Of a stretch of DNA of 47,486 bases, positions 1 through 47,486 are shown piece after piece (the stretch's first letter is position 1; every line of letters begins with the position of its first letter). Where the stretch lies: positions 1 to 47,486 of the forward strand of contig DYEX01000081.1 of NCBI GenBank assembly GCA_020725525.1, read 5' to 3'. The position numbers and the translations under genes are program-made. A model generated the notes under the pieces. That model searched no databases. It had not been told where the DNA came from and saw nothing but the letters and a program-made list of their open reading frames with translations. Source of the stretch: Desulfovirgula sp. (lineage in GTDB: Bacteria; Bacillota; Desulfotomaculia; Desulfotomaculales; Desulfovirgulaceae).

Positions 1-2
1 AA

Positions 3-143
3 GCCGCGCGGGATGTGGCTGCCGGGAGTGAACTGGTGGAAGGAGAGCCCTCTTTCGAGTCCTGGCACGGTGGTGCTTTGTTGCCACCGGCGGGAACAAA
101 ATCAAGCCGCACTGTAACCCCCGGAACTGGAGGAAGGAATTGA
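3..143 (+). CDS. C-terminal fragment of the gene upstream of trmFO
   Basis: This frame is open from the window edge and stops with a TGA that overlaps the trmFO start (TGATG), the usual sign of translational coupling in an operon. The fragment (about 46 residues) is rich in Gly, Pro and Ser and shows no recognisable domain. In related Firmicutes the gene before trmFO is topA (DNA topoisomerase I), so this could be the TopA tail, but I cannot confirm that: no zinc-finger cysteines are visible here. Another frame ends earlier, at a TAA near 115-117, and looks less like protein. Confidence 0.4.
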
Positions 144-1486
144 TGACCGAGGCAGTAACGGTTATTGGTGCCGGTCTGGCCGGCGCGGAAGCGGCCTGGC
201 AACTGGCCCGGCGGAAGGTACCGGTAAAACTCTATGAGATGCGTCCGCAAAAATTTACCCCGGCCCACCATACCGGCTTTTTTGCCGAACTGGTCTGCAG
301 CAATTCCTTAAGGGCTGCGGCCCTGGAAAATGCCGTGGGCCTGTTAAAAGAGGAAATGCGCCGGCTGGACTCCCTGATCATGACCTGTGCGGACAGACAC
401 CGGGTGCCGGCCGGGGGTGCCCTGGCCGTTGACCGGGAGGGATTTGCCCGGGCGGTTACGGAGATCCTGGAAAACCACCCTCTGGTGGATGTGTTCCGGG
501 AAGAAGTGACCGCCATTCCTCAAGAAAGGATAGTGGTCCTGGCCACCGGTCCCCTGACCTCGGACCCCATGGCCGGGTCCCTGCGGGAGTTGACCGGCAT
601 GGAATATCTCTATTTTTACGATGCGGTGGCACCCATTGTTACCCGGGAGTCCATTAATTTCGACAGGGTCTTTTGTTCTTCCCGTTACGGCAAGGGAGAA
701 GGGGAATACATCAACTGCCCCATGACCAAAGAGGAGTACGAGCGTTTTCAGGAAGCCCTGGCCACGGCCGAAAGGGCACCCCGTAAAGAGTTTGAAAAGG
801 AGATTAATTTTGAAGGCTGCTTGCCCATTGAGGTGCTGGCCCGGCGGGGAAAGGATGCCATGCGCTACGGGCCTTTAAAGCCGGTAGGTTTAATTGACCC
901 CCGTACGGGCCGCCAGCCCTACGCGGTGGTCCAGCTGCGCCAGGACAACGCCGCCGGGACCCTTTATAACCTGGTGGGGTTTCAAACTCACCTCAAATGG
1001 GATGAACAAAAAAGGGTTTTCCGCATGATCCCGGGGCTGGAAGAGGCGGAATTTGTCCGGTTCGGCGTGATGCACCGCAACACCTATGTCAATTCGCCAA
1101 TCCTGCTTTATCCCACCTTTGAGTGCAAAAAACGGGCCGGGCTTTTCCTGGCCGGGCAGATGACCGGGGTGGAAGGGTATGTGGAGTCGGCTGCTTCCGG
1201 GTTGATGGCCGGTATCAATGCAGCCCGGCTTTACCGGGGCCAGCGGCCCGTGGTTTTTCCTCCAGAGACGGCCCACGGTTCCCTGGCCCATTATATTGCT
1301 TATGCCGACCCGGATCATTTCCAGCCAATGAATATAAACTTCGGCTTATTCCCGCCCCTGGACGAAAACATCAAAGACCGGCGCAGGCGCAACCTGGCCC
1401 TGGCCCACCGGGCGCTGGAAACGCTGGAAAGATGGAAGCAGGAAGTAGACACCCATGACGCTTTTAGCGCCACCAGCAGAGGATAA
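143..1486 (+). CDS. trmFO: Methylenetetrahydrofolate--tRNA-(uracil-54-C5)-methyltransferase TrmFO
   Basis: TrmFO is a cytosolic FAD enzyme that methylates U54 of tRNA to ribothymidine, using methylenetetrahydrofolate and NAD(P)H. The protein (447 aa) begins with a Rossmann FAD-binding [11 protein letters not shown] segment and carries the family's CSNSLRA and HRNTYVNSP segments; the length is normal. An in-frame TTG lies just before the ATG, but the AGGAAGG ribosome site at 131-137 gives good spacing only to the ATG at 143. It heads an operon with xerC, hslV, hslU and codY, a conserved order in Firmicutes. Identification is firm; the reaction is known from the family. Confidence 0.95.
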
Positions 1487-1564
1487 AAATGGCTGCCGTT
1501 TTGCACGAGGCGACCAGGCACCCGGAGAGCACGTGCAAACGGCAGGCAAGTAGGAGTGAACCGT

Positions 1565-2467
1565 TTGTACCCGTACATAGACAGCTTTTTATACTACCTT
1601 CAGTTAGAAAAGAACGCCTCGTCCCATACCCTGGATAACTACCAGCGGGACCTCTTTCAAGGCCTGGATTTCTTCGCCCGCGCTTTGGGGAAGCCCGATC
1701 ACCGCATTTCGCCCCAGGAGATCAACCGCTCCTTGCTGCGGGCTTTCCTGGCTGATCTGCAGTCCCGGGGATTTTCCCGGGCCACCATTGCCCGCAAGCT
1801 GGCCACCTGGCGTTCTTTTTTCCGTTACCTGGCTCGTGAAGAAGTGGTGCCGGCCAGTCCCGCCGGTCATCTTTCTTCTCCGAAAATGGAACGGAAGCTA
1901 CCCCGGTTTCTCTTTGTCGATGAGTGCCGGGCCCTGGTTGAAGCTCCCCCGGACGACACTCCCCTTGGGCGGCGGGACCGGGCCCTGCTGGAAACCCTTT
2001 ATGCCAGCGGCATGCGGGTGGGTGAACTGGTCGCCTTGAACCTGGATGACCTGGATCTGGACCGTGCCTGTATACGGGTGGCCGGTAAGGGGGCCAGGGA
2101 ACGCATGCTGCCCATTGGTTCCTGCGCGGTGCGGGCGCTGGAAAGTTACCTGTCCGCCGGCCGGCCGGCTCTGGCTACAGGCAGTTCCGGGGAAGCTCTC
2201 TTCCTCAATTACCGGGGTGAGCGGATTTCGGTGCGTGGTGTGCGGAAAATAATTGATAAATACGTCAATCAAATATGCCTGGAGCGAAAGGTGAGCCCGC
2301 ACGTTTTGCGCCACTCCTTTGCCACCCATTTGCTGGATAACGGGGCTGATTTGCGGGCGGTGCAGGAGTTGCTGGGACACGTACGCCTGTCCACCACCCA
2401 GATCTATACCCATGTCACCAGAGAAAGGCTGAAGGAAGTCTACCGCCGTGCCCATCCCAGGGCCTGA
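1565..2467 (+). CDS. xerC: Tyrosine site-specific recombinase XerC
   Basis: Tyrosine recombinase that resolves chromosome dimers at dif sites, normally with a partner such as XerD. It has an N-terminal SAM-like DNA-binding domain (about residues 1-95) and a catalytic domain with the first Arg in SGMRVGEL, the HVLRHSFATHLL box (His and Arg), the LLGH histidine and the IYTHV tyrosine nucleophile, so the active site is complete. The start is uncertain: the frame also has a GTG at 1556, but the AGGAG at 1552-1556 overlaps that codon and sits 8 nt before the TTG at 1565, which gives the expected MYPYIDSF start (300 aa). It lies between trmFO and hslV, as in Bacillus and Clostridia. Confidence 0.92.
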   Translation: MYPYIDSFLYYLQLEKNASSHTLDNYQRDLFQGLDFFARALGKPDHRISPQEINRSLLRAFLADLQSRGFSRATIARKLATWRSFFRYLAREEVVPASPAGHLSSPKMERKLPRFLFVDECRALVEAPPDDTPLGRRDRALLETLYASGMRVGELVALNLDDLDLDRACIRVAGKGARERMLPIGSCAVRALESYLSAGRPALATGSSGEALFLNYRGERISVRGVRKIIDKYVNQICLERKVSPHVLRHSFATHLLDNGADLRAVQELLGHVRLSTTQIYTHVTRERLKEVYRRAHPRA

Positions 2468-2534
2468 AGTTGCATTTTAGAGGTCGAAAGTATACAATAG
2501 TATGTTGAATGTATTACCGAAGGGAAGGTTTTTT

Positions 2535-3065
2535 ATGTTCCATTCCACCACCATTGTGGCGGTCCACAAGGATGGCCGGGTGGCCATGGCCGGAGACGGC
2601 CAGGTGACCTTCGGCCAGCATACCATATTAAAACATCAGGCCAGAAAGATCCGCCGCCTGCACAATAACCGGGTGATAGCCGGTTTTGCCGGTTCCGTGG
2701 CCGATGCCTTCACCTTGTTTGAGAAGTTTGAAGGAAAGCTGGAGGCTTACCACGGCCAGCTCCAGCGGGCGGCCGTGGAACTGGCCAAGGAATGGCGCAT
2801 GGATAAGTTCTTGCGCCGCCTGGAAGCTCTTCTGGTGGTCGCCGACCGGCAGCACCTGCTGGTCCTTTCCGGTGGCGGGGAGGTCATTGAGCCCGATGAC
2901 GGGATTGCGGCCATTGGTTCGGGAGGGCCCTATGCCCTGGCCGCCGCCCGGGCCCTGGCCAAGCATACTCATCTTTCCGCCGGGGAAATAGCCCGGGAAG
3001 CCCTCTTGATTGCCGCGGGCATTTGCGTTTACACCAACGACCGCATTACCGTGGAGGAACTGTAA
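2535..3065 (+). CDS. hslV: ATP-dependent protease HslVU (ClpYQ), peptidase subunit HslV
   Basis: Proteasome-beta-like peptidase that forms the proteolytic chamber of HslVU. After processing, the first Thr of the TTIVAV segment becomes the catalytic N-terminal nucleophile; the [11 protein letters not shown] segment follows, as in the family. The ATG at 2535 is preceded by AGGGAAGG (2521-2528) and gives 176 aa, the usual HslV length. An upstream in-frame ATG at 2502 would add 11 residues before the propeptide and has no good ribosome site. The gene is followed 27 nt later by hslU, its obligate ATPase partner. Confidence 0.95.
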
Positions 3066-3092
3066 TTTCCAAAATTAAGGAGAGGAAGCAGG

Positions 3093-4505
3093 ATGGAAAA
3101 TCTTACTCCACGCCAGATCGTGGCCGAGCTGGATAAATATGTTATCGGACAAAAAGAGGCCAAGAGGGCCGTGGCCATCGCCCTGCGCAATCGCTACCGC
3201 CGCAGCCGCCTGCCCGAGGAGCTGCGGGATGAGGTGGTGCCCAAGAACATCCTCATGATCGGTCCCACCGGGGTGGGAAAAACGGAAATTGCCCGCCGCC
3301 TGGCCAGACTGGTGAAGGCCCCTTTTATTAAAGTGGAGGCCACCAAATTTACGGAAGTTGGTTATGTGGGCCGCGATGTGGAGAGCATGGTGCGGGACCT
3401 GGTCGAAACTTCCATCCGCATGGTGCGCCAGGAAAAAATGGAGAAGGTGATGGATAAGGCGCAGAAGATGGCCGAAGAACGCATCATCGAGTTGCTTGCC
3501 CCCATACCCCGGCAGGAGACGGTGCCCCGCAATCCCCTGGAGGCCATTTTCGGAACTGCCTTCGGCAACGTATCCCGGCAAAGCGGGGAGACTGATTCGT
3601 TGCAGGAAAGCCGTATCCGGCGGGTGCAGTTTGAACGGGAGACTCTGCGGCAAAAGCTGGCCCGGGGAGAACTGGAAAACGAATACCTGGAAATAGAAGT
3701 GGAGGATACCACCGTACCTACCCTGGAGGTGTTTACCGGCTCCGGGGTGGAAGAATTGGGCATCAATATCCAGGACGTGCTGGGGGGCATTTTCCCCAAA
3801 AAGAAGCGTAAACGCAAGGTAACGGTAGCCGAAGCCCGGAAGATTCTCACCCAGCAGGAAGCGCAGAAGCTGATTGATATGGACGAAGTGACCACCGATG
3901 CCGTGCGCCGGGCGGAAGAGCACGGGATTATCTTTCTTGACGAGATCGACAAGATTGCCGGCCGGGAAGGGGGGGCCGGGCCCGATGTATCCCGGGGCGG
4001 GGTGCAGCGGGACATCCTGCCCATCGTGGAAGGTTCCACCGTAATGACCAAATACGGGCCGGTAAAAACCGACCACATCCTGTTCATTGCCGCCGGTGCC
4101 TTTCATATGGCCAAACCCTCGGATCTCATTCCGGAGTTGCAGGGCCGCTTCCCCATCCGGGTTGAGTTGTCCAGCCTTTCAGAGGAGGATTTTCTACAGA
4201 TTCTTACCGAACCTGAAAATGCTTTAACCAAACAATATACGGCCCTCCTGGCTACCGAGGGTGTCACCGTGAAATTTTCACAAGATTCTCTTGTCGAAAT
4301 CGCAAAAATCGCTTATACTGTTAATGAGCAAACCGAAAACATAGGTGCCCGGCGGTTGCATACCATTATGGAAAAGCTGCTGGAGGATCTGTCCTTTAAC
4401 GCACCGGAACTGCAGGGACAAACCATCACGATCGACCGGGATTATGTCCAGCAAAAACTAGGCGACATAGTAAAAAACGAAGACCTGAGTCGCTACATCT
4501 TATAG
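3093..4505 (+). CDS. hslU: ATP-dependent protease HslVU, ATPase/unfoldase subunit HslU
   Basis: AAA+ unfoldase that feeds substrates to HslV. It has an N-terminal segment [16 protein letters not shown], Walker [12 protein letters not shown] (about residue 55), an inserted I-domain (about residues 110-240) and Walker [11 protein letters not shown] (about residue 275). It ends in EDLSRYIL, the type of C-terminal tail that inserts into HslV to activate it. At 470 aa it is normal size. AAGGAGAGGAAG precedes the ATG. It is cotranscribed with hslV upstream and codY 15 nt downstream. Confidence 0.96.
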
Positions 4506-4520
4506 GAAAGGAGTGCAGGC

Positions 4521-5306
4521 ATGCGCAATCTTTTGGAAAAAACCCGTGCGTTGAACAAGCTCCTGCAAAAGTCCGCCGGTTATCCGGTAGATTATAAAGA
4601 AATGGCAGCTACCTTAAGTGAGAATATCGGCTGCAGTGTTTACATTATCGACCGACGGGGTAAGGCCCTTGGTTATGCCTTTATGAAAGGTTTCAGCTGC
4701 GAGATCATGCGGGATATGGTGGAGTCCCCCGAGGGTTTCCCCGAGGAATATAACGAATATTTGCTGCGCATTAACGAAACGCAGGCCAACTTTTGCCAGA
4801 CTGTGAATGCATGTGTGTTCAATCACAACCAGCGCTGCAAGTTCAACAATAAGGTGACCACCGTGGTTCCCATCGTGGGAGCCGGTTCCCGCCTGGGAAC
4901 CCTTATCCTGGCGCGGTTTGGCAGCAACTTCACCGACGAGGACTTAATCCTGGCCGAGTACGGGGCCACCGTAGTGGGGATGGAAATTTTAAGGGCCCGG
5001 GCCGAGCGCATGGAAGAAGAGGCCCGCAAGCGGGCGGCGGTGCAGATCGCCCTGGGTACTCTGTCCTATTCCGAACTGGATGCCGTGCAGCATATTTTCG
5101 CGGAGCTGGATGGGGACGAGGGCCTGCTGGTGGCCAGTAAAATTGCCGACCGGGTAGGCATCACCAGATCGGTAATTGTCAACGCCCTGCGCAAGTTTGA
5201 AAGTGCCGGGGTGATTGAATCCAAGTCCCTGGGTATGAAGGGCACCTACATCCGGGTGTTAAACGACAGGCTGCTGGAGGAACTGGAAAGACTCAAGCAG
5301 CATTAA
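4521..5306 (+). CDS. codY: GTP-sensing global transcriptional repressor CodY
   Basis: CodY represses amino-acid biosynthesis and stationary-phase genes when GTP and branched-chain amino acids are plentiful. The 261-aa protein has an N-terminal GAF ligand domain (about residues 1-155) and a C-terminal winged helix (about residues 185-255), whose [19 protein letters not shown] recognition region is the classic CodY helix-turn-helix. AAAGGAG precedes the ATG. It is the last gene of the trmFO-xerC-hslVU operon and is followed by an intrinsic terminator. The order xerC-hslV-hslU-codY is the same as in Bacillus. Confidence 0.96.
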
Positions 5307-5330
5307 AAAAATGAATGGTTAGGGAATGAA

Positions 5331-5362
5331 AACCACAGCTTTTTTCGGCTGTGGTTTTTTCC
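5331..5362 (+). terminator. Intrinsic terminator after codY (probably bidirectional)
   Basis: The stem AACCACAGC (5331-5339) pairs with GCTGTGGTT (5348-5356), with T-runs inside the loop and after the stem. It lies between the convergent codY and the minus-strand Crp-family gene. The A-rich left side (AAAA) allows function on the other strand as well. Confidence 0.85.
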
Positions 5363-5369
5363 TGGTCAA

Positions 5370-6053
5370 TTAGAGCCAGGTTTTTAAACGTTCCTTAAAC
5401 ACCACAATGCCCTGGCGGGTTACGGCAACGGCCTTATCCCGGCGTAATTCACCAAGGATGCGGTTGGCCGTCTCCCGGGAGGTGCCCACCAGGTTGGCCA
5501 GTTCCTGGTTGGTCAGGGGCATGGTGATACGGATACCCTTTTCTTCCGGTTTACCGTGTTCCCGGGCCAGCTCCAGGAGTACACCGGCCAGGCGGCGGGT
5601 GGTATCTTTTAAGGCCAGCTCCATTATCTGTCGCTGGGATACCCTTAAGCGCCTGGCCATAATCTTCAACAGAGCCAGGGCAATGGAAGGATTTTTCAGG
5701 ATCAACGCGTCCATATCCCGGTTGCGGATCAACCCTACGCGGGCGTCTTCCACTACTTCGGCGCAGGCCGGGTATTCCCCGCCGTCAAAAAGGACTACTT
5801 CAGCGAAAACCTCCCCCGGGTTGATGTAGTGCAGAATGTGCTCCCGTCCCTCTTCGTCCTGCTTGTAGATTTTTACCCGTCCGGATTTCAAAAGATAGAC
5901 TGCTTCACCGGGTTCCCCTTCCATGAAAATGATGTGTCCTTTGCGGTATTTTCGGTCCAGGATTAACCGGGCAATTTCCCCCAGCTGTTCGTCGGAAAGA
6001 CCGGCAAAAAGGGGAATATGTCTTAACTGCTCCAGATCTTCCGGCAAAATCAA
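5370..6053 (-). CDS. Crp/Fnr-family transcriptional regulator
   Basis: 227-aa regulator with an N-terminal cyclic-nucleotide-binding fold (about residues 10-125, ending in the long dimer helix) and a C-terminal winged helix (about residues 150-220) with the recognition segment LTNQELANLVGTSRETANR, typical of the family. No Fnr-type N-terminal cysteine cluster is present, so it is unlikely to be an Fe-S oxygen sensor; the effector is unknown. The start is TTG at 6051-6053, preceded by AAGGGGTGA. It follows the GH15 gene by 29 nt on the same strand and is likely cotranscribed with it. Its targets cannot be read from the sequence. Confidence 0.88.
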   Translation of the reverse strand: MILPEDLEQLRHIPLFAGLSDEQLGEIARLILDRKYRKGHIIFMEGEPGEAVYLLKSGRVKIYKQDEEGREHILHYINPGEVFAEVVLFDGGEYPACAEVVEDARVGLIRNRDMDALILKNPSIALALLKIMARRLRVSQRQIMELALKDTTRRLAGVLLELAREHGKPEEKGIRITMPLTNQELANLVGTSRETANRILGELRRDKAVAVTRQGIVVFKERLKTWL

Positions 6054-6082
6054 TCACCCCTTAAATAAAGAGACCACCAAAA

Positions 6083-8068
6083 CTACTCTTTTGATGCCAG
6101 CGAGAGTTTTCCCCGCAGGGCAAGATCCAGGAGGATAAACATGGCGTGGGACCAGCCCAACGGTAATACCCAGGCCGGACCGCCCCGTTCTCTGTCCACC
6201 TGCTCGGGCAGGAGGCCGGTGGTGCTGGTGTTATCCAGTGCCCAGCGGTAAAGGGTGCGGGCGGCATCCTGCTCGCCCCGCAGGGCGTGGACGATTCCCA
6301 GCCAGAGAGTGGTCAGTATCCAGGGGTTTCCTCCCCTGTATCCGTCTCCTTCATAGCGGTGGATACCGCCCACCCGGGTGTTGCCCAGGGCCTGTTCAAT
6401 GGCTTTAATGGTGGAGTCCATTAAGGGATCGTCGGGAGCGAGTACCTGAAAGGGGAACACCAGGCCCAAAAGGGAGGAGTCAATGCGGGTGTCCTTTTCC
6501 ACCCAGTAAATCTCATACAACCCCGTGGGTTCCCTGTCCTTCCAGGCCTGTTCGCCCCGGTCCAGGGCACACTGGTAATCGTGGCAGCCAACCCGGCGGT
6601 TGATCCCCCGCATGAAGCACTGCCGGTCGGGATTCCACAGGTGTTTGAAAATGGATTTGCGTACATTTTCTGCCGCCCGGGCCCACTTTTCTGCCTTTTC
6701 CGTTGCACCCATACTTTCGGCCAGAGCAGCGGCTCCTTTCAGTCCCCCATGGATTGCCGCGGCTGCATAGGTACTCTGAACAAAGTTATCTTCCCACAGA
6801 TCCAGTCCCGGTTCGGGCAGCCCGTTGCTGGAGGAAAGGTGGCCCAGCAGGTAAGCAGCGCCCAAAGCCGTGGACGGCCAGATTTCCAGCAGAAATTCTC
6901 TGTCCCGGGTCAGACTGAAGTGGTGGTGGTACCCCCACAGAACCGCTCCTACCTGGTCGATTTGTTTTCCCCAGGTGGGGGCCCAAAAACCACTGGTAAA
7001 GTAGCGCTGCTGCCAGCTTCCATCGGAATTTTGCACCCGGGCGGCGAAACGGTAAAATTCCCGGGCCTCCCGGTGATAGCCGGCCTCATCAAGGGCCAGG
7101 GCGGTATACATACCGTCCCGGGGCCAGCAATAGCCGTATCCGCCGCAGCCGGTATAAAAGGGGTCGAATTCGGGGGCTGCAATGCTGCCGCCCGTTTCCC
7201 GGTTGGTCAGAAGTTTTAAAACCATCAGCGAGCGCCGGAAGGCGCCGTGTTCTTCCGTCAGGTTTGCCCGCGGGGGAATCTGCCCCAACCAGCTTTCCCA
7301 GAAGTTGACGGTGAGTTCCCGCCACTGCTGTCCTGATTTGGCGCCAGCCCTGGAGAGCAGCTCAAGCACGGCAGATTCGCTGGAACCGGCAGCCAGGTAA
7401 AGGGTGAATTCGCGGTTTTCGCCGGGCAGCAGTTCACCGATTTCCCAGGCCACGGCTCCGGCACCGGCCCGCAGGGTAGAAGAACCGCCGTAAAACTCGC
7501 CCCGGCCTGCTGCCGCCAGGGGGTCACCGGGGGTGTCCCGGCGGCCGGTATGATACCCCACCAGCGGGTAGCCCGGGGCCCTTAAAGCCAGGAAAATGTC
7601 CCGGCGGAATTGGATCAGGGTCTGGTTGGTTAACTCGAGGTACATGGTATCATAAAGAGCTGATTCGTCAATGAGAAAGGTGCAGTAGACCACTATGTTC
7701 AGGGTACGTGCCCGATCAGACAGGTTGGTCACCCGGTACTGGCGGACGAGTACATCGTCGTCAGGTAGAATAAAATCGGCCTGTTCGACCGAAAGGGCCA
7801 CGTCGTCCCGGCGTCTTTGAGTAAGTACCACGGCGGTTTCGTTCAGGTAATGCTGTTCTCCATACCAGGGGGATTCATGTAACCACCAGACCCCTTCCGG
7901 GGCCGGGCCGGTTTCCCGGATGCCCACAAAAAACTGGCCCAGATGCTGTGCCTGGTCAATGTGCGGCCAGAACAGGCGGTAAAGTTCTCCGGTGTTCTTA
8001 ATAGTGGCCAGCATGCGGCCGTTGCCGGTGACGGCGTTGGGGAGGAGGGGTAGCAGCTTGCGACGCAT
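6083..8068 (-). CDS. Glycoside hydrolase family 15 protein (glucoamylase/trehalase-like)
   Basis: 661-aa enzyme with an N-terminal beta-sandwich domain (about residues 1-260) and a C-terminal (alpha/alpha)6 barrel with GH15 signatures: YCWPRDGMYTALALDEAG (about 313-330), GLDLWED with the probable catalytic acid Glu426, GNPWILTTLWLG (about 580-591) and PEQVD with the probable catalytic base Glu622. Family members hydrolyse terminal alpha-glucosidic bonds (starch or glycogen ends, dextran, or trehalose). No signal peptide is seen, so it probably acts in the cytosol, for example on glycogen or trehalose. GGAGG lies 7 nt before the ATG. It is first of a likely two-gene unit with the Crp-family regulator. 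The exact substrate is unresolved. Confidence 0.9.
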   Translation of the reverse strand: MRRKLLPLLPNAVTGNGRMLATIKNTGELYRLFWPHIDQAQHLGQFFVGIRETGPAPEGVWWLHESPWYGEQHYLNETAVVLTQRRRDDVALSVEQADFILPDDDVLVRQYRVTNLSDRARTLNIVVYCTFLIDESALYDTMYLELTNQTLIQFRRDIFLALRAPGYPLVGYHTGRRDTPGDPLAAAGRGEFYGGSSTLRAGAGAVAWEIGELLPGENREFTLYLAAGSSESAVLELLSRAGAKSGQQWRELTVNFWESWLGQIPPRANLTEEHGAFRRSLMVLKLLTNRETGGSIAAPEFDPFYTGCGGYGYCWPRDGMYTALALDEAGYHREAREFYRFAARVQNSDGSWQQRYFTSGFWAPTWGKQIDQVGAVLWGYHHHFSLTRDREFLLEIWPSTALGAAYLLGHLSSSNGLPEPGLDLWEDNFVQSTYAAAAIHGGLKGAAALAESMGATEKAEKWARAAENVRKSIFKHLWNPDRQCFMRGINRRVGCHDYQCALDRGEQAWKDREPTGLYEIYWVEKDTRIDSSLLGLVFPFQVLAPDDPLMDSTIKAIEQALGNTRVGGIHRYEGDGYRGGNPWILTTLWLGIVHALRGEQDAARTLYRWALDNTSTTGLLPEQVDRERGGPAWVLPLGWSHAMFILLDLALRGKLSLASKE

Positions 8069-8161
8069 GGAATAACCTCCGCAAAATGTTTTTATCCTTT
8101 GGAGTTAACTTAAGACCCGGTAGTTATAGTTTACCGTGCTGCCCCCTGCCTGGCAACGAAA

Positions 8162-8184
8162 AATCCCGGTATTTCAGCCGGGTA
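8162..8184 (-). terminator. Intrinsic terminator after the Fe-S protein gene
   Basis: Read on the minus strand, CCCGG and CCGGG form a 5-bp GC stem with a short loop, followed by ATTTTTC. It lies about 35 nt beyond the stop of the minus-strand iron-sulfur protein gene and before the GH15 gene, so it separates the two units. Confidence 0.6.
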
Positions 8185-8220
8185 TTGTAGAAGTCAGATT
8201 TTACGCCCGGGATGCCTCCC

Positions 8221-8958
8221 TTACTCTCTAATGCAGCAGGCGGTGATTGGTTCTTCCCCGGGGAGTACCCTTTCCGCCAGGGCGCCGGTGGGGCAAACCA
8301 TTACACACTGGCCGCAGCTGATGCAATCTACCTCGCCCAGATCCCTGCCGAAGGGCGGGCCGATGACCAGGTCAAAACCCCGGTTGCGCGGGCCCAGGAC
8401 GCCAACCCCCTGTATCTCCCGGCAGACCGTCTCGCAGCGGCGGCATCTGATGCACTTGTTATAGTCCCTGATGATAAAGGGATTTTTATTGGCCACGGGA
8501 TAACGTCGCCGTTCTCCGGTAGCCCTTACCCTGCGGATACCCATTTCACCGGCCAGGCGCTGCAGCTCGCAGGTGAGATTGCGTACACAGGCAGGGCATT
8601 CCCCCTTGTGTTCCGTGAGCAACAGCTCGACCACCCTTTTCCGGGCACGCCTGGCCCGGGGGCTGTGGGTGTAGACCTTAATGCCTTCGGTAGCGGGGTA
8701 AACGCAGGACGCCTGCAGTGCCCTTCTGCCGTTTGCTTCCACTTCCACCAGGCAGACCCGGCAGATGCCGGCTTCATGGATGCCCGGCAAATAGCAAAGG
8801 CTGGGGATATCAATACCCTGAGAGCGGCAGATTTCCAATAAATTCATGCCTTGAGGTGCTTCCACCAGCCGGTCGTTGATCCACAACTTAACCTTTTTTC
8901 CCTCCGGCTGAGGTACGGGTTCGCATTGACTGGCAGGTATTGGGGCGGCAGTTTCCAC
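8221..8958 (-). CDS. NuoG/HydA-like iron-sulfur protein without a catalytic domain
   Basis: 245-aa protein with the cofactor layout of NuoG and of the N-terminus of [FeFe]-hydrogenases. It has a [2Fe-2S] plant-type domain (SLCYL, GICRVC and ASCVYP cysteines, about residues 50-90), a His-Cys3 [4Fe-4S] site (HKGECPACVRNLTC, about 115-130) and two ferredoxin clusters (CIRCRRCETVC and CISCGQCVMVCP, about 170-230). It stops just where a hydrogenase H-cluster domain would begin, so it should be a pure electron-transfer subunit. GTG start at 8956-8958 with AGGAGGGA 8 nt upstream. No NuoE/F-like partner is next to it. It could serve a hydrogenase, formate dehydrogenase or NADH-linked complex encoded elsewhere. 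Confidence 0.85.
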   Translation of the reverse strand: METAAPIPASQCEPVPQPEGKKVKLWINDRLVEAPQGMNLLEICRSQGIDIPSLCYLPGIHEAGICRVCLVEVEANGRRALQASCVYPATEGIKVYTHSPRARRARKRVVELLLTEHKGECPACVRNLTCELQRLAGEMGIRRVRATGERRRYPVANKNPFIIRDYNKCIRCRRCETVCREIQGVGVLGPRNRGFDLVIGPPFGRDLGEVDCISCGQCVMVCPTGALAERVLPGEEPITACCIRE

Positions 8959-9225
8959 TCCTGGCTCCCTCCTTTATGGAAACTTCCAGCCTGGGGGCAG
9001 GTGTTCAGTTAACCCGCTTAAGGCGCGGGCGTTCGCTCAGGATAACGCCGTACCTTTGCTGCAGGAGCGTTTTCACTGAACATTTACCTTTAGTGTTTAT
9101 CCGGGGTTGTTTTTTAATGCGTTTGCAAAACGGAGATGATTTCCCCATTCCCGGGGAAGCTGGGAATAATCGCACGGGTGCGCTGTCCTTTTCCCGGAAA
9201 AAGGCATAACCGGCCTGATTACTCC
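8959..9225. other. Intergenic region with no supported gene
   Basis: The space between the minus-strand Fe-S protein gene and the promoter at 9226. A frame of about 89 codons crosses it but has no ribosome site and overlaps the start of the Fe-S gene; I do not accept it. It presumably carries the Fe-S gene promoter on the minus strand, which I could not locate with confidence. Confidence 0.5.
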
Positions 9226-9254
9226 TTGCCTGTAAGGGAATTTAGTGGTATACT
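9226..9254 (+). promoter_or_regulatory. Predicted housekeeping (sigma-A) promoter
   Basis: TTGCCT (9226-9231) and TATACT (9249-9254) are separated by exactly 17 nt. The -10 box matches consensus at five of six positions and the -35 at four. Transcription would start near 9261, about 20 nt before the small ORF at 9282. Confidence 0.7.
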
Positions 9255-9281
9255 GAACCTGGGTAAGGAGGTTTTTTGTAC

Positions 9282-9383
9282 ATGTTGCTGGCGAGCACTT
9301 TCAACGGCATGACTACCATGACCGGGTCGGGCATGCAAATGCGCGGCCTCTTTGCCGTTGTCTTTTTCTCGCCTGCAACCTGA
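9282..9383 (+). CDS. 33-aa Met-rich leader-like small ORF
   Basis: This short frame follows a good promoter and AAGGAGG (9264-9270). The peptide begins MLLASTFNGMTTMTGSGMQM and ends in a hydrophobic stretch (FAVVFFSPAT). Five of the first 20 residues are Met, with several Thr. It is followed 37 nt later by a strong terminator and then another small ORF. It may be a regulatory leader peptide, a small membrane peptide, or simply the 5' part of a small RNA. No family is recognised. Support comes only from the expression signals. Confidence 0.5.
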   Translation: MLLASTFNGMTTMTGSGMQMRGLFAVVFFSPAT

Positions 9384-9419
9384 TGGTGTGTCCGAACTTT
9401 AGTTTACTCGACAGGACAA

Positions 9420-9452
9420 GGCCACCCGGTTGGGGTGGCCTGAAATTTTTTA
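9420..9452 (+). terminator. Intrinsic terminator or attenuator between two small ORFs
   Basis: GGCCACCC (9420-9427) pairs with GGGTGGCC (9433-9440), followed by TGAAATTTTTT. It stands between the 33-aa ORF and the 40-aa ORF, so it either ends a short transcript or attenuates the downstream gene. Confidence 0.85.
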
Positions 9453-9471
9453 TCCGGGAGGAGGTGCGGGT

Positions 9472-9594
9472 ATGGCGGCTGAGGGGGTTATCCTGGTGCA
9501 GTGCCAGGGCCAGTGGCTGGCGCTGGTGGATGGTGTTTTAGTGGCTGTAGGAAATAATTTTGAGGATGTGTGGAACCATGCGCTGGTTTATTAA
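9472..9594 (+). CDS. 40-aa small protein of unknown function
   Basis: ATG at 9472 is preceded by GGAGGAGG with 6-nt spacing, one of the best ribosome sites in the window. The peptide starts MAAEGVILVQCQGQWLALVD, continues with a hydrophobic VLVAVG stretch and ends with NNFEDVWNHALVY. It resembles a single beta-strand-rich mini-domain, but I know no family for it. It lies directly after a terminator and before a second one, as a separate small cassette. Too short for routine gene calling. Confidence 0.55.
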   Translation: MAAEGVILVQCQGQWLALVDGVLVAVGNNFEDVWNHALVY

Positions 9595-9678
9595 ATAATG
9601 TGCAGCTTACGCGAAAGCCAGGACGTGTGCGAAGAGGAGCGCTCCGGCCGTTTATGGGTGGTTGGTTAAGATAAATCT

Positions 9679-9706
9679 GGTCCCCGCCGGGGGACCGTTG
9701 TTTTTT
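9679..9706 (+). terminator. Intrinsic terminator after the 40-aa ORF
   Basis: GGTCCCC (9679-9685) pairs with GGGGACC (9690-9696), followed by GTTGTTTTTT. It closes the small-ORF cassette and lies at the end of the convergent minus-strand gene. Confidence 0.85.
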
Positions 9707-10004
9707 ATATGCCTTTAATGTAACTTTCTTGCCCGCAGCTGGAACAACGGTAGGAACCGAAATCCTTGATGGTGCGGGTGACATTCCCGCAGTGGGGACA
9801 ACGATAGGTGGTCACCTCAAAGAGGCCGCTTGACAGCAGGATACAGGCGGCAATACCGGCCACAACGCCGGTGACTACGGCGGGCGCCTGGAGAACGACG
9901 CCTATCCCGGCCACCAGCAGCATGACGCCGACAAAATAAAGCAAGCGCAGGAAAACCAGGAGCAGTTCCAGTCCGGGTGTTTTTACCTCCCCCGGGTGGT
10001 ACAT
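9705..10004 (-). CDS. Small membrane protein with C-terminal zinc ribbon
   Basis: 99-aa protein with two hydrophobic helices (about residues 13-35 and 40-60) followed by a cytosolic-type zinc ribbon, with cysteine pairs CPHC (about residues 70-73) and CSSC (about 88-91). The arrangement suggests a membrane-anchored metal-binding domain, but no function is known to me. ATG start at 10002-10004 with a G-run (AGGGGGGGG) upstream. It is convergent with the small-ORF cassette. Confidence 0.7.
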   Translation of the reverse strand: MYHPGEVKTPGLELLLVFLRLLYFVGVMLLVAGIGVVLQAPAVVTGVVAGIAACILLSSGLFEVTTYRCPHCGNVTRTIKDFGSYRCSSCGQESYIKGI

Positions 10005-10353
10005 TGTTAAACCCCCCCCTTAAAACAGGCCTTTACCATGACTTATTTCGAGTGGGAATCAAAAATTCCTGCCCTGCAGGACAAAAATTTACTCATCAAA
10101 CCGGGGAGGAGTGATTACCGTTGCGGCCAAAGCGATGATTACCGGCATCACCGGAAACACCCGTTAAACAAACCGGTACTCCGGCCTGCCCCTGGAACTG
10201 AACGGGGCAGCTGGCAGGAAATCTCCGGGGAAGAACGAAGTTTAATTCTACAAGATTACCTGACAGGATTACTTGCGTTCGCTTATTTTTCACCACGGGA
10301 TTCCGAAAGATATAGTGACAGGCTGTTTTTTAGCGGCAGTGGGGGTGGGAATA
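10005..10353. other. Intergenic region upstream of fapA-like gene
   Basis: This holds no gene I can support. A frame of 118 codons crosses it and runs into the next gene out of frame; it lacks a ribosome site. An 18-codon frame at 10111-10167 has a strong GGGGAGGAG site but no recognisable sequence. A hairpin with stem CTGCCCC/GGGGCAG lies near 10184-10208. It may be an untranslated leader of the FapA-like gene. Confidence 0.4.
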
Positions 10354-11850
10354 ATGGCCGAAAAAAGCCGGGACCTGAAGGTAGTGATCAGTGACAATAA
10401 ATTAGAAGCTTATCTGTCCGCTCACGAGGAAGTTGTCGCTCTGGATCCAGAATCGGTCCGTCAGGCACTGCAAGCAGCGGGAGTAACCAGTGGCATTAAA
10501 GAAGAAGTGCTGGCTTCCTTTGCGGCCAGCCCGCAGGTACAGCCGGTGCTGGTGGCAGAGGGAGACCCGCCGCAACCTGGTGTAGACGAACGAGTGGAGG
10601 TGTTCTTTAACGGTGTAGCACTCCGGGAAGGGGTTGCGGATGACGGGGGACGCGTTGATTTCCGGGAGACCAGCACCATCGTTTCGGTGGAAGCCGGTAC
10701 CCTGCTGGCAGTTAAACACCCCTCACGGCCGGGAGTGCCCGGAAAGGCGGTGACCGGCGAGGAATTGCCTCCCCCGGCGCCCAGACTGTTCGAGCTGCGG
10801 GCGGGAAAAGGGGTGGAACTGCAGGAAAATGGTACCCGGGTGGTGGCCCTGGTTGACGGCCGCCCCTGGTACAAACGAACGGGAAATACCTTTATTTTTC
10901 ACGTAGAACCCCTGCTCGTCCATAAAGGGGATGTGTGCATCAAAAGTGGTAACCTCAGGTTTAAAGGTGATTTAAAGATTCTGGGCAATGTCTGCGAAGC
11001 CATGAAGGTTCAGGCCACCGGCTGTGTAGAAATCACCGGACTGGTAACCCGGGCCACGGTTAGCAGCGGGGGCAGGTTGCTGGTACACCGGGGGGTGATC
11101 GGCAGTATATTGCAGGCCGGTACCAGTTTTCCCGGGGCCAAAAAGCTTTCCTTCATGCTCCGGGACATTCAATCCAACCTGGACCTTCTCAATCAGGCCC
11201 TGGAGCAGTTGAAGCGGCACCAGGGAAACAATTTAGACCGGGTAGACTTCGGGCGGGTTCTGCTGACCCTGATGGATACAAAATTCAAAGACCTGCGTTC
11301 CCTGGTGAAAAACACCCTGCGGGAAATTGCCGCCATCAGGGCAGAGGTGCCCGATGAAGTGTCCAGATGCGGCCGTTCTTTAAACTGCCTGGTGGGGCTG
11401 AATCCCCTGACGGTAAAAAGTTTTGGCGATGTAATCAAGGATGTGGAATCCGCCGTCGCCCTGCTGCAGGAGATTGCTGAAAATCCGGCCGATGTGGTGG
11501 TCCCTTCAGCCATGTCGTCCACCATCCAGAGTTCCGGTAGCGTTTATGTCACCCGCCGGGGTTGTGTGAATACCACCATTAATGCCGGGCAGAATGTGGT
11601 AGTGAAAGGCTCTTTTAAAGGGGGTGAGATCTTTTGTGAGGGCAACGCCGAAATAGAGGAACTGGGTAGCGACCTGGGGGTGCCGCCGGTGGTCCGGGTA
11701 GGGGCGGCCGGGGTAATCAGGGTAAAGCGGGGCTTCCCCGGGTCCGTGGTGCAGGTGGGGCAGCGCCGCCTGGTTCTTACGCAGGAAATGGGCTCCTTTA
11801 AGGCCCGTCTCAATAAAGAAGGAGAACTGGATATTATCCCGGGAAATTAA
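10354..11850 (+). CDS. FapA family protein (DUF342)
   Basis: 498-aa cytosolic protein of the FapA/DUF342 family (named flagellar assembly protein A, although most members have no proven flagellar role). It has an N-terminal FapA domain (about residues 1-220), a beta-helix-like core rich in Gly/Val turns, a helical coiled-coil insert (about residues 265-380) and a return to the beta-helix repeats. The start is taken as ATG at 10354; an upstream in-frame ATG at 10273 adds a hydrophobic 27-residue leader that does not fit the family. It ends with TAATG, overlapping the next gene's first possible start. No flagellar genes are nearby. Confidence 0.8.
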   Translation: MAEKSRDLKVVISDNKLEAYLSAHEEVVALDPESVRQALQAAGVTSGIKEEVLASFAASPQVQPVLVAEGDPPQPGVDERVEVFFNGVALREGVADDGGRVDFRETSTIVSVEAGTLLAVKHPSRPGVPGKAVTGEELPPPAPRLFELRAGKGVELQENGTRVVALVDGRPWYKRTGNTFIFHVEPLLVHKGDVCIKSGNLRFKGDLKILGNVCEAMKVQATGCVEITGLVTRATVSSGGRLLVHRGVIGSILQAGTSFPGAKKLSFMLRDIQSNLDLLNQALEQLKRHQGNNLDRVDFGRVLLTLMDTKFKDLRSLVKNTLREIAAIRAEVPDEVSRCGRSLNCLVGLNPLTVKSFGDVIKDVESAVALLQEIAENPADVVVPSAMSSTIQSSGSVYVTRRGCVNTTINAGQNVVVKGSFKGGEIFCEGNAEIEELGSDLGVPPVVRVGAAGVIRVKRGFPGSVVQVGQRRLVLTQEMGSFKARLNKEGELDIIPGN

Positions 11851-11867
11851 TGCAATCAGGGAAGGTG

Positions 11868-12398
11868 ATGGGTTTGCGCGAGGCCATTTTAATGGTCGCT
11901 CAACTAATGGCCCTGTCGGCCCGGACCGCCCCCAAGGGGTTGGGTCAGGATTATGTGGGCACCCGGGTGCTGGCGGGAGAAGAGCTGTCCCGGCTGGCCG
12001 ACGAAATGGAACGCTTTGGAAGGGAGCGGGGCAAGGTTAATTTCGACCGCGATGCCGATAATGTACGCCGCTCCGATGCAGTATTGCTCATTTCTCTGAC
12101 GGAAAACAGGCCTTTAGGCTTGAATTGCGGAGCCTGCGGTTACAGCCGGTGTGAGGAATTACAAAGCCACGAAGGACCGGAGTTTCCCGGACCCCTGTGC
12201 GCCTGGCGTCTTTTAGATGTGGGTATTGCCCTGGGATCGGCGGTCAAAACGGCCAGCCTCTTTAATGCCGATAACCGGATCATGTACCGGGTGGGTACGG
12301 TGGCCCGCCAGATGGGCCTGATCCCTGGTCCTATTGTGGTGGGTATCCCTATTTCCTTTACGGGTAAGAACATTTACTTTGACCGCCCGGTGAAATAA
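11868..12398 (+). CDS. DUF2148 ferredoxin-domain-containing protein
   Basis: 176-aa protein typical of the DUF2148 family found in strict anaerobes. It has EAILMVAQLMALSARTAPKG at the N-terminus and a cysteine cluster around NCGACGYSRC (about residues 90-100) and GPLCAWR (about 115-120) that probably binds a [4Fe-4S] cluster. The C-terminus PIVVGIPISFTGKNIYFDRP is also typical. The biochemical role is unknown. The start may be ATG 11850 (overlapping the previous stop as TAATG) or ATG 11868 after AGGGAAGG; the latter matches the compact family N-terminus better. Likely cotranscribed with the FapA-like gene. Confidence 0.78.
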   Translation: MGLREAILMVAQLMALSARTAPKGLGQDYVGTRVLAGEELSRLADEMERFGRERGKVNFDRDADNVRRSDAVLLISLTENRPLGLNCGACGYSRCEELQSHEGPEFPGPLCAWRLLDVGIALGSAVKTASLFNADNRIMYRVGTVARQMGLIPGPIVVGIPISFTGKNIYFDRPVK

Positions 12399-12520
12399 TC
12401 CACAGGTAAATATTAAATTTAAATTTAGCAGTAAGCAGGAAAATAACTGCGTAACGTAGAACTAACATGTATGTGGAAGGCGCTTTTAATAAAATAGTAT
12501 AAGCCAGGTAAATATCAAAC

Positions 12521-12777
12521 ATCAGCAGGTGCCTCCGTTTTAACGGGGGAGAATAGGGAATCAGGTGAAAATCCTGAGCGGTCCCGCCACTGTGATCGGG
12601 GAGCAACCACCATGTTATAAGCCACTGGCCCGGCACCCAGCTTAATTTATTCTGCTGTGACGGAAGCCGGCTTTTGATAACTGTGAAGTCGCGGCGAACG
12701 GAACTACGCATGGCTGAGTGCTGGCTGGGAAGGCGGCTGGTTGTGAGGATCCGGAGCCAGGAGACCTGCCTGCTGAT
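12521..12777 (+). ncRNA. Cobalamin (B12) riboswitch
   Basis: The closing P1 helix is ATCAGCAGG (12521-12529) with CCTGCTGAT (12769-12777). Inside are the AGGTGCC segment, the conserved core GGGAATCAGGTGAAAATCC then GAGCGGTCCCGCCACTGTGA, GCCACTGG, GGGAAGGCGG, and the B12 box AGCCAGGAGACCTGCC (near 12756-12771). A long peripheral insert (about 12630-12720) lies between the core and GGGAAGG. It precedes cobT with a terminator in between, so it should turn off transcription when adenosylcobalamin or a related cobamide is bound. Confidence 0.95.
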
Positions 12778-12798
12778 TCTTCACCGCTGGATGATGGT

Positions 12799-12836
12799 AA
12801 AGTCCACGGCCTTGTTCGGGCTGTGGACTTTTTAAT
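12799..12836 (+). terminator. Riboswitch expression-platform terminator
   Basis: AAGTCCACGGCC (12799-12811 region) pairs with GGCTGTGGACTT (12819-12830) with one G-U pair, followed by TTTAATTT. It lies 22 nt after the riboswitch and 36 nt before the cobT start, the expected position for transcription attenuation. Confidence 0.88.
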
Positions 12837-12872
12837 TTAACCTGAACTTTAACATGTGGGAGGTTGATCGTT

Positions 12873-13940
12873 TTGCTGCTGGAAAAGACCATTGCCGAAG
12901 TGGGAACGCTGTACCCCGAGCCCATGGCTGAAGCCCAAAAACGGCTGGACAGCCTGATCAAACCCCCCGGCAGCCTGGGCCGGCTGGAGGAACTGGCCGT
13001 GCAACTGGCCGGTATTACCGGCAACCCCCGCCCTGTGGTTGGCGACCGGGTGATTATCATTATGGCCGGGGACCACGGGGTGGTGGCCGAGGGAGTGAGT
13101 GTGGCGCCCCAGGAGATCACCCACCAGCAGATTCCAGCCTTCCTTACGGGGGTGGCCGGTATCGGCGTGCTGGGGCGGCTGGCCGGCGCCCGCCTGGTAG
13201 TGGTGGACGTGGGGGTAGCGGTGCCGGTAGATTACCCCGGCGTACTGAACCGGAAAGTGCGTCCCGGGACGGGGAACATTGCCCGGGGCCCGGCCATGAC
13301 CCGGGAGGAGGCGGTACGGTCGGTGGAGGTGGGTATCCAGGTAGTCCAGGAGGAGATCGACCGGGGAGCCACCTTGATTGGCCTTGGCGATATGGGCATC
13401 GGGAACACCACGCCCAGCAGCGCTATTGCTGCCGCGCTGGGTGGTTATGCCCCTGAGGAAGTTACCGGCCGGGGCACCCTGGTCAATGACCAGGTGCTGC
13501 GCCGCAAGGTGGAAGTGGTCGCCAGGGCGCTGGAAATAAACCGTCCAGATCCCGCTGACGGCCTGGACGTCCTGGCCAAAGTGGGGGGGCTGGAGATCGG
13601 CGGCCTGGCCGGGGTCATTTTAGGGGCGGCCGCCCGGCGGGTACCCGTGGTCATCGACGGCTTTATTACCACTGCAGCGGCCATGGTGGCAGTTGCCCTG
13701 CAGCCCCGGGTGAAGGAATTTATGATTGCTTCTCATCTTTCCGGCGAACAGGGCCATCGTTTGATGCTGGAGCATTTGGGACTGGTACCCATGCTTTACC
13801 TGAATATGCGCCTGGGCGAAGGTACCGGTGCGGCCCTGGCCATGCACCTGGTGGAGGCGGCCTGCCGGGTGATTAACCAGATGGCCAGCTTCAGCGAGGC
13901 GGGCATCGCCGATCTGGATGAAGATAAAATATTAAAGTAA
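12873..13940 (+). CDS. cobT: Nicotinate-nucleotide--dimethylbenzimidazole phosphoribosyltransferase CobT
   Basis: CobT makes alpha-ribazole phosphate from nicotinate mononucleotide and a lower-ligand base for cobamide nucleotide-loop assembly in the cytosol. The 355-aa protein has family segments KPPGSLGRLEELA (about residue 28), MAGDHGVVAEGVS (about 60-72), GLGDMGIGNTTPSSA (about 168-182) and, near the C-terminus, the LNMRLGEGTGAALAM active-site region containing the catalytic Glu. TTG at 12873 is chosen because GGGAGG (12858-12863) is 9 nt upstream; the in-frame TTG at 12864 touches that site. It is a single-gene unit controlled by the riboswitch; sulfate reducers need cobamides for methyl transfer. 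Confidence 0.95.
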   Translation: MLLEKTIAEVGTLYPEPMAEAQKRLDSLIKPPGSLGRLEELAVQLAGITGNPRPVVGDRVIIIMAGDHGVVAEGVSVAPQEITHQQIPAFLTGVAGIGVLGRLAGARLVVVDVGVAVPVDYPGVLNRKVRPGTGNIARGPAMTREEAVRSVEVGIQVVQEEIDRGATLIGLGDMGIGNTTPSSAIAAALGGYAPEEVTGRGTLVNDQVLRRKVEVVARALEINRPDPADGLDVLAKVGGLEIGGLAGVILGAAARRVPVVIDGFITTAAAMVAVALQPRVKEFMIASHLSGEQGHRLMLEHLGLVPMLYLNMRLGEGTGAALAMHLVEAACRVINQMASFSEAGIADLDEDKILK

Positions 13941-13945
13941 ACATC

Positions 13946-13978
13946 AAAGAGGGGGTGAAGACCCCCTCTTTAATAATA
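13946..13978 (+). terminator. Intrinsic terminator after cobT (bidirectional)
   Basis: AAAGAGGGGGT (13946-13956 region) pairs perfectly with ACCCCCTCTTT (13961-13971), loop GAAG, followed by an A/T-rich tail. It lies between convergent cobT and the minus-strand FBP aldolase/phosphatase gene. Confidence 0.88.
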
Positions 13979-14001
13979 TTATTTAATAATTTTTTAAGTA
14001 G

Positions 14002-15096
14002 TCAGCGGAGTTTTTCAAAACGATCCTTTAACTTCTTCAGCACCTGGGGCATGGTGGTGTATTCCATTTCATCCAGGTGCAGCCGGTGGGGTTCAAAGGG
14101 TCCCAGACTGCGCATGTAGCTGGCAATTTCGTTGGCCATTTGCCGGGCCTGATCAAAGGCCGGATCGGCAAAGAAGTCCTGGGGACCAATGAGCTTGCCT
14201 TCGGCTAACTGGAAGCCGAGGGCGACCACCCGGGGCGGGCCGTCAAAACGGGATGGGGTGGCCTGCTGCAGGCTCACCGGCATCAGCGGACCGCTGTGGG
14301 AGCCGCGCATCCAGCCGCTGACCAGGTGGGGTTTCGTGAAGGGTTCCAGCACCTCCCCCACTGCCGGCATGCCGCTCTGGCAGCGTACGATGCAAACCGG
14401 GTCGTCCTTGCCCACGTAGCGACCGGCCATCAGATTTAACCGCTGGGTGCTGGACACGGCGGCAATTTCCCCCGTTTTCTTATGGAAGACGCGCTTGATG
14501 CAGTAGCGGCCGGGAGCGCCAATGAATACCAGCATATCGTATATTTCCTCGGGGGCTGAGAAGTTAACCCGCGTGTTTTCAATCAGGTCCCGTACCTCGA
14601 AAATGAACCCGTCGTGCATGCTGGGATCGATGACCAGTCCGGCGGTGTTAAAGGGATCGGCAAAAATTTTGTACAGGGGCAGGTTCCAGGCTCCCGGTTC
14701 GGTCTTGTCGGCCATAAAGATTATTATGGGTTCGCTCTTGCGCTCTTCAAACTCCATCTCCGCTACTCCAGGGCCCAGTCCCTTGATGTTGCCGGAAAAG
14801 GCGTCGGCCAGCAGGTCCTGGCCAGCCCCGTAAAGTTTGAGTTTTTTAGCTATTTCCGTGCAGGCTACAAAAGTATCCCAGGCCAGCTGGTGGATTTCTC
14901 CGTTGTTCCGGCCCAGTTCGTGGGTCATAATCAGGTTAATATCGTCACCCACGTGGGCAACATAGGAGTCTATCAAGAGGGAACTGCCCTTGAGCATGCC
15001 CTGAGCCTTTTCGATCAGGGCGGGGTGGACGTTGGAATGACCTACACAGCCCCCGACATCCGCTTTGATGACCGTGACAGTAATTCTCTTGCCCAT
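14002..15096 (-). CDS. Bifunctional fructose-1,6-bisphosphate aldolase/phosphatase (archaeal type)
   Basis: Enzyme that condenses triose phosphates to FBP and dephosphorylates it to fructose 6-phosphate, making gluconeogenesis unidirectional; known in archaea and deeply branching thermophilic bacteria. The 364-aa protein has the N-terminal IKADVGGCVGHSNVHP metal/substrate segment and the Tyr227-x-x-Lys230 pair in RYVGKDDP, which matches the Tyr/Lys (Schiff base) pair of the crystallised archaeal enzymes, so both activities should be intact. Start ATG at 15094-15096 is chosen because GGGGAGG lies 7 nt upstream; an earlier ATG at 15111 precedes that site. Monocistronic on the minus strand. Confidence 0.93.
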   Translation of the reverse strand: MGKRITVTVIKADVGGCVGHSNVHPALIEKAQGMLKGSSLLIDSYVAHVGDDINLIMTHELGRNNGEIHQLAWDTFVACTEIAKKLKLYGAGQDLLADAFSGNIKGLGPGVAEMEFEERKSEPIIIFMADKTEPGAWNLPLYKIFADPFNTAGLVIDPSMHDGFIFEVRDLIENTRVNFSAPEEIYDMLVFIGAPGRYCIKRVFHKKTGEIAAVSSTQRLNLMAGRYVGKDDPVCIVRCQSGMPAVGEVLEPFTKPHLVSGWMRGSHSGPLMPVSLQQATPSRFDGPPRVVALGFQLAEGKLIGPQDFFADPAFDQARQMANEIASYMRSLGPFEPHRLHLDEMEYTTMPQVLKKLKDRFEKLR

Positions 15097-15270
15097 GAAA
15101 ATCCTCCCCATACAAAAAATGATTACTTAAACATTTATTCTTGAACCGTAAAGCTTTTTCCTGCTGAACAAAAAAATTTTTAATCTAATTTTACAAATGT
15201 GATGACATAATTGGATCTAAAACCACTATATATGTTATCCTTATATACCACCATAATGTTATACTTTAAT

Positions 15271-15816
15271 CTAAAATTCCCTGGGCTTACAGATAATTTC
15301 CTTAACCCTGGTGTCAAAAAAGTTGTTGGCATGGGCAGGAAGAATTACCGCGGCGGTATCGGCACCCGTTCCCGTTCCGGCGACGGCCACCACCTCTTTA
15401 CCGGCCGGGATCAGACCGGCATCCAGGGCCATGACGGCGATTTCCACGCACACCTTTAAACCCTGCCCCAGCATGCGCAGGGTTTGGGCAATGATTTCAG
15501 CAGGATAAACGCCGCCAAATTTGTTCCGAACCCCCCGGTCCAGTCCGCCCATGAGATGGGTGGTGGTAAGCAGGCGTACTCCCCGGGCCGTCAGTTCTTC
15601 ACGAACGTCACGGGGCATTTCATCCTGTCCCGGAGCGGTATAACCCACGTGGTGAGTTACACAGACCACATGGGGTACCCTGCCGATGAGCTTTTTAGCC
15701 GTTTCCCCGCTGCAGGAGGCCACCACGATGTGGTCAATGGACAGCTCCCGTGCTCTTTTTACTGCCAGAGCAATAGTTTCATCAGTATTAACAGGACCTT
15801 TCTGGGGCCAGTACAT
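15271..15816 (-). CDS. Pyruvate kinase C-terminal (PK_C) domain-like protein
   Basis: 181-aa stand-alone protein resembling the C-terminal allosteric alpha/beta domain of pyruvate kinase. It starts with NTDETIALAVKRARELSIDHIVVASCSGETA, typical of that fold, and ends in a glycine-rich VAVAGTGTGADTA segment and a CKPREF tail. It has no TIM-barrel catalytic domain, so it is not a pyruvate kinase. The family occurs in many anaerobes and archaea with unknown function. ATG 15814-15816 with GAGGTAAA upstream. It lies 170 nt upstream (transcriptionally downstream-independent, same strand) of the FBP aldolase/phosphatase gene and is divergent from the LarA-like gene; a metabolic-sensor role is only a guess. 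Confidence 0.78.
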   Translation of the reverse strand: MYWPQKGPVNTDETIALAVKRARELSIDHIVVASCSGETAKKLIGRVPHVVCVTHHVGYTAPGQDEMPRDVREELTARGVRLLTTTHLMGGLDRGVRNKFGGVYPAEIIAQTLRMLGQGLKVCVEIAVMALDAGLIPAGKEVVAVAGTGTGADTAAVILPAHANNFFDTRVKEIICKPREF

Positions 15817-16018
15817 TCTCTTTTACCTCCTTAAACTATATGCTTGACTACCTTCCCTATTTTAGCCCAATGAACCTGCTTTTGACAAGTAAGAGGTTTC
15901 GCGGTCTGGCCAGAATTGCCTTTCGGGAGTATAATCATTTTACATTCAATGCTTGGCCTCGCCATTTAGGGGTAGGGGCAAAAAATGATTTTGTAATGTT
16001 AAAGGCCAGGTGGATCTT

Positions 16019-17278
16019 ATGAACCGCCTCAGCTTTGTTAAAATCAGGCAAATTTTCCCCCGCCCGGTGGTACAGGACGTCCGGGCCCGGGTATTGAGCG
16101 AGATGGAAAGAATCGGTTTTCGGGCAAGGGTTAAACCCGGGCAGCGGGTTGCCATCACGGCAGGCAGCCGGGGAATAAAAAATATAACCGCCATATTGGG
16201 CGCCCTGGTGGAGGCGGTAAGGACGGCCGGAGCAGAGCCATTTATTGTCGGTGCCATGGGGAGCCACGGCGGGGGTACGGCGGAGGGACAACAACAGGTT
16301 CTGGCCAGCCTGGGTATTACCCGGGAAGCGCTGGGATGTCCGGTGTTGACCGCAACGGAAGTTGTGGAGATGGGCGAGACCCCCCGGGGGGTAAAAGTGT
16401 TCTGTGACGTGAATGCCTGGAATGCCGATGGGATCATCGTATGCAACCGCATTAAACCCCACACCACTTTTCACGGACCTGTGGAGAGCGGTTTGATGAA
16501 GATGATGGCCGTGGGGCTGGGTAAGGTAAAAGGCGCCTCCTTTATCCACCGGCTGAAACCGGAGCAAATAGCCCGGACGCTCATAGATATTGGTCAGGTT
16601 TTTATCCAATCGGGCAAGGTTGTGGCCGGAGTGGGCATAGTGGAGAATAGCTGCGAGGATACGGCTATCATCGAGGCAGCAACTCCGGGCGAAATTTTAG
16701 AGGTGGAGCGGCGATTGTTACAGGAGGCCTACCGCCTGATGCCCCGCCTGCCGGTAGAAGAGCTGGATTTTTTGATTGTCAGGGAAATGGGCAAAAATAT
16801 CAGCGGCACGGGCATGGATACCAACGTGATTGGAAGGACCAGGATGATCGGGGTGCCGGAACCCCCCAGACCTTTCATTGCCCGGATTATCGTGCTCGAT
16901 TTAACCGGGGAATCCCACGGGAATGCTACGGGAATCGGGCTGGCAGACATAACAACCAGGCGACTGGTTGAAAAAATGGACCGTCGGGCAACCTATCTCA
17001 ACTGCATCACCAGCGGAAACGTTCAACGCGCCATGCTTCCGATAATCATGCCTGACGACAGGGCGGCGATAGAGGCGGCAGTGGCGAGCCTTAATGCCGG
17101 TGAGACCGTTAACCACCTTAAAGGGGCGATGATCAAAAACACCCTCGAACTGGAGTACCTGTGGGTTACCGAAAACCTGGCCAGGGAGCTAAGCCAGAGG
17201 ACGGATATTGAGGTTGTTGGACCGCCGGGTCCCCTGGTTTTTCGCGAAGGTAATCTCGTCCTTGAGGATGATCATTAA
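16019..17278 (+). CDS. LarA-like (DUF2088, nickel-dependent racemase superfamily) protein
   Basis: 419-aa cytosolic protein of the lactate-racemase-like DUF2088 superfamily. It shows the N-terminal GQRVAITAGSRGI segment, VGAMGSHGGGTAEGQ, and KPHTTFHGPVESGLMKMMAVGLGK, the region that in LarA holds the lysine and histidines binding the nickel-pincer cofactor. LarA isomerises D- and L-lactate; other members act on other 2-hydroxyacids or are uncharacterised. No larB, larC or larE genes are adjacent. ATG 16019 has AGGTGG 6 nt upstream; an in-frame start 9 nt earlier is less likely. Substrate unknown. Confidence 0.82.
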   Translation: MNRLSFVKIRQIFPRPVVQDVRARVLSEMERIGFRARVKPGQRVAITAGSRGIKNITAILGALVEAVRTAGAEPFIVGAMGSHGGGTAEGQQQVLASLGITREALGCPVLTATEVVEMGETPRGVKVFCDVNAWNADGIIVCNRIKPHTTFHGPVESGLMKMMAVGLGKVKGASFIHRLKPEQIARTLIDIGQVFIQSGKVVAGVGIVENSCEDTAIIEAATPGEILEVERRLLQEAYRLMPRLPVEELDFLIVREMGKNISGTGMDTNVIGRTRMIGVPEPPRPFIARIIVLDLTGESHGNATGIGLADITTRRLVEKMDRRATYLNCITSGNVQRAMLPIIMPDDRAAIEAAVASLNAGETVNHLKGAMIKNTLELEYLWVTENLARELSQRTDIEVVGPPGPLVFREGNLVLEDDH

Positions 17279-17475
17279 TTTATATATGCCGACGTAACCA
17301 GGGCCGGTATAGCCGGTGCCGGGATATCCATGGCCGGGATAGGCGGGACCGGGGTAACCAAACATGGGCTTCCCATATATGCGGTCAGGATGTCGTTCCA
17401 GTACAATGCCTGCTGCAGTTCATCCATTGCCAGAACTAAAATCATCCTGGTTACGTGAGTATGAGGTGCGTACAT
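17275..17475 (-). CDS. Possible small gene with out-of-frame YPG repeats
   Basis: A 66-codon minus-strand frame starts MYAPHTHVTRMILVLAMDEL and continues QQALYWNDILTAYMG, which looks like real protein. After that the same frame gives an unlikely Pro/Ala run, while the -1 frame from about 17373 downward reads MFGYPGPAYPGHGYPGTGY, a Gly-Tyr-Pro repeat of the kind seen in small coat or surface proteins. This suggests a frameshift, either a real mutation, a sequencing error, or a programmed shift. No clear ribosome site is visible. Overlaps the LarA-like stop by a few bases. Confidence 0.35.
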   Translation of the reverse strand: MYAPHTHVTRMILVLAMDELQQALYWNDILTAYMGSPCLVTPVPPIPAMDIPAPAIPALVTSAYIN

Positions 17476-17584
17476 GGCCAGGTGGCAAAGGGCCGTGAAA
17501 TTAATTTGCTACGGAAAAATTGATAAAGAATATTTTGCCAGGGACGTTGTATTGGTATAGAATGGTGAAAAGGAGTGGTGAAGC

Positions 17585-17953
17585 TTGAAAGTGACAATCA
17601 GATCAGGAAACTTTTCCTGGCCCGCCTTAATTTACGACACCCCGACGGGACGCTTAATCCAGGAAGCCCTACCCATAAAGGGTAGAGCCAACCGTTGGGG
17701 AGAGGAAATTTACTTTTCCATTCCGGTAAACGCTCCGCTGGAAGGGGGAGCCTCTGATCTGGTGTCCAGGGGGGATCTTGGCTACTGGCCGGCGGGAAAT
17801 GCATTTTGCATTTTTTTCGGGCCGACCCCAATCAGCGAGGGGGAAGAGATCCGGGCAGCCAGCCCGGTGAACGTCTTTGGGCGTATCGAGGGCAACCTTG
17901 AGGACTTGCGTAAAGTGAAGGACGGCGCAGAGGTCATAATTGAAAAAAATTAG
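17585..17953 (+). CDS. Cyclophilin-like fold protein (TM1367 type)
   Basis: 122-aa protein resembling the small cyclophilin-like domain family typified by Thermotoga TM1367. It has SWPALIYDTPTGRLIQEALP near the N-terminus, GEEIYFSIP in the middle and DLGYWPAGNAFCIFFGPTPIS, the most conserved part, about residues 65-85. Whether it has prolyl isomerase activity is not known. TTG start at 17585 with AAAGGAG about 9 nt upstream. It is followed by the alpha/beta hydrolase gene 80 nt downstream. Confidence 0.8.
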   Translation: MKVTIRSGNFSWPALIYDTPTGRLIQEALPIKGRANRWGEEIYFSIPVNAPLEGGASDLVSRGDLGYWPAGNAFCIFFGPTPISEGEEIRAASPVNVFGRIEGNLEDLRKVKDGAEVIIEKN

Positions 17954-18033
17954 GGTTTCCCCTCGTTTTGGTTAAGCCTCAGGAGGCCGTTTTGTTATTT
18001 TGCAGGTATTTCGCGTGTAAGGGAAGTGACCAT

Positions 18034-18669
18034 ATGAGAAAAATACAAATTGATCTGCTTAGCTCCGGCCTGGTGCTGGAAGCCTGCCTGGACCTGCCGC
18101 CTCTTCCGGGTCCTTTCCCCGGGGTAGTGCTTTGTCACCCTCATCCCCTTTACGGTGGAAACATGGATAACAACGTCATCCTCGCCGTTAGCCGGGCTCT
18201 GAACAGTAATGGAATAGCCAGCCTGCGTTTCAACTTTCGCGGCGTGGGCCGCAGCCAGGGTTCCTTCGCTAACGGGATCGGGGAACAGGAGGACGCGCAG
18301 GCGGCGCTTTTACTGCTCACAAACCGGGAGGAAATCGACCCTGCCCGGATTGGCATCATGGGTTATTCCTTTGGGGGGATGGTGGCCCTGGCAGTAGGTG
18401 GCCGGAGTGATATAGTCAAAGCAATTGCGGCAGTTTCCCCGGTTATTCCCCTTGACCCTGACGTTTTCAGAAAGTGTACGAAACCCAAATTATTTGTCAT
18501 TGGAGCGGAAGATAATATTATTCCCCCTTCGATGGTCTTGCGGAAAACCACCGATATGGTCGAACCCAAGGCTGTTGAGGTCATTCCCGGCGCCGATCAT
18601 TTTTGGTGGGGATATGAGGAAAAAGTAGGGGATATAATGGCCGGCTTTTTTGCGGAAATTTTAGTGTAA
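18034..18669 (+). CDS. Alpha/beta hydrolase (dienelactone-hydrolase-like/YfbB-like)
   Basis: 211-aa single-domain alpha/beta hydrolase. The nucleophile elbow is GYSFGG (Ser about residue 110), the acid is the Asp in GAEDNIIPP (about 168) and the His is in GADHFW (about 190). CHPHPLYGGNMDN near residue 30 forms the oxyanion-side motif typical of this group. The substrate is unknown. ATG 18034 is preceded by AAGGGAAGTGA; an in-frame GTG 66 nt upstream would add residues outside the family pattern. It is followed by a terminator, so it ends the cyclophilin-hydrolase pair. Confidence 0.85.
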   Translation: MRKIQIDLLSSGLVLEACLDLPPLPGPFPGVVLCHPHPLYGGNMDNNVILAVSRALNSNGIASLRFNFRGVGRSQGSFANGIGEQEDAQAALLLLTNREEIDPARIGIMGYSFGGMVALAVGGRSDIVKAIAAVSPVIPLDPDVFRKCTKPKLFVIGAEDNIIPPSMVLRKTTDMVEPKAVEVIPGADHFWWGYEEKVGDIMAGFFAEILV

Positions 18670-18703
18670 AAGTGGTCAACGGTGCTGCTCAATTGTTGTT
18701 TTT

Positions 18704-18738
18704 GCAGGAGACTTTTGGCCGGTTACCTGCTTTTTTTT
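18704..18738 (+). terminator. Intrinsic terminator after the alpha/beta hydrolase
   Basis: GCAGG (18704-18708) pairs with CCTGC (18726-18730) and is followed by eight T residues. The stem is short, but the T-run and the position 35 nt after a stop support it. Confidence 0.55.
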
Positions 18739-18829
18739 CTAGTCGTAAAGGATTTTGGTTCCTTGATGAAGAAAAAATAACCAGTAAACCCAGAGCTCTA
18801 ACCTTAAGAAGGAGGCGGATGATTAAAGC

Positions 18830-19411
18830 ATGGGTGCAAAGAAAATTTTAATGCTCGTTGGCGATTACGTGGAAGACTACGAAGCAATGGTGCCATTCCA
18901 GGCGCTACAGATGGTGGGACATACCGTTCATGCGGTCTGTCCCGGAAAGAAGGCCGGCGAGAAAGTACGCACGGCTGTGCACGACTTCGAGGGGGATCAG
19001 ACTTACAGCGAAAAGCCTGGTCACAACTTTACCCTAAACGCTTCTTTTGAAGAAGTAAGGGCGGAAGATTACGACGCTTTAGTAATACCCGGCGGGCGTG
19101 CGCCGGAGTACATCCGCCTGAATCCAGCCGTGCTGGAAATTGTCCGGCACTTCGCCGGAGTCAATAAACCCATCGCCGCCATCTGTCACGGCATACAGGT
19201 ACTGGCGGCGGCAGGTGTGCTCACGGGGAAAACCTGCACGGCCTACCCGGCAGTAAAACCGGAGGTGGAAAACGCAGGAGGAAAATGGGTGGATGTAGAG
19301 GTGAACGAGGCTTACGTTGAAAACAACCTGGTTACCGCACCAGCCTGGCCCGCCCACCCCGAGTGGTTGGCGAAATTCCTCAAGCTACTGGGGACGAAGC
19401 TCGAACCATAA
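18830..19411 (+). CDS. DJ-1/PfpI family protein
   Basis: 193-aa class I glutamine amidotransferase-like protein with the nucleophile elbow [13 protein letters not shown] (Cys about residue 123) and the [10 protein letters not shown] segment with the expected upstream acidic residues. Family members act as deglycases, glyoxalases or peptidases, and this subgroup is usually annotated PfpI-like. AAGGAGG lies about 13 nt before this ATG, rather far. A closer ATG at 18822 opens an overlapping 10-codon frame, so translation could be modulated. Followed by a strong terminator. Confidence 0.9.
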
Positions 19412-19429
19412 GGGAAATCCAGGGTGAGA

Positions 19430-19460
19430 GGAGCCCGGCGTGTAAACGGGCTCCTTTTTT
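19430..19460 (+). terminator. Intrinsic terminator after the DJ-1/PfpI gene
   Basis: GGAGCCCG (19430-19437) pairs with CGGGCTCC (19447-19454), followed by TTTTTT. Confidence 0.9.
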
Positions 19461-19554
19461 GCTGCGGCCCCGGCAGGCAGGGTTCTTTAAGGATTTGTAG
19501 AAGTTCTTAGTTTGCTTGAATCTAATTCGCTGGACTGGAGAAGAGGGAAGACCC

Positions 19555-20706
19555 GTGCACGTACAGGTAGGTGTGGGGTATAGTTTACTTCCAAACTCCC
19601 AAGAAGCCGCAAAAGAGGCAGCGCGACTTGCCGTAGCTCAATCGGGGCCGCCTGTCTTAACATTTTTGTTCACCACCGAAAGGTACAACCAGACAGAGAT
19701 TCTTGAGGCGGTAATAGCCGAAACGGGGACCCCAAAACTGGTCGGCGCGTCCGGGGCAGGGATTGTCACGGTAGAAGGGATCAAAAAGCACGGTGTTGGA
19801 GTGGTAACAATAGCTGGTGAAGGGATTACGGCAGAGACAGCCCTGGTAGAAATGCTACCTGACCGGGCTGACGAAACGGGCAGGAAATTGGCCGAAAAGC
19901 TTTTACGTGGATCGGCCCCGGACGAAGGGACGGTATTTGTGTTTCCCGACGGCCTGTCGGGCAATATTGCACGCATGCTGCGCGGCATCTACGATGTATT
20001 GGGCCCGCAATTTAAATATGCAGGTGGAGGAACCGGGGATAACATGCGCTTTCTCAGGACTTACCAGATGACCGAAACCGGTGTTGCCAGCGGCGCGGTT
20101 GCTGCAGCCCTGGTTGCCGGATGTTCCTTTGCTACCGGGATAGGTCACGGTTGGGAGCCTTTTGGCTCTCCGCTGCTCATCACCAGGGCAAGGGGCAAGA
20201 TTGTTTTTGAAATTGACGAACAACCAGCCTTTCAGGTCTATTCGCGCCGGCTCGAGGGAATAACGAGCGAAGAGTTTCCTTTTTGCGCCGTCCGCTACCC
20301 GCTGGGGATACCAGACATCACCGGAAAATTTATCATCCGCGATCCTTTTAAACTGGGTGCAGATGGCTCAATTGAGTTTGTTACCGAAGTCCCTCCCCGT
20401 GCTGTAGCCTACCTCATGCGTTACACGCGGGTTGAAAACCTCCTCCAAACGGCCCTTGGGGCAACCATGCAGGCCCAAAAAACCGTGCGCACTCCCCAAT
20501 TTGCCTTGATCTTTAACTGTGTGTCTCGCGCTGAATTGATGGGAGAGCACGCAAATCGGGAAGTGGAAATAATCCGGAATACACTGGGTGGATTGCCGAT
20601 GGCGGGTTTTTTGACTTTTGGAGAAGTGGGTAGTTACGGCAGCGGAGTTCCCCTCTTTCACAATAAAACTTTTCTCATTGCAGTGGGAGGCACGTCTTTG
20701 CTATGA
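19555..20706 (+). CDS. FIST domain sensor protein
   Basis: 383-aa protein with FIST_N (about residues 20-210) and FIST_C (about residues 215-365) domains, a ligand-sensing pair often linked to signal-transduction outputs; small ligands such as amino acids have been proposed. It shows the Gly-rich GGGTGDNMRF and CSFATGIGHGWEPFG segments at the domain junction and a C-terminal GFLTFGEVGSYG typical of FIST_C. The start is likely GTG 19555 after AGAGGGAAG; an upstream TTG at 19516 would add 13 residues. It overlaps the next gene by ATGA, so the two are translationally coupled. Confidence 0.88.
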   Translation: MHVQVGVGYSLLPNSQEAAKEAARLAVAQSGPPVLTFLFTTERYNQTEILEAVIAETGTPKLVGASGAGIVTVEGIKKHGVGVVTIAGEGITAETALVEMLPDRADETGRKLAEKLLRGSAPDEGTVFVFPDGLSGNIARMLRGIYDVLGPQFKYAGGGTGDNMRFLRTYQMTETGVASGAVAAALVAGCSFATGIGHGWEPFGSPLLITRARGKIVFEIDEQPAFQVYSRRLEGITSEEFPFCAVRYPLGIPDITGKFIIRDPFKLGADGSIEFVTEVPPRAVAYLMRYTRVENLLQTALGATMQAQKTVRTPQFALIFNCVSRAELMGEHANREVEIIRNTLGGLPMAGFLTFGEVGSYGSGVPLFHNKTFLIAVGGTSLL

Positions 20707-22490
20707 ACCCCGATGCACTGGAGCTGGCCTTTTTGTATGAGATTTCCTCGCTCACATGGACAGGCTCAGAAGTGGACTTTTTTGACGAAATAGTAGAAAA
20801 AGCGGTGCGCCTTTCCGGGGCCCAACGGGTAGCGCTAGCCCTTTACGCAGACACCGGGAAAGCCACCTGCTACACCTGGGGCTTCGGCCAAAATAAAGGG
20901 CGCGTTCCAAAAGGACAGCTCAAGCAGAATCAGCCGTCAGGGAACGTCTATTTCAAGGAACTGGGAAGCCCACCCCTCGGGGCGCTTTACCTTGAAAAAA
21001 ACGAGAACTTCTCGGACGATGAACGCCGGCTACTGGACGTGTTTTCCGGACGGTTGTCAAACATCTTGCAGCTCCACCATTGGATGGAAAAAAGCGAGAG
21101 GCTCAGGGAACGTTTCAGGTTAGTTCTCGAAAATACGCCCATGGTAGGAGTGTTGTCTTTTGACCGGCAGGGGATGATATTACACTATAACCGGGAAGCT
21201 CAACAAATTTTTGGCTGGGACGTGCCCCCAAAGAGCAGGGAATGGTTGGTCCAGATTAAGCCGGCAGCCGATTTCCAAAAGTTCGTGGCTCAAGTATGGG
21301 AAACCGGTCAGGTTGTCGATCCCGGAGAATGGCAGATTCAAACGCCAAAAGGTGCTTCGCGGTGGGTGCTTTTAACTCTGATCCCCGTGAAGCAAGGTAA
21401 AAAAGTAGAAGAAGTATTTTGCATGGTCATAGATATAACTGAACGAAAGCAGATGGAAGAAGAGCTCAAACGCTTGAGCATTTTTGACAGTTTAACCGGT
21501 CTTTATAACCGTAACCACTTCGAGCAAAAGATCCGCCAGCTGGACAAAGACGGCGTGCGGCCGGTAAGCGTCATTGTGTGCGACGTTGACGGGTTGAAGC
21601 TGGTCAACGACTGCCTGGGTCACAGGCAGGGAGACGAGTTGCTCAAGCAGGCCGCCACCTTGATCCGCGAAGTATTTCCCAAAGAAGAGGCCTTCCGGGT
21701 AGGCGGTGACGAGTTTGCCGTTGTCCTGCCGGAAAAGAACAGGGAATCGGCACTGGAGGCTCGCTCAGCCTTAATGGCGGCCCAGGAGAAGTACAACAAG
21801 GACCATACGGTTATCCCGCTCAGCATTTCCGTTGGGGTGGGTGTTGCAGAGAGCTCCCGTAAGTCCGTCTACGAAGCTTACAAGCAGGCCGATGATGAGA
21901 TGTACCGGGACAAATTACAGCGCTGTGCTAAAGGCGGATACGATATTGGCCGCTCACTCCTGGCATCACTTTTCAGGAAGGATCCCGGCATGGAAGGGCA
22001 CGTAACGCGGGTTAAGAAACTCGCGTGGCGCCTGGGGAAAGCAGCGGGCCTTTCCGCGGACGAGATAGACAAATTGCTCCTGCTGGCTGAGGTGCACGAC
22101 ATCGGGAAGGTGGGTCTCCCGGATCGCATCCTGCGCCAGGATGAACCGCTTGCGAAAGAAGAAGAGGAGGAAGTGAAGCGCCACTGCGAGGTGGGATACC
22201 GGATTGCAAGGTGCTCAACCGAACTGGCCCCTGTAGCCGAGCCGATCCTGCAACACCACGAGTGGTGGAACGGACAAGGGTATCCGCAAGGTTTAAGGGG
22301 GGAAGAAATCCATCTCCACAGTCGTATTCTAGCCATAGTTGACGCTTACGATGCCATGACCAGTAACCGGCCCGGCCGGAAAGCCATGCCCAGGGAGAAG
22401 GCCATGTCGGAGCTTAAGCAACGGGCTGGAACCCAGTTTGACCCCTACCTGGTGGAAGTCTTCCTTAAACTGCTGCAGGAAACTTCTTAG
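20703..22490 (+). CDS. GAF/PAS-GGDEF-HD-GYP cyclic-di-GMP signalling protein
   Basis: 595-aa cytosolic protein. The order is a GAF-like N-terminal sensor (about 1-125), PAS (about 130-250), GGDEF (about 255-400, with GGDEF at 334-338 intact) and HD-GYP (about 415-590, with EGH at 431, HDIGK at 465, HHE at 518 and GYP at 526). Both catalytic motifs are intact, so it could both make and break c-di-GMP. No RxxD inhibitory site is seen before GGDEF. No membrane segment, so input is probably intracellular or via the coupled FIST protein just upstream (ATGA overlap). Confidence 0.92.
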   Translation: MNPDALELAFLYEISSLTWTGSEVDFFDEIVEKAVRLSGAQRVALALYADTGKATCYTWGFGQNKGRVPKGQLKQNQPSGNVYFKELGSPPLGALYLEKNENFSDDERRLLDVFSGRLSNILQLHHWMEKSERLRERFRLVLENTPMVGVLSFDRQGMILHYNREAQQIFGWDVPPKSREWLVQIKPAADFQKFVAQVWETGQVVDPGEWQIQTPKGASRWVLLTLIPVKQGKKVEEVFCMVIDITERKQMEEELKRLSIFDSLTGLYNRNHFEQKIRQLDKDGVRPVSVIVCDVDGLKLVNDCLGHRQGDELLKQAATLIREVFPKEEAFRVGGDEFAVVLPEKNRESALEARSALMAAQEKYNKDHTVIPLSISVGVGVAESSRKSVYEAYKQADDEMYRDKLQRCAKGGYDIGRSLLASLFRKDPGMEGHVTRVKKLAWRLGKAAGLSADEIDKLLLLAEVHDIGKVGLPDRILRQDEPLAKEEEEEVKRHCEVGYRIARCSTELAPVAEPILQHHEWWNGQGYPQGLRGEEIHLHSRILAIVDAYDAMTSNRPGRKAMPREKAMSELKQRAGTQFDPYLVEVFLKLLQETS

Positions 22491-22659
22491 CCCCCTGACC
22501 ATATTGGACAGTTCGGCTTAAATCCGTTACATTCTCATGGTTTTGAAGGCAAAAAACAACCCGCCGGATAGACGGGTAAACGGAAATCCCATTGTCGTAA
22601 GATTGTGGTAAAAACCTGTTCTGTCGTAAGCGGCTGAACCCGCGAGGCCTTGATTTTCC

Positions 22660-22735
22660 TGGTGGAGGCAAGGGGACTCGAACCCCCGACCTCTAGAGTG
22701 CGATTCTAGCGCTCTCCCAGCTGAGCTATGCCCCC
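22660..22735 (-). tRNA. tRNA-Ala (anticodon CGC)
   Basis: The cloverleaf folds fully on the minus strand, with the acceptor pairing including the G3-U70 pair diagnostic of alanine tRNAs. The anticodon stem CTAGA/TCTAG encloses loop ATCGCAC, anticodon CGC. CCA is encoded. Confidence 0.95.
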
Positions 22736-22825
22736 ACGGCAATTTGCATTATACCATGAAACCGCTCAGGTTACAAGGGGTTTGGTTTTTAGAGCAAGGG
22801 AAATTAACGCCTGCAGTGACTGCGG

Positions 22826-22960
22826 TTAGTCTTTAGGCTGGATGCGGCTGTAGATGGAGTAGGCTGCCAGGGACAGCCAGCCCGCGCCCATGAGCAAACC
22901 CACCGGTACGGCCCACCAGGTGGAAGGGTTTTTCCTTTTTTCTTTATCTACTTTAAACAT
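22826..22960 (-). CDS. 44-aa single-pass membrane protein
   Basis: ATG at 22958-22960 follows CTGGAGG at good spacing. The peptide starts MFKVDKEKRKNPSTWWAVPV, then has one hydrophobic helix (about residues 16-36, VGLLMGAGWLSLAAYSIY) and a short polar tail. The charged N-terminus suggests the N-terminus stays in the cytosol. Family unknown; it is too short for routine calling but has clear coding and ribosome-site support. Confidence 0.7.
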   Translation of the reverse strand: MFKVDKEKRKNPSTWWAVPVGLLMGAGWLSLAAYSIYSRIQPKD

Positions 22961-23012
22961 ATCCGCACCTCCAGATTTATTATTGCCAGGGCGGGAATAT
23001 TTGAAACAAAGC

Positions 23013-23031
23013 CCTACCCGGCAAGGGTAGG
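23013..23031 (-). terminator. Weak intrinsic terminator on the minus strand
   Basis: CCCTACCC and GGGTAGGG form an 8-bp stem just after the stop of the minus-strand gene that ends at 23041, with CTTTGTTT after it on that strand. Confidence 0.6.
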
Positions 23032-23040
23032 GATATATCT

Positions 23041-23277
23041 TCAGGAAACCTTTTGCATGGCATCCTGTCTTTGTTTTTTGTTATTCTGCTCTTCTGCATA
23101 ATCAGTGGAAATGAGGTAAAGGTTTACCCAGAGTTCATGTTCGTTGCTCTTGCCTTCCAGTTCTTTAGCCAGTTCTTTAAATTTCTTTTCTACCCGGTCT
23201 TTAAAGGCCGAAAACTCCACCAGTAAATCCACCACTTCCCGGTGACTGTAAGAAGCGCCGTCCCGGAGTATTTTCAC
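23041..23277 (-). CDS. 78-aa helical protein of unknown function
   Basis: GTG start (23275-23277) has GGGGGTGA 7 nt upstream and gives MKILRDGASYSHREVVDLLVEF and so on. The protein is mostly charged helix (VEKKFKELAKELEGKSNEHELW, about residues 29-50), ending in an EEQNNKKQRQD tail; no domain recognised. A longer open frame extends upstream to 23541, but it runs through a terminator and overlaps the Q/G/Y-rich gene, so I reject the longer start. Possibly coexpressed with the Q/G/Y-rich gene. Confidence 0.6.
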   Translation of the reverse strand: MKILRDGASYSHREVVDLLVEFSAFKDRVEKKFKELAKELEGKSNEHELWVNLYLISTDYAEEQNNKKQRQDAMQKVS

Positions 23278-23376
23278 TAGAGTTTCACCCCCAACAAGAC
23301 CTTTTACCCTAATTATACATTTTAAGGAAGATTTGTTAAGAGGTAGATGTTGTCTAAAAACTCCCACTTGTGCAGG

Positions 23377-23412
23377 AAAAACAAAAACGGGATCCGTTTT
23401 TGAGGACCCCGT
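23377..23412 (-). terminator. Intrinsic terminator after the Q/G/Y-rich gene
   Basis: On the minus strand ACGGGGTCC pairs with GGATCCCGT (one G-U pair), followed by TTTTGTTTTT. It lies 20 nt after the stop of the Q/G/Y-rich gene and before the 78-aa gene. Confidence 0.85.
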
Positions 23413-23431
23413 TGTCATTATTTCGTCACCC

Positions 23432-24019
23432 TCAAACGTTTGATAAAACTCCGGTATAGTTTGGCGAGTAATTACCCTGCTCGTAAATACTACCATGGAA
23501 TCCTCCGCCCTGTAAGCCGGACTGATACTGCTGGAAGCCACCGTATTGTCCGGTCAGGCCATATTGCTGCCCGGTTTGGTAACCACCAAACTGGCCAGGG
23601 GTGCCCTGAGTGGCATAGCCCGAAACATTACCATAGGTGGGTTGGGTGGCGTACTGGCTGACGTTATAACCTGCAGTTCCGGCTGCTCCATACCGGGCGG
23701 TGCCGAATTGCTCGCCATACTGACCGTACTGGCCGGTGAAGGGTTGATACTGGGCATATCCGCCAACACCCGTCATCCCTGCGCCGTATTGCGTGGCAAA
23801 GCCGGTTTGAGCCTGGCCAAATTGGCCCTGGGCCTGCATGATGGTGCTAATTTGTTGGGCCGTACTGCTCAGGTTGTTCAGGTCCTGCTGCATTTGGCCG
23901 GCGATAAAAGTGAGGCGCTGTAAATGTTGCTGCTGAAGCTGGTTGCAGAGCTGGTTAATAGAGCTGGCTTCGTCCCTTAATCTTTGGATTTGCTGCTGCA
24001 TTTGAGCGATCTGGTGCAT
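23432..24019 (-). CDS. Q/G/Y-rich low-complexity protein with N-terminal coiled coil
   Basis: 195-aa protein with two parts: residues 1-75 form a Gln-rich predicted coiled coil (MHQIAQMQQQIQRLRDE, then QLCNQLQQQHLQRL), and residues 76-195 are a Gly/Gln/Tyr/Thr-rich low-complexity tail with repeated GQYG, QYAT and GQFGG units. The composition resembles spore coat or appendage proteins and prion-like sequences, but I cannot assign a function. ATG at 24017-24019 has AAGGGGGAG 6 nt upstream; an earlier ATG has none. It has its own terminator. Spore-coat protein is an inference from composition and host type only. Confidence 0.7.
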   Translation of the reverse strand: MHQIAQMQQQIQRLRDEASSINQLCNQLQQQHLQRLTFIAGQMQQDLNNLSSTAQQISTIMQAQGQFGQAQTGFATQYGAGMTGVGGYAQYQPFTGQYGQYGEQFGTARYGAAGTAGYNVSQYATQPTYGNVSGYATQGTPGQFGGYQTGQQYGLTGQYGGFQQYQSGLQGGGFHGSIYEQGNYSPNYTGVLSNV

Positions 24020-24117
24020 CAGATACTCCCCCTTAAAATGGATTGTACACTTCAGCAATAGTATGGTTTCCTAATTCCTGGTTTATAACTGGAATATTCA
24101 GGCACTTCCCATTTTTG

Positions 24118-25689
24118 TTATTTACTTATCTGTACACTGCCGAGAAAAGGGATTCCCTGGGGGCGCATAATTACTCCCTGAATATCACCGGCCGTAACCA
24201 GGGTGTGTAAACTATGATGTAAAAATACCATCGGTGTATCATCCTGGATCCGCTGAAGAACATTCTGATAGATACGCGTCCGCAGGCTGCCGTCCAGTGT
24301 TTGTTGGGCCGTGATCAGCAGGGTATCCACCTGGGGGTTCCGGTAACGGGTGGTATTGAAACCACAGGCTATTTGTCCTGACGAAAAGAGAGTATAAAGG
24401 AAGTTGTCCGGATCACCGTTATCGCTGGTCCATCCGTAAATAAAGGCGTCTCCCTCCTGTCGGAGGAGGGCTTTTTTAAATTCTTCCCACGGGAAAACCT
24501 TGATGGAACAGATAAAACCCGCCCTTTGCAGTTGTTCCGCCAGGGCCCGGGCCAATCTTTCTCCCCCGGCCGGGTTGTAGGGACGGGGATTGGCGTAGGC
24601 CAGAAGGGTAATTTTTAACCCCTCAGAGTACCCGGCGGCAATTAATTGCCGGCGGGCTTCTTCCGGCCCGGGAGGCAACGGTTCCAGTGTTTGTTCATAA
24701 CCGGGGATGCCGGGTGGTAAGGGGCCCCGGGCGGTAATTGTTTCTCCGGGGAATAACTGCTCCGCCAGCGCCTGGGGATCACAGGCCTGACGGGCGGCCC
24801 GGCGCAGCGCTACGTCACGAAATAGACCCTTGTTTGTATAAAAGCCCAGGTAGCTGATATCAAGGCCCGGTGTCTGGATTACCCGGAACCCCCTGTTTTT
24901 CAGGGCGGTGATTTCTGGGGCCGGAATACCCTCACCGATGTGTGCCTTTCCAGATAAAAGGAGTTGCATTCTCATTCCCGGGTCTGGGACAGTGCGGAAG
25001 ATTACCCCCGGTACAGCCGGCTTAACTCCCCAGTAACGGGAATTGGCGACAAGGATTATTTCTTTATTCTGTTCCCACTTTTCAAAGATAAAAGGACCCG
25101 TACCCGCAGGGTGTTGCCAGAATTGATCCTGGTATTGTTGTACCGCCTTCGGACTGACCATTGGGGCAGCCACGGGCATGGCCAGGTTATAAAGGAAAGG
25201 AGCGTAGGGGTATTTTAAAGTAAAGCGTACGGTTAGCGGGTCTATTACTTCTACCGACTGGACCATCCCGCAGGTAAAAGCGGCGTAGGTGTAGCGATTT
25301 TGTGCACTTAACAGTCGCTCCACGTTAAATTTCACGGCCTCGGCGTTAAAGGGAGTGCCGTCGTGAAAGGTCACATTGGGCCGGAGGTAGAAAGTCCACT
25401 GCAGGCCATCTTTGGAAACTTCCCAGCGGGTGGCCAGGCAGGGTTCTACTTCCATAGTCCCCGCCCTCAGCCGTACCAATCCCTCATAGATATTGGCCAG
25501 TACCCGGGCGGAAGCCAGGTCGTCGGCCCGGGCCGGGTCCAGCGTGCGGGCATCGGTTCCCTGCAGGTAAACCAGAAAGTCCTGCCTTTCCTTCAGCCAG
25601 GATGTGGGTACCACCGGCACCAGTTCTTTTATGTAAAAAAGCCAGAGGCAAAAGAAGAGGGTCAGGAAAAAGAAGAGTCGTTTGAGCAT
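24118..25689 (-). CDS. ABC-type peptide/oligopeptide solute-binding protein (family 5)
   Basis: 523-aa extracytoplasmic solute-binding protein of family 5 (OppA/DppA-like). It starts with an N-terminal hydrophobic helix (about residues 5-20) and then the family core (DARTLDPARADDLASARVLANIYEGL and, later, the GTGPFIFEKW region). There is no proper lipobox Cys (LFFC does not fit), so it is probably a signal-anchored or cleaved secreted protein. ATG 25687-25689 with GGAGGG 7 nt upstream; a longer frame extending to 26172 is not supported. No permease or ATPase gene is adjacent, so it is an orphan receptor. Peptide, nickel or other ligands are possible. Confidence 0.85.
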   Translation of the reverse strand: MLKRLFFFLTLFFCLWLFYIKELVPVVPTSWLKERQDFLVYLQGTDARTLDPARADDLASARVLANIYEGLVRLRAGTMEVEPCLATRWEVSKDGLQWTFYLRPNVTFHDGTPFNAEAVKFNVERLLSAQNRYTYAAFTCGMVQSVEVIDPLTVRFTLKYPYAPFLYNLAMPVAAPMVSPKAVQQYQDQFWQHPAGTGPFIFEKWEQNKEIILVANSRYWGVKPAVPGVIFRTVPDPGMRMQLLLSGKAHIGEGIPAPEITALKNRGFRVIQTPGLDISYLGFYTNKGLFRDVALRRAARQACDPQALAEQLFPGETITARGPLPPGIPGYEQTLEPLPPGPEEARRQLIAAGYSEGLKITLLAYANPRPYNPAGGERLARALAEQLQRAGFICSIKVFPWEEFKKALLRQEGDAFIYGWTSDNGDPDNFLYTLFSSGQIACGFNTTRYRNPQVDTLLITAQQTLDGSLRTRIYQNVLQRIQDDTPMVFLHHSLHTLVTAGDIQGVIMRPQGIPFLGSVQISK

Positions 25690-25902
25690 GACTGTTCCCT
25701 CCATGAACCTGAGTGATTTATTACAGTAGCCATCAGAATGTATAATACTGTCTTTAATGGAAAAGTCCTCTAAGAGCAAATCGCTAAACTTTGTCGTTTT
25801 TCTTATGGTGGGGGGAGGAGAAGGACAGGGGTTGTCGAAATTACTGGCTGTTCCTTTTTTCACGGGGAAGTGTGAACTATTGAAAAGGGAAGGAGTACTT
25901 AT

Positions 25903-26769
25903 ATGTGCATCCGTTTTGGACCGGCGGGAATACCCCCTTCTTTTTACGCGCAGGGTTATAAAAGCTCCCTTTCCATGCCGGTCTGGTTGCGTGTTTTGGG
26001 TTTGAACGCCTACGAATATCAATGTGTGCGGGGAGTACATGTCGGAGAAAATACCGCCCGCAAACTGGGGGAAGTGGCCCGGGAAAATGGGGTTGCGCTG
26101 AGCATCCATGCCCCCTATTACATTACCCTGGGGACGACTGACCATGTTCTCAGGGAAAAAACAAAGATGCATTTATTGAAATCCATGCAGGTCGCCCAGT
26201 GGATGGGAGCATCGCCGGTGGTCTTTCACCCCGGTACGGGAGGTGGAAAGGATAGAGCCGGCACCATGGCCAGGGCTAAGGAATTGTTGCGGGAGATTTT
26301 AGCGGGAGCGGACGAAAAGGGACTGGGGAATATCCGGGTGGCTCCGGAGACGGCCGGGAAGCCGGCCCAACTGGGCAGCCTGGAGGAAGTGCTGGAATTT
26401 TGCATCCTGGATCCCCGGGTGGTGCCGGCCGTGGATTTTGCCCATATACATGCGGCCGGCCAGGGGGCATTGAAAACCGTAGAGGATTTTGCCGCCGTAC
26501 TGGAACTGGTTGAGAGCCGGTTGGGCAAAAGTGCCGTCCAAAGGCTGCATATTCATTTCAGCCCCATTGAATTTACCAGAGCAGGGGAAAAAAGGCACCG
26601 CACCACCCTGGAGGACGGTTTTGGCCCCGATTTTAACCTTCTGGCTCAGTTGCTCGTGGAAAGAAAGCTTACCCCCACCATTATATGCGAATCCTATGAT
26701 CGCCAGGTGGAAGACGCTCTTACCTACAAGGCCCTTTATGAGCAGCTAAAACAAAAGGCAGGGGGTTGA
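25903..26769 (+). CDS. Endonuclease IV-like TIM-barrel protein
   Basis: 288-aa protein of the AP-endonuclease 2 / endonuclease IV-like TIM-barrel superfamily. The metal ligands of EndoIV line up: His in SIHAPYY (about 69), His in VFHPG (about 108), Glu in APETAG (about 148), Asp/His in VDFAHIHA (about 178), His in HIHFS (about 216) and Glu in ICES. It could be a deoxyribonuclease IV acting on abasic sites, or a related sugar isomerase-type barrel. AAGGGAAGGAG precedes the ATG at 25903. Divergent from the solute-binding protein gene; followed by a convergent stress-protein gene. Confidence 0.82.
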   Translation: MCIRFGPAGIPPSFYAQGYKSSLSMPVWLRVLGLNAYEYQCVRGVHVGENTARKLGEVARENGVALSIHAPYYITLGTTDHVLREKTKMHLLKSMQVAQWMGASPVVFHPGTGGGKDRAGTMARAKELLREILAGADEKGLGNIRVAPETAGKPAQLGSLEEVLEFCILDPRVVPAVDFAHIHAAGQGALKTVEDFAAVLELVESRLGKSAVQRLHIHFSPIEFTRAGEKRHRTTLEDGFGPDFNLLAQLLVERKLTPTIICESYDRQVEDALTYKALYEQLKQKAGG

Positions 26770-26789
26770 TCTGCCCCTGCCCGGGGATT

Positions 26790-27275
26790 TTAGTGCGTTT
26801 CCACGTCCTGGGCACCAAACTGGCGCAACACCGTGGCCGCGTCATTGGCTTTATTGTCGTCGCACCGCACGGAAACCAGGATGTTACCCTGCTTGACCTT
26901 TTCTTCGTAATAGCGTCCCCGCTCAGCAGGGATACCCCAGTCGATCAATCCTCCGGCAATGCTACCGGTAGCGGCTCCTGAAAGCAATCCCGCAATGGGG
27001 CCGGCAGCTACGATCGGTCCGATGCCGGGGATGGCCAGGGCTCCGGCACCGGCCACCAGGCCGGCCAGGCCACCCAGCACCCCTCCTGTAGTGGTCCCAT
27101 CGGTAACCGGGTCACCGCCCATGGTTGGCCCGGCGTCGGCGCGGCGGCCTCCGCGGGCTACATCCTCTTTGGCTACCACGGAGATTTCGCGGTCAAAACC
27201 TCTGGAACGCAGCTCCGCAACCGCTCTTTCGGCAGATTCCCGCGCACTGAAAGTTCCCAGTACAGTTTTTGCCAT
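26790..27275 (-). CDS. General stress protein 17M-like (YflT-domain) protein with glycine-zipper region
   Basis: 161-aa protein with an N-terminal YflT-type domain (residues 1-45: MAKTVLGTFSARESAERAVA) and a central Gly/Ala-rich segment (about residues 65-115) that could insert into or cross the membrane as a glycine zipper, then a C-terminal segment GNILVSVRCDDNKANDAATVL. Homologues are general stress proteins of unknown mechanism. AGGAGG lies 8-9 nt before the ATG. Convergent with the TIM-barrel gene; ends 20 nt away from it. Confidence 0.8.
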   Translation of the reverse strand: MAKTVLGTFSARESAERAVAELRSRGFDREISVVAKEDVARGGRRADAGPTMGGDPVTDGTTTGGVLGGLAGLVAGAGALAIPGIGPIVAAGPIAGLLSGAATGSIAGGLIDWGIPAERGRYYEEKVKQGNILVSVRCDDNKANDAATVLRQFGAQDVETH

Positions 27276-27382
27276 GCTTTGACCTCCTCGACTACAAGTT
27301 TAGCCATTCGATTGTTAGAATGTTATCGGGGGGATTCTTTCATACCAGGGAAATTATGGTACAAGTTCCTGGTGAATAAATA

Positions 27383-27411
27383 GTTTATTTTTTCATGTCT
27401 TCTGCTATAAT
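27383..27411 (+). promoter_or_regulatory. Predicted extended -10 promoter of the polyamine operon
   Basis: TATAAT (27406-27411) is preceded by TGC, an extended -10 element. A -35 match is poor, as expected for extended -10 promoters. It lies about 45 nt before the GTG start of the pyruvoyl arginine decarboxylase gene. Confidence 0.6.
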
Positions 27412-27457
27412 ATAACTTGTTGTTTTTGGTTAAGACCTTGGAAAGGGGGAATTTGCC

Positions 27458-27916
27458 GTGCTACCAACCCCAAAAAAGTTTTTTCTTACCGCTGCCAGCG
27501 CCGAGGGACAAAGTGAATTAACCGCTTTTGATAATGCCCTCCTGGCCGGCCGCATCGGGAATATTAATCTGATCCGGGTAAGCAGCATACTGCCTCCCGG
27601 TGCCGAGTACGATCCCGACCTCTCCATTCCTCCGGGTTCCCTGGTGCCGACTGCTTACGGTTATATCATCAGCGATGAACCCGGAGAGTTGATTGCTGCA
27701 GCCGTGGGCATAGGCTTTTCTGCGGATACCTTTGGCGTGATTATGGAATTTGCTGGCAAATGTTCACAAAAGGAAGCCGAGGAGCGCATTGAGGCCATGT
27801 TGCGGGAGGCCTTTGCTTCCCGGGGCATGGAACTGGTGGACATGAAGATTGCAGCCACCGAGCACCGGGTAGAAAAAATCGGTTGTGCTCTGGCCGCGGT
27901 ACCGATGTGGTATTAA
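27458..27916 (+). CDS. pdaD: Pyruvoyl-dependent arginine decarboxylase
   Basis: 152-aa proenzyme that self-cleaves between two serines, giving a beta chain and an alpha chain whose N-terminal Ser becomes the pyruvoyl cofactor. The cleavage site is visible as [11 protein letters not shown] with Ser42-Ser43. The product is agmatine from arginine. It has the conserved VPTAYG region (about residues 68-73) and ends in the usual VPMWY. GTG 27458 follows AAAGGGGG. First gene of a three-gene operon with speE (overlapping only by 14 nt gap) and speB, so it feeds the polyamine pathway. Confidence 0.95.
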
Positions 27917-27929
27917 TTTTCGTGGGGGT

Positions 27930-28769
27930 ATGGAGATGAACTGCTGGTTTACTGAATTGCAGACCGATAACATGAAACTGAGTTGCCGGGTGAAAAAAAT
28001 ATTGTGCGAGGAGAAAACGCCCTTCCAGCACCTGGCCGTTTATGATACGGACCAGTTTGGTCGTATGCTGGCCCTGGATGATGTCATCCAGACAACCGTG
28101 AAAGATGAGTTTGTCTATCATGAAATGATCACCCATGTAGGCCTGAATACCCATCCCAATCCCCGCCGGGTTCTGGTTGTCGGTGGAGGGGACGGCGGTT
28201 CCATACGGGAGATACTCAAACACCCTTCGGTGGAGCAGGCCACCCTGGTGGAGATTGATGAACGGGTAATTGCCGCCGCCAGAGAATACCTGCCGGAAAT
28301 CAGCTGTGCCCTGGATGACCCCCGGGTGCGGATTATTGTGGACGACGGCATCAAGCATGTAAGGGAAAACCGGAACACCTATGATATGATTATCGTTGAT
28401 TCCACCGACCCCGTGGGTCCCGCGGAAGGCCTTTTTGGGAAGGCCTTTTACCAGGATGTCCATGACGCTTTGACTGAGGATGGACTGTTTGTTGCTCAGA
28501 CCGAATCTCCCTTTTTCAATCAGGACATCATCTCCCGTGTTTTCAAGGATGTGCAGAGTATTTTTCCCATCGCCAGATTGTTTTTAGCCTGCGTTCCCAC
28601 CTACCCCGGTGGTTTGTGGAGCTTTACCATGGGCAGTAAGAAATATGACCCCCGGCAGGTAAATGTGCAGGCATTACCTGATTTAAAAACCAGATATTAC
28701 AGTCCGTCCATCCATCTGGCGGCTTTTGAGTTGCCTCCCTTTGTGTCGGAGATGATCAATCAGGGTTAG
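27930..28769 (+). CDS. speE: Spermidine synthase (or aminopropyltransferase) SpeE
   Basis: 279-aa aminopropyltransferase that moves an aminopropyl group from decarboxylated SAM to putrescine (or to agmatine in some thermophiles). It shows the [18 protein letters not shown] gatekeeper segment, [17 protein letters not shown]-binding motif (about residues 81-94) and [13 protein letters not shown] catalytic Asp region (about 155-167). The start may be ATG 27930 or ATG 27936. It lies 13 nt after pdaD and 8 nt before the next frame; no speD is in the window. Confidence 0.93.
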
Positions 28770-28792
28770 GTTCCTGGGTGGGGGAAGGCCTT

Positions 28793-29662
28793 ATGCCTGG
28801 AGAAGGGCTGGAAAAAAGCGGTGCATTTATGGGGAGTACCGGGGACTATGCCCGTGCCTCTCTGGTTATTCTGGGTGCTCCCCTGGATTTAACGGTGAGC
28901 TTTCGTCCCGGTACCCGTTTTGCCCCGGCACAAATTCGTCAGGTAAGTGTAGGGCTGGAAGAGTACAGCCCGGCCTTGGAACGGGATTTAGCCGATTACG
29001 CTTACTACGATGCGGGTGATATTATCCTGCCTCCGGGGCGGGTGGAAGAAAGCCTGGAGCGCATTGGTGCCGCGGTGAATTGTATTGTGGCTGACGGCAA
29101 GTTTCCCCTTTTACTCGGAGGGGAGCACCTGGTTACCCTGCCGGTGGTGGAGGCCCTGTTCCGTTATTATCCCTATCTGGCCGTGGTCCATTTGGACGCC
29201 CATGCAGATCTGCGGGAAGAATACTTAAATGAAAGATTTTCTCACGCTACCGTGATGCGCCGGGTGGTAGAGGTAATTGGGGGAGAAAATGTTTTTCAGT
29301 TTGGTATCCGTTCGGGGACCCGGGAGGAATTTTCTTACGGTCGGACCAGCACCCATTTCTTCCCCGGAGAAATCCTGCGGCCTTTGGCTGGGGTGCGGGA
29401 GCAGCTAAAGGGCCGGCCGATATATTTAACTCTGGATATTGATGTCCTGGACCCGGCCTATGCTCCGGGAACGGGTACACCGGAGCCGGGTGGATGTACG
29501 CCCCGGGAGGTCTTCCGGGCACTTTATATGCTGGCTGAATTGCAGGTGGTCGGGATGGATCTGGTGGAAGTGTGCCCGGTCTACGATCCTACGGAGCGCA
29601 CATCGTTGCTGGCGGCTAAAATCGTCCGGGAAGCTATTTTATGTTTTGGGCAGGCAAAATAA
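28793..29662 (+). CDS. speB: Agmatinase / ureohydrolase SpeB
   Basis: 289-aa manganese ureohydrolase that hydrolyses agmatine to putrescine and urea. Ligand motifs are present: GGEHL (about residue 109), DAHADLR (about 137-143) and DIDVLDPAYAPGTGTPEPGG (about 213-232). ATG 28793 follows GGGGGAAGG; a GTG start 15 nt earlier is possible. Third gene of the operon. It could instead act on N1-aminopropylagmatine if SpeE acts first on agmatine. Its stop is 5 nt from that of the convergent protease gene. Confidence 0.92.
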   Translation: MPGEGLEKSGAFMGSTGDYARASLVILGAPLDLTVSFRPGTRFAPAQIRQVSVGLEEYSPALERDLADYAYYDAGDIILPPGRVEESLERIGAAVNCIVADGKFPLLLGGEHLVTLPVVEALFRYYPYLAVVHLDAHADLREEYLNERFSHATVMRRVVEVIGGENVFQFGIRSGTREEFSYGRTSTHFFPGEILRPLAGVREQLKGRPIYLTLDIDVLDPAYAPGTGTPEPGGCTPREVFRALYMLAELQVVGMDLVEVCPVYDPTERTSLLAAKIVREAILCFGQAK

Positions 29663-29667
29663 ACCTT

Positions 29668-32133
29668 TTACTTTCTGCAACTTTGGGGGCAGCTGTTGCT
29701 GGCCTCTTTTTTGTCCTCCCGGTGGCCGAAACTGGTTAAACCCTCGGCGTATTGACGCAGTTTTTCATTTACCAGGTGGAAGACGGTGTTTTCCGGGTAA
29801 CTGCCGTCGGGCTGTTTAGTTCCTGCCGGCACACCGGTTAATAGTTCGATCCCCTCTTCAACTGTCCTCACCGCGTAAATATGGAACCGGCCCTGCTGAA
29901 CAGCCTCTACCACTTCGTGTTTGAGCATTAAGTTATCTATGTTTTGGGCCGGAATAATCACCCCCTGTTCGCCGGTAAGGCCCCGGGCCTGGCAGACGGC
30001 AAAGAACCCTTCAATTTTCTCATTTACTCCGCCAACGGGTTGGATTTCCCCATGTTGATTAACGGAACCGGTTACTGCCAGCCCCTGGTTGATGGGTAAT
30101 CCGGAAAGGGCGGAGAGCAGGGCGTAAAGCTCGGCGCTGGAGGCGCTGTCACCATCTACCCCTTCATACAGCTGCTCAAAGGTAATCCGGGCCGACAACC
30201 GCAGGGGTTTGTCCTGGGCGAAACGGTCGCCTAAAAACCCGGCCAGGGTGAGTACACCTTTTGTATGCAGGCTGCCGCTCATGTGGGTTTCCCGCTCGAT
30301 GTTTACCACTCCTTCCTGGCCCATAAAGGTCTTCGCGGTTATGCGGGAAGGGCGGCCAAAGGAGTAATCCCCCACATCCAGTAACGACAGGCCGTTTACC
30401 TGGCCGGCAACGTAGCCGGTGGTGTCCACCAGAATTTTGCCCTGGAGCATCATTTCCTGGATTTTTTCTTCCAGGCGGTTTGAGCGATAAATCCGTTCCT
30501 CAATAGCCCGGCGCACATGTGGAGCACAGACGTGGGGGGCTCCTTCCAGTTCCGCCCAGGCGGCAGCTTCATAAACAATTTCGATTACTTCATTAAAGCG
30601 TGTGGAAAGCTTATGCTGGTTGGCGGCCAAACGCGACCCGTGCTCAATTAGTTCAGCCAGCCCGCTGCGGTCGAAGTGTTTCAGGTTTTCCCGGTTGCAA
30701 ACGGAACTGACAAAGGCGACGTAATGTTTGAGATTTTCCGGTGTGCGGGGCATCTCGGTGTCAAAATCTACCTTCACCTTGAAAAACTTCTGGAAATCCT
30801 CATCCAGGGCGTGCAGGAGATGATACAGGTAGTGGCTGCCGATGAGCACCACTTTTACATTCAAGGGGATGGGTTCCGGTCTTAAGGTGGCGGTGGGGAC
30901 CAGGCGGAATTGCTCGCCGATGTTTTCCACTACTGCCTGGCGGTTCTTTAAGGCCTTTTTTAATGTATCCCAAACAATGGGATCTGCCAGCACATCCCGG
31001 GCCTGGAGTACCAGGTAACCGCCGTTGGCCCGGTGAATGGCCCCGGCCTTGATCATGGTGAAATCCGTACTCAGGCTGCCCATAATGCTGCGGTATTCCA
31101 CTTTTCCGAAGAGGTTATAATAATGGGGGCTTGGTTCCACCACTACCGGGATGCCCCGGGTTTCTGCGTTATTTACAAACAGGTTGACCTGGTAGCGTTT
31201 AAAAACATCCCGGGTTTCCACGGGAAAACCAAAGGGTGGGGAGGCAGGCATGCTTTCCTGGGATTTAAAATGATCCAGGTTGCGGGAGATGTCCTCGGCA
31301 ACTTCACCTAAATAGCGTACCACCCGGGGGAAGTCCCGGTACTTTTCCTGTAAGCGTTCCACCAGGGGGCCGATGGCAAAACCGGCTATTTCCCTCTCCA
31401 GGGACTGAATGCGTTCTTTGGCCTTTTTTTCCAGGGAACGACCGCTGTTGACTATCTCATCCAGCTTTTGCTGGAGGTTGCGTGCCCGGTTTTCCATTTC
31501 CCGCCGTTCTTCCGGAGACAGGGCATCAAATTCTTCCTGGGACATGAGGCGGCCTTCCTTCAAGGGCAGGAAGATGAAACCGGTGGGACCTTGCTTCATG
31601 GCAAAACCGGCCTTTGAGGCTTCCTGGCGGAGCTGTTCCAGGGCTTCCTGCAGCTGGGTTTCAAGCTCGTGGATGACGCTCTGTTTGTTTTGTTCGTAGT
31701 CTGTTCCTTCAAAAGCTTTGGGAATGGCCATGCGGAGGTCACTGATCAGCTCTTCCATATCCTTTTTGAAAACCTGACCCCGTCCGGGAGGCAGGGATAT
31801 GGCCAGGGGTTGATCGGGGTTGGCGAAATTATACAGAATACACCAGTCGTTTGGCGGGGTTCCCGTAGAAGCCCGGCGGGTGAGCACCTCCTGGGTATAG
31901 GTGCTTTTGCCTGTACCCGGCGGGCCGGCCACATAAATATTGTAACCAGGGGCGTTCATGGCCAAGCCGAACTCCATGGCCCGCACGGCCCGTTCCTGGC
32001 CGATAAAATCCTTGAGCGGAGTGACCTGGGCGGTGGTTTCCCAGGCTAGTTCTTCCGGGTGGCAGCGACGTCGCAGCCTGTCTACCGGTACCCGCAGGCG
32101 GTTTCTTGTTTCTGTTGTTTCTGTAGCGGCCAT
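29668..32133 (-). CDS. LonB-like ATP-dependent protease (AAA_32/Lon_C)
   Basis: 821-aa soluble Lon-type protease. It has an AAA+ module with Walker A GPPGTGKST (residues 70-78), a long helical insert (about 145-290) and the C-terminal Lon peptidase domain with the catalytic Ser663 in the DGDSAS segment and Lys706 in GGVNEKIEGFF. Both dyad residues are intact. The N-terminal LAN-type substrate domain of LonA is absent and no membrane helices are seen, so this is the AAA_32 type rather than archaeal LonB. GAGGG precedes the ATG. C-terminal tail is Cys-containing (SNSCPQSCRK). Convergent with the polyamine operon. Confidence 0.92.
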   Translation of the reverse strand: MAATETTETRNRLRVPVDRLRRRCHPEELAWETTAQVTPLKDFIGQERAVRAMEFGLAMNAPGYNIYVAGPPGTGKSTYTQEVLTRRASTGTPPNDWCILYNFANPDQPLAISLPPGRGQVFKKDMEELISDLRMAIPKAFEGTDYEQNKQSVIHELETQLQEALEQLRQEASKAGFAMKQGPTGFIFLPLKEGRLMSQEEFDALSPEERREMENRARNLQQKLDEIVNSGRSLEKKAKERIQSLEREIAGFAIGPLVERLQEKYRDFPRVVRYLGEVAEDISRNLDHFKSQESMPASPPFGFPVETRDVFKRYQVNLFVNNAETRGIPVVVEPSPHYYNLFGKVEYRSIMGSLSTDFTMIKAGAIHRANGGYLVLQARDVLADPIVWDTLKKALKNRQAVVENIGEQFRLVPTATLRPEPIPLNVKVVLIGSHYLYHLLHALDEDFQKFFKVKVDFDTEMPRTPENLKHYVAFVSSVCNRENLKHFDRSGLAELIEHGSRLAANQHKLSTRFNEVIEIVYEAAAWAELEGAPHVCAPHVRRAIEERIYRSNRLEEKIQEMMLQGKILVDTTGYVAGQVNGLSLLDVGDYSFGRPSRITAKTFMGQEGVVNIERETHMSGSLHTKGVLTLAGFLGDRFAQDKPLRLSARITFEQLYEGVDGDSASSAELYALLSALSGLPINQGLAVTGSVNQHGEIQPVGGVNEKIEGFFAVCQARGLTGEQGVIIPAQNIDNLMLKHEVVEAVQQGRFHIYAVRTVEEGIELLTGVPAGTKQPDGSYPENTVFHLVNEKLRQYAEGLTSFGHREDKKEASNSCPQSCRK

Positions 32134-32333
32134 TTTTACCCTCCTGAAAAATTATTTCTGCTTCAGGTTCGCTAAATATTTTAAAAATACTACACCGGAG
32201 GGCGTCTTTCCTGCAGCAGCGCCGTTTTCTGTACTCCAGATGCCACAAGAGAGGTGGGGAGGGTAAAGCCCGGGCGGTTAAAAATCGGCGAAGGTTAAAA
32301 CGAAAAATTTTGTCTTGCAGCTGAAAATACCGA

Positions 32334-32362
32334 TTGACATTTGGGCGTACTTTTTGTATACT
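32334..32362 (+). promoter_or_regulatory. Consensus-like promoter of the tRNA operon
   Basis: TTGACA (32334-32339), 17-nt spacer, TATACT (32357-32362). The -35 matches consensus fully. Transcription would start about 45 nt before tRNA-Asp, consistent with a strong stable-RNA promoter. The rest of the space between the protease gene (32134) and here shows nothing else I can support. Confidence 0.88.
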
Positions 32363-32414
32363 TAAGATTGTCAGCAGTGAGGGGTGTGGGTCCCGGGCTG
32401 CAGTCAACAGATGC

Positions 32415-32491
32415 GGAGCTGTGGTGTAGTGGTCTAACATGCCGGCCTGTCACGCCGGAGATCGCGGGTTCGACTCCCGTCAGCTCCGCCA
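32415..32491 (+). tRNA. tRNA-Asp (anticodon GTC)
   Basis: Full cloverleaf with acceptor GGAGCTG/CAGCTCC, anticodon stem CCGGC/GCCGG and loop CTGTCAC, anticodon GTC, encoded CCA. First gene of a four-tRNA operon. Confidence 0.96.
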
Positions 32492-32500
32492 AGTCAATAT

Positions 32501-32576
<76 letters not shown>

Positions 32577-32629
32577 CCTGGACAACCCGGTAAAAATAAT
32601 ATATAATATAGCTATAGCTCAACACGCAT

Positions 32630-32704
32630 GCGGAAGTGGCTCAGTGGTAGAGCATCGCCTTGCCAAGGCGAGGGTCGCGGGTTCGAATCCCGTCTTCCGC
32701 TCCA
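32630..32704 (+). tRNA. tRNA-Gly (anticodon GCC)
   Basis: Acceptor GCGGAAG/CTTCCGC, anticodon stem TCGCC/GGCGA with loop TTGCCAA and anticodon GCC, encoded CCA. Confidence 0.96.
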
Positions 32705-32712
32705 TTTTTTAT

Positions 32713-32788
32713 GGCGACATAGCCAAGTGGCTAAGGCGGCGGTCTGCAAAACCGCTATTCCCCGGTTCGAATCCGGGTGTCGCCTCCA
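32713..32788 (+). tRNA. tRNA-Cys (anticodon GCA)
   Basis: Acceptor GGCGACA/TGTCGCC, anticodon stem GCGGT/ACCGC with loop CTGCAAA and anticodon GCA, encoded CCA. Last of the four tRNAs. Confidence 0.96.
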
Positions 32789-32799
32789 GCTGATATGCT

Positions 32800-32840
32800 A
32801 ACTGGCAATCCGTTTGGGTTGCCAGTTTTAGTTTTTTTAT
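32800..32840 (+). terminator. Intrinsic terminator of the tRNA operon
   Basis: AACTGGCAA (32800-32808) pairs with TTGCCAGTT (32819-32827), followed by TTTAGTTTTTTT. Confidence 0.9.
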
Positions 32841-32954
32841 TTTGGGGCAGGGCCATAGCCGGAACCAGGTCGTCCCGCACAAGGCTGCCGGATATTATTT
32901 TTTTATTTTGGGAGCACCGGCCGGAAAATAACAGGGTTGCGACTTGTGCGGGAC
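32832..32954. repeat. Direct repeat plus 12-bp inverted repeat downstream of the tRNA operon
   Basis: A 15-bp exact direct repeat (seven T, A, four T, GGG) occurs at 32832-32846 and 32898-32912, and each copy is followed by a CCGGAA-containing segment. A perfect 12-bp inverted repeat, GTCCCGCACAAG (32872-32883) and CTTGTGCGGGAC (32943-32954), follows the two copies, and the second arm is followed by TCTTTTTAT. The block looks like two related units with one segment inverted; function is unknown (second terminator, MITE remnant or duplicated attenuator). Confidence 0.6.
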
Positions 32955-33007
32955 TCTTTTTATAACCCCAAACATACAAAACTCTCTTTCCCGACAACAA
33001 TAGGTGC

Positions 33008-33036
33008 TTGTCAGCCTGGTTAATTTATGGTATATA
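33008..33036 (+). promoter_or_regulatory. Predicted promoter upstream of sat
   Basis: TTGTCA (33008-33013) and TATATA (33031-33036) with a 17-nt spacer. It would start transcription near 33043, giving a leader of about 440 nt before sat. A second -10-like TATAAT occurs at 33322-33327 without a clear -35. Confidence 0.5.
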
Positions 33037-33479
33037 AACAAGTGATAGCCCTCACCATCACAAACTGGGGTATAGAACAATGCCCGTACTGTATTATGGT
33101 TTTATGTCAAAAAAAGAAATTTAAGTTTTCTCATCCTGGGTAGCAGGAAGTTTCGTTTTTGTGTCGAATAGTACTTGTGTGAGGAGGAGGGGGGGTCTGG
33201 TGAGTCAAACCCCCGCCCTTTGCAATCCCCAGTTATATTAGCAGATAGCGGCTCAATTGATTAGCAAGTGGGCGACAATTTTCGCTGGAAAATAGTAGGA
33301 ATATGGCAGAGGTTTATTATATATAATGTTAGCGTGCTCATGTCTGGCGTGCTGGTGAAGGTTGTTTGTTTGGTTGCCATATTTCCAAATGGGAAGGGGA
33401 GGGGATAGTTAATAAAAGGAGGTTTGTTAAGCAAAAGTTAACGTTTTACAATCACATTTTTTAAGGAAGGAGAAGGGAA
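33037..33479 (+). other. Long leader region upstream of sat
   Basis: No gene is supported in this region. It holds a GC hairpin GGGGGT/ACCCCC (33191-33196 with 33209-33214) and a 9-bp inverted repeat AATATGGCA/TGCCATATT (33300-33308 with 33375-33383), and two ribosome-site-like AGGAGG segments, the last of which (AAGGAAGGAGAAGGG) serves sat. It may be a regulatory untranslated leader of the sulfate-reduction operon. Confidence 0.45.
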
Positions 33480-34742
33480 ATGACCTATATTGGCCATGGC
33501 GGCAAAGAAATTGTGGAAAGGGTTTTAGAACCTGAAAAAGCTGCTGAGGCGATTAAAGGTTTAACTCCGGTACCTATCCGTGGGCAAATAGCCAGGGAGA
33601 TCATAGATATTGCTTACGGGTTTTTCACGCCCCTGGAAGGATTTATGACCAGAGCAGACGTGGAAGGCGTTTGCAATGAAATGAAGCTCGCCAATGGTGT
33701 GCTGTGGCCTATCCCCATTGTCTTCGATATTTCCACCGAAGAAATCAACGAAAAAGGCATTAAAGAAGGCGACAAGCTGCTGTTGACCTACCAGGATAAG
33801 CCGATGGCCATCCTTGAAGTAGAAGAGATCTTCACCTATGACAAGCAGGAGATGGCCCAGAAGGTCTACGGCACAACGGAGGACAAACACCCCGGTGTTG
33901 CCAGGACATATAACTACAAGGATAAGTTTATCGGTGGAAAAATTACCCTTGTCAACCCGCCCAAGATTAACCCTCCTTTTGACGAATTCTTCTTCACTCC
34001 GAAACAGCTGAGGCAGAAGTTTGCCGAAAAAGGCTGGCAGAGAATCGTAGCCCATCAAACCAGAAACGTACCCCATACCGGACATGAGTGGCTCATGAAG
34101 GGCGCCTGGTTGTCTACTCACGGTGAACTGCCCGTGGAGAAGACCCTTACCGGCGTTCTGGTCAATGCCATTATCGGCGAGAAAAGAAAAGGCGACTACA
34201 TCGATGAGGCTATCGTTTTGTGCCATGATGTGTTGCGCAAAGCGGGCTACTTCAGGGAAGATGTACATTTGACCTCCATTACCCTCTGGGATATGCGCTA
34301 TGCCGGTCCCAAAGAGGCCGTTTTCCACGCCATTTTGAGGTCCAACCTCGGTTTGACCCACCACATGTTCGGCCGGGACCATGCCGGAGTGGGTACCTAT
34401 TATGACCCGTACGATGCCCACAGAATATTTGACCAGATCCCCGAAGGTGCATTGAACATCAAGCCAATCCGGGTGCTTGCCTGGTGGTACTGCCCCATCT
34501 GCGGAGAGGTAACCTATTCCGGGCTGTGTGGCCACAAGGAGCACAGTCAAAACTTCAGCGGTACTTTGATCAGGAGCATCATCCAGGATGGTGTGAAGCC
34601 ACCTCGCCTGATCTTCAGACCCGAAGTATTTGACCTCATCATGGAATGTGCGGAAAAGTACGGTTTTGGTTCTGCTTTTGTCACAGACAGGTACTTGAAG
34701 GAGCGGAATCCCGTCTTTAGCCTTCCCGATATGAAGTACTAG
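33480..34742 (+). CDS. sat: Dissimilatory sulfate adenylyltransferase (ATP sulfurylase)
   Basis: Activates sulfate with ATP to APS and pyrophosphate in the cytosol, the first step of sulfate reduction. The 420-aa protein has QTRNVPHTGHE (about residues 193-203), the sulfate-reducer version of the QTRNPxHxxHE motif with His199 and His202, GRDHAGVG in the second half, and CPICGEVTYSGLCGH (about 340-355), a metal-binding Cys/His cluster seen in dissimilatory enzymes. AAGGAAGGAG precedes the ATG. It is followed 16 nt later by a 96-aa gene, then aprBA, in one apparent operon. Confidence 0.97.
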   Translation: MTYIGHGGKEIVERVLEPEKAAEAIKGLTPVPIRGQIAREIIDIAYGFFTPLEGFMTRADVEGVCNEMKLANGVLWPIPIVFDISTEEINEKGIKEGDKLLLTYQDKPMAILEVEEIFTYDKQEMAQKVYGTTEDKHPGVARTYNYKDKFIGGKITLVNPPKINPPFDEFFFTPKQLRQKFAEKGWQRIVAHQTRNVPHTGHEWLMKGAWLSTHGELPVEKTLTGVLVNAIIGEKRKGDYIDEAIVLCHDVLRKAGYFREDVHLTSITLWDMRYAGPKEAVFHAILRSNLGLTHHMFGRDHAGVGTYYDPYDAHRIFDQIPEGALNIKPIRVLAWWYCPICGEVTYSGLCGHKEHSQNFSGTLIRSIIQDGVKPPRLIFRPEVFDLIMECAEKYGFGSAFVTDRYLKERNPVFSLPDMKY

Positions 34743-34758
34743 TTTAGGAGGTGGCGAG

Positions 34759-35049
34759 ATGTCCATTACCATTAATATCTGGATTAACGAGGAGAGGTAT
34801 GAGAAGCTGCAGAAAGCCGGTCTGGCCAGCATGGCCGAAGAGGCACTGGCCGGCCTGAAGGTAATTAAGGTCCCCTGCACCGAGGAGCAAAAGGACAAAG
34901 TGTTAAAAGTCTTCCCCACGGCTAAATATGACTCTGCCACCACCAGGAGCATCGAGCTGCTGCCCAGAGAAGTAAAGGACAAGATCTTTGACCTGGTAGT
35001 GGAAAAGCAGAGCATGGACGTGATGGAGGATTTCCTCAAAAACTACTAG
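34759..35049 (+). CDS. 96-aa protein of unknown function between sat and aprB
   Basis: Soluble acidic protein with no cysteine cluster and no membrane segment; starts MSITINIWINEERYEKLQKA, has a Lys/Glu-rich helical body and ends VMEDFLKNY. It has TAGGAGG with 8-nt spacing and lies in tight order after sat and before aprB. I do not recognise a family. Position suggests a role with ATP sulfurylase or APS reductase (assembly, regulation or bringing the two enzymes together), but that is inference. It contains one Cys (KVPCTEE). Confidence 0.75.
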   Translation: MSITINIWINEERYEKLQKAGLASMAEEALAGLKVIKVPCTEEQKDKVLKVFPTAKYDSATTRSIELLPREVKDKIFDLVVEKQSMDVMEDFLKNY

Positions 35050-35154
35050 TTTAGAAAACCAGCCTTAAAGGGAGGTGGGTAGCGGGAAGAGGGAGGGGAG
35101 CTATCTTTCCAGCGTGCCTAATAAAATTAAAAATTTATGAGGAGGTTAGAGTTT

Positions 35155-35595
35155 ATGCCAAGTTTTGTAATTGCTGAAAAATGTGACGGCTGCAAAGGGC
35201 AGGACAAAACCGCTTGCATGTACATTTGTCCTAACGACCTGATGGTCCTGGATAAAGAAAGAATGAAGGCCTACAACCGGGATCCGCAAATGTGCTGGGA
35301 GTGTGCATGCTGCGTGAAGATTTGCCCGCAGCAGGCCATGGACCTGAGGGGTTACGCCGACTTTATGCCGCTCGGTGCCAGTACTGTTCCTTTGCGTGGT
35401 TCCGAGGACATCATGTGGACAATTAAGTTCCGCAACGGCACCATCAAGCGCTTCAAGTTCCCCATCCGGACCACGCCGGAAGGTTCCATTGTACCAGATG
35501 GTGGTTTTGAAACCGGCACTGACGATTTGAAGAGCCCGGTGCTCTTTACCGAGCCTGCTTCTCTGGGCCGTGAAGTTGCTACTCTCAAGAAGTAG
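35155..35595 (+). CDS. aprB: Adenylylsulfate reductase beta subunit AprB
   Basis: 146-aa iron-sulfur subunit of APS reductase. It has two [4Fe-4S] ferredoxin clusters (CDGCKGQDKTACMYICP and CWECACCVKICP) followed by the AprB-specific beta-rich tail (about residues 65-146). ATG 35155 follows GAGGAGG at 7-nt spacing. Passes electrons from the Qmo complex to the FAD of AprA. Followed by aprA 33 nt downstream. Codon choice (many C-ending codons) fits high expression. Confidence 0.97.
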   Translation: MPSFVIAEKCDGCKGQDKTACMYICPNDLMVLDKERMKAYNRDPQMCWECACCVKICPQQAMDLRGYADFMPLGASTVPLRGSEDIMWTIKFRNGTIKRFKFPIRTTPEGSIVPDGGFETGTDDLKSPVLFTEPASLGREVATLKK

Positions 35596-35628
35596 CAGAG
35601 CAAAATTATGGATGAGGAGGTTGAACAC

Positions 35629-37518
35629 ATGCCAGCTAATTTTGAAACCGTAGTGGTTGATACTGATTTATTGATTATCGGGGGCGGCATGTCCGCGTGT
35701 GGGGCTGCCGTAGAGGCTGCCTACTGGGCTAAGAAGCACGGTCTCAAAGTAACCGTGGTAGATAAAGCTGCCATGGACCGCAGCGGCGCCGTAGCACAGG
35801 GTCTTTCCGCCATCAACCAGTACCTGGGCTATGCGGAAGGTGAAAATACCCCCGAAGATTATGTCCGCTATGTAAAGCAAGACCTGATGGGCATCTCCCG
35901 CGACGACCTGGTCTACAGCATCGCCAGGCACGTCGACTCCACCGTGCACCTGTTTGAGAAGTGGGGTCTGCCCATTTGGAGAGACGAGAACGGCAAAGTG
36001 GTTCGTTCTGGCCGCTGGCAAATCATGATCAGCGGTGAGTCCTACAAGATTATCGTGGCAGAAGCTGCCAAGAACGCCCTCAAGGCACTGGCCGACAATG
36101 GCGAGATCTTCGAGCGTGTGTTCATCGTAGAGCCTCTGGTCAAGGACAATCGTATTGTGGGTGCTGTAGGTTTTAGCGTACGGGAGAACAAGTTCTTTGT
36201 GTTTAAGGCTAAGGCTGTCCTCACCTGTCTGGGTGGAGCTGTGCACGTCTTCCGTCCGCGGTCCACTGGTGAGGGTCTGGGACGTTCCTGGTATCCGCCC
36301 TTCAACACCGGTTCTTCCGCCTACTTCACCATGAAAGCCGGCGCCGAGATGACCTGCCAGGAAGTGCGCTTCATCCCGGTGCGCTTTAAGGATGCATACG
36401 GTCCGGTTGGTGCATGGTTCCTGCTCTTCAAGTCCGAAGCGAAGAACGCCTTCGGTGAGAACTACATGGTTACCCGGGTGGACGAACTGAAGAAGTGGGC
36501 TCCCTACGGCCTGACCAAGCCCATCCCCGCCAACCTGCGTAACCACCTGGGCCTCATGGATGAGCGTGAAGGCAAGGGTCCCATTTATATGCACACGGAA
36601 GAGGCCATTGCCAAGCTGGTTCAGGAGTTCCCCGATGAAAAAGTGCGCAAGAAGAAGATGAAGGAACTCGAGTCCGAAGCCTGGGAAGACTTCCTCGACA
36701 TGACCATTGCGCAGGCTTTGCTGTGGGCTTCCCAGAACATCTTCCCTGAGGAGAAGCCTTCTGAGATTGCCGCCTGCGAGCCCTACTTCATCGGTTCGCA
36801 CTCCGGTGCTTCCGGCGCCTGGGTCAGCGGTCCCGAGGACCTGGCTCCTGCGGAGTATTTCTGGGGCTATGGCAACATGTCCACTGTGAAAGGTCTTTTC
36901 TGTGCCGGCGACGCTTCCGGTGCTTCCGCTCACAAGTTCTCCTCCGGTTCCTTCACGGAGGGCCGTATTGCCGCCAAGGAAGCCATCCGGTTCATCGTGG
37001 AGAACAACGAGGAGCCCGTGGTGGATATGGCCGAGGTGGAGGCCCTGAAGGCTCAACTCCTCAAGCCGCTGGATACCTTCGAGCAGTACAAGGGCATGAC
37101 CACCGACCCGGATGTGAACCCCAACTACATCCGTCCGAAGCAGTTCATGTTCCGCCTGCAGAAGATCATGGACGAATATGCCGGCGGTGTGTCCAAGTCC
37201 TTCACCACCAACAAGCAGCTTCTGGAGCGCGGCCTGGAACTGCTGGCCATGCTTAAGGAGGACGCCGATAAGCTGGCAGCGGAAAACCTGCACGAGCTTA
37301 TGAGGTGCTGGGAAAACGTCCACCGGATGTGGCAGGCTGAGGCTCACGTCAGGAGCGTGCTGTTCCGCGAAGAAACCAGGTGGCCCGGCTATTACATCAG
37401 GGCGGACTTCCCGAACATGGACGAGGAGAACTGGAAGTGCTTCGTCAACTGCCGGTGGGACCGCAACACCGGGCAGTGGGAAGTCTTCAAGCGCCCGATC
37501 ATCTCCATCATTGACTAA
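35629..37518 (+). CDS. aprA: Adenylylsulfate reductase alpha subunit AprA
   Basis: 629-aa FAD flavoprotein that reduces APS to sulfite and AMP. It starts with an FAD dinucleotide-binding IIGGGMSACGAAVEAA segment (about residues 15-30), includes the fumarate-reductase-like fold and ends in the AprA-specific C-terminal domain (about 480-629, CFVNCRWDRNTGQW near the end). ATG 35629 has GAGGAGG 8 nt upstream; an in-frame ATG 21 nt earlier is possible. Works as an alpha-beta unit with AprB. The coding strand has a strong C-ending codon preference. Followed by a hairpin and then qmoA. Confidence 0.97.
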   Translation: MPANFETVVVDTDLLIIGGGMSACGAAVEAAYWAKKHGLKVTVVDKAAMDRSGAVAQGLSAINQYLGYAEGENTPEDYVRYVKQDLMGISRDDLVYSIARHVDSTVHLFEKWGLPIWRDENGKVVRSGRWQIMISGESYKIIVAEAAKNALKALADNGEIFERVFIVEPLVKDNRIVGAVGFSVRENKFFVFKAKAVLTCLGGAVHVFRPRSTGEGLGRSWYPPFNTGSSAYFTMKAGAEMTCQEVRFIPVRFKDAYGPVGAWFLLFKSEAKNAFGENYMVTRVDELKKWAPYGLTKPIPANLRNHLGLMDEREGKGPIYMHTEEAIAKLVQEFPDEKVRKKKMKELESEAWEDFLDMTIAQALLWASQNIFPEEKPSEIAACEPYFIGSHSGASGAWVSGPEDLAPAEYFWGYGNMSTVKGLFCAGDASGASAHKFSSGSFTEGRIAAKEAIRFIVENNEEPVVDMAEVEALKAQLLKPLDTFEQYKGMTTDPDVNPNYIRPKQFMFRLQKIMDEYAGGVSKSFTTNKQLLERGLELLAMLKEDADKLAAENLHELMRCWENVHRMWQAEAHVRSVLFREETRWPGYYIRADFPNMDEENWKCFVNCRWDRNTGQWEVFKRPIISIID

Positions 37519-37563
37519 CCAATAGCCATATCAAACGGCTACCTTTTCTGCATATGTGATCAG

Positions 37564-37589
37564 AGCCGTGGCTGTTCGCGGCCACGGCT
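37564..37589 (+). terminator. Hairpin between aprA and qmoA
   Basis: AGCCGTGGC (37564-37572) pairs with GCCACGGCT (37581-37589). The following sequence TTAACCCTTATTTTT is only partly T-rich, so it may act as a partial terminator or as an RNA-processing/stability hairpin that lowers expression of qmoAB relative to aprBA. Confidence 0.55.
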
Positions 37590-37633
37590 TAACCCTTATT
37601 TTTCAAAAACTAAACTTGCGACGGTGATGAGAT

Positions 37634-38875
37634 ATGGGTAATAAGAGCATCCTGGTGGTTGGAGGGGGAATAAGCGGGTTAACTGCTGCTATTGAGGCTT
37701 CAGAGGTAGGCTATGAAGTCTTTATTATTGAGAAAAACCCTTACCTTGGCGGCAGGGTAGCCCAGATGAACCAATATTTCCCCAAGCTTTGCCCCCCGAA
37801 CTGCGGTTTGGAGATCAACTTCCGCAGGATAAAGAGCAATCCCAGAATCCGCTTCCTAACCCTGGCCGAGGTTACGGGAGTTTCCGGTCAGGAAGGGGAT
37901 TTTGAGGTTAAAGTAAAAATCCACCCCCGCTATGTCAATGAGAATTGTACCGCCTGCGGCAAGTGTGTAGAGGTGTGCCCGGAGGAAAGAAAGAATACTT
38001 TCAACTATGGTCTGGACAAAACCAGGGCCATTTATTTACCACACCTTTTTGCCTTCCCCATGAAGTATGTTATTGATGCGGCGGCCTGCTCGAAATGCAA
38101 TAAATGTGTCGAGGTATGCCCGGTTAATGCCGTCGATTTGAATATGGAGCCCAAGGAGATGACCTTAAGGGTTGGTTCCATTATCTGGGCTACAGGATGG
38201 AACCCCTATGATGCTTCCAGGATTGGTTATTACGGTTTTGGTCAGTATCAAAACGTCATTAACAACGTGATGCTGGAAAGGCTGGCCGCTTCCAATGGTC
38301 CCACCCAGGGCAAGATCCTGCGGCCCTCCGACGGCAAACCGGTAGAACGGGTGGCCTTTGTGCAGTGCGCCGGTTCCCGGGATGAGAATCACCTGCCCTA
38401 TTGTTCCGGTGTTTGTTGCCTGGCGTCCCTGAAGCAGGCCACCTATGTGCTCGAGCGCAATCCTGATGCCCAGGTTTATATTTACTTCATTGATATCCGG
38501 GCCCTGGGTAAGTTTGAGGACTTTTACGCGAAAGTAAAAGATAATGCGAATATTCATTTAATTAAAGGGAAGGCCGGAGATATCACTGAAGATCCCGCTA
38601 CAAAGGATCTGATTGTGGTGGTTGAAGACCAGGAAACCCAGAAATTAATGAAAGAGAAGTTCGACCTGGTCGTTCTGGCAACTGGTATGGCACCGGCGAC
38701 AAGAGAAGTCAAAGCACCTGCGGATTTAGTTTACGATGAGAATGGCTTTGTGGTCGGGGGTGCGCCTGGTATTTACAGCGCCGGCTGCGTGAGCAGGCCG
38801 ATGGATGTGGCTTCCTGTGTCGAGGATGCGACTGCCGCTGCCCTCAAGGCTATTCAATCGACGGTGGGGAGGTAA
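37634..38875 (+). CDS. qmoA: Quinone-interacting membrane-bound oxidoreductase subunit QmoA
   Basis: 413-aa HdrA-like flavoprotein. It has an N-terminal FAD motif VVGGGISGLTAAIEA (residues 7-21), the CPPNCGLEINFRR segment near residue 55 and two ferredoxin clusters (CTACGKCVEVCPEE about 110 and CSKCNKCVEVCPVNA about 155). QmoA links the membrane Qmo module with AprBA. GGTGATGAG precedes the ATG. It starts 115 nt after aprA and is followed without gap by qmoB (TAA then ATG). Confidence 0.93.
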   Translation: MGNKSILVVGGGISGLTAAIEASEVGYEVFIIEKNPYLGGRVAQMNQYFPKLCPPNCGLEINFRRIKSNPRIRFLTLAEVTGVSGQEGDFEVKVKIHPRYVNENCTACGKCVEVCPEERKNTFNYGLDKTRAIYLPHLFAFPMKYVIDAAACSKCNKCVEVCPVNAVDLNMEPKEMTLRVGSIIWATGWNPYDASRIGYYGFGQYQNVINNVMLERLAASNGPTQGKILRPSDGKPVERVAFVQCAGSRDENHLPYCSGVCCLASLKQATYVLERNPDAQVYIYFIDIRALGKFEDFYAKVKDNANIHLIKGKAGDITEDPATKDLIVVVEDQETQKLMKEKFDLVVLATGMAPATREVKAPADLVYDENGFVVGGAPGIYSAGCVSRPMDVASCVEDATAAALKAIQSTVGR

Positions 38876-41092
38876 ATGACGGTGGACAAAAAGCTGGCGG
38901 TTTATATATGCACCGGTTGTGGTATTGGGGATGCCCTGGACGTTGATGCTCTCTCGAAGGTAGCGACCAAAGAATACAAAGTACCGGTTTGTAAGTCCCA
39001 TCCCTTCCTTTGCGGTGCGGAAGGCGTTGAGCTGATTAAGCAGGACATGGAAGGGGAAGGGGTCAACACCATCGTTATTGCGGCCTGCTCCATGCGGGTG
39101 AACTACGATGTGTTTAATTTCCCCAACGCCATTGTGGAAAGGGTTAACCTGAGGGAGCAGGGGGTCTGGTGCCATCCGGCCAACGATGAAGATACCCAGA
39201 TGCTGGCAGAGGACAGCCTGCGTATGGGTATTGTCAAGGCCCAGCAATCGTCCCCGCCGGAACCTTTTCAGGCGGAAAACCTGTCCAAAACCGTCCTGGT
39301 GGTTGGCGGAGGCCTGGCCGGTTTGACGGCCGCAGCAGAAGCTGCCCGGGCCGGATATAAAACTGTGCTGGTGGAAAAGAACCCCTCCCTGGGCGGTTGG
39401 GTTACCAGGCTATACAAGCAGGTCGGCCTGAAGCCGCCTTATAGCGAACTTGAAGATGTTGATATCGCCCAGCGGGTTAAGGAAGTAGAAGAGAATCCCA
39501 ACATTACGGTATATAAGGGCGCGCAAATTGAAAAAATTTCCGGCGCCCCGGGCATGTTTGACGTTCAAATAAGGCAAAACGGCAACCTGGCTACCGAAAG
39601 GGTGGGTTCCATCGTCCTGGCTACCGGAGCGGTCGCCTACGATGCTACCAGGCTGGGCCATCTCGGTTTTGGCCGGTACCCCAACGTGGTTACCGGCGAG
39701 ATGTTTGAAGAAATGGCCGCCAGGGGTGAATTGAAACGTCCTTCCGACGGCAAGGAAGTAAAGAGCGTTGCATTCATTCTTTGTGCCGGTTCCCGGGATA
39801 AAGAGCATTTGCCCTACTGTTCGGCCATCTGCTGCACTGAATCCTTAAAGCAGGCACTTTATGTGAAGGAAAAGGATCCCGAGGCCACGGTATATATTTT
39901 CTATAAAGATATGCGGGCCGCGGGCAACTACGAGTTTCTGTACCAGCGCGTGCAAAAAGAAGGAGCCCTCTTCTTCAGGGGGGAAATTGCCGGCATAGAA
40001 GAAGACGGTGGAAGCATGGTAGTCGAATTCGATGATGTGCTGGTGGGCGACCGGATTAGAACGGAACCCATTGACCTGGTGGTACTGGCGACCGGCATGG
40101 TGCCCACCACTGCCATTGGGGAAAGGCTCGTTGTGCAGGCAGATGAGCAGGGCAAAGAATCCGAGCCGCCGGCGGATGAAATCATTAAGTCGAATATCCT
40201 GAACCTGGAATACCGGCAGGGTCCCGAACTGCCCACTTTGAAATACGGTTTTGCGGACTCGCACTTTATCTGCTTCCCTTATGAAACACGCCGGACAGGT
40301 ATTTACGCCGCCGGCAGCGTGCGGGCGCCCATGGATATTCCCTCAACCATCAAGGATGCTACCGGAGCCGTCCTCAAAGCCATCCAGTGCATTGAACTGA
40401 CGGCTGAAGGTTCAGCAGTGCACCCGCGGGTGTGGGATCTCTCCTACCCGGAATTCTTCATGCAGAGATGCACCCAGTGCAAGCGGTGCACCGTTGAGTG
40501 CCCCTTTGGTGCCATTAACGAGGATGAAAAGGCCAATCCGCTACCCAATCCCACCCGGTGCCGGCGTTGTGGTACCTGCATGGGTGCCTGTCCGGAGCGG
40601 ATCATTTCCTTCAAGAACTACTCGGTGCCCATGATCGGGAACATGGTGAAGGCCATCGAGGTGCCGGAAGAGGATGAAGAAAAACCGAGAATCGTCATTT
40701 TTGCCTGTGAAAACGACGCCTATCCGGCGCTGGATATGGCCGGCATCAATCGCCTGACCATCAGCCCGTGGGTACGGATAATTCCCGTGAGATGCCTTGG
40801 TTCCATGAACCTGATCTGGATTGCCGATGCCCTGTCCAAGGGTATTGACGGCATTCTGCTGCTGGGCTGCAAGCACGGCGAAGATTACCAGTGCCACTTC
40901 ATCAAGGGCAGTGAACTGGCCAGTTACCGCCTGTCCAAGATTTCGGAAACATTGAACCGCCTGGCCCTGGAATCCGACCGGGTGCGGATGGAACAGGTCG
41001 GTATTATGGATTACGACCGTATTCCTCAAATCATTGAGGACTTTGTCAGCAAGCTCGAGGAAGTCGGTCCCAACCCGTATAAAGGTTTTTAA
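38876..41092 (+). CDS. qmoB: Qmo complex subunit QmoB (HdrA-MvhD fusion)
   Basis: 738-aa flavoprotein fusing an HdrA-like FAD part (GGGLAGLTAAAEAARAG about 142-158), two [4Fe-4S] clusters (CTQCKRCTVECP and CRRCGTCMGACP, about 530-570) and a C-terminal MvhD/FrhD-like domain (about 600-738). Starts right after the qmoA stop. The MvhD-like tail is the part thought to carry a further Fe-S cluster, as in QmoB of sulfate reducers, which suits a link to soluble carriers as well. Followed by a 286-nt structured gap before the next Hdr-like gene. Confidence 0.93.
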   Translation: MTVDKKLAVYICTGCGIGDALDVDALSKVATKEYKVPVCKSHPFLCGAEGVELIKQDMEGEGVNTIVIAACSMRVNYDVFNFPNAIVERVNLREQGVWCHPANDEDTQMLAEDSLRMGIVKAQQSSPPEPFQAENLSKTVLVVGGGLAGLTAAAEAARAGYKTVLVEKNPSLGGWVTRLYKQVGLKPPYSELEDVDIAQRVKEVEENPNITVYKGAQIEKISGAPGMFDVQIRQNGNLATERVGSIVLATGAVAYDATRLGHLGFGRYPNVVTGEMFEEMAARGELKRPSDGKEVKSVAFILCAGSRDKEHLPYCSAICCTESLKQALYVKEKDPEATVYIFYKDMRAAGNYEFLYQRVQKEGALFFRGEIAGIEEDGGSMVVEFDDVLVGDRIRTEPIDLVVLATGMVPTTAIGERLVVQADEQGKESEPPADEIIKSNILNLEYRQGPELPTLKYGFADSHFICFPYETRRTGIYAAGSVRAPMDIPSTIKDATGAVLKAIQCIELTAEGSAVHPRVWDLSYPEFFMQRCTQCKRCTVECPFGAINEDEKANPLPNPTRCRRCGTCMGACPERIISFKNYSVPMIGNMVKAIEVPEEDEEKPRIVIFACENDAYPALDMAGINRLTISPWVRIIPVRCLGSMNLIWIADALSKGIDGILLLGCKHGEDYQCHFIKGSELASYRLSKISETLNRLALESDRVRMEQVGIMDYDRIPQIIEDFVSKLEEVGPNPYKGF

Positions 41093-41378
41093 AGAAAAGG
41101 CTGTCCTGTGTGGCTTGTCTTTAGTCACCACCGCGGGCTTCCAGTACTTATAGAAGTGAACCTTTTAAAAGGCACAGGGAGGGGGTTGCAACCCCTCTCG
41201 CCGGTTGCCCTCCGGTGAAACAGTTGCCGGTGGGCAACCGCGCCAGGTCCGCTGCCGCTACATGCAAAAGAGCGAGTACCGTGCTGGTTGTGCAAAAAGG
41301 CCGCGGGGTGGCACCCGGGTGGGGATGTGTGGGCAAGCCTTTTTTCCAATACCAATGCCAAAGGGGTTTTAAAGGATT
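41093..41378 (+). other. Structured intergenic region between qmoB and the HdrD-like gene
   Basis: No gene is supported. Two palindromic elements lie here: a GGGG-TTGCAA-CCCC palindrome (41180-41196) and a 9-bp inverted repeat CGGTTGCCC/GGGCAACCG (41202-41210 with 41232-41240), and a small palindrome CCTTTTAAAAGG (41161-41172). No T-run follows, so a terminator is unlikely; an RNA element or internal promoter region is possible. Confidence 0.5.
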
Positions 41379-42551
41379 ATGGAAGCAAAAGAGATTTCTT
41401 TAGAGATGAAAGAATATCTTGTAGCAGCCGGAGCGCAAACCCTCGATCATTGCATGCAATGTGGGCTCTGTTCTGCCCTGTGCCCGTGGCGCATGGTTTC
41501 GGGGCATATCAGTGAAGTCTTTTATATTCGTAAAATGCAGCGTTTGGGTCAGCTCGGCCTGGAGGGTTTTGACACGGAGGAGGTACTTTTTGCCTGCACC
41601 ACCTGCGGTATATGTCAGCTGAACTGCCCCCGGCAGGTGAAGATAATCGAAAACGTACGGTCCATGCGGAGCACTACCGTAGAGGCCGGGTTCGTGCCGG
41701 CCCCTGTGCGGTCTGTGGTGGGCAGCCTGCATGCCAACGGCAACCCCTGGTCCGGGCCCCGGGAAAAGCGCATGGACTGGCAACAAGGGGTAGAAGTACC
41801 TGCCTTCTCACCTGATACGGAATACCTCCTCTTTGTGTGCTGCACTTCCTGTTACGATCCCCGCAGTCAGAGGATCGCCAGGAGCGTGGTGGATATCTTG
41901 AAGAAGGGGGGAGTAAATTTCGGGGTTATAGGTGAGGAGGAAAGCTGCTGCGGGGAGACAGTTCGTAAGATTGGTGATGAGGAGTTATTCAAAAAACTGG
42001 CTGAATCAAATATTAAACTTTTTAAGGAAAAGGGAGTAAAGAAGATCATCACCACTTCCCCCCACTGCCTGTATACTTTTAAGAATGAATACCCCGAGTT
42101 GGGCGGCGAATTTGAGGTGATACATTACACCCAGGTGGTTGCCGGGCTGGTAGAGGAAGGTAAGCTTGTTCCGAACGTTCCACTGGGTAAAAAAGTGGCG
42201 TACCACGATCCCTGCTACCTGGGGCGTCACAATGAAATCTTTGAAGCGCCACGTACTTTGCTCAAGGCCATTCCCGGCACAGAACTGATTGAACTCAGCC
42301 GTGCAAGGGAAAGAAGCCTTTGTTGTGCCGGCGGCGGTGGCCGGTTGTGGGCGGAAGTACCCAGGGGGGAGCGGTTTGGTGAATTAAGGGTTTTAGATGC
42401 CGAGGCAAAAAACGCCAATATTCTGGCTACGGCCTGCCCTTACTGTGTGATTATGCTTGAAGCAGATTGCCTGGCTTTAGACAAACAGGAAAAAATCAAA
42501 GTGATGGAAATTTCCGAGCTCCTGAGCGCATCAATGGGGAGGGAGAGCTAA
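41379..42551 (+). CDS. HdrD-like heterodisulfide-reductase-type subunit (two CCG domains)
   Basis: 390-aa soluble iron-sulfur protein with two ferredoxin clusters (C25-C36 CMQCGLCSALCP and C73-C83 CTTCGICQLNC) and two CCG domains (about residues 150-235 and 275-360). The second CCG domain has a complete CC/CPYC set; the first has SPHC in place of CPxC. This is the arrangement of HdrD or of fused HdrC-HdrB. It should act as a partner of QmoAB in the place usually held by QmoC or HdrBC. Weak ribosome site AAAGGA. Ends 1 nt before the next gene's start codon. Confidence 0.85.
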   Translation: MEAKEISLEMKEYLVAAGAQTLDHCMQCGLCSALCPWRMVSGHISEVFYIRKMQRLGQLGLEGFDTEEVLFACTTCGICQLNCPRQVKIIENVRSMRSTTVEAGFVPAPVRSVVGSLHANGNPWSGPREKRMDWQQGVEVPAFSPDTEYLLFVCCTSCYDPRSQRIARSVVDILKKGGVNFGVIGEEESCCGETVRKIGDEELFKKLAESNIKLFKEKGVKKIITTSPHCLYTFKNEYPELGGEFEVIHYTQVVAGLVEEGKLVPNVPLGKKVAYHDPCYLGRHNEIFEAPRTLLKAIPGTELIELSRARERSLCCAGGGGRLWAEVPRGERFGELRVLDAEAKNANILATACPYCVIMLEADCLALDKQEKIKVMEISELLSASMGRES

Positions 42552-43697
42552 TTGGTTACAGTAAACCCTCATTTTGCCAAAAAACTGCAGAAGTTCGGGG
42601 CTAAAACTGCCTCGGAGTGTTTTAGCTGCGGAACCTGCACAGCCGTTTGTCCCCTGGTAACGGATGAGGCACAATTTCCGCGGAGATTTATGCGGTATGT
42701 GCAGTTGGGCCTGGAGGAGAAGATCAAACATTCCATAGAGCCATGGCTTTGTTATTACTGCGGGGATTGCCAGAAAAACTGTCCGAGGAAGGCCGATCCG
42801 GGCGAGTTAATGATGTCGCTGCGGCGGTACCTGACGTCCGTTTACGACTGGACCGGTCTTTCACGGAAGCTTTACACGTCTATGGCATGGAAAGTGCTCT
42901 CGGTGGGTCTTCTCTTCTTTGCCACCCTGGCCGTTGTCTACAGTTTCAGCGGCGAAATGGTTACCGAGAGGGTGGAGCTGGAGACATTTGCTCCCGCACA
43001 CATTGTTCACTCTGTAGGCTACGTTTTTGGTGCGGTCCTGGCCTTTTTACTGCTTTCCAATGTTTACCGTATGTACAGGTTCGTCATGGGTCCCTATGCG
43101 GCCGGCATCCCGTTATCCGTGTACATCCAGGAGCTGGGTACCCTTATTGTGCATTTTGCTACGCAGGCGAGGATGCGTCTCTGCACCAATAAGTCGCGCT
43201 GGTTGAGGCACTTCCTCATCATGAGCGGTTACTTTGTGGCTTTCATGCTGGTGAACATCGATGTTGTCACCAGGTGGTCTTTGACCAACGAACCGCCCAT
43301 GTGGTGGCACCCGGGTAAGTTGCTCTGGAGTTACGCCTCTATTGCCATGCTGTACGCCACTACTGAGGCCATTATTGGGCGCTTAAGCAAGAAAGAGCCA
43401 ATTCACCAGTATTCCCATTCCACCGACTGGATGTTCCTGATCCTGCTCTGGTTTACAGTTTTCACGGGGTTACTCATGCGTATTTTCATGGAACTGGGCA
43501 TGCCTTTGCCGACCTATCATACCTTTGCCCTTCACCTGGCTTTCACGGTACCTCTTCTGGGTCTGGAGGTTCCCTTTACCAAGTGGTCTCACCTGGCCTA
43601 CCGGCCCTTCGCCCTCTACTTCCTCCGTTTAAGGGAAAGAGCCCTGGAAATGCAACGGTCCAAAGGTGAAATATCCCAGGTGGGAGTCAGCGGTTAA
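42552..43697 (+). CDS. QmoC-like membrane subunit (HdrC-type ferredoxin fused to cytochrome b)
   Basis: 381-aa membrane protein. The N-terminal domain has two ferredoxin clusters (CFSCGTCTAVCP, residues 23-34, and CYYCGDCQKNCP, 67-78), and the remainder has about five or six membrane helices (about 112-130, 152-172, 217-236, 255-275, 292-310, 325-342) with candidate heme-b histidines at 150, 153, 220, 289, 323 and 328. This is the layout of QmoC (HdrC plus NarI/HdrE-type cytochrome b). TTG start immediately after the previous stop, GGGAGG upstream. It should take electrons from menaquinol. Confidence 0.85.
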   Translation: MVTVNPHFAKKLQKFGAKTASECFSCGTCTAVCPLVTDEAQFPRRFMRYVQLGLEEKIKHSIEPWLCYYCGDCQKNCPRKADPGELMMSLRRYLTSVYDWTGLSRKLYTSMAWKVLSVGLLFFATLAVVYSFSGEMVTERVELETFAPAHIVHSVGYVFGAVLAFLLLSNVYRMYRFVMGPYAAGIPLSVYIQELGTLIVHFATQARMRLCTNKSRWLRHFLIMSGYFVAFMLVNIDVVTRWSLTNEPPMWWHPGKLLWSYASIAMLYATTEAIIGRLSKKEPIHQYSHSTDWMFLILLWFTVFTGLLMRIFMELGMPLPTYHTFALHLAFTVPLLGLEVPFTKWSHLAYRPFALYFLRLRERALEMQRSKGEISQVGVSG

Positions 43698-43718
43698 CTG
43701 TCCAAAACGGTTGGTAAG

Positions 43719-43748
43719 AAAAGGACCCCGGGAAAGGGTCCTTTTTAC
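43719..43748 (+). terminator. Intrinsic terminator after the qmo block
   Basis: AAAAGGACCC (43719-43728) pairs with GGGTCCTTTT (43736-43745), then T. It is bidirectional, lying between the QmoC-like gene and the convergent minus-strand membrane protein gene. Confidence 0.9.
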
Positions 43749-43762
43749 TATGCCTTTTTCAG

Positions 43763-44377
43763 TTAAACGTCTATGGTTCTGCCCGGCCATTCCTGCCGTT
43801 TTTCGTAATACTGCACGGCCCGCCTGCCCATGGCCACGGCCATGAAATAATTCACCCCGCCGGCCAGCAACAAACCTAAAAGAGGGATAATGCGCACCAG
43901 GCTCGAACGGGCGGTTGACCGCACACCCAATGAGAGAAGCGTGCGTTCCATCAGGGCAGTGAAGGCTTCCCTGGAAAGCTGGGTAACGGCGGCCCGGGAG
44001 AGACTGTTTCCCACGCTCCCTATCCCTGCGGCAAAAACGAAGGCCCAAAAGGCCTCCCGCCGGTAACGGTAGCCGGTAAGGTCTTTATTGTAAATGGCGG
44101 CTACTTCGAGAACCATGCGGCCCAGCAGGTAGGTAAGAAGGGTTACGTCAAGGGCCACTCCTCCCAGAAGGGCCAGCAATGTTCCCAGCCCGGGCAATAC
44201 CGCCGGCAGGGCAGTGAGGATTCCTACCAGGGCGCATTGCCAGGCCCTCTCCTGAATGATTTTCATGGCCAGTTCCCGGGCGGACAGGCCCGGAGAGGTT
44301 TCCTTCAGCCTTTTTATTTTTAGCTCAATTTCCTCGGCCCGGGGTGAGGCAAAAGGGTTAAAGCCCGGCACGGCCAT
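43763..44377 (-). CDS. EcsC-like membrane protein
   Basis: 204-aa protein with a short charged N-terminus, then hydrophobic stretches (about residues 49-88, 112-125 and 160-182) and polar C-terminus; the pattern fits the EcsC/DUF697-like family, whose role is unclear. The order of RAWQCALVGILTALPAVLPG and GGVALDVTLLTYLLGRM is typical. ATG with GGGAGG upstream. Convergent with the qmo block and not obviously linked to it. Confidence 0.65.
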   Translation of the reverse strand: MAVPGFNPFASPRAEEIELKIKRLKETSPGLSARELAMKIIQERAWQCALVGILTALPAVLPGLGTLLALLGGVALDVTLLTYLLGRMVLEVAAIYNKDLTGYRYRREAFWAFVFAAGIGSVGNSLSRAAVTQLSREAFTALMERTLLSLGVRSTARSSLVRIIPLLGLLLAGGVNYFMAVAMGRRAVQYYEKRQEWPGRTIDV

Positions 44378-44476
44378 TGCCTCCCTTTTTTAGCTCCAGT
44401 ATGCCATATCCACCGGCACCGGTCAAGAAGTTGAAACATCGAGCAGTGATGCAGCGCCAGGCCGTCACCCGGAGTA

Positions 44477-44516
44477 AAAACACGCCCGCCCGGAATGTTG
44501 TTCTGGGCGGGCGCGG
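44477..44516 (-). terminator. Intrinsic terminator after the SPW-like gene
   Basis: On the minus strand GCCCGCCC and GGGCGGGC form a GC-rich stem followed by GTGTTTTTAC. It lies after the SPW-like gene stop at 44529. Confidence 0.75.
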
Positions 44517-44528
44517 GTGTGGAAAAGG

Positions 44529-44726
44529 TTACTTGTTTTCTCCTCCACCACCAACTCTTGCTCCCCTGAGTTCGGCATTGGTCAGGTAGGAACTGACAGC
44601 AACAAGAATGCCTAAAATGATATCATTCCACATGGCATTGACCACATTAGAATAGCCCAGTACAAAGGGGGCAATGATCAGCCATATACCAAAAACGATT
44701 CCCAGCCAGCCGTATCTGTTCACCAT
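44529..44726 (-). CDS. SPW-repeat-like small membrane protein
   Basis: 65-aa protein with two hydrophobic helices (about residues 7-24 and 33-50) and the GIWLIIAPFVLGYS and NAMWNDIILGIL segments typical of SPW-repeat membrane proteins. Function unknown. GGAGGTG precedes the ATG. Confidence 0.82.
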   Translation of the reverse strand: MVNRYGWLGIVFGIWLIIAPFVLGYSNVVNAMWNDIILGILVAVSSYLTNAELRGARVGGGGENK

Positions 44727-44879
44727 GTTTCACCTCCCGCTTCTTTGGAAATGGTACCTTCAATGTTATTTTAACCATTACCAATTTTTTTAAACGTAGG
44801 ACCCTTAATAATATTTACCTAAAATCCTGATCATGAAGGAAAAGAGATGTATAGGTAGAATAAGAAAATAAAGGAAGTT

Positions 44880-45686
44880 ATGCTGTGGAGGTTGATGGTA
44901 TTGTTACAACGCTATTGTGAGCTGTTAGAAGAATTAAGTGCGCTGGAGGAAAGTACAATAGCCGATCTTTCCATTGATGAAATTATGCGTTACCTGGATT
45001 TACGCAGGCAGCAAGAGGAGCTGGCGGGTTCGTTGGGAGACCTGATTTCAGATGCCCTGCTCCATTTGCAGGATTTGGCCAGCCGCGTAGAAGAAGAACT
45101 GGTTGATTTGCCCGGGGTCATGGAAAGCGTGAAAAATCAAAGTGATTCCCGGGAAGGGTTTCTAACCAGACTGGCTGGTGTTGTGGGGGCCCTGGAGGCA
45201 GATATGGAAAGAATTCTGGCTGATTGCCGTCAATTACGATATGAGCTCTTATGGGGTGATGAGCAAGAGCAACCAGGTATAAAAGACGAATTAGAACTTC
45301 CGGTAAAACAAACGCAAGAAAAGTTTTCCGCTGGTTGCGGGGTGAGCAAGGGGGAAGCAGAGCAGAAACAGGAAAAGGCGTTGGAGGAGGTGGCTTGCGG
45401 CCGGGAATTGGCTGAGACCAGGGAAGAGCCGCTACCTGGAATGTCCGGACAGAACAACCGGGGACAGTCTGACGGGAAGGCCGGCAGTCAGGACATCCAA
45501 AAGCCGGCTCCAGTTTCCCCCGAAACTCTCAAAAAACTGGAGACCGTTATGCGTCCCAGGGAGGTAGTGGAAGTAGAACCTGTTATTATGGATAACCAGA
45601 CCAATTTTGCCGTATTAAAGGTGGCCTTCCCGGGGGAGAACAAGTCCCGCCATAGCAAGTCCCCAAAAGAGCGACACCGCCGTTAG
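44880..45686 (+). CDS. 268-aa coiled-coil protein of unknown function
   Basis: Residues 1-130 are strongly helical and heptad-like (LEELSALEESTIADLSIDE, then MRYLDLRRQQEELAGSLGD), and residues 130-220 are a Gln/Glu/Lys-rich low-complexity linker ending in a short conserved-looking tail (VMRPREVVEVEPVI). It resembles the FlgN/CheW-associated style of small helical chaperones only loosely, and I do not assign it. The start is one of ATG 44880 (AAAGGAAG), ATG 44895 (GGAGG) or TTG 44901. Followed by a terminator. Confidence 0.6.
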   Translation: MLWRLMVLLQRYCELLEELSALEESTIADLSIDEIMRYLDLRRQQEELAGSLGDLISDALLHLQDLASRVEEELVDLPGVMESVKNQSDSREGFLTRLAGVVGALEADMERILADCRQLRYELLWGDEQEQPGIKDELELPVKQTQEKFSAGCGVSKGEAEQKQEKALEEVACGRELAETREEPLPGMSGQNNRGQSDGKAGSQDIQKPAPVSPETLKKLETVMRPREVVEVEPVIMDNQTNFAVLKVAFPGENKSRHSKSPKERHRR

Positions 45687-45716
45687 TTTCATGGCGGCTA
45701 AAAAAGTAAGCTATTT

Positions 45717-45766
45717 GCGAGCACTCCCACGGCTATTAAGTCGCATGAGTGCTCAATTATCTTTTT
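45717..45766 (+). terminator. Intrinsic terminator after the coiled-coil gene
   Basis: GAGCACTC (45719-45726) pairs with GAGTGCTC (45747-45754) across a 20-nt loop, followed by AATTATCTTTTT. A second short stem (CCGCC/GGCGG, near 45677-45697) lies just before it. Confidence 0.7.
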
Positions 45767-46046
45767 CCGGTTGCAAGTGTTCAATGGGTCGCAAAAAGGT
45801 AACTTTATTTCTTCGTCCCGGTCTTTTTACCGGCATTTCTTCCTCAGTTATTTCCAGGTAGAAAACCTTTTCTGGATAGCAGAGCACGGTTACCACGCCC
45901 CGTTCCGGTTCGGTTAACCAAATCCCTTTAAATTCCAGCATCTCTCCCATTAAATCTACATTCACCCTGCGCGGGCCTTCCAGTACTTCCAGTTCCCATC
46001 CCTGAATACTCACCACAATGTTTTTTTGCGGATGAGTTATTTCCAT
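45753..46046 (-). CDS. 97-aa protein of unknown function
   Basis: Beta-rich soluble protein starting MEITHPQKNIVVSIQGWEL with a basic PVKRPGRRNKV segment near the C-terminus. No family recognised. ATG 46044-46046 is chosen because AAGGGGG is 9 nt upstream; an in-frame TTG 9 nt earlier touches that site. Its stop overlaps the terminator of the convergent gene. Confidence 0.6.
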   Translation of the reverse strand: MEITHPQKNIVVSIQGWELEVLEGPRRVNVDLMGEMLEFKGIWLTEPERGVVTVLCYPEKVFYLEITEEEMPVKRPGRRNKVTFLRPIEHLQPEKDN

Positions 46047-46184
46047 TGCGGACAACCCCCTTTAGTTCGGTAGCCGGTCCCACCAGCCACCCATCAGTAT
46101 ATCATATCCCGCATGACTGGTAAAATCTTTTCACAAAAAAACGGGTCACTGCCCGGGGGGGCAGGGACCCGGATAAACATCAGC

Positions 46185-47030
46185 CTATTTCATTTGCTGT
46201 AAACGCCGTACCCGTTCCGCAATGGGTGGGTGAGTGCTGAAAAGACGGGCAAAAGATCCTGCCGACAGAGGATTGACAATAAATAGATGGGAAGTGGCCG
46301 GATTTACCTGCATGGGTAAGTGCTGAGCAGCCCGTTCCAGCTTGAGCAGCGCGTTGGCCAAACCATGGGGACTACCTGCCAGACGGGCACCGGTTGCGTC
46401 AGCTTGAAATTCCCGGGCGCGGGAAATGGCCAGCTGGATGAGGGTGGCGGCCAGGGGGGCCAGGATGATCATTAGCAGCGTACCCACCAGGCTCAAAGGA
46501 TTGCCACCCTCCTCATCATCCCGCCCGGCGCCAAAGATCAGTCCCCACTGCAGGGCGTTGGCAATCATGGTAATGGCTCCGGCCATGGCTGCGGCAATGG
46601 TGCTCACCAATACGTCCCGGTTTTTGATGTGGGCTATTTCATGGGCCAGCACACCCTCCACTTCCGAACGGTTGAGAATTTGCATCAAACCATCGGTTAC
46701 GGCCACAGCAGCATGGGCCGGATTGCGCCCGGTGGCAAAGGCATTGGGTTGGGGTGATGGAGTACGGTACACCCGGGGCATGGGTATACCGGCCCGTTGT
46801 GCGAGATTACGAATCATGGCGTAAAGTTCCGGTGCTTCATGTTCAGCCAGAGGTTGAGAGCCGGTCATGGCAATAGCAATTTTGTCACTGAAATAGTAAC
46901 CGAAAAAGTTCATGCCCAGGGCGATGAGGAAGAACAGAAAAGCGCCAGAACTACCGCCCACCCAGTTGCCAATTAATACCAACAAAACGGTTAACAGACC
47001 CATTAACAGCCAGGCCCTCAAATTATTCAT
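46185..47030 (-). CDS. htpX: Zinc metalloprotease HtpX
   Basis: 281-aa membrane protease that degrades misfolded membrane proteins. It has N-terminal membrane helices (about residues 5-45), the HEIAH zinc motif (about residue 127) in VLAHEIAHIKNRD, two further helices (about 140-190) and the downstream Glu-containing SRAREFQADATG motif (about 205). The ATG follows GGAGG at 8-nt spacing; a longer frame to 47351 is not supported. Placed within 1 nt by the frame. Confidence 0.93.
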   Translation of the reverse strand: MNNLRAWLLMGLLTVLLVLIGNWVGGSSGAFLFFLIALGMNFFGYYFSDKIAIAMTGSQPLAEHEAPELYAMIRNLAQRAGIPMPRVYRTPSPQPNAFATGRNPAHAAVAVTDGLMQILNRSEVEGVLAHEIAHIKNRDVLVSTIAAAMAGAITMIANALQWGLIFGAGRDDEEGGNPLSLVGTLLMIILAPLAATLIQLAISRAREFQADATGARLAGSPHGLANALLKLERAAQHLPMQVNPATSHLFIVNPLSAGSFARLFSTHPPIAERVRRLQQMK

Positions 47031-47352
47031 CACGGAAACCTCCCTTTCAAAAATAAACCGGCTATCGCAAGGTACATAAGAGCACTGCGCAGTCGGCCGA
47101 TACATGCGAAAAAACCTTTTAAAAACGCACTCCCATACTTTACGAAAGGAAGCCATGCATGGGCATGATCCCTCCTTCACGAGTATATCTATCATACAAC
47201 CCTTCAACGCTATATACGAACGACCGCCTTTATTTAACATTTTTATTATACTATAACTCATTATATTATAATTATCCACTGCAGGCAAGGGGAAAAGGGG
47301 ATAACCAGTAACGGAGGTAAAAAAGGCAATAAAAAATTGATGCCGTGTCAAT

Positions 47353-47444
47353 GGACAGTGAAAATGTCACCTAAAAAATGCTTTATCTGGACTGAGAAAA
47401 TGTCACCCACATTGATCATTCATCCGGACTGAGAAAATGTCACT
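47353..47444 (+). repeat. Three phased 19-bp repeats, probable left end of an insertion sequence
   Basis: Copies at 47353-47371 (ggacagtgaaaatgtcacc), 47389-47407 (ggactgagaaaatgtcacc) and 47426-47444 (ggactgagaaaatgtcact), spaced 36 and 37 bp. Multiple short terminal repeats are typical of IS21-family ends, followed inward by istA. A ribosome-site-like GGGAGG and TTG (near 47460-47475) follow, so a transposase gene probably starts at the window edge. Confidence 0.65.
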
Positions 47445-47486
47445 TTTTTTAAGTTTATGGGAGGCGGCGGTCTTGACGGCCACCCC

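Follow-up and report, generated by a model that had tools for sequence, protein, structure and literature searches.

How is APS reductase supplied with electrons when one gene cluster encodes two different partners for the QmoAB pair? The question is raised by a stretch of 47,486 nucleotides from Desulfovirgula sp. (contig DYEX01000081.1 of assembly GCA_020725525.1; hereafter the window), where qmoA and qmoB are followed by the genes of an HdrD-like and a QmoC-like protein. In the relevant passages of PMC10504309, QmoAB-HdrBC and QmoAB-HdrD are treated as alternatives without QmoC. A menaquinol-driven APS reductase poses an energetic problem, the step being expected to run uphill, and confurcation with a still unidentified second donor has been proposed (passages of PMC10553843). 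A quinone arm and a soluble-carrier arm on one QmoAB pair would name a candidate for such a second entry point, and this in cultivated, non-pathogenic bacteria. Both arms in one cluster would make the long-standing question of how sulfate reduction is powered testable.

We report here, at the level of the genes, a real, conserved and little-noticed combination of two known Qmo arms. We read it, tentatively, as encoding a Qmo-type complex that donates electrons to APS reductase and bears two unlike side arms, and we rate the chance of this reading as somewhat short of even.

Layout of the locus

All features of the locus lie on the forward strand, in the order sat, DUF6955 gene, aprBA, qmoAB, HdrD-like gene and QmoC-like gene (Table 1). 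The first-pass annotation had placed the latter two genes at 41379-43697; their coordinates, frame and domains were confirmed, as was the MvhD-like tail that it had assigned to QmoB (PF02662 match, residues 606-731). The kinship of QmoA and QmoB to HdrA and the aprBA neighbourhood are as expected of a QmoABC complex. The DUF6955 gene is found at the same position in all eight other composite (QmoAB-HdrD-QmoC) loci where that region is covered. A domain search of the cluster revealed no etf gene. A plasmid relative was considered and discarded, as no match was found among plasmids, and an assembly artefact was dismissed because the arrangement recurs in nine other genomes of the class, one of which (G062) is a single contig of 3,601,386 bases.

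Table 1. Features of the sat-apr-qmo locus, with positions in the window.
Feature	Position	Strand	Evidence
sat, ATP sulfurylase, 420 aa	33480..34742	+	NCBIfam sopT and PRK04149, both over cut-off
DUF6955 protein, 96 aa, between sat and aprB	34759..35049	+	PF22271, 2.3e-35
aprB, APS reductase beta	35137..35595	+	TIGR02060, over cut-off
aprA, APS reductase alpha	35608..37518	+	TIGR02061, over cut-off
qmoA	37634..38875	+	HdrA alignments (PDB entries), cysteine motifs
qmoB	38876..41092	+	PF02662 at 606-731, HdrA alignments, cysteine motifs
Two hairpins in the qmoB-hdrD gap, no T-run	41177..41240	+	fold, relatives
HdrD-like protein, 390 aa	41379..42551	+	HdrC-type 2x[4Fe-4S] domain, two EtfD-type CCG domains
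QmoC-like protein, 381 aa	42552..43697	+	HdrC-type 2x[4Fe-4S] domain, membrane part, four conserved His
Terminator-like hairpin 3' of qmoC	43718..43746	+	fold of 43715-43760, -16.1 kcal/mol, z -2.35

The TTG start of the QmoC-like gene immediately follows the stop codon of HdrD and is preceded by a purine-rich stretch, and hdrD and qmoC abut (0 bp) in seven of the ten composite loci. The gap between qmoB and hdrD measures 286 bp in the window and 60-417 bp in relatives. Such a gap, with its strong hairpins (z -4.2 for the fold of 41140-41260), would allow hdrD and qmoC to form a unit of their own. The hairpins are conserved in relatives with few pair changes, the outer pairs being broken in G066. 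They were rejected both as a genomic repeat, since their 40-base core occurs once in the genome, and as an intrinsic terminator, since they lack a T-run and a terminator scan lists none in the gap. Known RNA families gave no match in 33000-44500, and a promoter scan remained near chance (8 found, 7.4 expected). The operon likely ends at the hairpin 3' of qmoC, which is absent from the list of the simple terminator scan.

Distribution in the class and beyond

The class survey covered 113 genomes, of which 71 contain QmoB (E ≤ 1e-150) and 72 contain AprA; the qmoB neighbourhood was inspected in all 71 QmoB-positive genomes. The composite arrangement QmoAB-HdrD-QmoC occurs in ten of them, namely the window, G061-G066, G068, G078 and G079. 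It is found in all six genomes of the window's genus, which includes G061, in eight of the nine genomes of its family, and in both genomes of one genus in another family. The remaining arrangements are QmoAB-QmoC (10/71), QmoAB-HdrD (1/71) and HdrB with or without HdrC (42/71: HdrCB behind qmoB in 35; HdrB, partly with HdrC, in front of sat in 7). No partner was found by motif search in eight of the 71, including G058, taken as D. ruminis, for which passages of PMC3569383 report hdrBC. G005, where qmoC follows a qmoB that is truncated by the contig end, stands outside the 71. These counts support the first-pass annotation in that the composite set is real and uncommon in the class, and the compared gene orders of relatives reveal its conservation in the genus. 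In some Gram-positive sulfate reducers, one cluster encodes both alternative electron-feeding parts, which are singly present in most relatives. Of the 20 class genomes whose qmo locus includes QmoC, 10 lack an adjoining HdrD, so that the HdrD arm is dispensable for QmoABC in general. As a side observation, the locus of Desulfofundulus australicus DSM 11792 (L208) has the same gene order and identities as that of G061 (L132).

Among 398 genomes of the phylum, QmoB (E ≤ 1e-200) was identified in 16, two of which lie outside the class. Both are Desulfosporosinus-like and carry QmoAB-HdrD twice, one copy having qmoB split into two frames; a QmoC-like match (E ≤ 1e-25) was found in none of 45 genomes of the Desulfosporosinus-like family. 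In all six Syntrophobacterales-type genomes, which are metagenome-assembled and hence open to contamination, both arms are present at separate loci. These genomes were picked for qmoB-qmoC among the matches listed (80 of 558) and comprise four Syntrophobacteraceae, one Syntrophobacterales and one member of the Deltaproteobacteria grouping with them. Their HdrD is of the Qmo type (62-67% identity) and has its own qmoB, on another contig, in five of the six, the sixth being cut by the contig end.

G062, which we take to be D. kuznetsovii, has exactly one gene, hdrD, between qmoB and qmoC. Passages of PMC4149029 attribute a complete qmoABC to D. kuznetsovii (Desku_1075, 1076 and 1078), Ammonifex and Desulfovirgula, and qmoABC is listed for Desulfofundulus (PMC11206085, PMC10540450). 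QmoC in a Gram-positive sulfate reducer, regarded as unusual in the first-pass annotation, is thus not new in itself; it is the combination of HdrD with QmoC that is uncommon (10/71). The skipped Desku_1077 fits the HdrD gene, since one number is missing in print and one gene, hdrD, lies there in G062; no discussion of it was found in the published passages on the locus. The main texts of PMC11206085 and PMC10540450 contain no word beginning with "hdr". No published main text was found in which one QmoAB is described with both HdrD and QmoC, and a figure or supplement may already show the combination.

QmoA and QmoB

Alignment with HdrA reveals that QmoA corresponds to the HdrA-like FAD core including the inserted ferredoxin domain, without the N- and C-terminal domains of HdrA. 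QmoB combines the N-terminal domain of HdrA and an FAD core lacking the ferredoxin insert with a C-terminal ferredoxin and the MvhD tail. Judged by these alignments, QmoA and QmoB appear to share out the domains of one HdrA. The motif C-x11-C-x3-CC, which we take to be that of the thioredoxin-reductase-domain cluster of HdrA, is aligned with HdrA and retained in both proteins. In HdrA, the HdrBC branch passes via this cluster (passages of PMC9012536). As QmoA and QmoB each keep the HdrC-facing motif, two HdrC sites are plausible, and the QmoAB pair may offer two docking places for an HdrC-type domain. Since QmoB is matched once per genome (E ≤ 1e-150) in the ten composites, a single QmoAB pair seems to serve both arms.

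The HdrD-like protein

The HdrD-like protein has two CCG domains (PF02754, 4.2e-33, two stretches) behind a dicluster domain of the Fer4_8 family, and its front part matches HdrC of the solved HdrABC (2e-17). Its best solved relative by sequence is mycobacterial EtfD (4.3e-67, 36% identity). The best fold match of its predicted model is EtfD of M. smegmatis (TM 0.75, E 1.1e-25); most of the CCG part is modelled confidently, and residues 1-93 are unreliable (confidence < 50).

In EtfD, the second CCG cluster is bound by five Cys and His583 and is non-catalytic, and the first is a linear [3Fe-4S] cluster (passages of PMC13083937). In the HdrD-like protein, domain 1 retains four of the five Hdr-type cysteines and domain 2 all five. 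H229 aligns with H583 of EtfD, which completes the domain 2 ligand set by alignment (C279, C315, C316, C353, C356 and H229), and would cap the second CCG cluster, making it non-catalytic. The set for the linear cluster of domain 1 is incomplete, as C155, C190 and C230 are present and C581 of EtfD is replaced by Ser227; at the position of C191, EtfD has Thr (T539) and Hdr has Cys. S227 and H229 thus depart from what a catalytic Hdr would show, namely all five cysteines in both CCG motifs and no capping His. That one cysteine is missing from the first CCG domain, which reads SPHC, had been remarked in the first-pass annotation. The reading is correct, but SPHC is no defect of the window protein: all 43 HdrD homologs compared (43 rows, 42 of them different) have it, so that we regard it as a family feature.

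An extra cysteine, C158, occurs in 21 of 21 HdrDs counted to Qmo loci, one of which (L303) was counted by kinship as its contig ends there, versus one of 22 others (the G009 copy); Ala occupies the position in 19 of the 21 remaining HdrDs. A role of C158 as replacement cluster ligand would be a guess. In HdrB of HdrCB-type loci, a complete CxxC is present in both CCG domains in 42 of 42 loci with HdrB found, the count covering proteins 230-340 aa long that have one or more CCG-type motifs. The proposal that the CCG protein of the window is a catalytic disulfide-type subunit does not agree with the equivalence of H229 and H583, the cysteine lacking from domain 1 and the complete motifs of HdrB. 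Because HdrD is EtfD-like with a putative capping His and the HdrB motifs are complete, we find it more likely that the HdrD arm wires electrons to a soluble partner, perhaps ETF, than that it reduces a disulfide. HdrD and HdrCB, the CCG partners encoded with QmoAB, look chemically different in their cluster ligands, which suggests that they should not count as equivalents.

ETF would perhaps be the partner of HdrD. The idea is favoured by the EtfD likeness, by two etfAB-like pairs in the window's own genome (4 matches), and by the acyl-CoA genes surrounding HdrD in G009 and G057, two of four inspected HdrD loci that lie away from Qmo clusters, with neighbouring genes named by reading sequences rather than by family search. 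The displaced HdrD of G009 lies beside EtfA-like and acyl-CoA genes, away from the QmoABC locus of that genome. The idea is weakened by the other two loci (G016 and G112), which have no acyl-CoA neighbours, by the D. reducens HdrD, whose placement is called unique to the species (passages of PMC4759654), and by the missing etf gene in the cluster.

The QmoC-like protein

The NCBIfam model qmoC (NF038018) matches nearly the whole protein at 6.5e-56 and 190 bits, below its curated cut-off of 300 bits. Eight of eight QmoC-like relatives tested against the model score 175-212 bits. As the cut-off is not reached and the model does not extend to this lineage, we use the name QmoC-like. The front part matches HdrC of the solved HdrABC (6.7e-15). 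Four histidines of the membrane part (220, 289, 328 and 347) are invariant in 18 aligned rows; in a larger alignment of 23 rows, H220, H328 and H347 are invariant and H289 is conserved in at least 90%. These four are candidate ligands of two b hemes. A fold search with the predicted model returned HdrC for the front part alone (best E 0.011) and no credible match for the membrane part.

Phylogeny

In the tree of QmoA and QmoB (41 chosen rows, LG+G4), the composite loci form one clade (100/99). Its sister clade (joint branch 100/100) holds the QmoABC of G009, G110 and the Ammonifex-type genomes, and the sister group of this pair (100/98) consists of QmoAB-HdrD from the Desulfosporosinus-like genomes and G071. 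A QmoB tree of 63 rows agrees; its sampling covered 25 of the 50 class loci that have HdrCB or no assigned partner, and 23 of the 25 listed QmoABC loci, L201 and L266 being too short. Both trees place the QmoABC genomes G111 and G112 on the HdrCB side.

Trees of both additional proteins, as called for in the first-pass annotation, give a divided answer: HdrDs from Qmo loci group in a single clade, but the composite QmoCs fall in two places of the QmoC tree. Support for the HdrD clade is 100/98 in a tree of rows with at least 33% identity, identical or near-identical copies among them. SH-aLRT is 98 once Syntrophobacterales-type rows are added; here the identity to the window had to reach 44% for the earlier loci and 40% for the added ones. 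The clade includes the displaced G009 copy, whose row is long and of odd make-up and whose placement is less sure. The split of the composite QmoCs means that the two arms differ in part of their history; G066 combines a Desulfofundulus-type HdrD with a different QmoC, and QmoC of the Syntrophobacterales type falls elsewhere in the tree. The trees would fit an order in which QmoAB-HdrD came first, QmoC was added, and HdrD was lost again in the Ammonifex line.

Electron paths and alternative readings

In the two-armed reading, the HdrC-type domain at the front of QmoC would join the QmoAB core to menaquinol through the b hemes. The corresponding domain of HdrD would dock to the same core, its CCG domains forming an EtfD-like wire to a soluble protein, perhaps ETF. 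Electrons from menaquinol (QmoC) and from the soluble carrier (HdrD) would meet at the QmoAB flavins and exit to AprBA, i.e., by confurcation. The conserved gene order, the abutting hdrD-qmoC, the single QmoB, the composite clade, the clade of Qmo-locus HdrDs, the HdrC-like fronts of both arms, the EtfD likeness of HdrD and the presence of both arms in all six Syntrophobacterales-type genomes speak in favour; the gap between qmoB and hdrD, the sub-cut-off QmoC score, the poor parts of the models, the split QmoC rows, the missing etf gene and the QmoABC loci without HdrD count against. In its most specific form, the reading would be a four-subunit Qmo with both HdrC sites filled, QmoC drawing on menaquinol and HdrD wired to ETF or another flavoprotein. 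It would confurcate electrons of beta-oxidation and menaquinol onto APS, and represent a surviving step between QmoAB-HdrD and QmoABC. All of this together we regard as rather unlikely.

The main rival assumes a single shared HdrC site: one operon would give two complexes, QmoAB binding either QmoC, at the membrane for menaquinol, or HdrD, for the soluble carrier, and never both, as an electron-source switch for APS reduction. We consider it unlikely on balance. An HdrC-type domain fronts both arms, which could compete for one site, and the arms do occur singly, QmoAB-QmoC in 10/71 and QmoAB-HdrD in 1/71 as well as in both Desulfosporosinus-like genomes, whose family reveals no QmoC in 45 genomes. 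In the six Syntrophobacterales-type genomes the arms lie at separate loci, with HdrD having its own qmoB in five. On the other hand, the abutment of hdrD and qmoC in 7 of 10 composites favours equal amounts, and with an HdrC-facing motif in each of QmoA and QmoB two sites seem available.

The idea of the first-pass annotation, in which HdrD would be a catalytic arm that reduces a disulfide (of DsrC or a small thiol) and couples menaquinol, disulfide and AprBA, appears improbable to us. It can draw on the presence of two CCG domains, on the four of five Hdr-type cysteines in domain 1, C191 included, and all five in domain 2, and on C158, the marker of Qmo-locus HdrDs, which could stand in as a ligand. 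It is opposed by the His before the last Cys of domain 1, present in 43 of 43 homologs and aligned with the EtfD histidine that makes the cluster non-catalytic, and by the two complete motifs of HdrB at HdrCB-type loci (42/42). Still less probable is a plain QmoABC in whose operon HdrD is a bystander that serves another enzyme. Such a role would suit the 10/71 class genomes with QmoAB-QmoC and no adjoining HdrD, the G009 relative of Qmo-type HdrD beside EtfA-like and acyl-CoA genes off the QmoABC locus, and the naming of the D. kuznetsovii and D. salinus loci simply as qmoABC in passages of the papers on them. However, Qmo-locus HdrDs constitute a clade of their own with C158, 21 of the 22 proteins with this cysteine coming from Qmo loci, and HdrD directly follows qmoB in Desulfosporosinus-like genomes that lack QmoC.

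Comparison with known systems

With the heterodisulfide reductases HdrDE and HdrABC, the encoded system shares the HdrA-like core and the HdrC and CCG modules; it differs in lacking a complete pair of catalytic CCG motifs and in being encoded with AprBA. Mycobacterial EtfD (PDB 9ojn; passages of PMC13083937) likewise has two ferredoxin-type clusters and two CCG domains, including the His583 to which H229 is equivalent. EtfD has its own membrane heme domain, whereas none was found in the 390-aa HdrD, the sole hydrophobic stretch of which (348-366) lies inside CCG domain 2; further differences are the exchanges C581 to Ser and T539 to Cys and the extra C158.

QmoAB-HdrCB, the arrangement of most class genomes with qmoB, has in common with the window a CCG-type partner encoded at the apr-qmo locus. 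There, however, HdrC and HdrB are separate, with two complete CCG motifs and without QmoC, in contrast to the fused HdrD with SPHC. QmoAB-HdrD of the Desulfosporosinus type (passages of PMC4148979 and PMC10504309) has an HdrD of the same clade right behind qmoB (62-70% identity). The difference lies in the QmoC-like gene of the window, as Desulfosporosinus-type loci have no QmoC, and absence of QmoC is stated for QmoAB-HdrD organisms in the passages of PMC10504309. QmoABC, finally, shares the sat/aprBA neighbourhood, QmoAB, and a QmoC with an HdrC domain and a heme-b-type membrane part. Among the matches listed, the QmoC of the window is 73-74% identical to two copies of the genus Ammonifex located beside qmoB, and QmoC of the Ammonifex degensii lineage is assigned to type II (passages of PMC10504309). 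What sets the window apart from QmoABC is the HdrD-like gene between qmoB and qmoC.

Histories of single genes in the composite locus

Not all genes of the composite QmoAB-HdrD-QmoC locus (Table) appear to share one history. The aprA of the window shares 92.9% identity with that of G068, a genome of a different genus, but only 86-87% with its counterparts in five congeneric genomes. In contrast, the nearest relatives of sat, qmoA, qmoB, hdrD, and qmoC all lie within the genus. Thus, aprA is likely a replaced gene. A second case is given by G066, whose HdrD and QmoAB cluster with Desulfofundulus in the HdrD and QmoA+QmoB trees, whereas its QmoC clusters with those of two other composite loci, G078 and G079 (support 93/84 in the QmoC tree). 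Consequently, an exchange of QmoC inside the composite locus is probable in G066.

Features of the loci
Feature	Location
DUF6955 small protein gene	window 34759-35049
aprA	window 35608-37518
Two strong hairpins between qmoB and hdrD	window 41177-41240
C158, additional cysteine in the first CCG domain of the HdrD-like protein	encoded in window 41379-42551
QmoC of G066	locus L134, 11691-12839

Conserved elements

The hairpin pair occurs only once in the genome. It is also present in four further Desulfofundulus genomes and, with weaker likeness, in G066; in G061 it is cut short. Three relatives carry approximately 130 additional bases upstream, which we take to resemble an IS200/IS605 end.

In the alignment, C158 sets apart the HdrDs assigned to Qmo loci, being kept in all 21 of them; alanine occupies this position in 19 of the 22 other homologs. 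The DUF6955 gene follows sat in composite loci and likewise in three loci of the Syntrophobacterales type (L268, L301, and L302).

Relatives in other lineages

MAGs of Archaeoglobales (loci L211, L212, L213, and L215) encode a QmoC-like protein with 61-71% identity to the window QmoC among the matches listed, adjoining HdrA-like genes and, in L212, followed by an HdrD-like gene. Within the sequence covered around these four loci, aprBA is absent. The QmoC tree places their QmoC-like proteins as the sister branch of the Desulfofundulus-Ammonifex group, a relationship that looks like inter-domain transfer.

Six QmoABC loci of deltaproteobacterial MAGs (L247, L275, L277, L278, L279, and L281) contain a gene of approximately 570 aa between aprA and qmoA. 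Judged by reading its sequence alone, the product resembles an ETF-quinone oxidoreductase flavoprotein, and its location inside QmoABC loci may represent a further link between ETF and Qmo.
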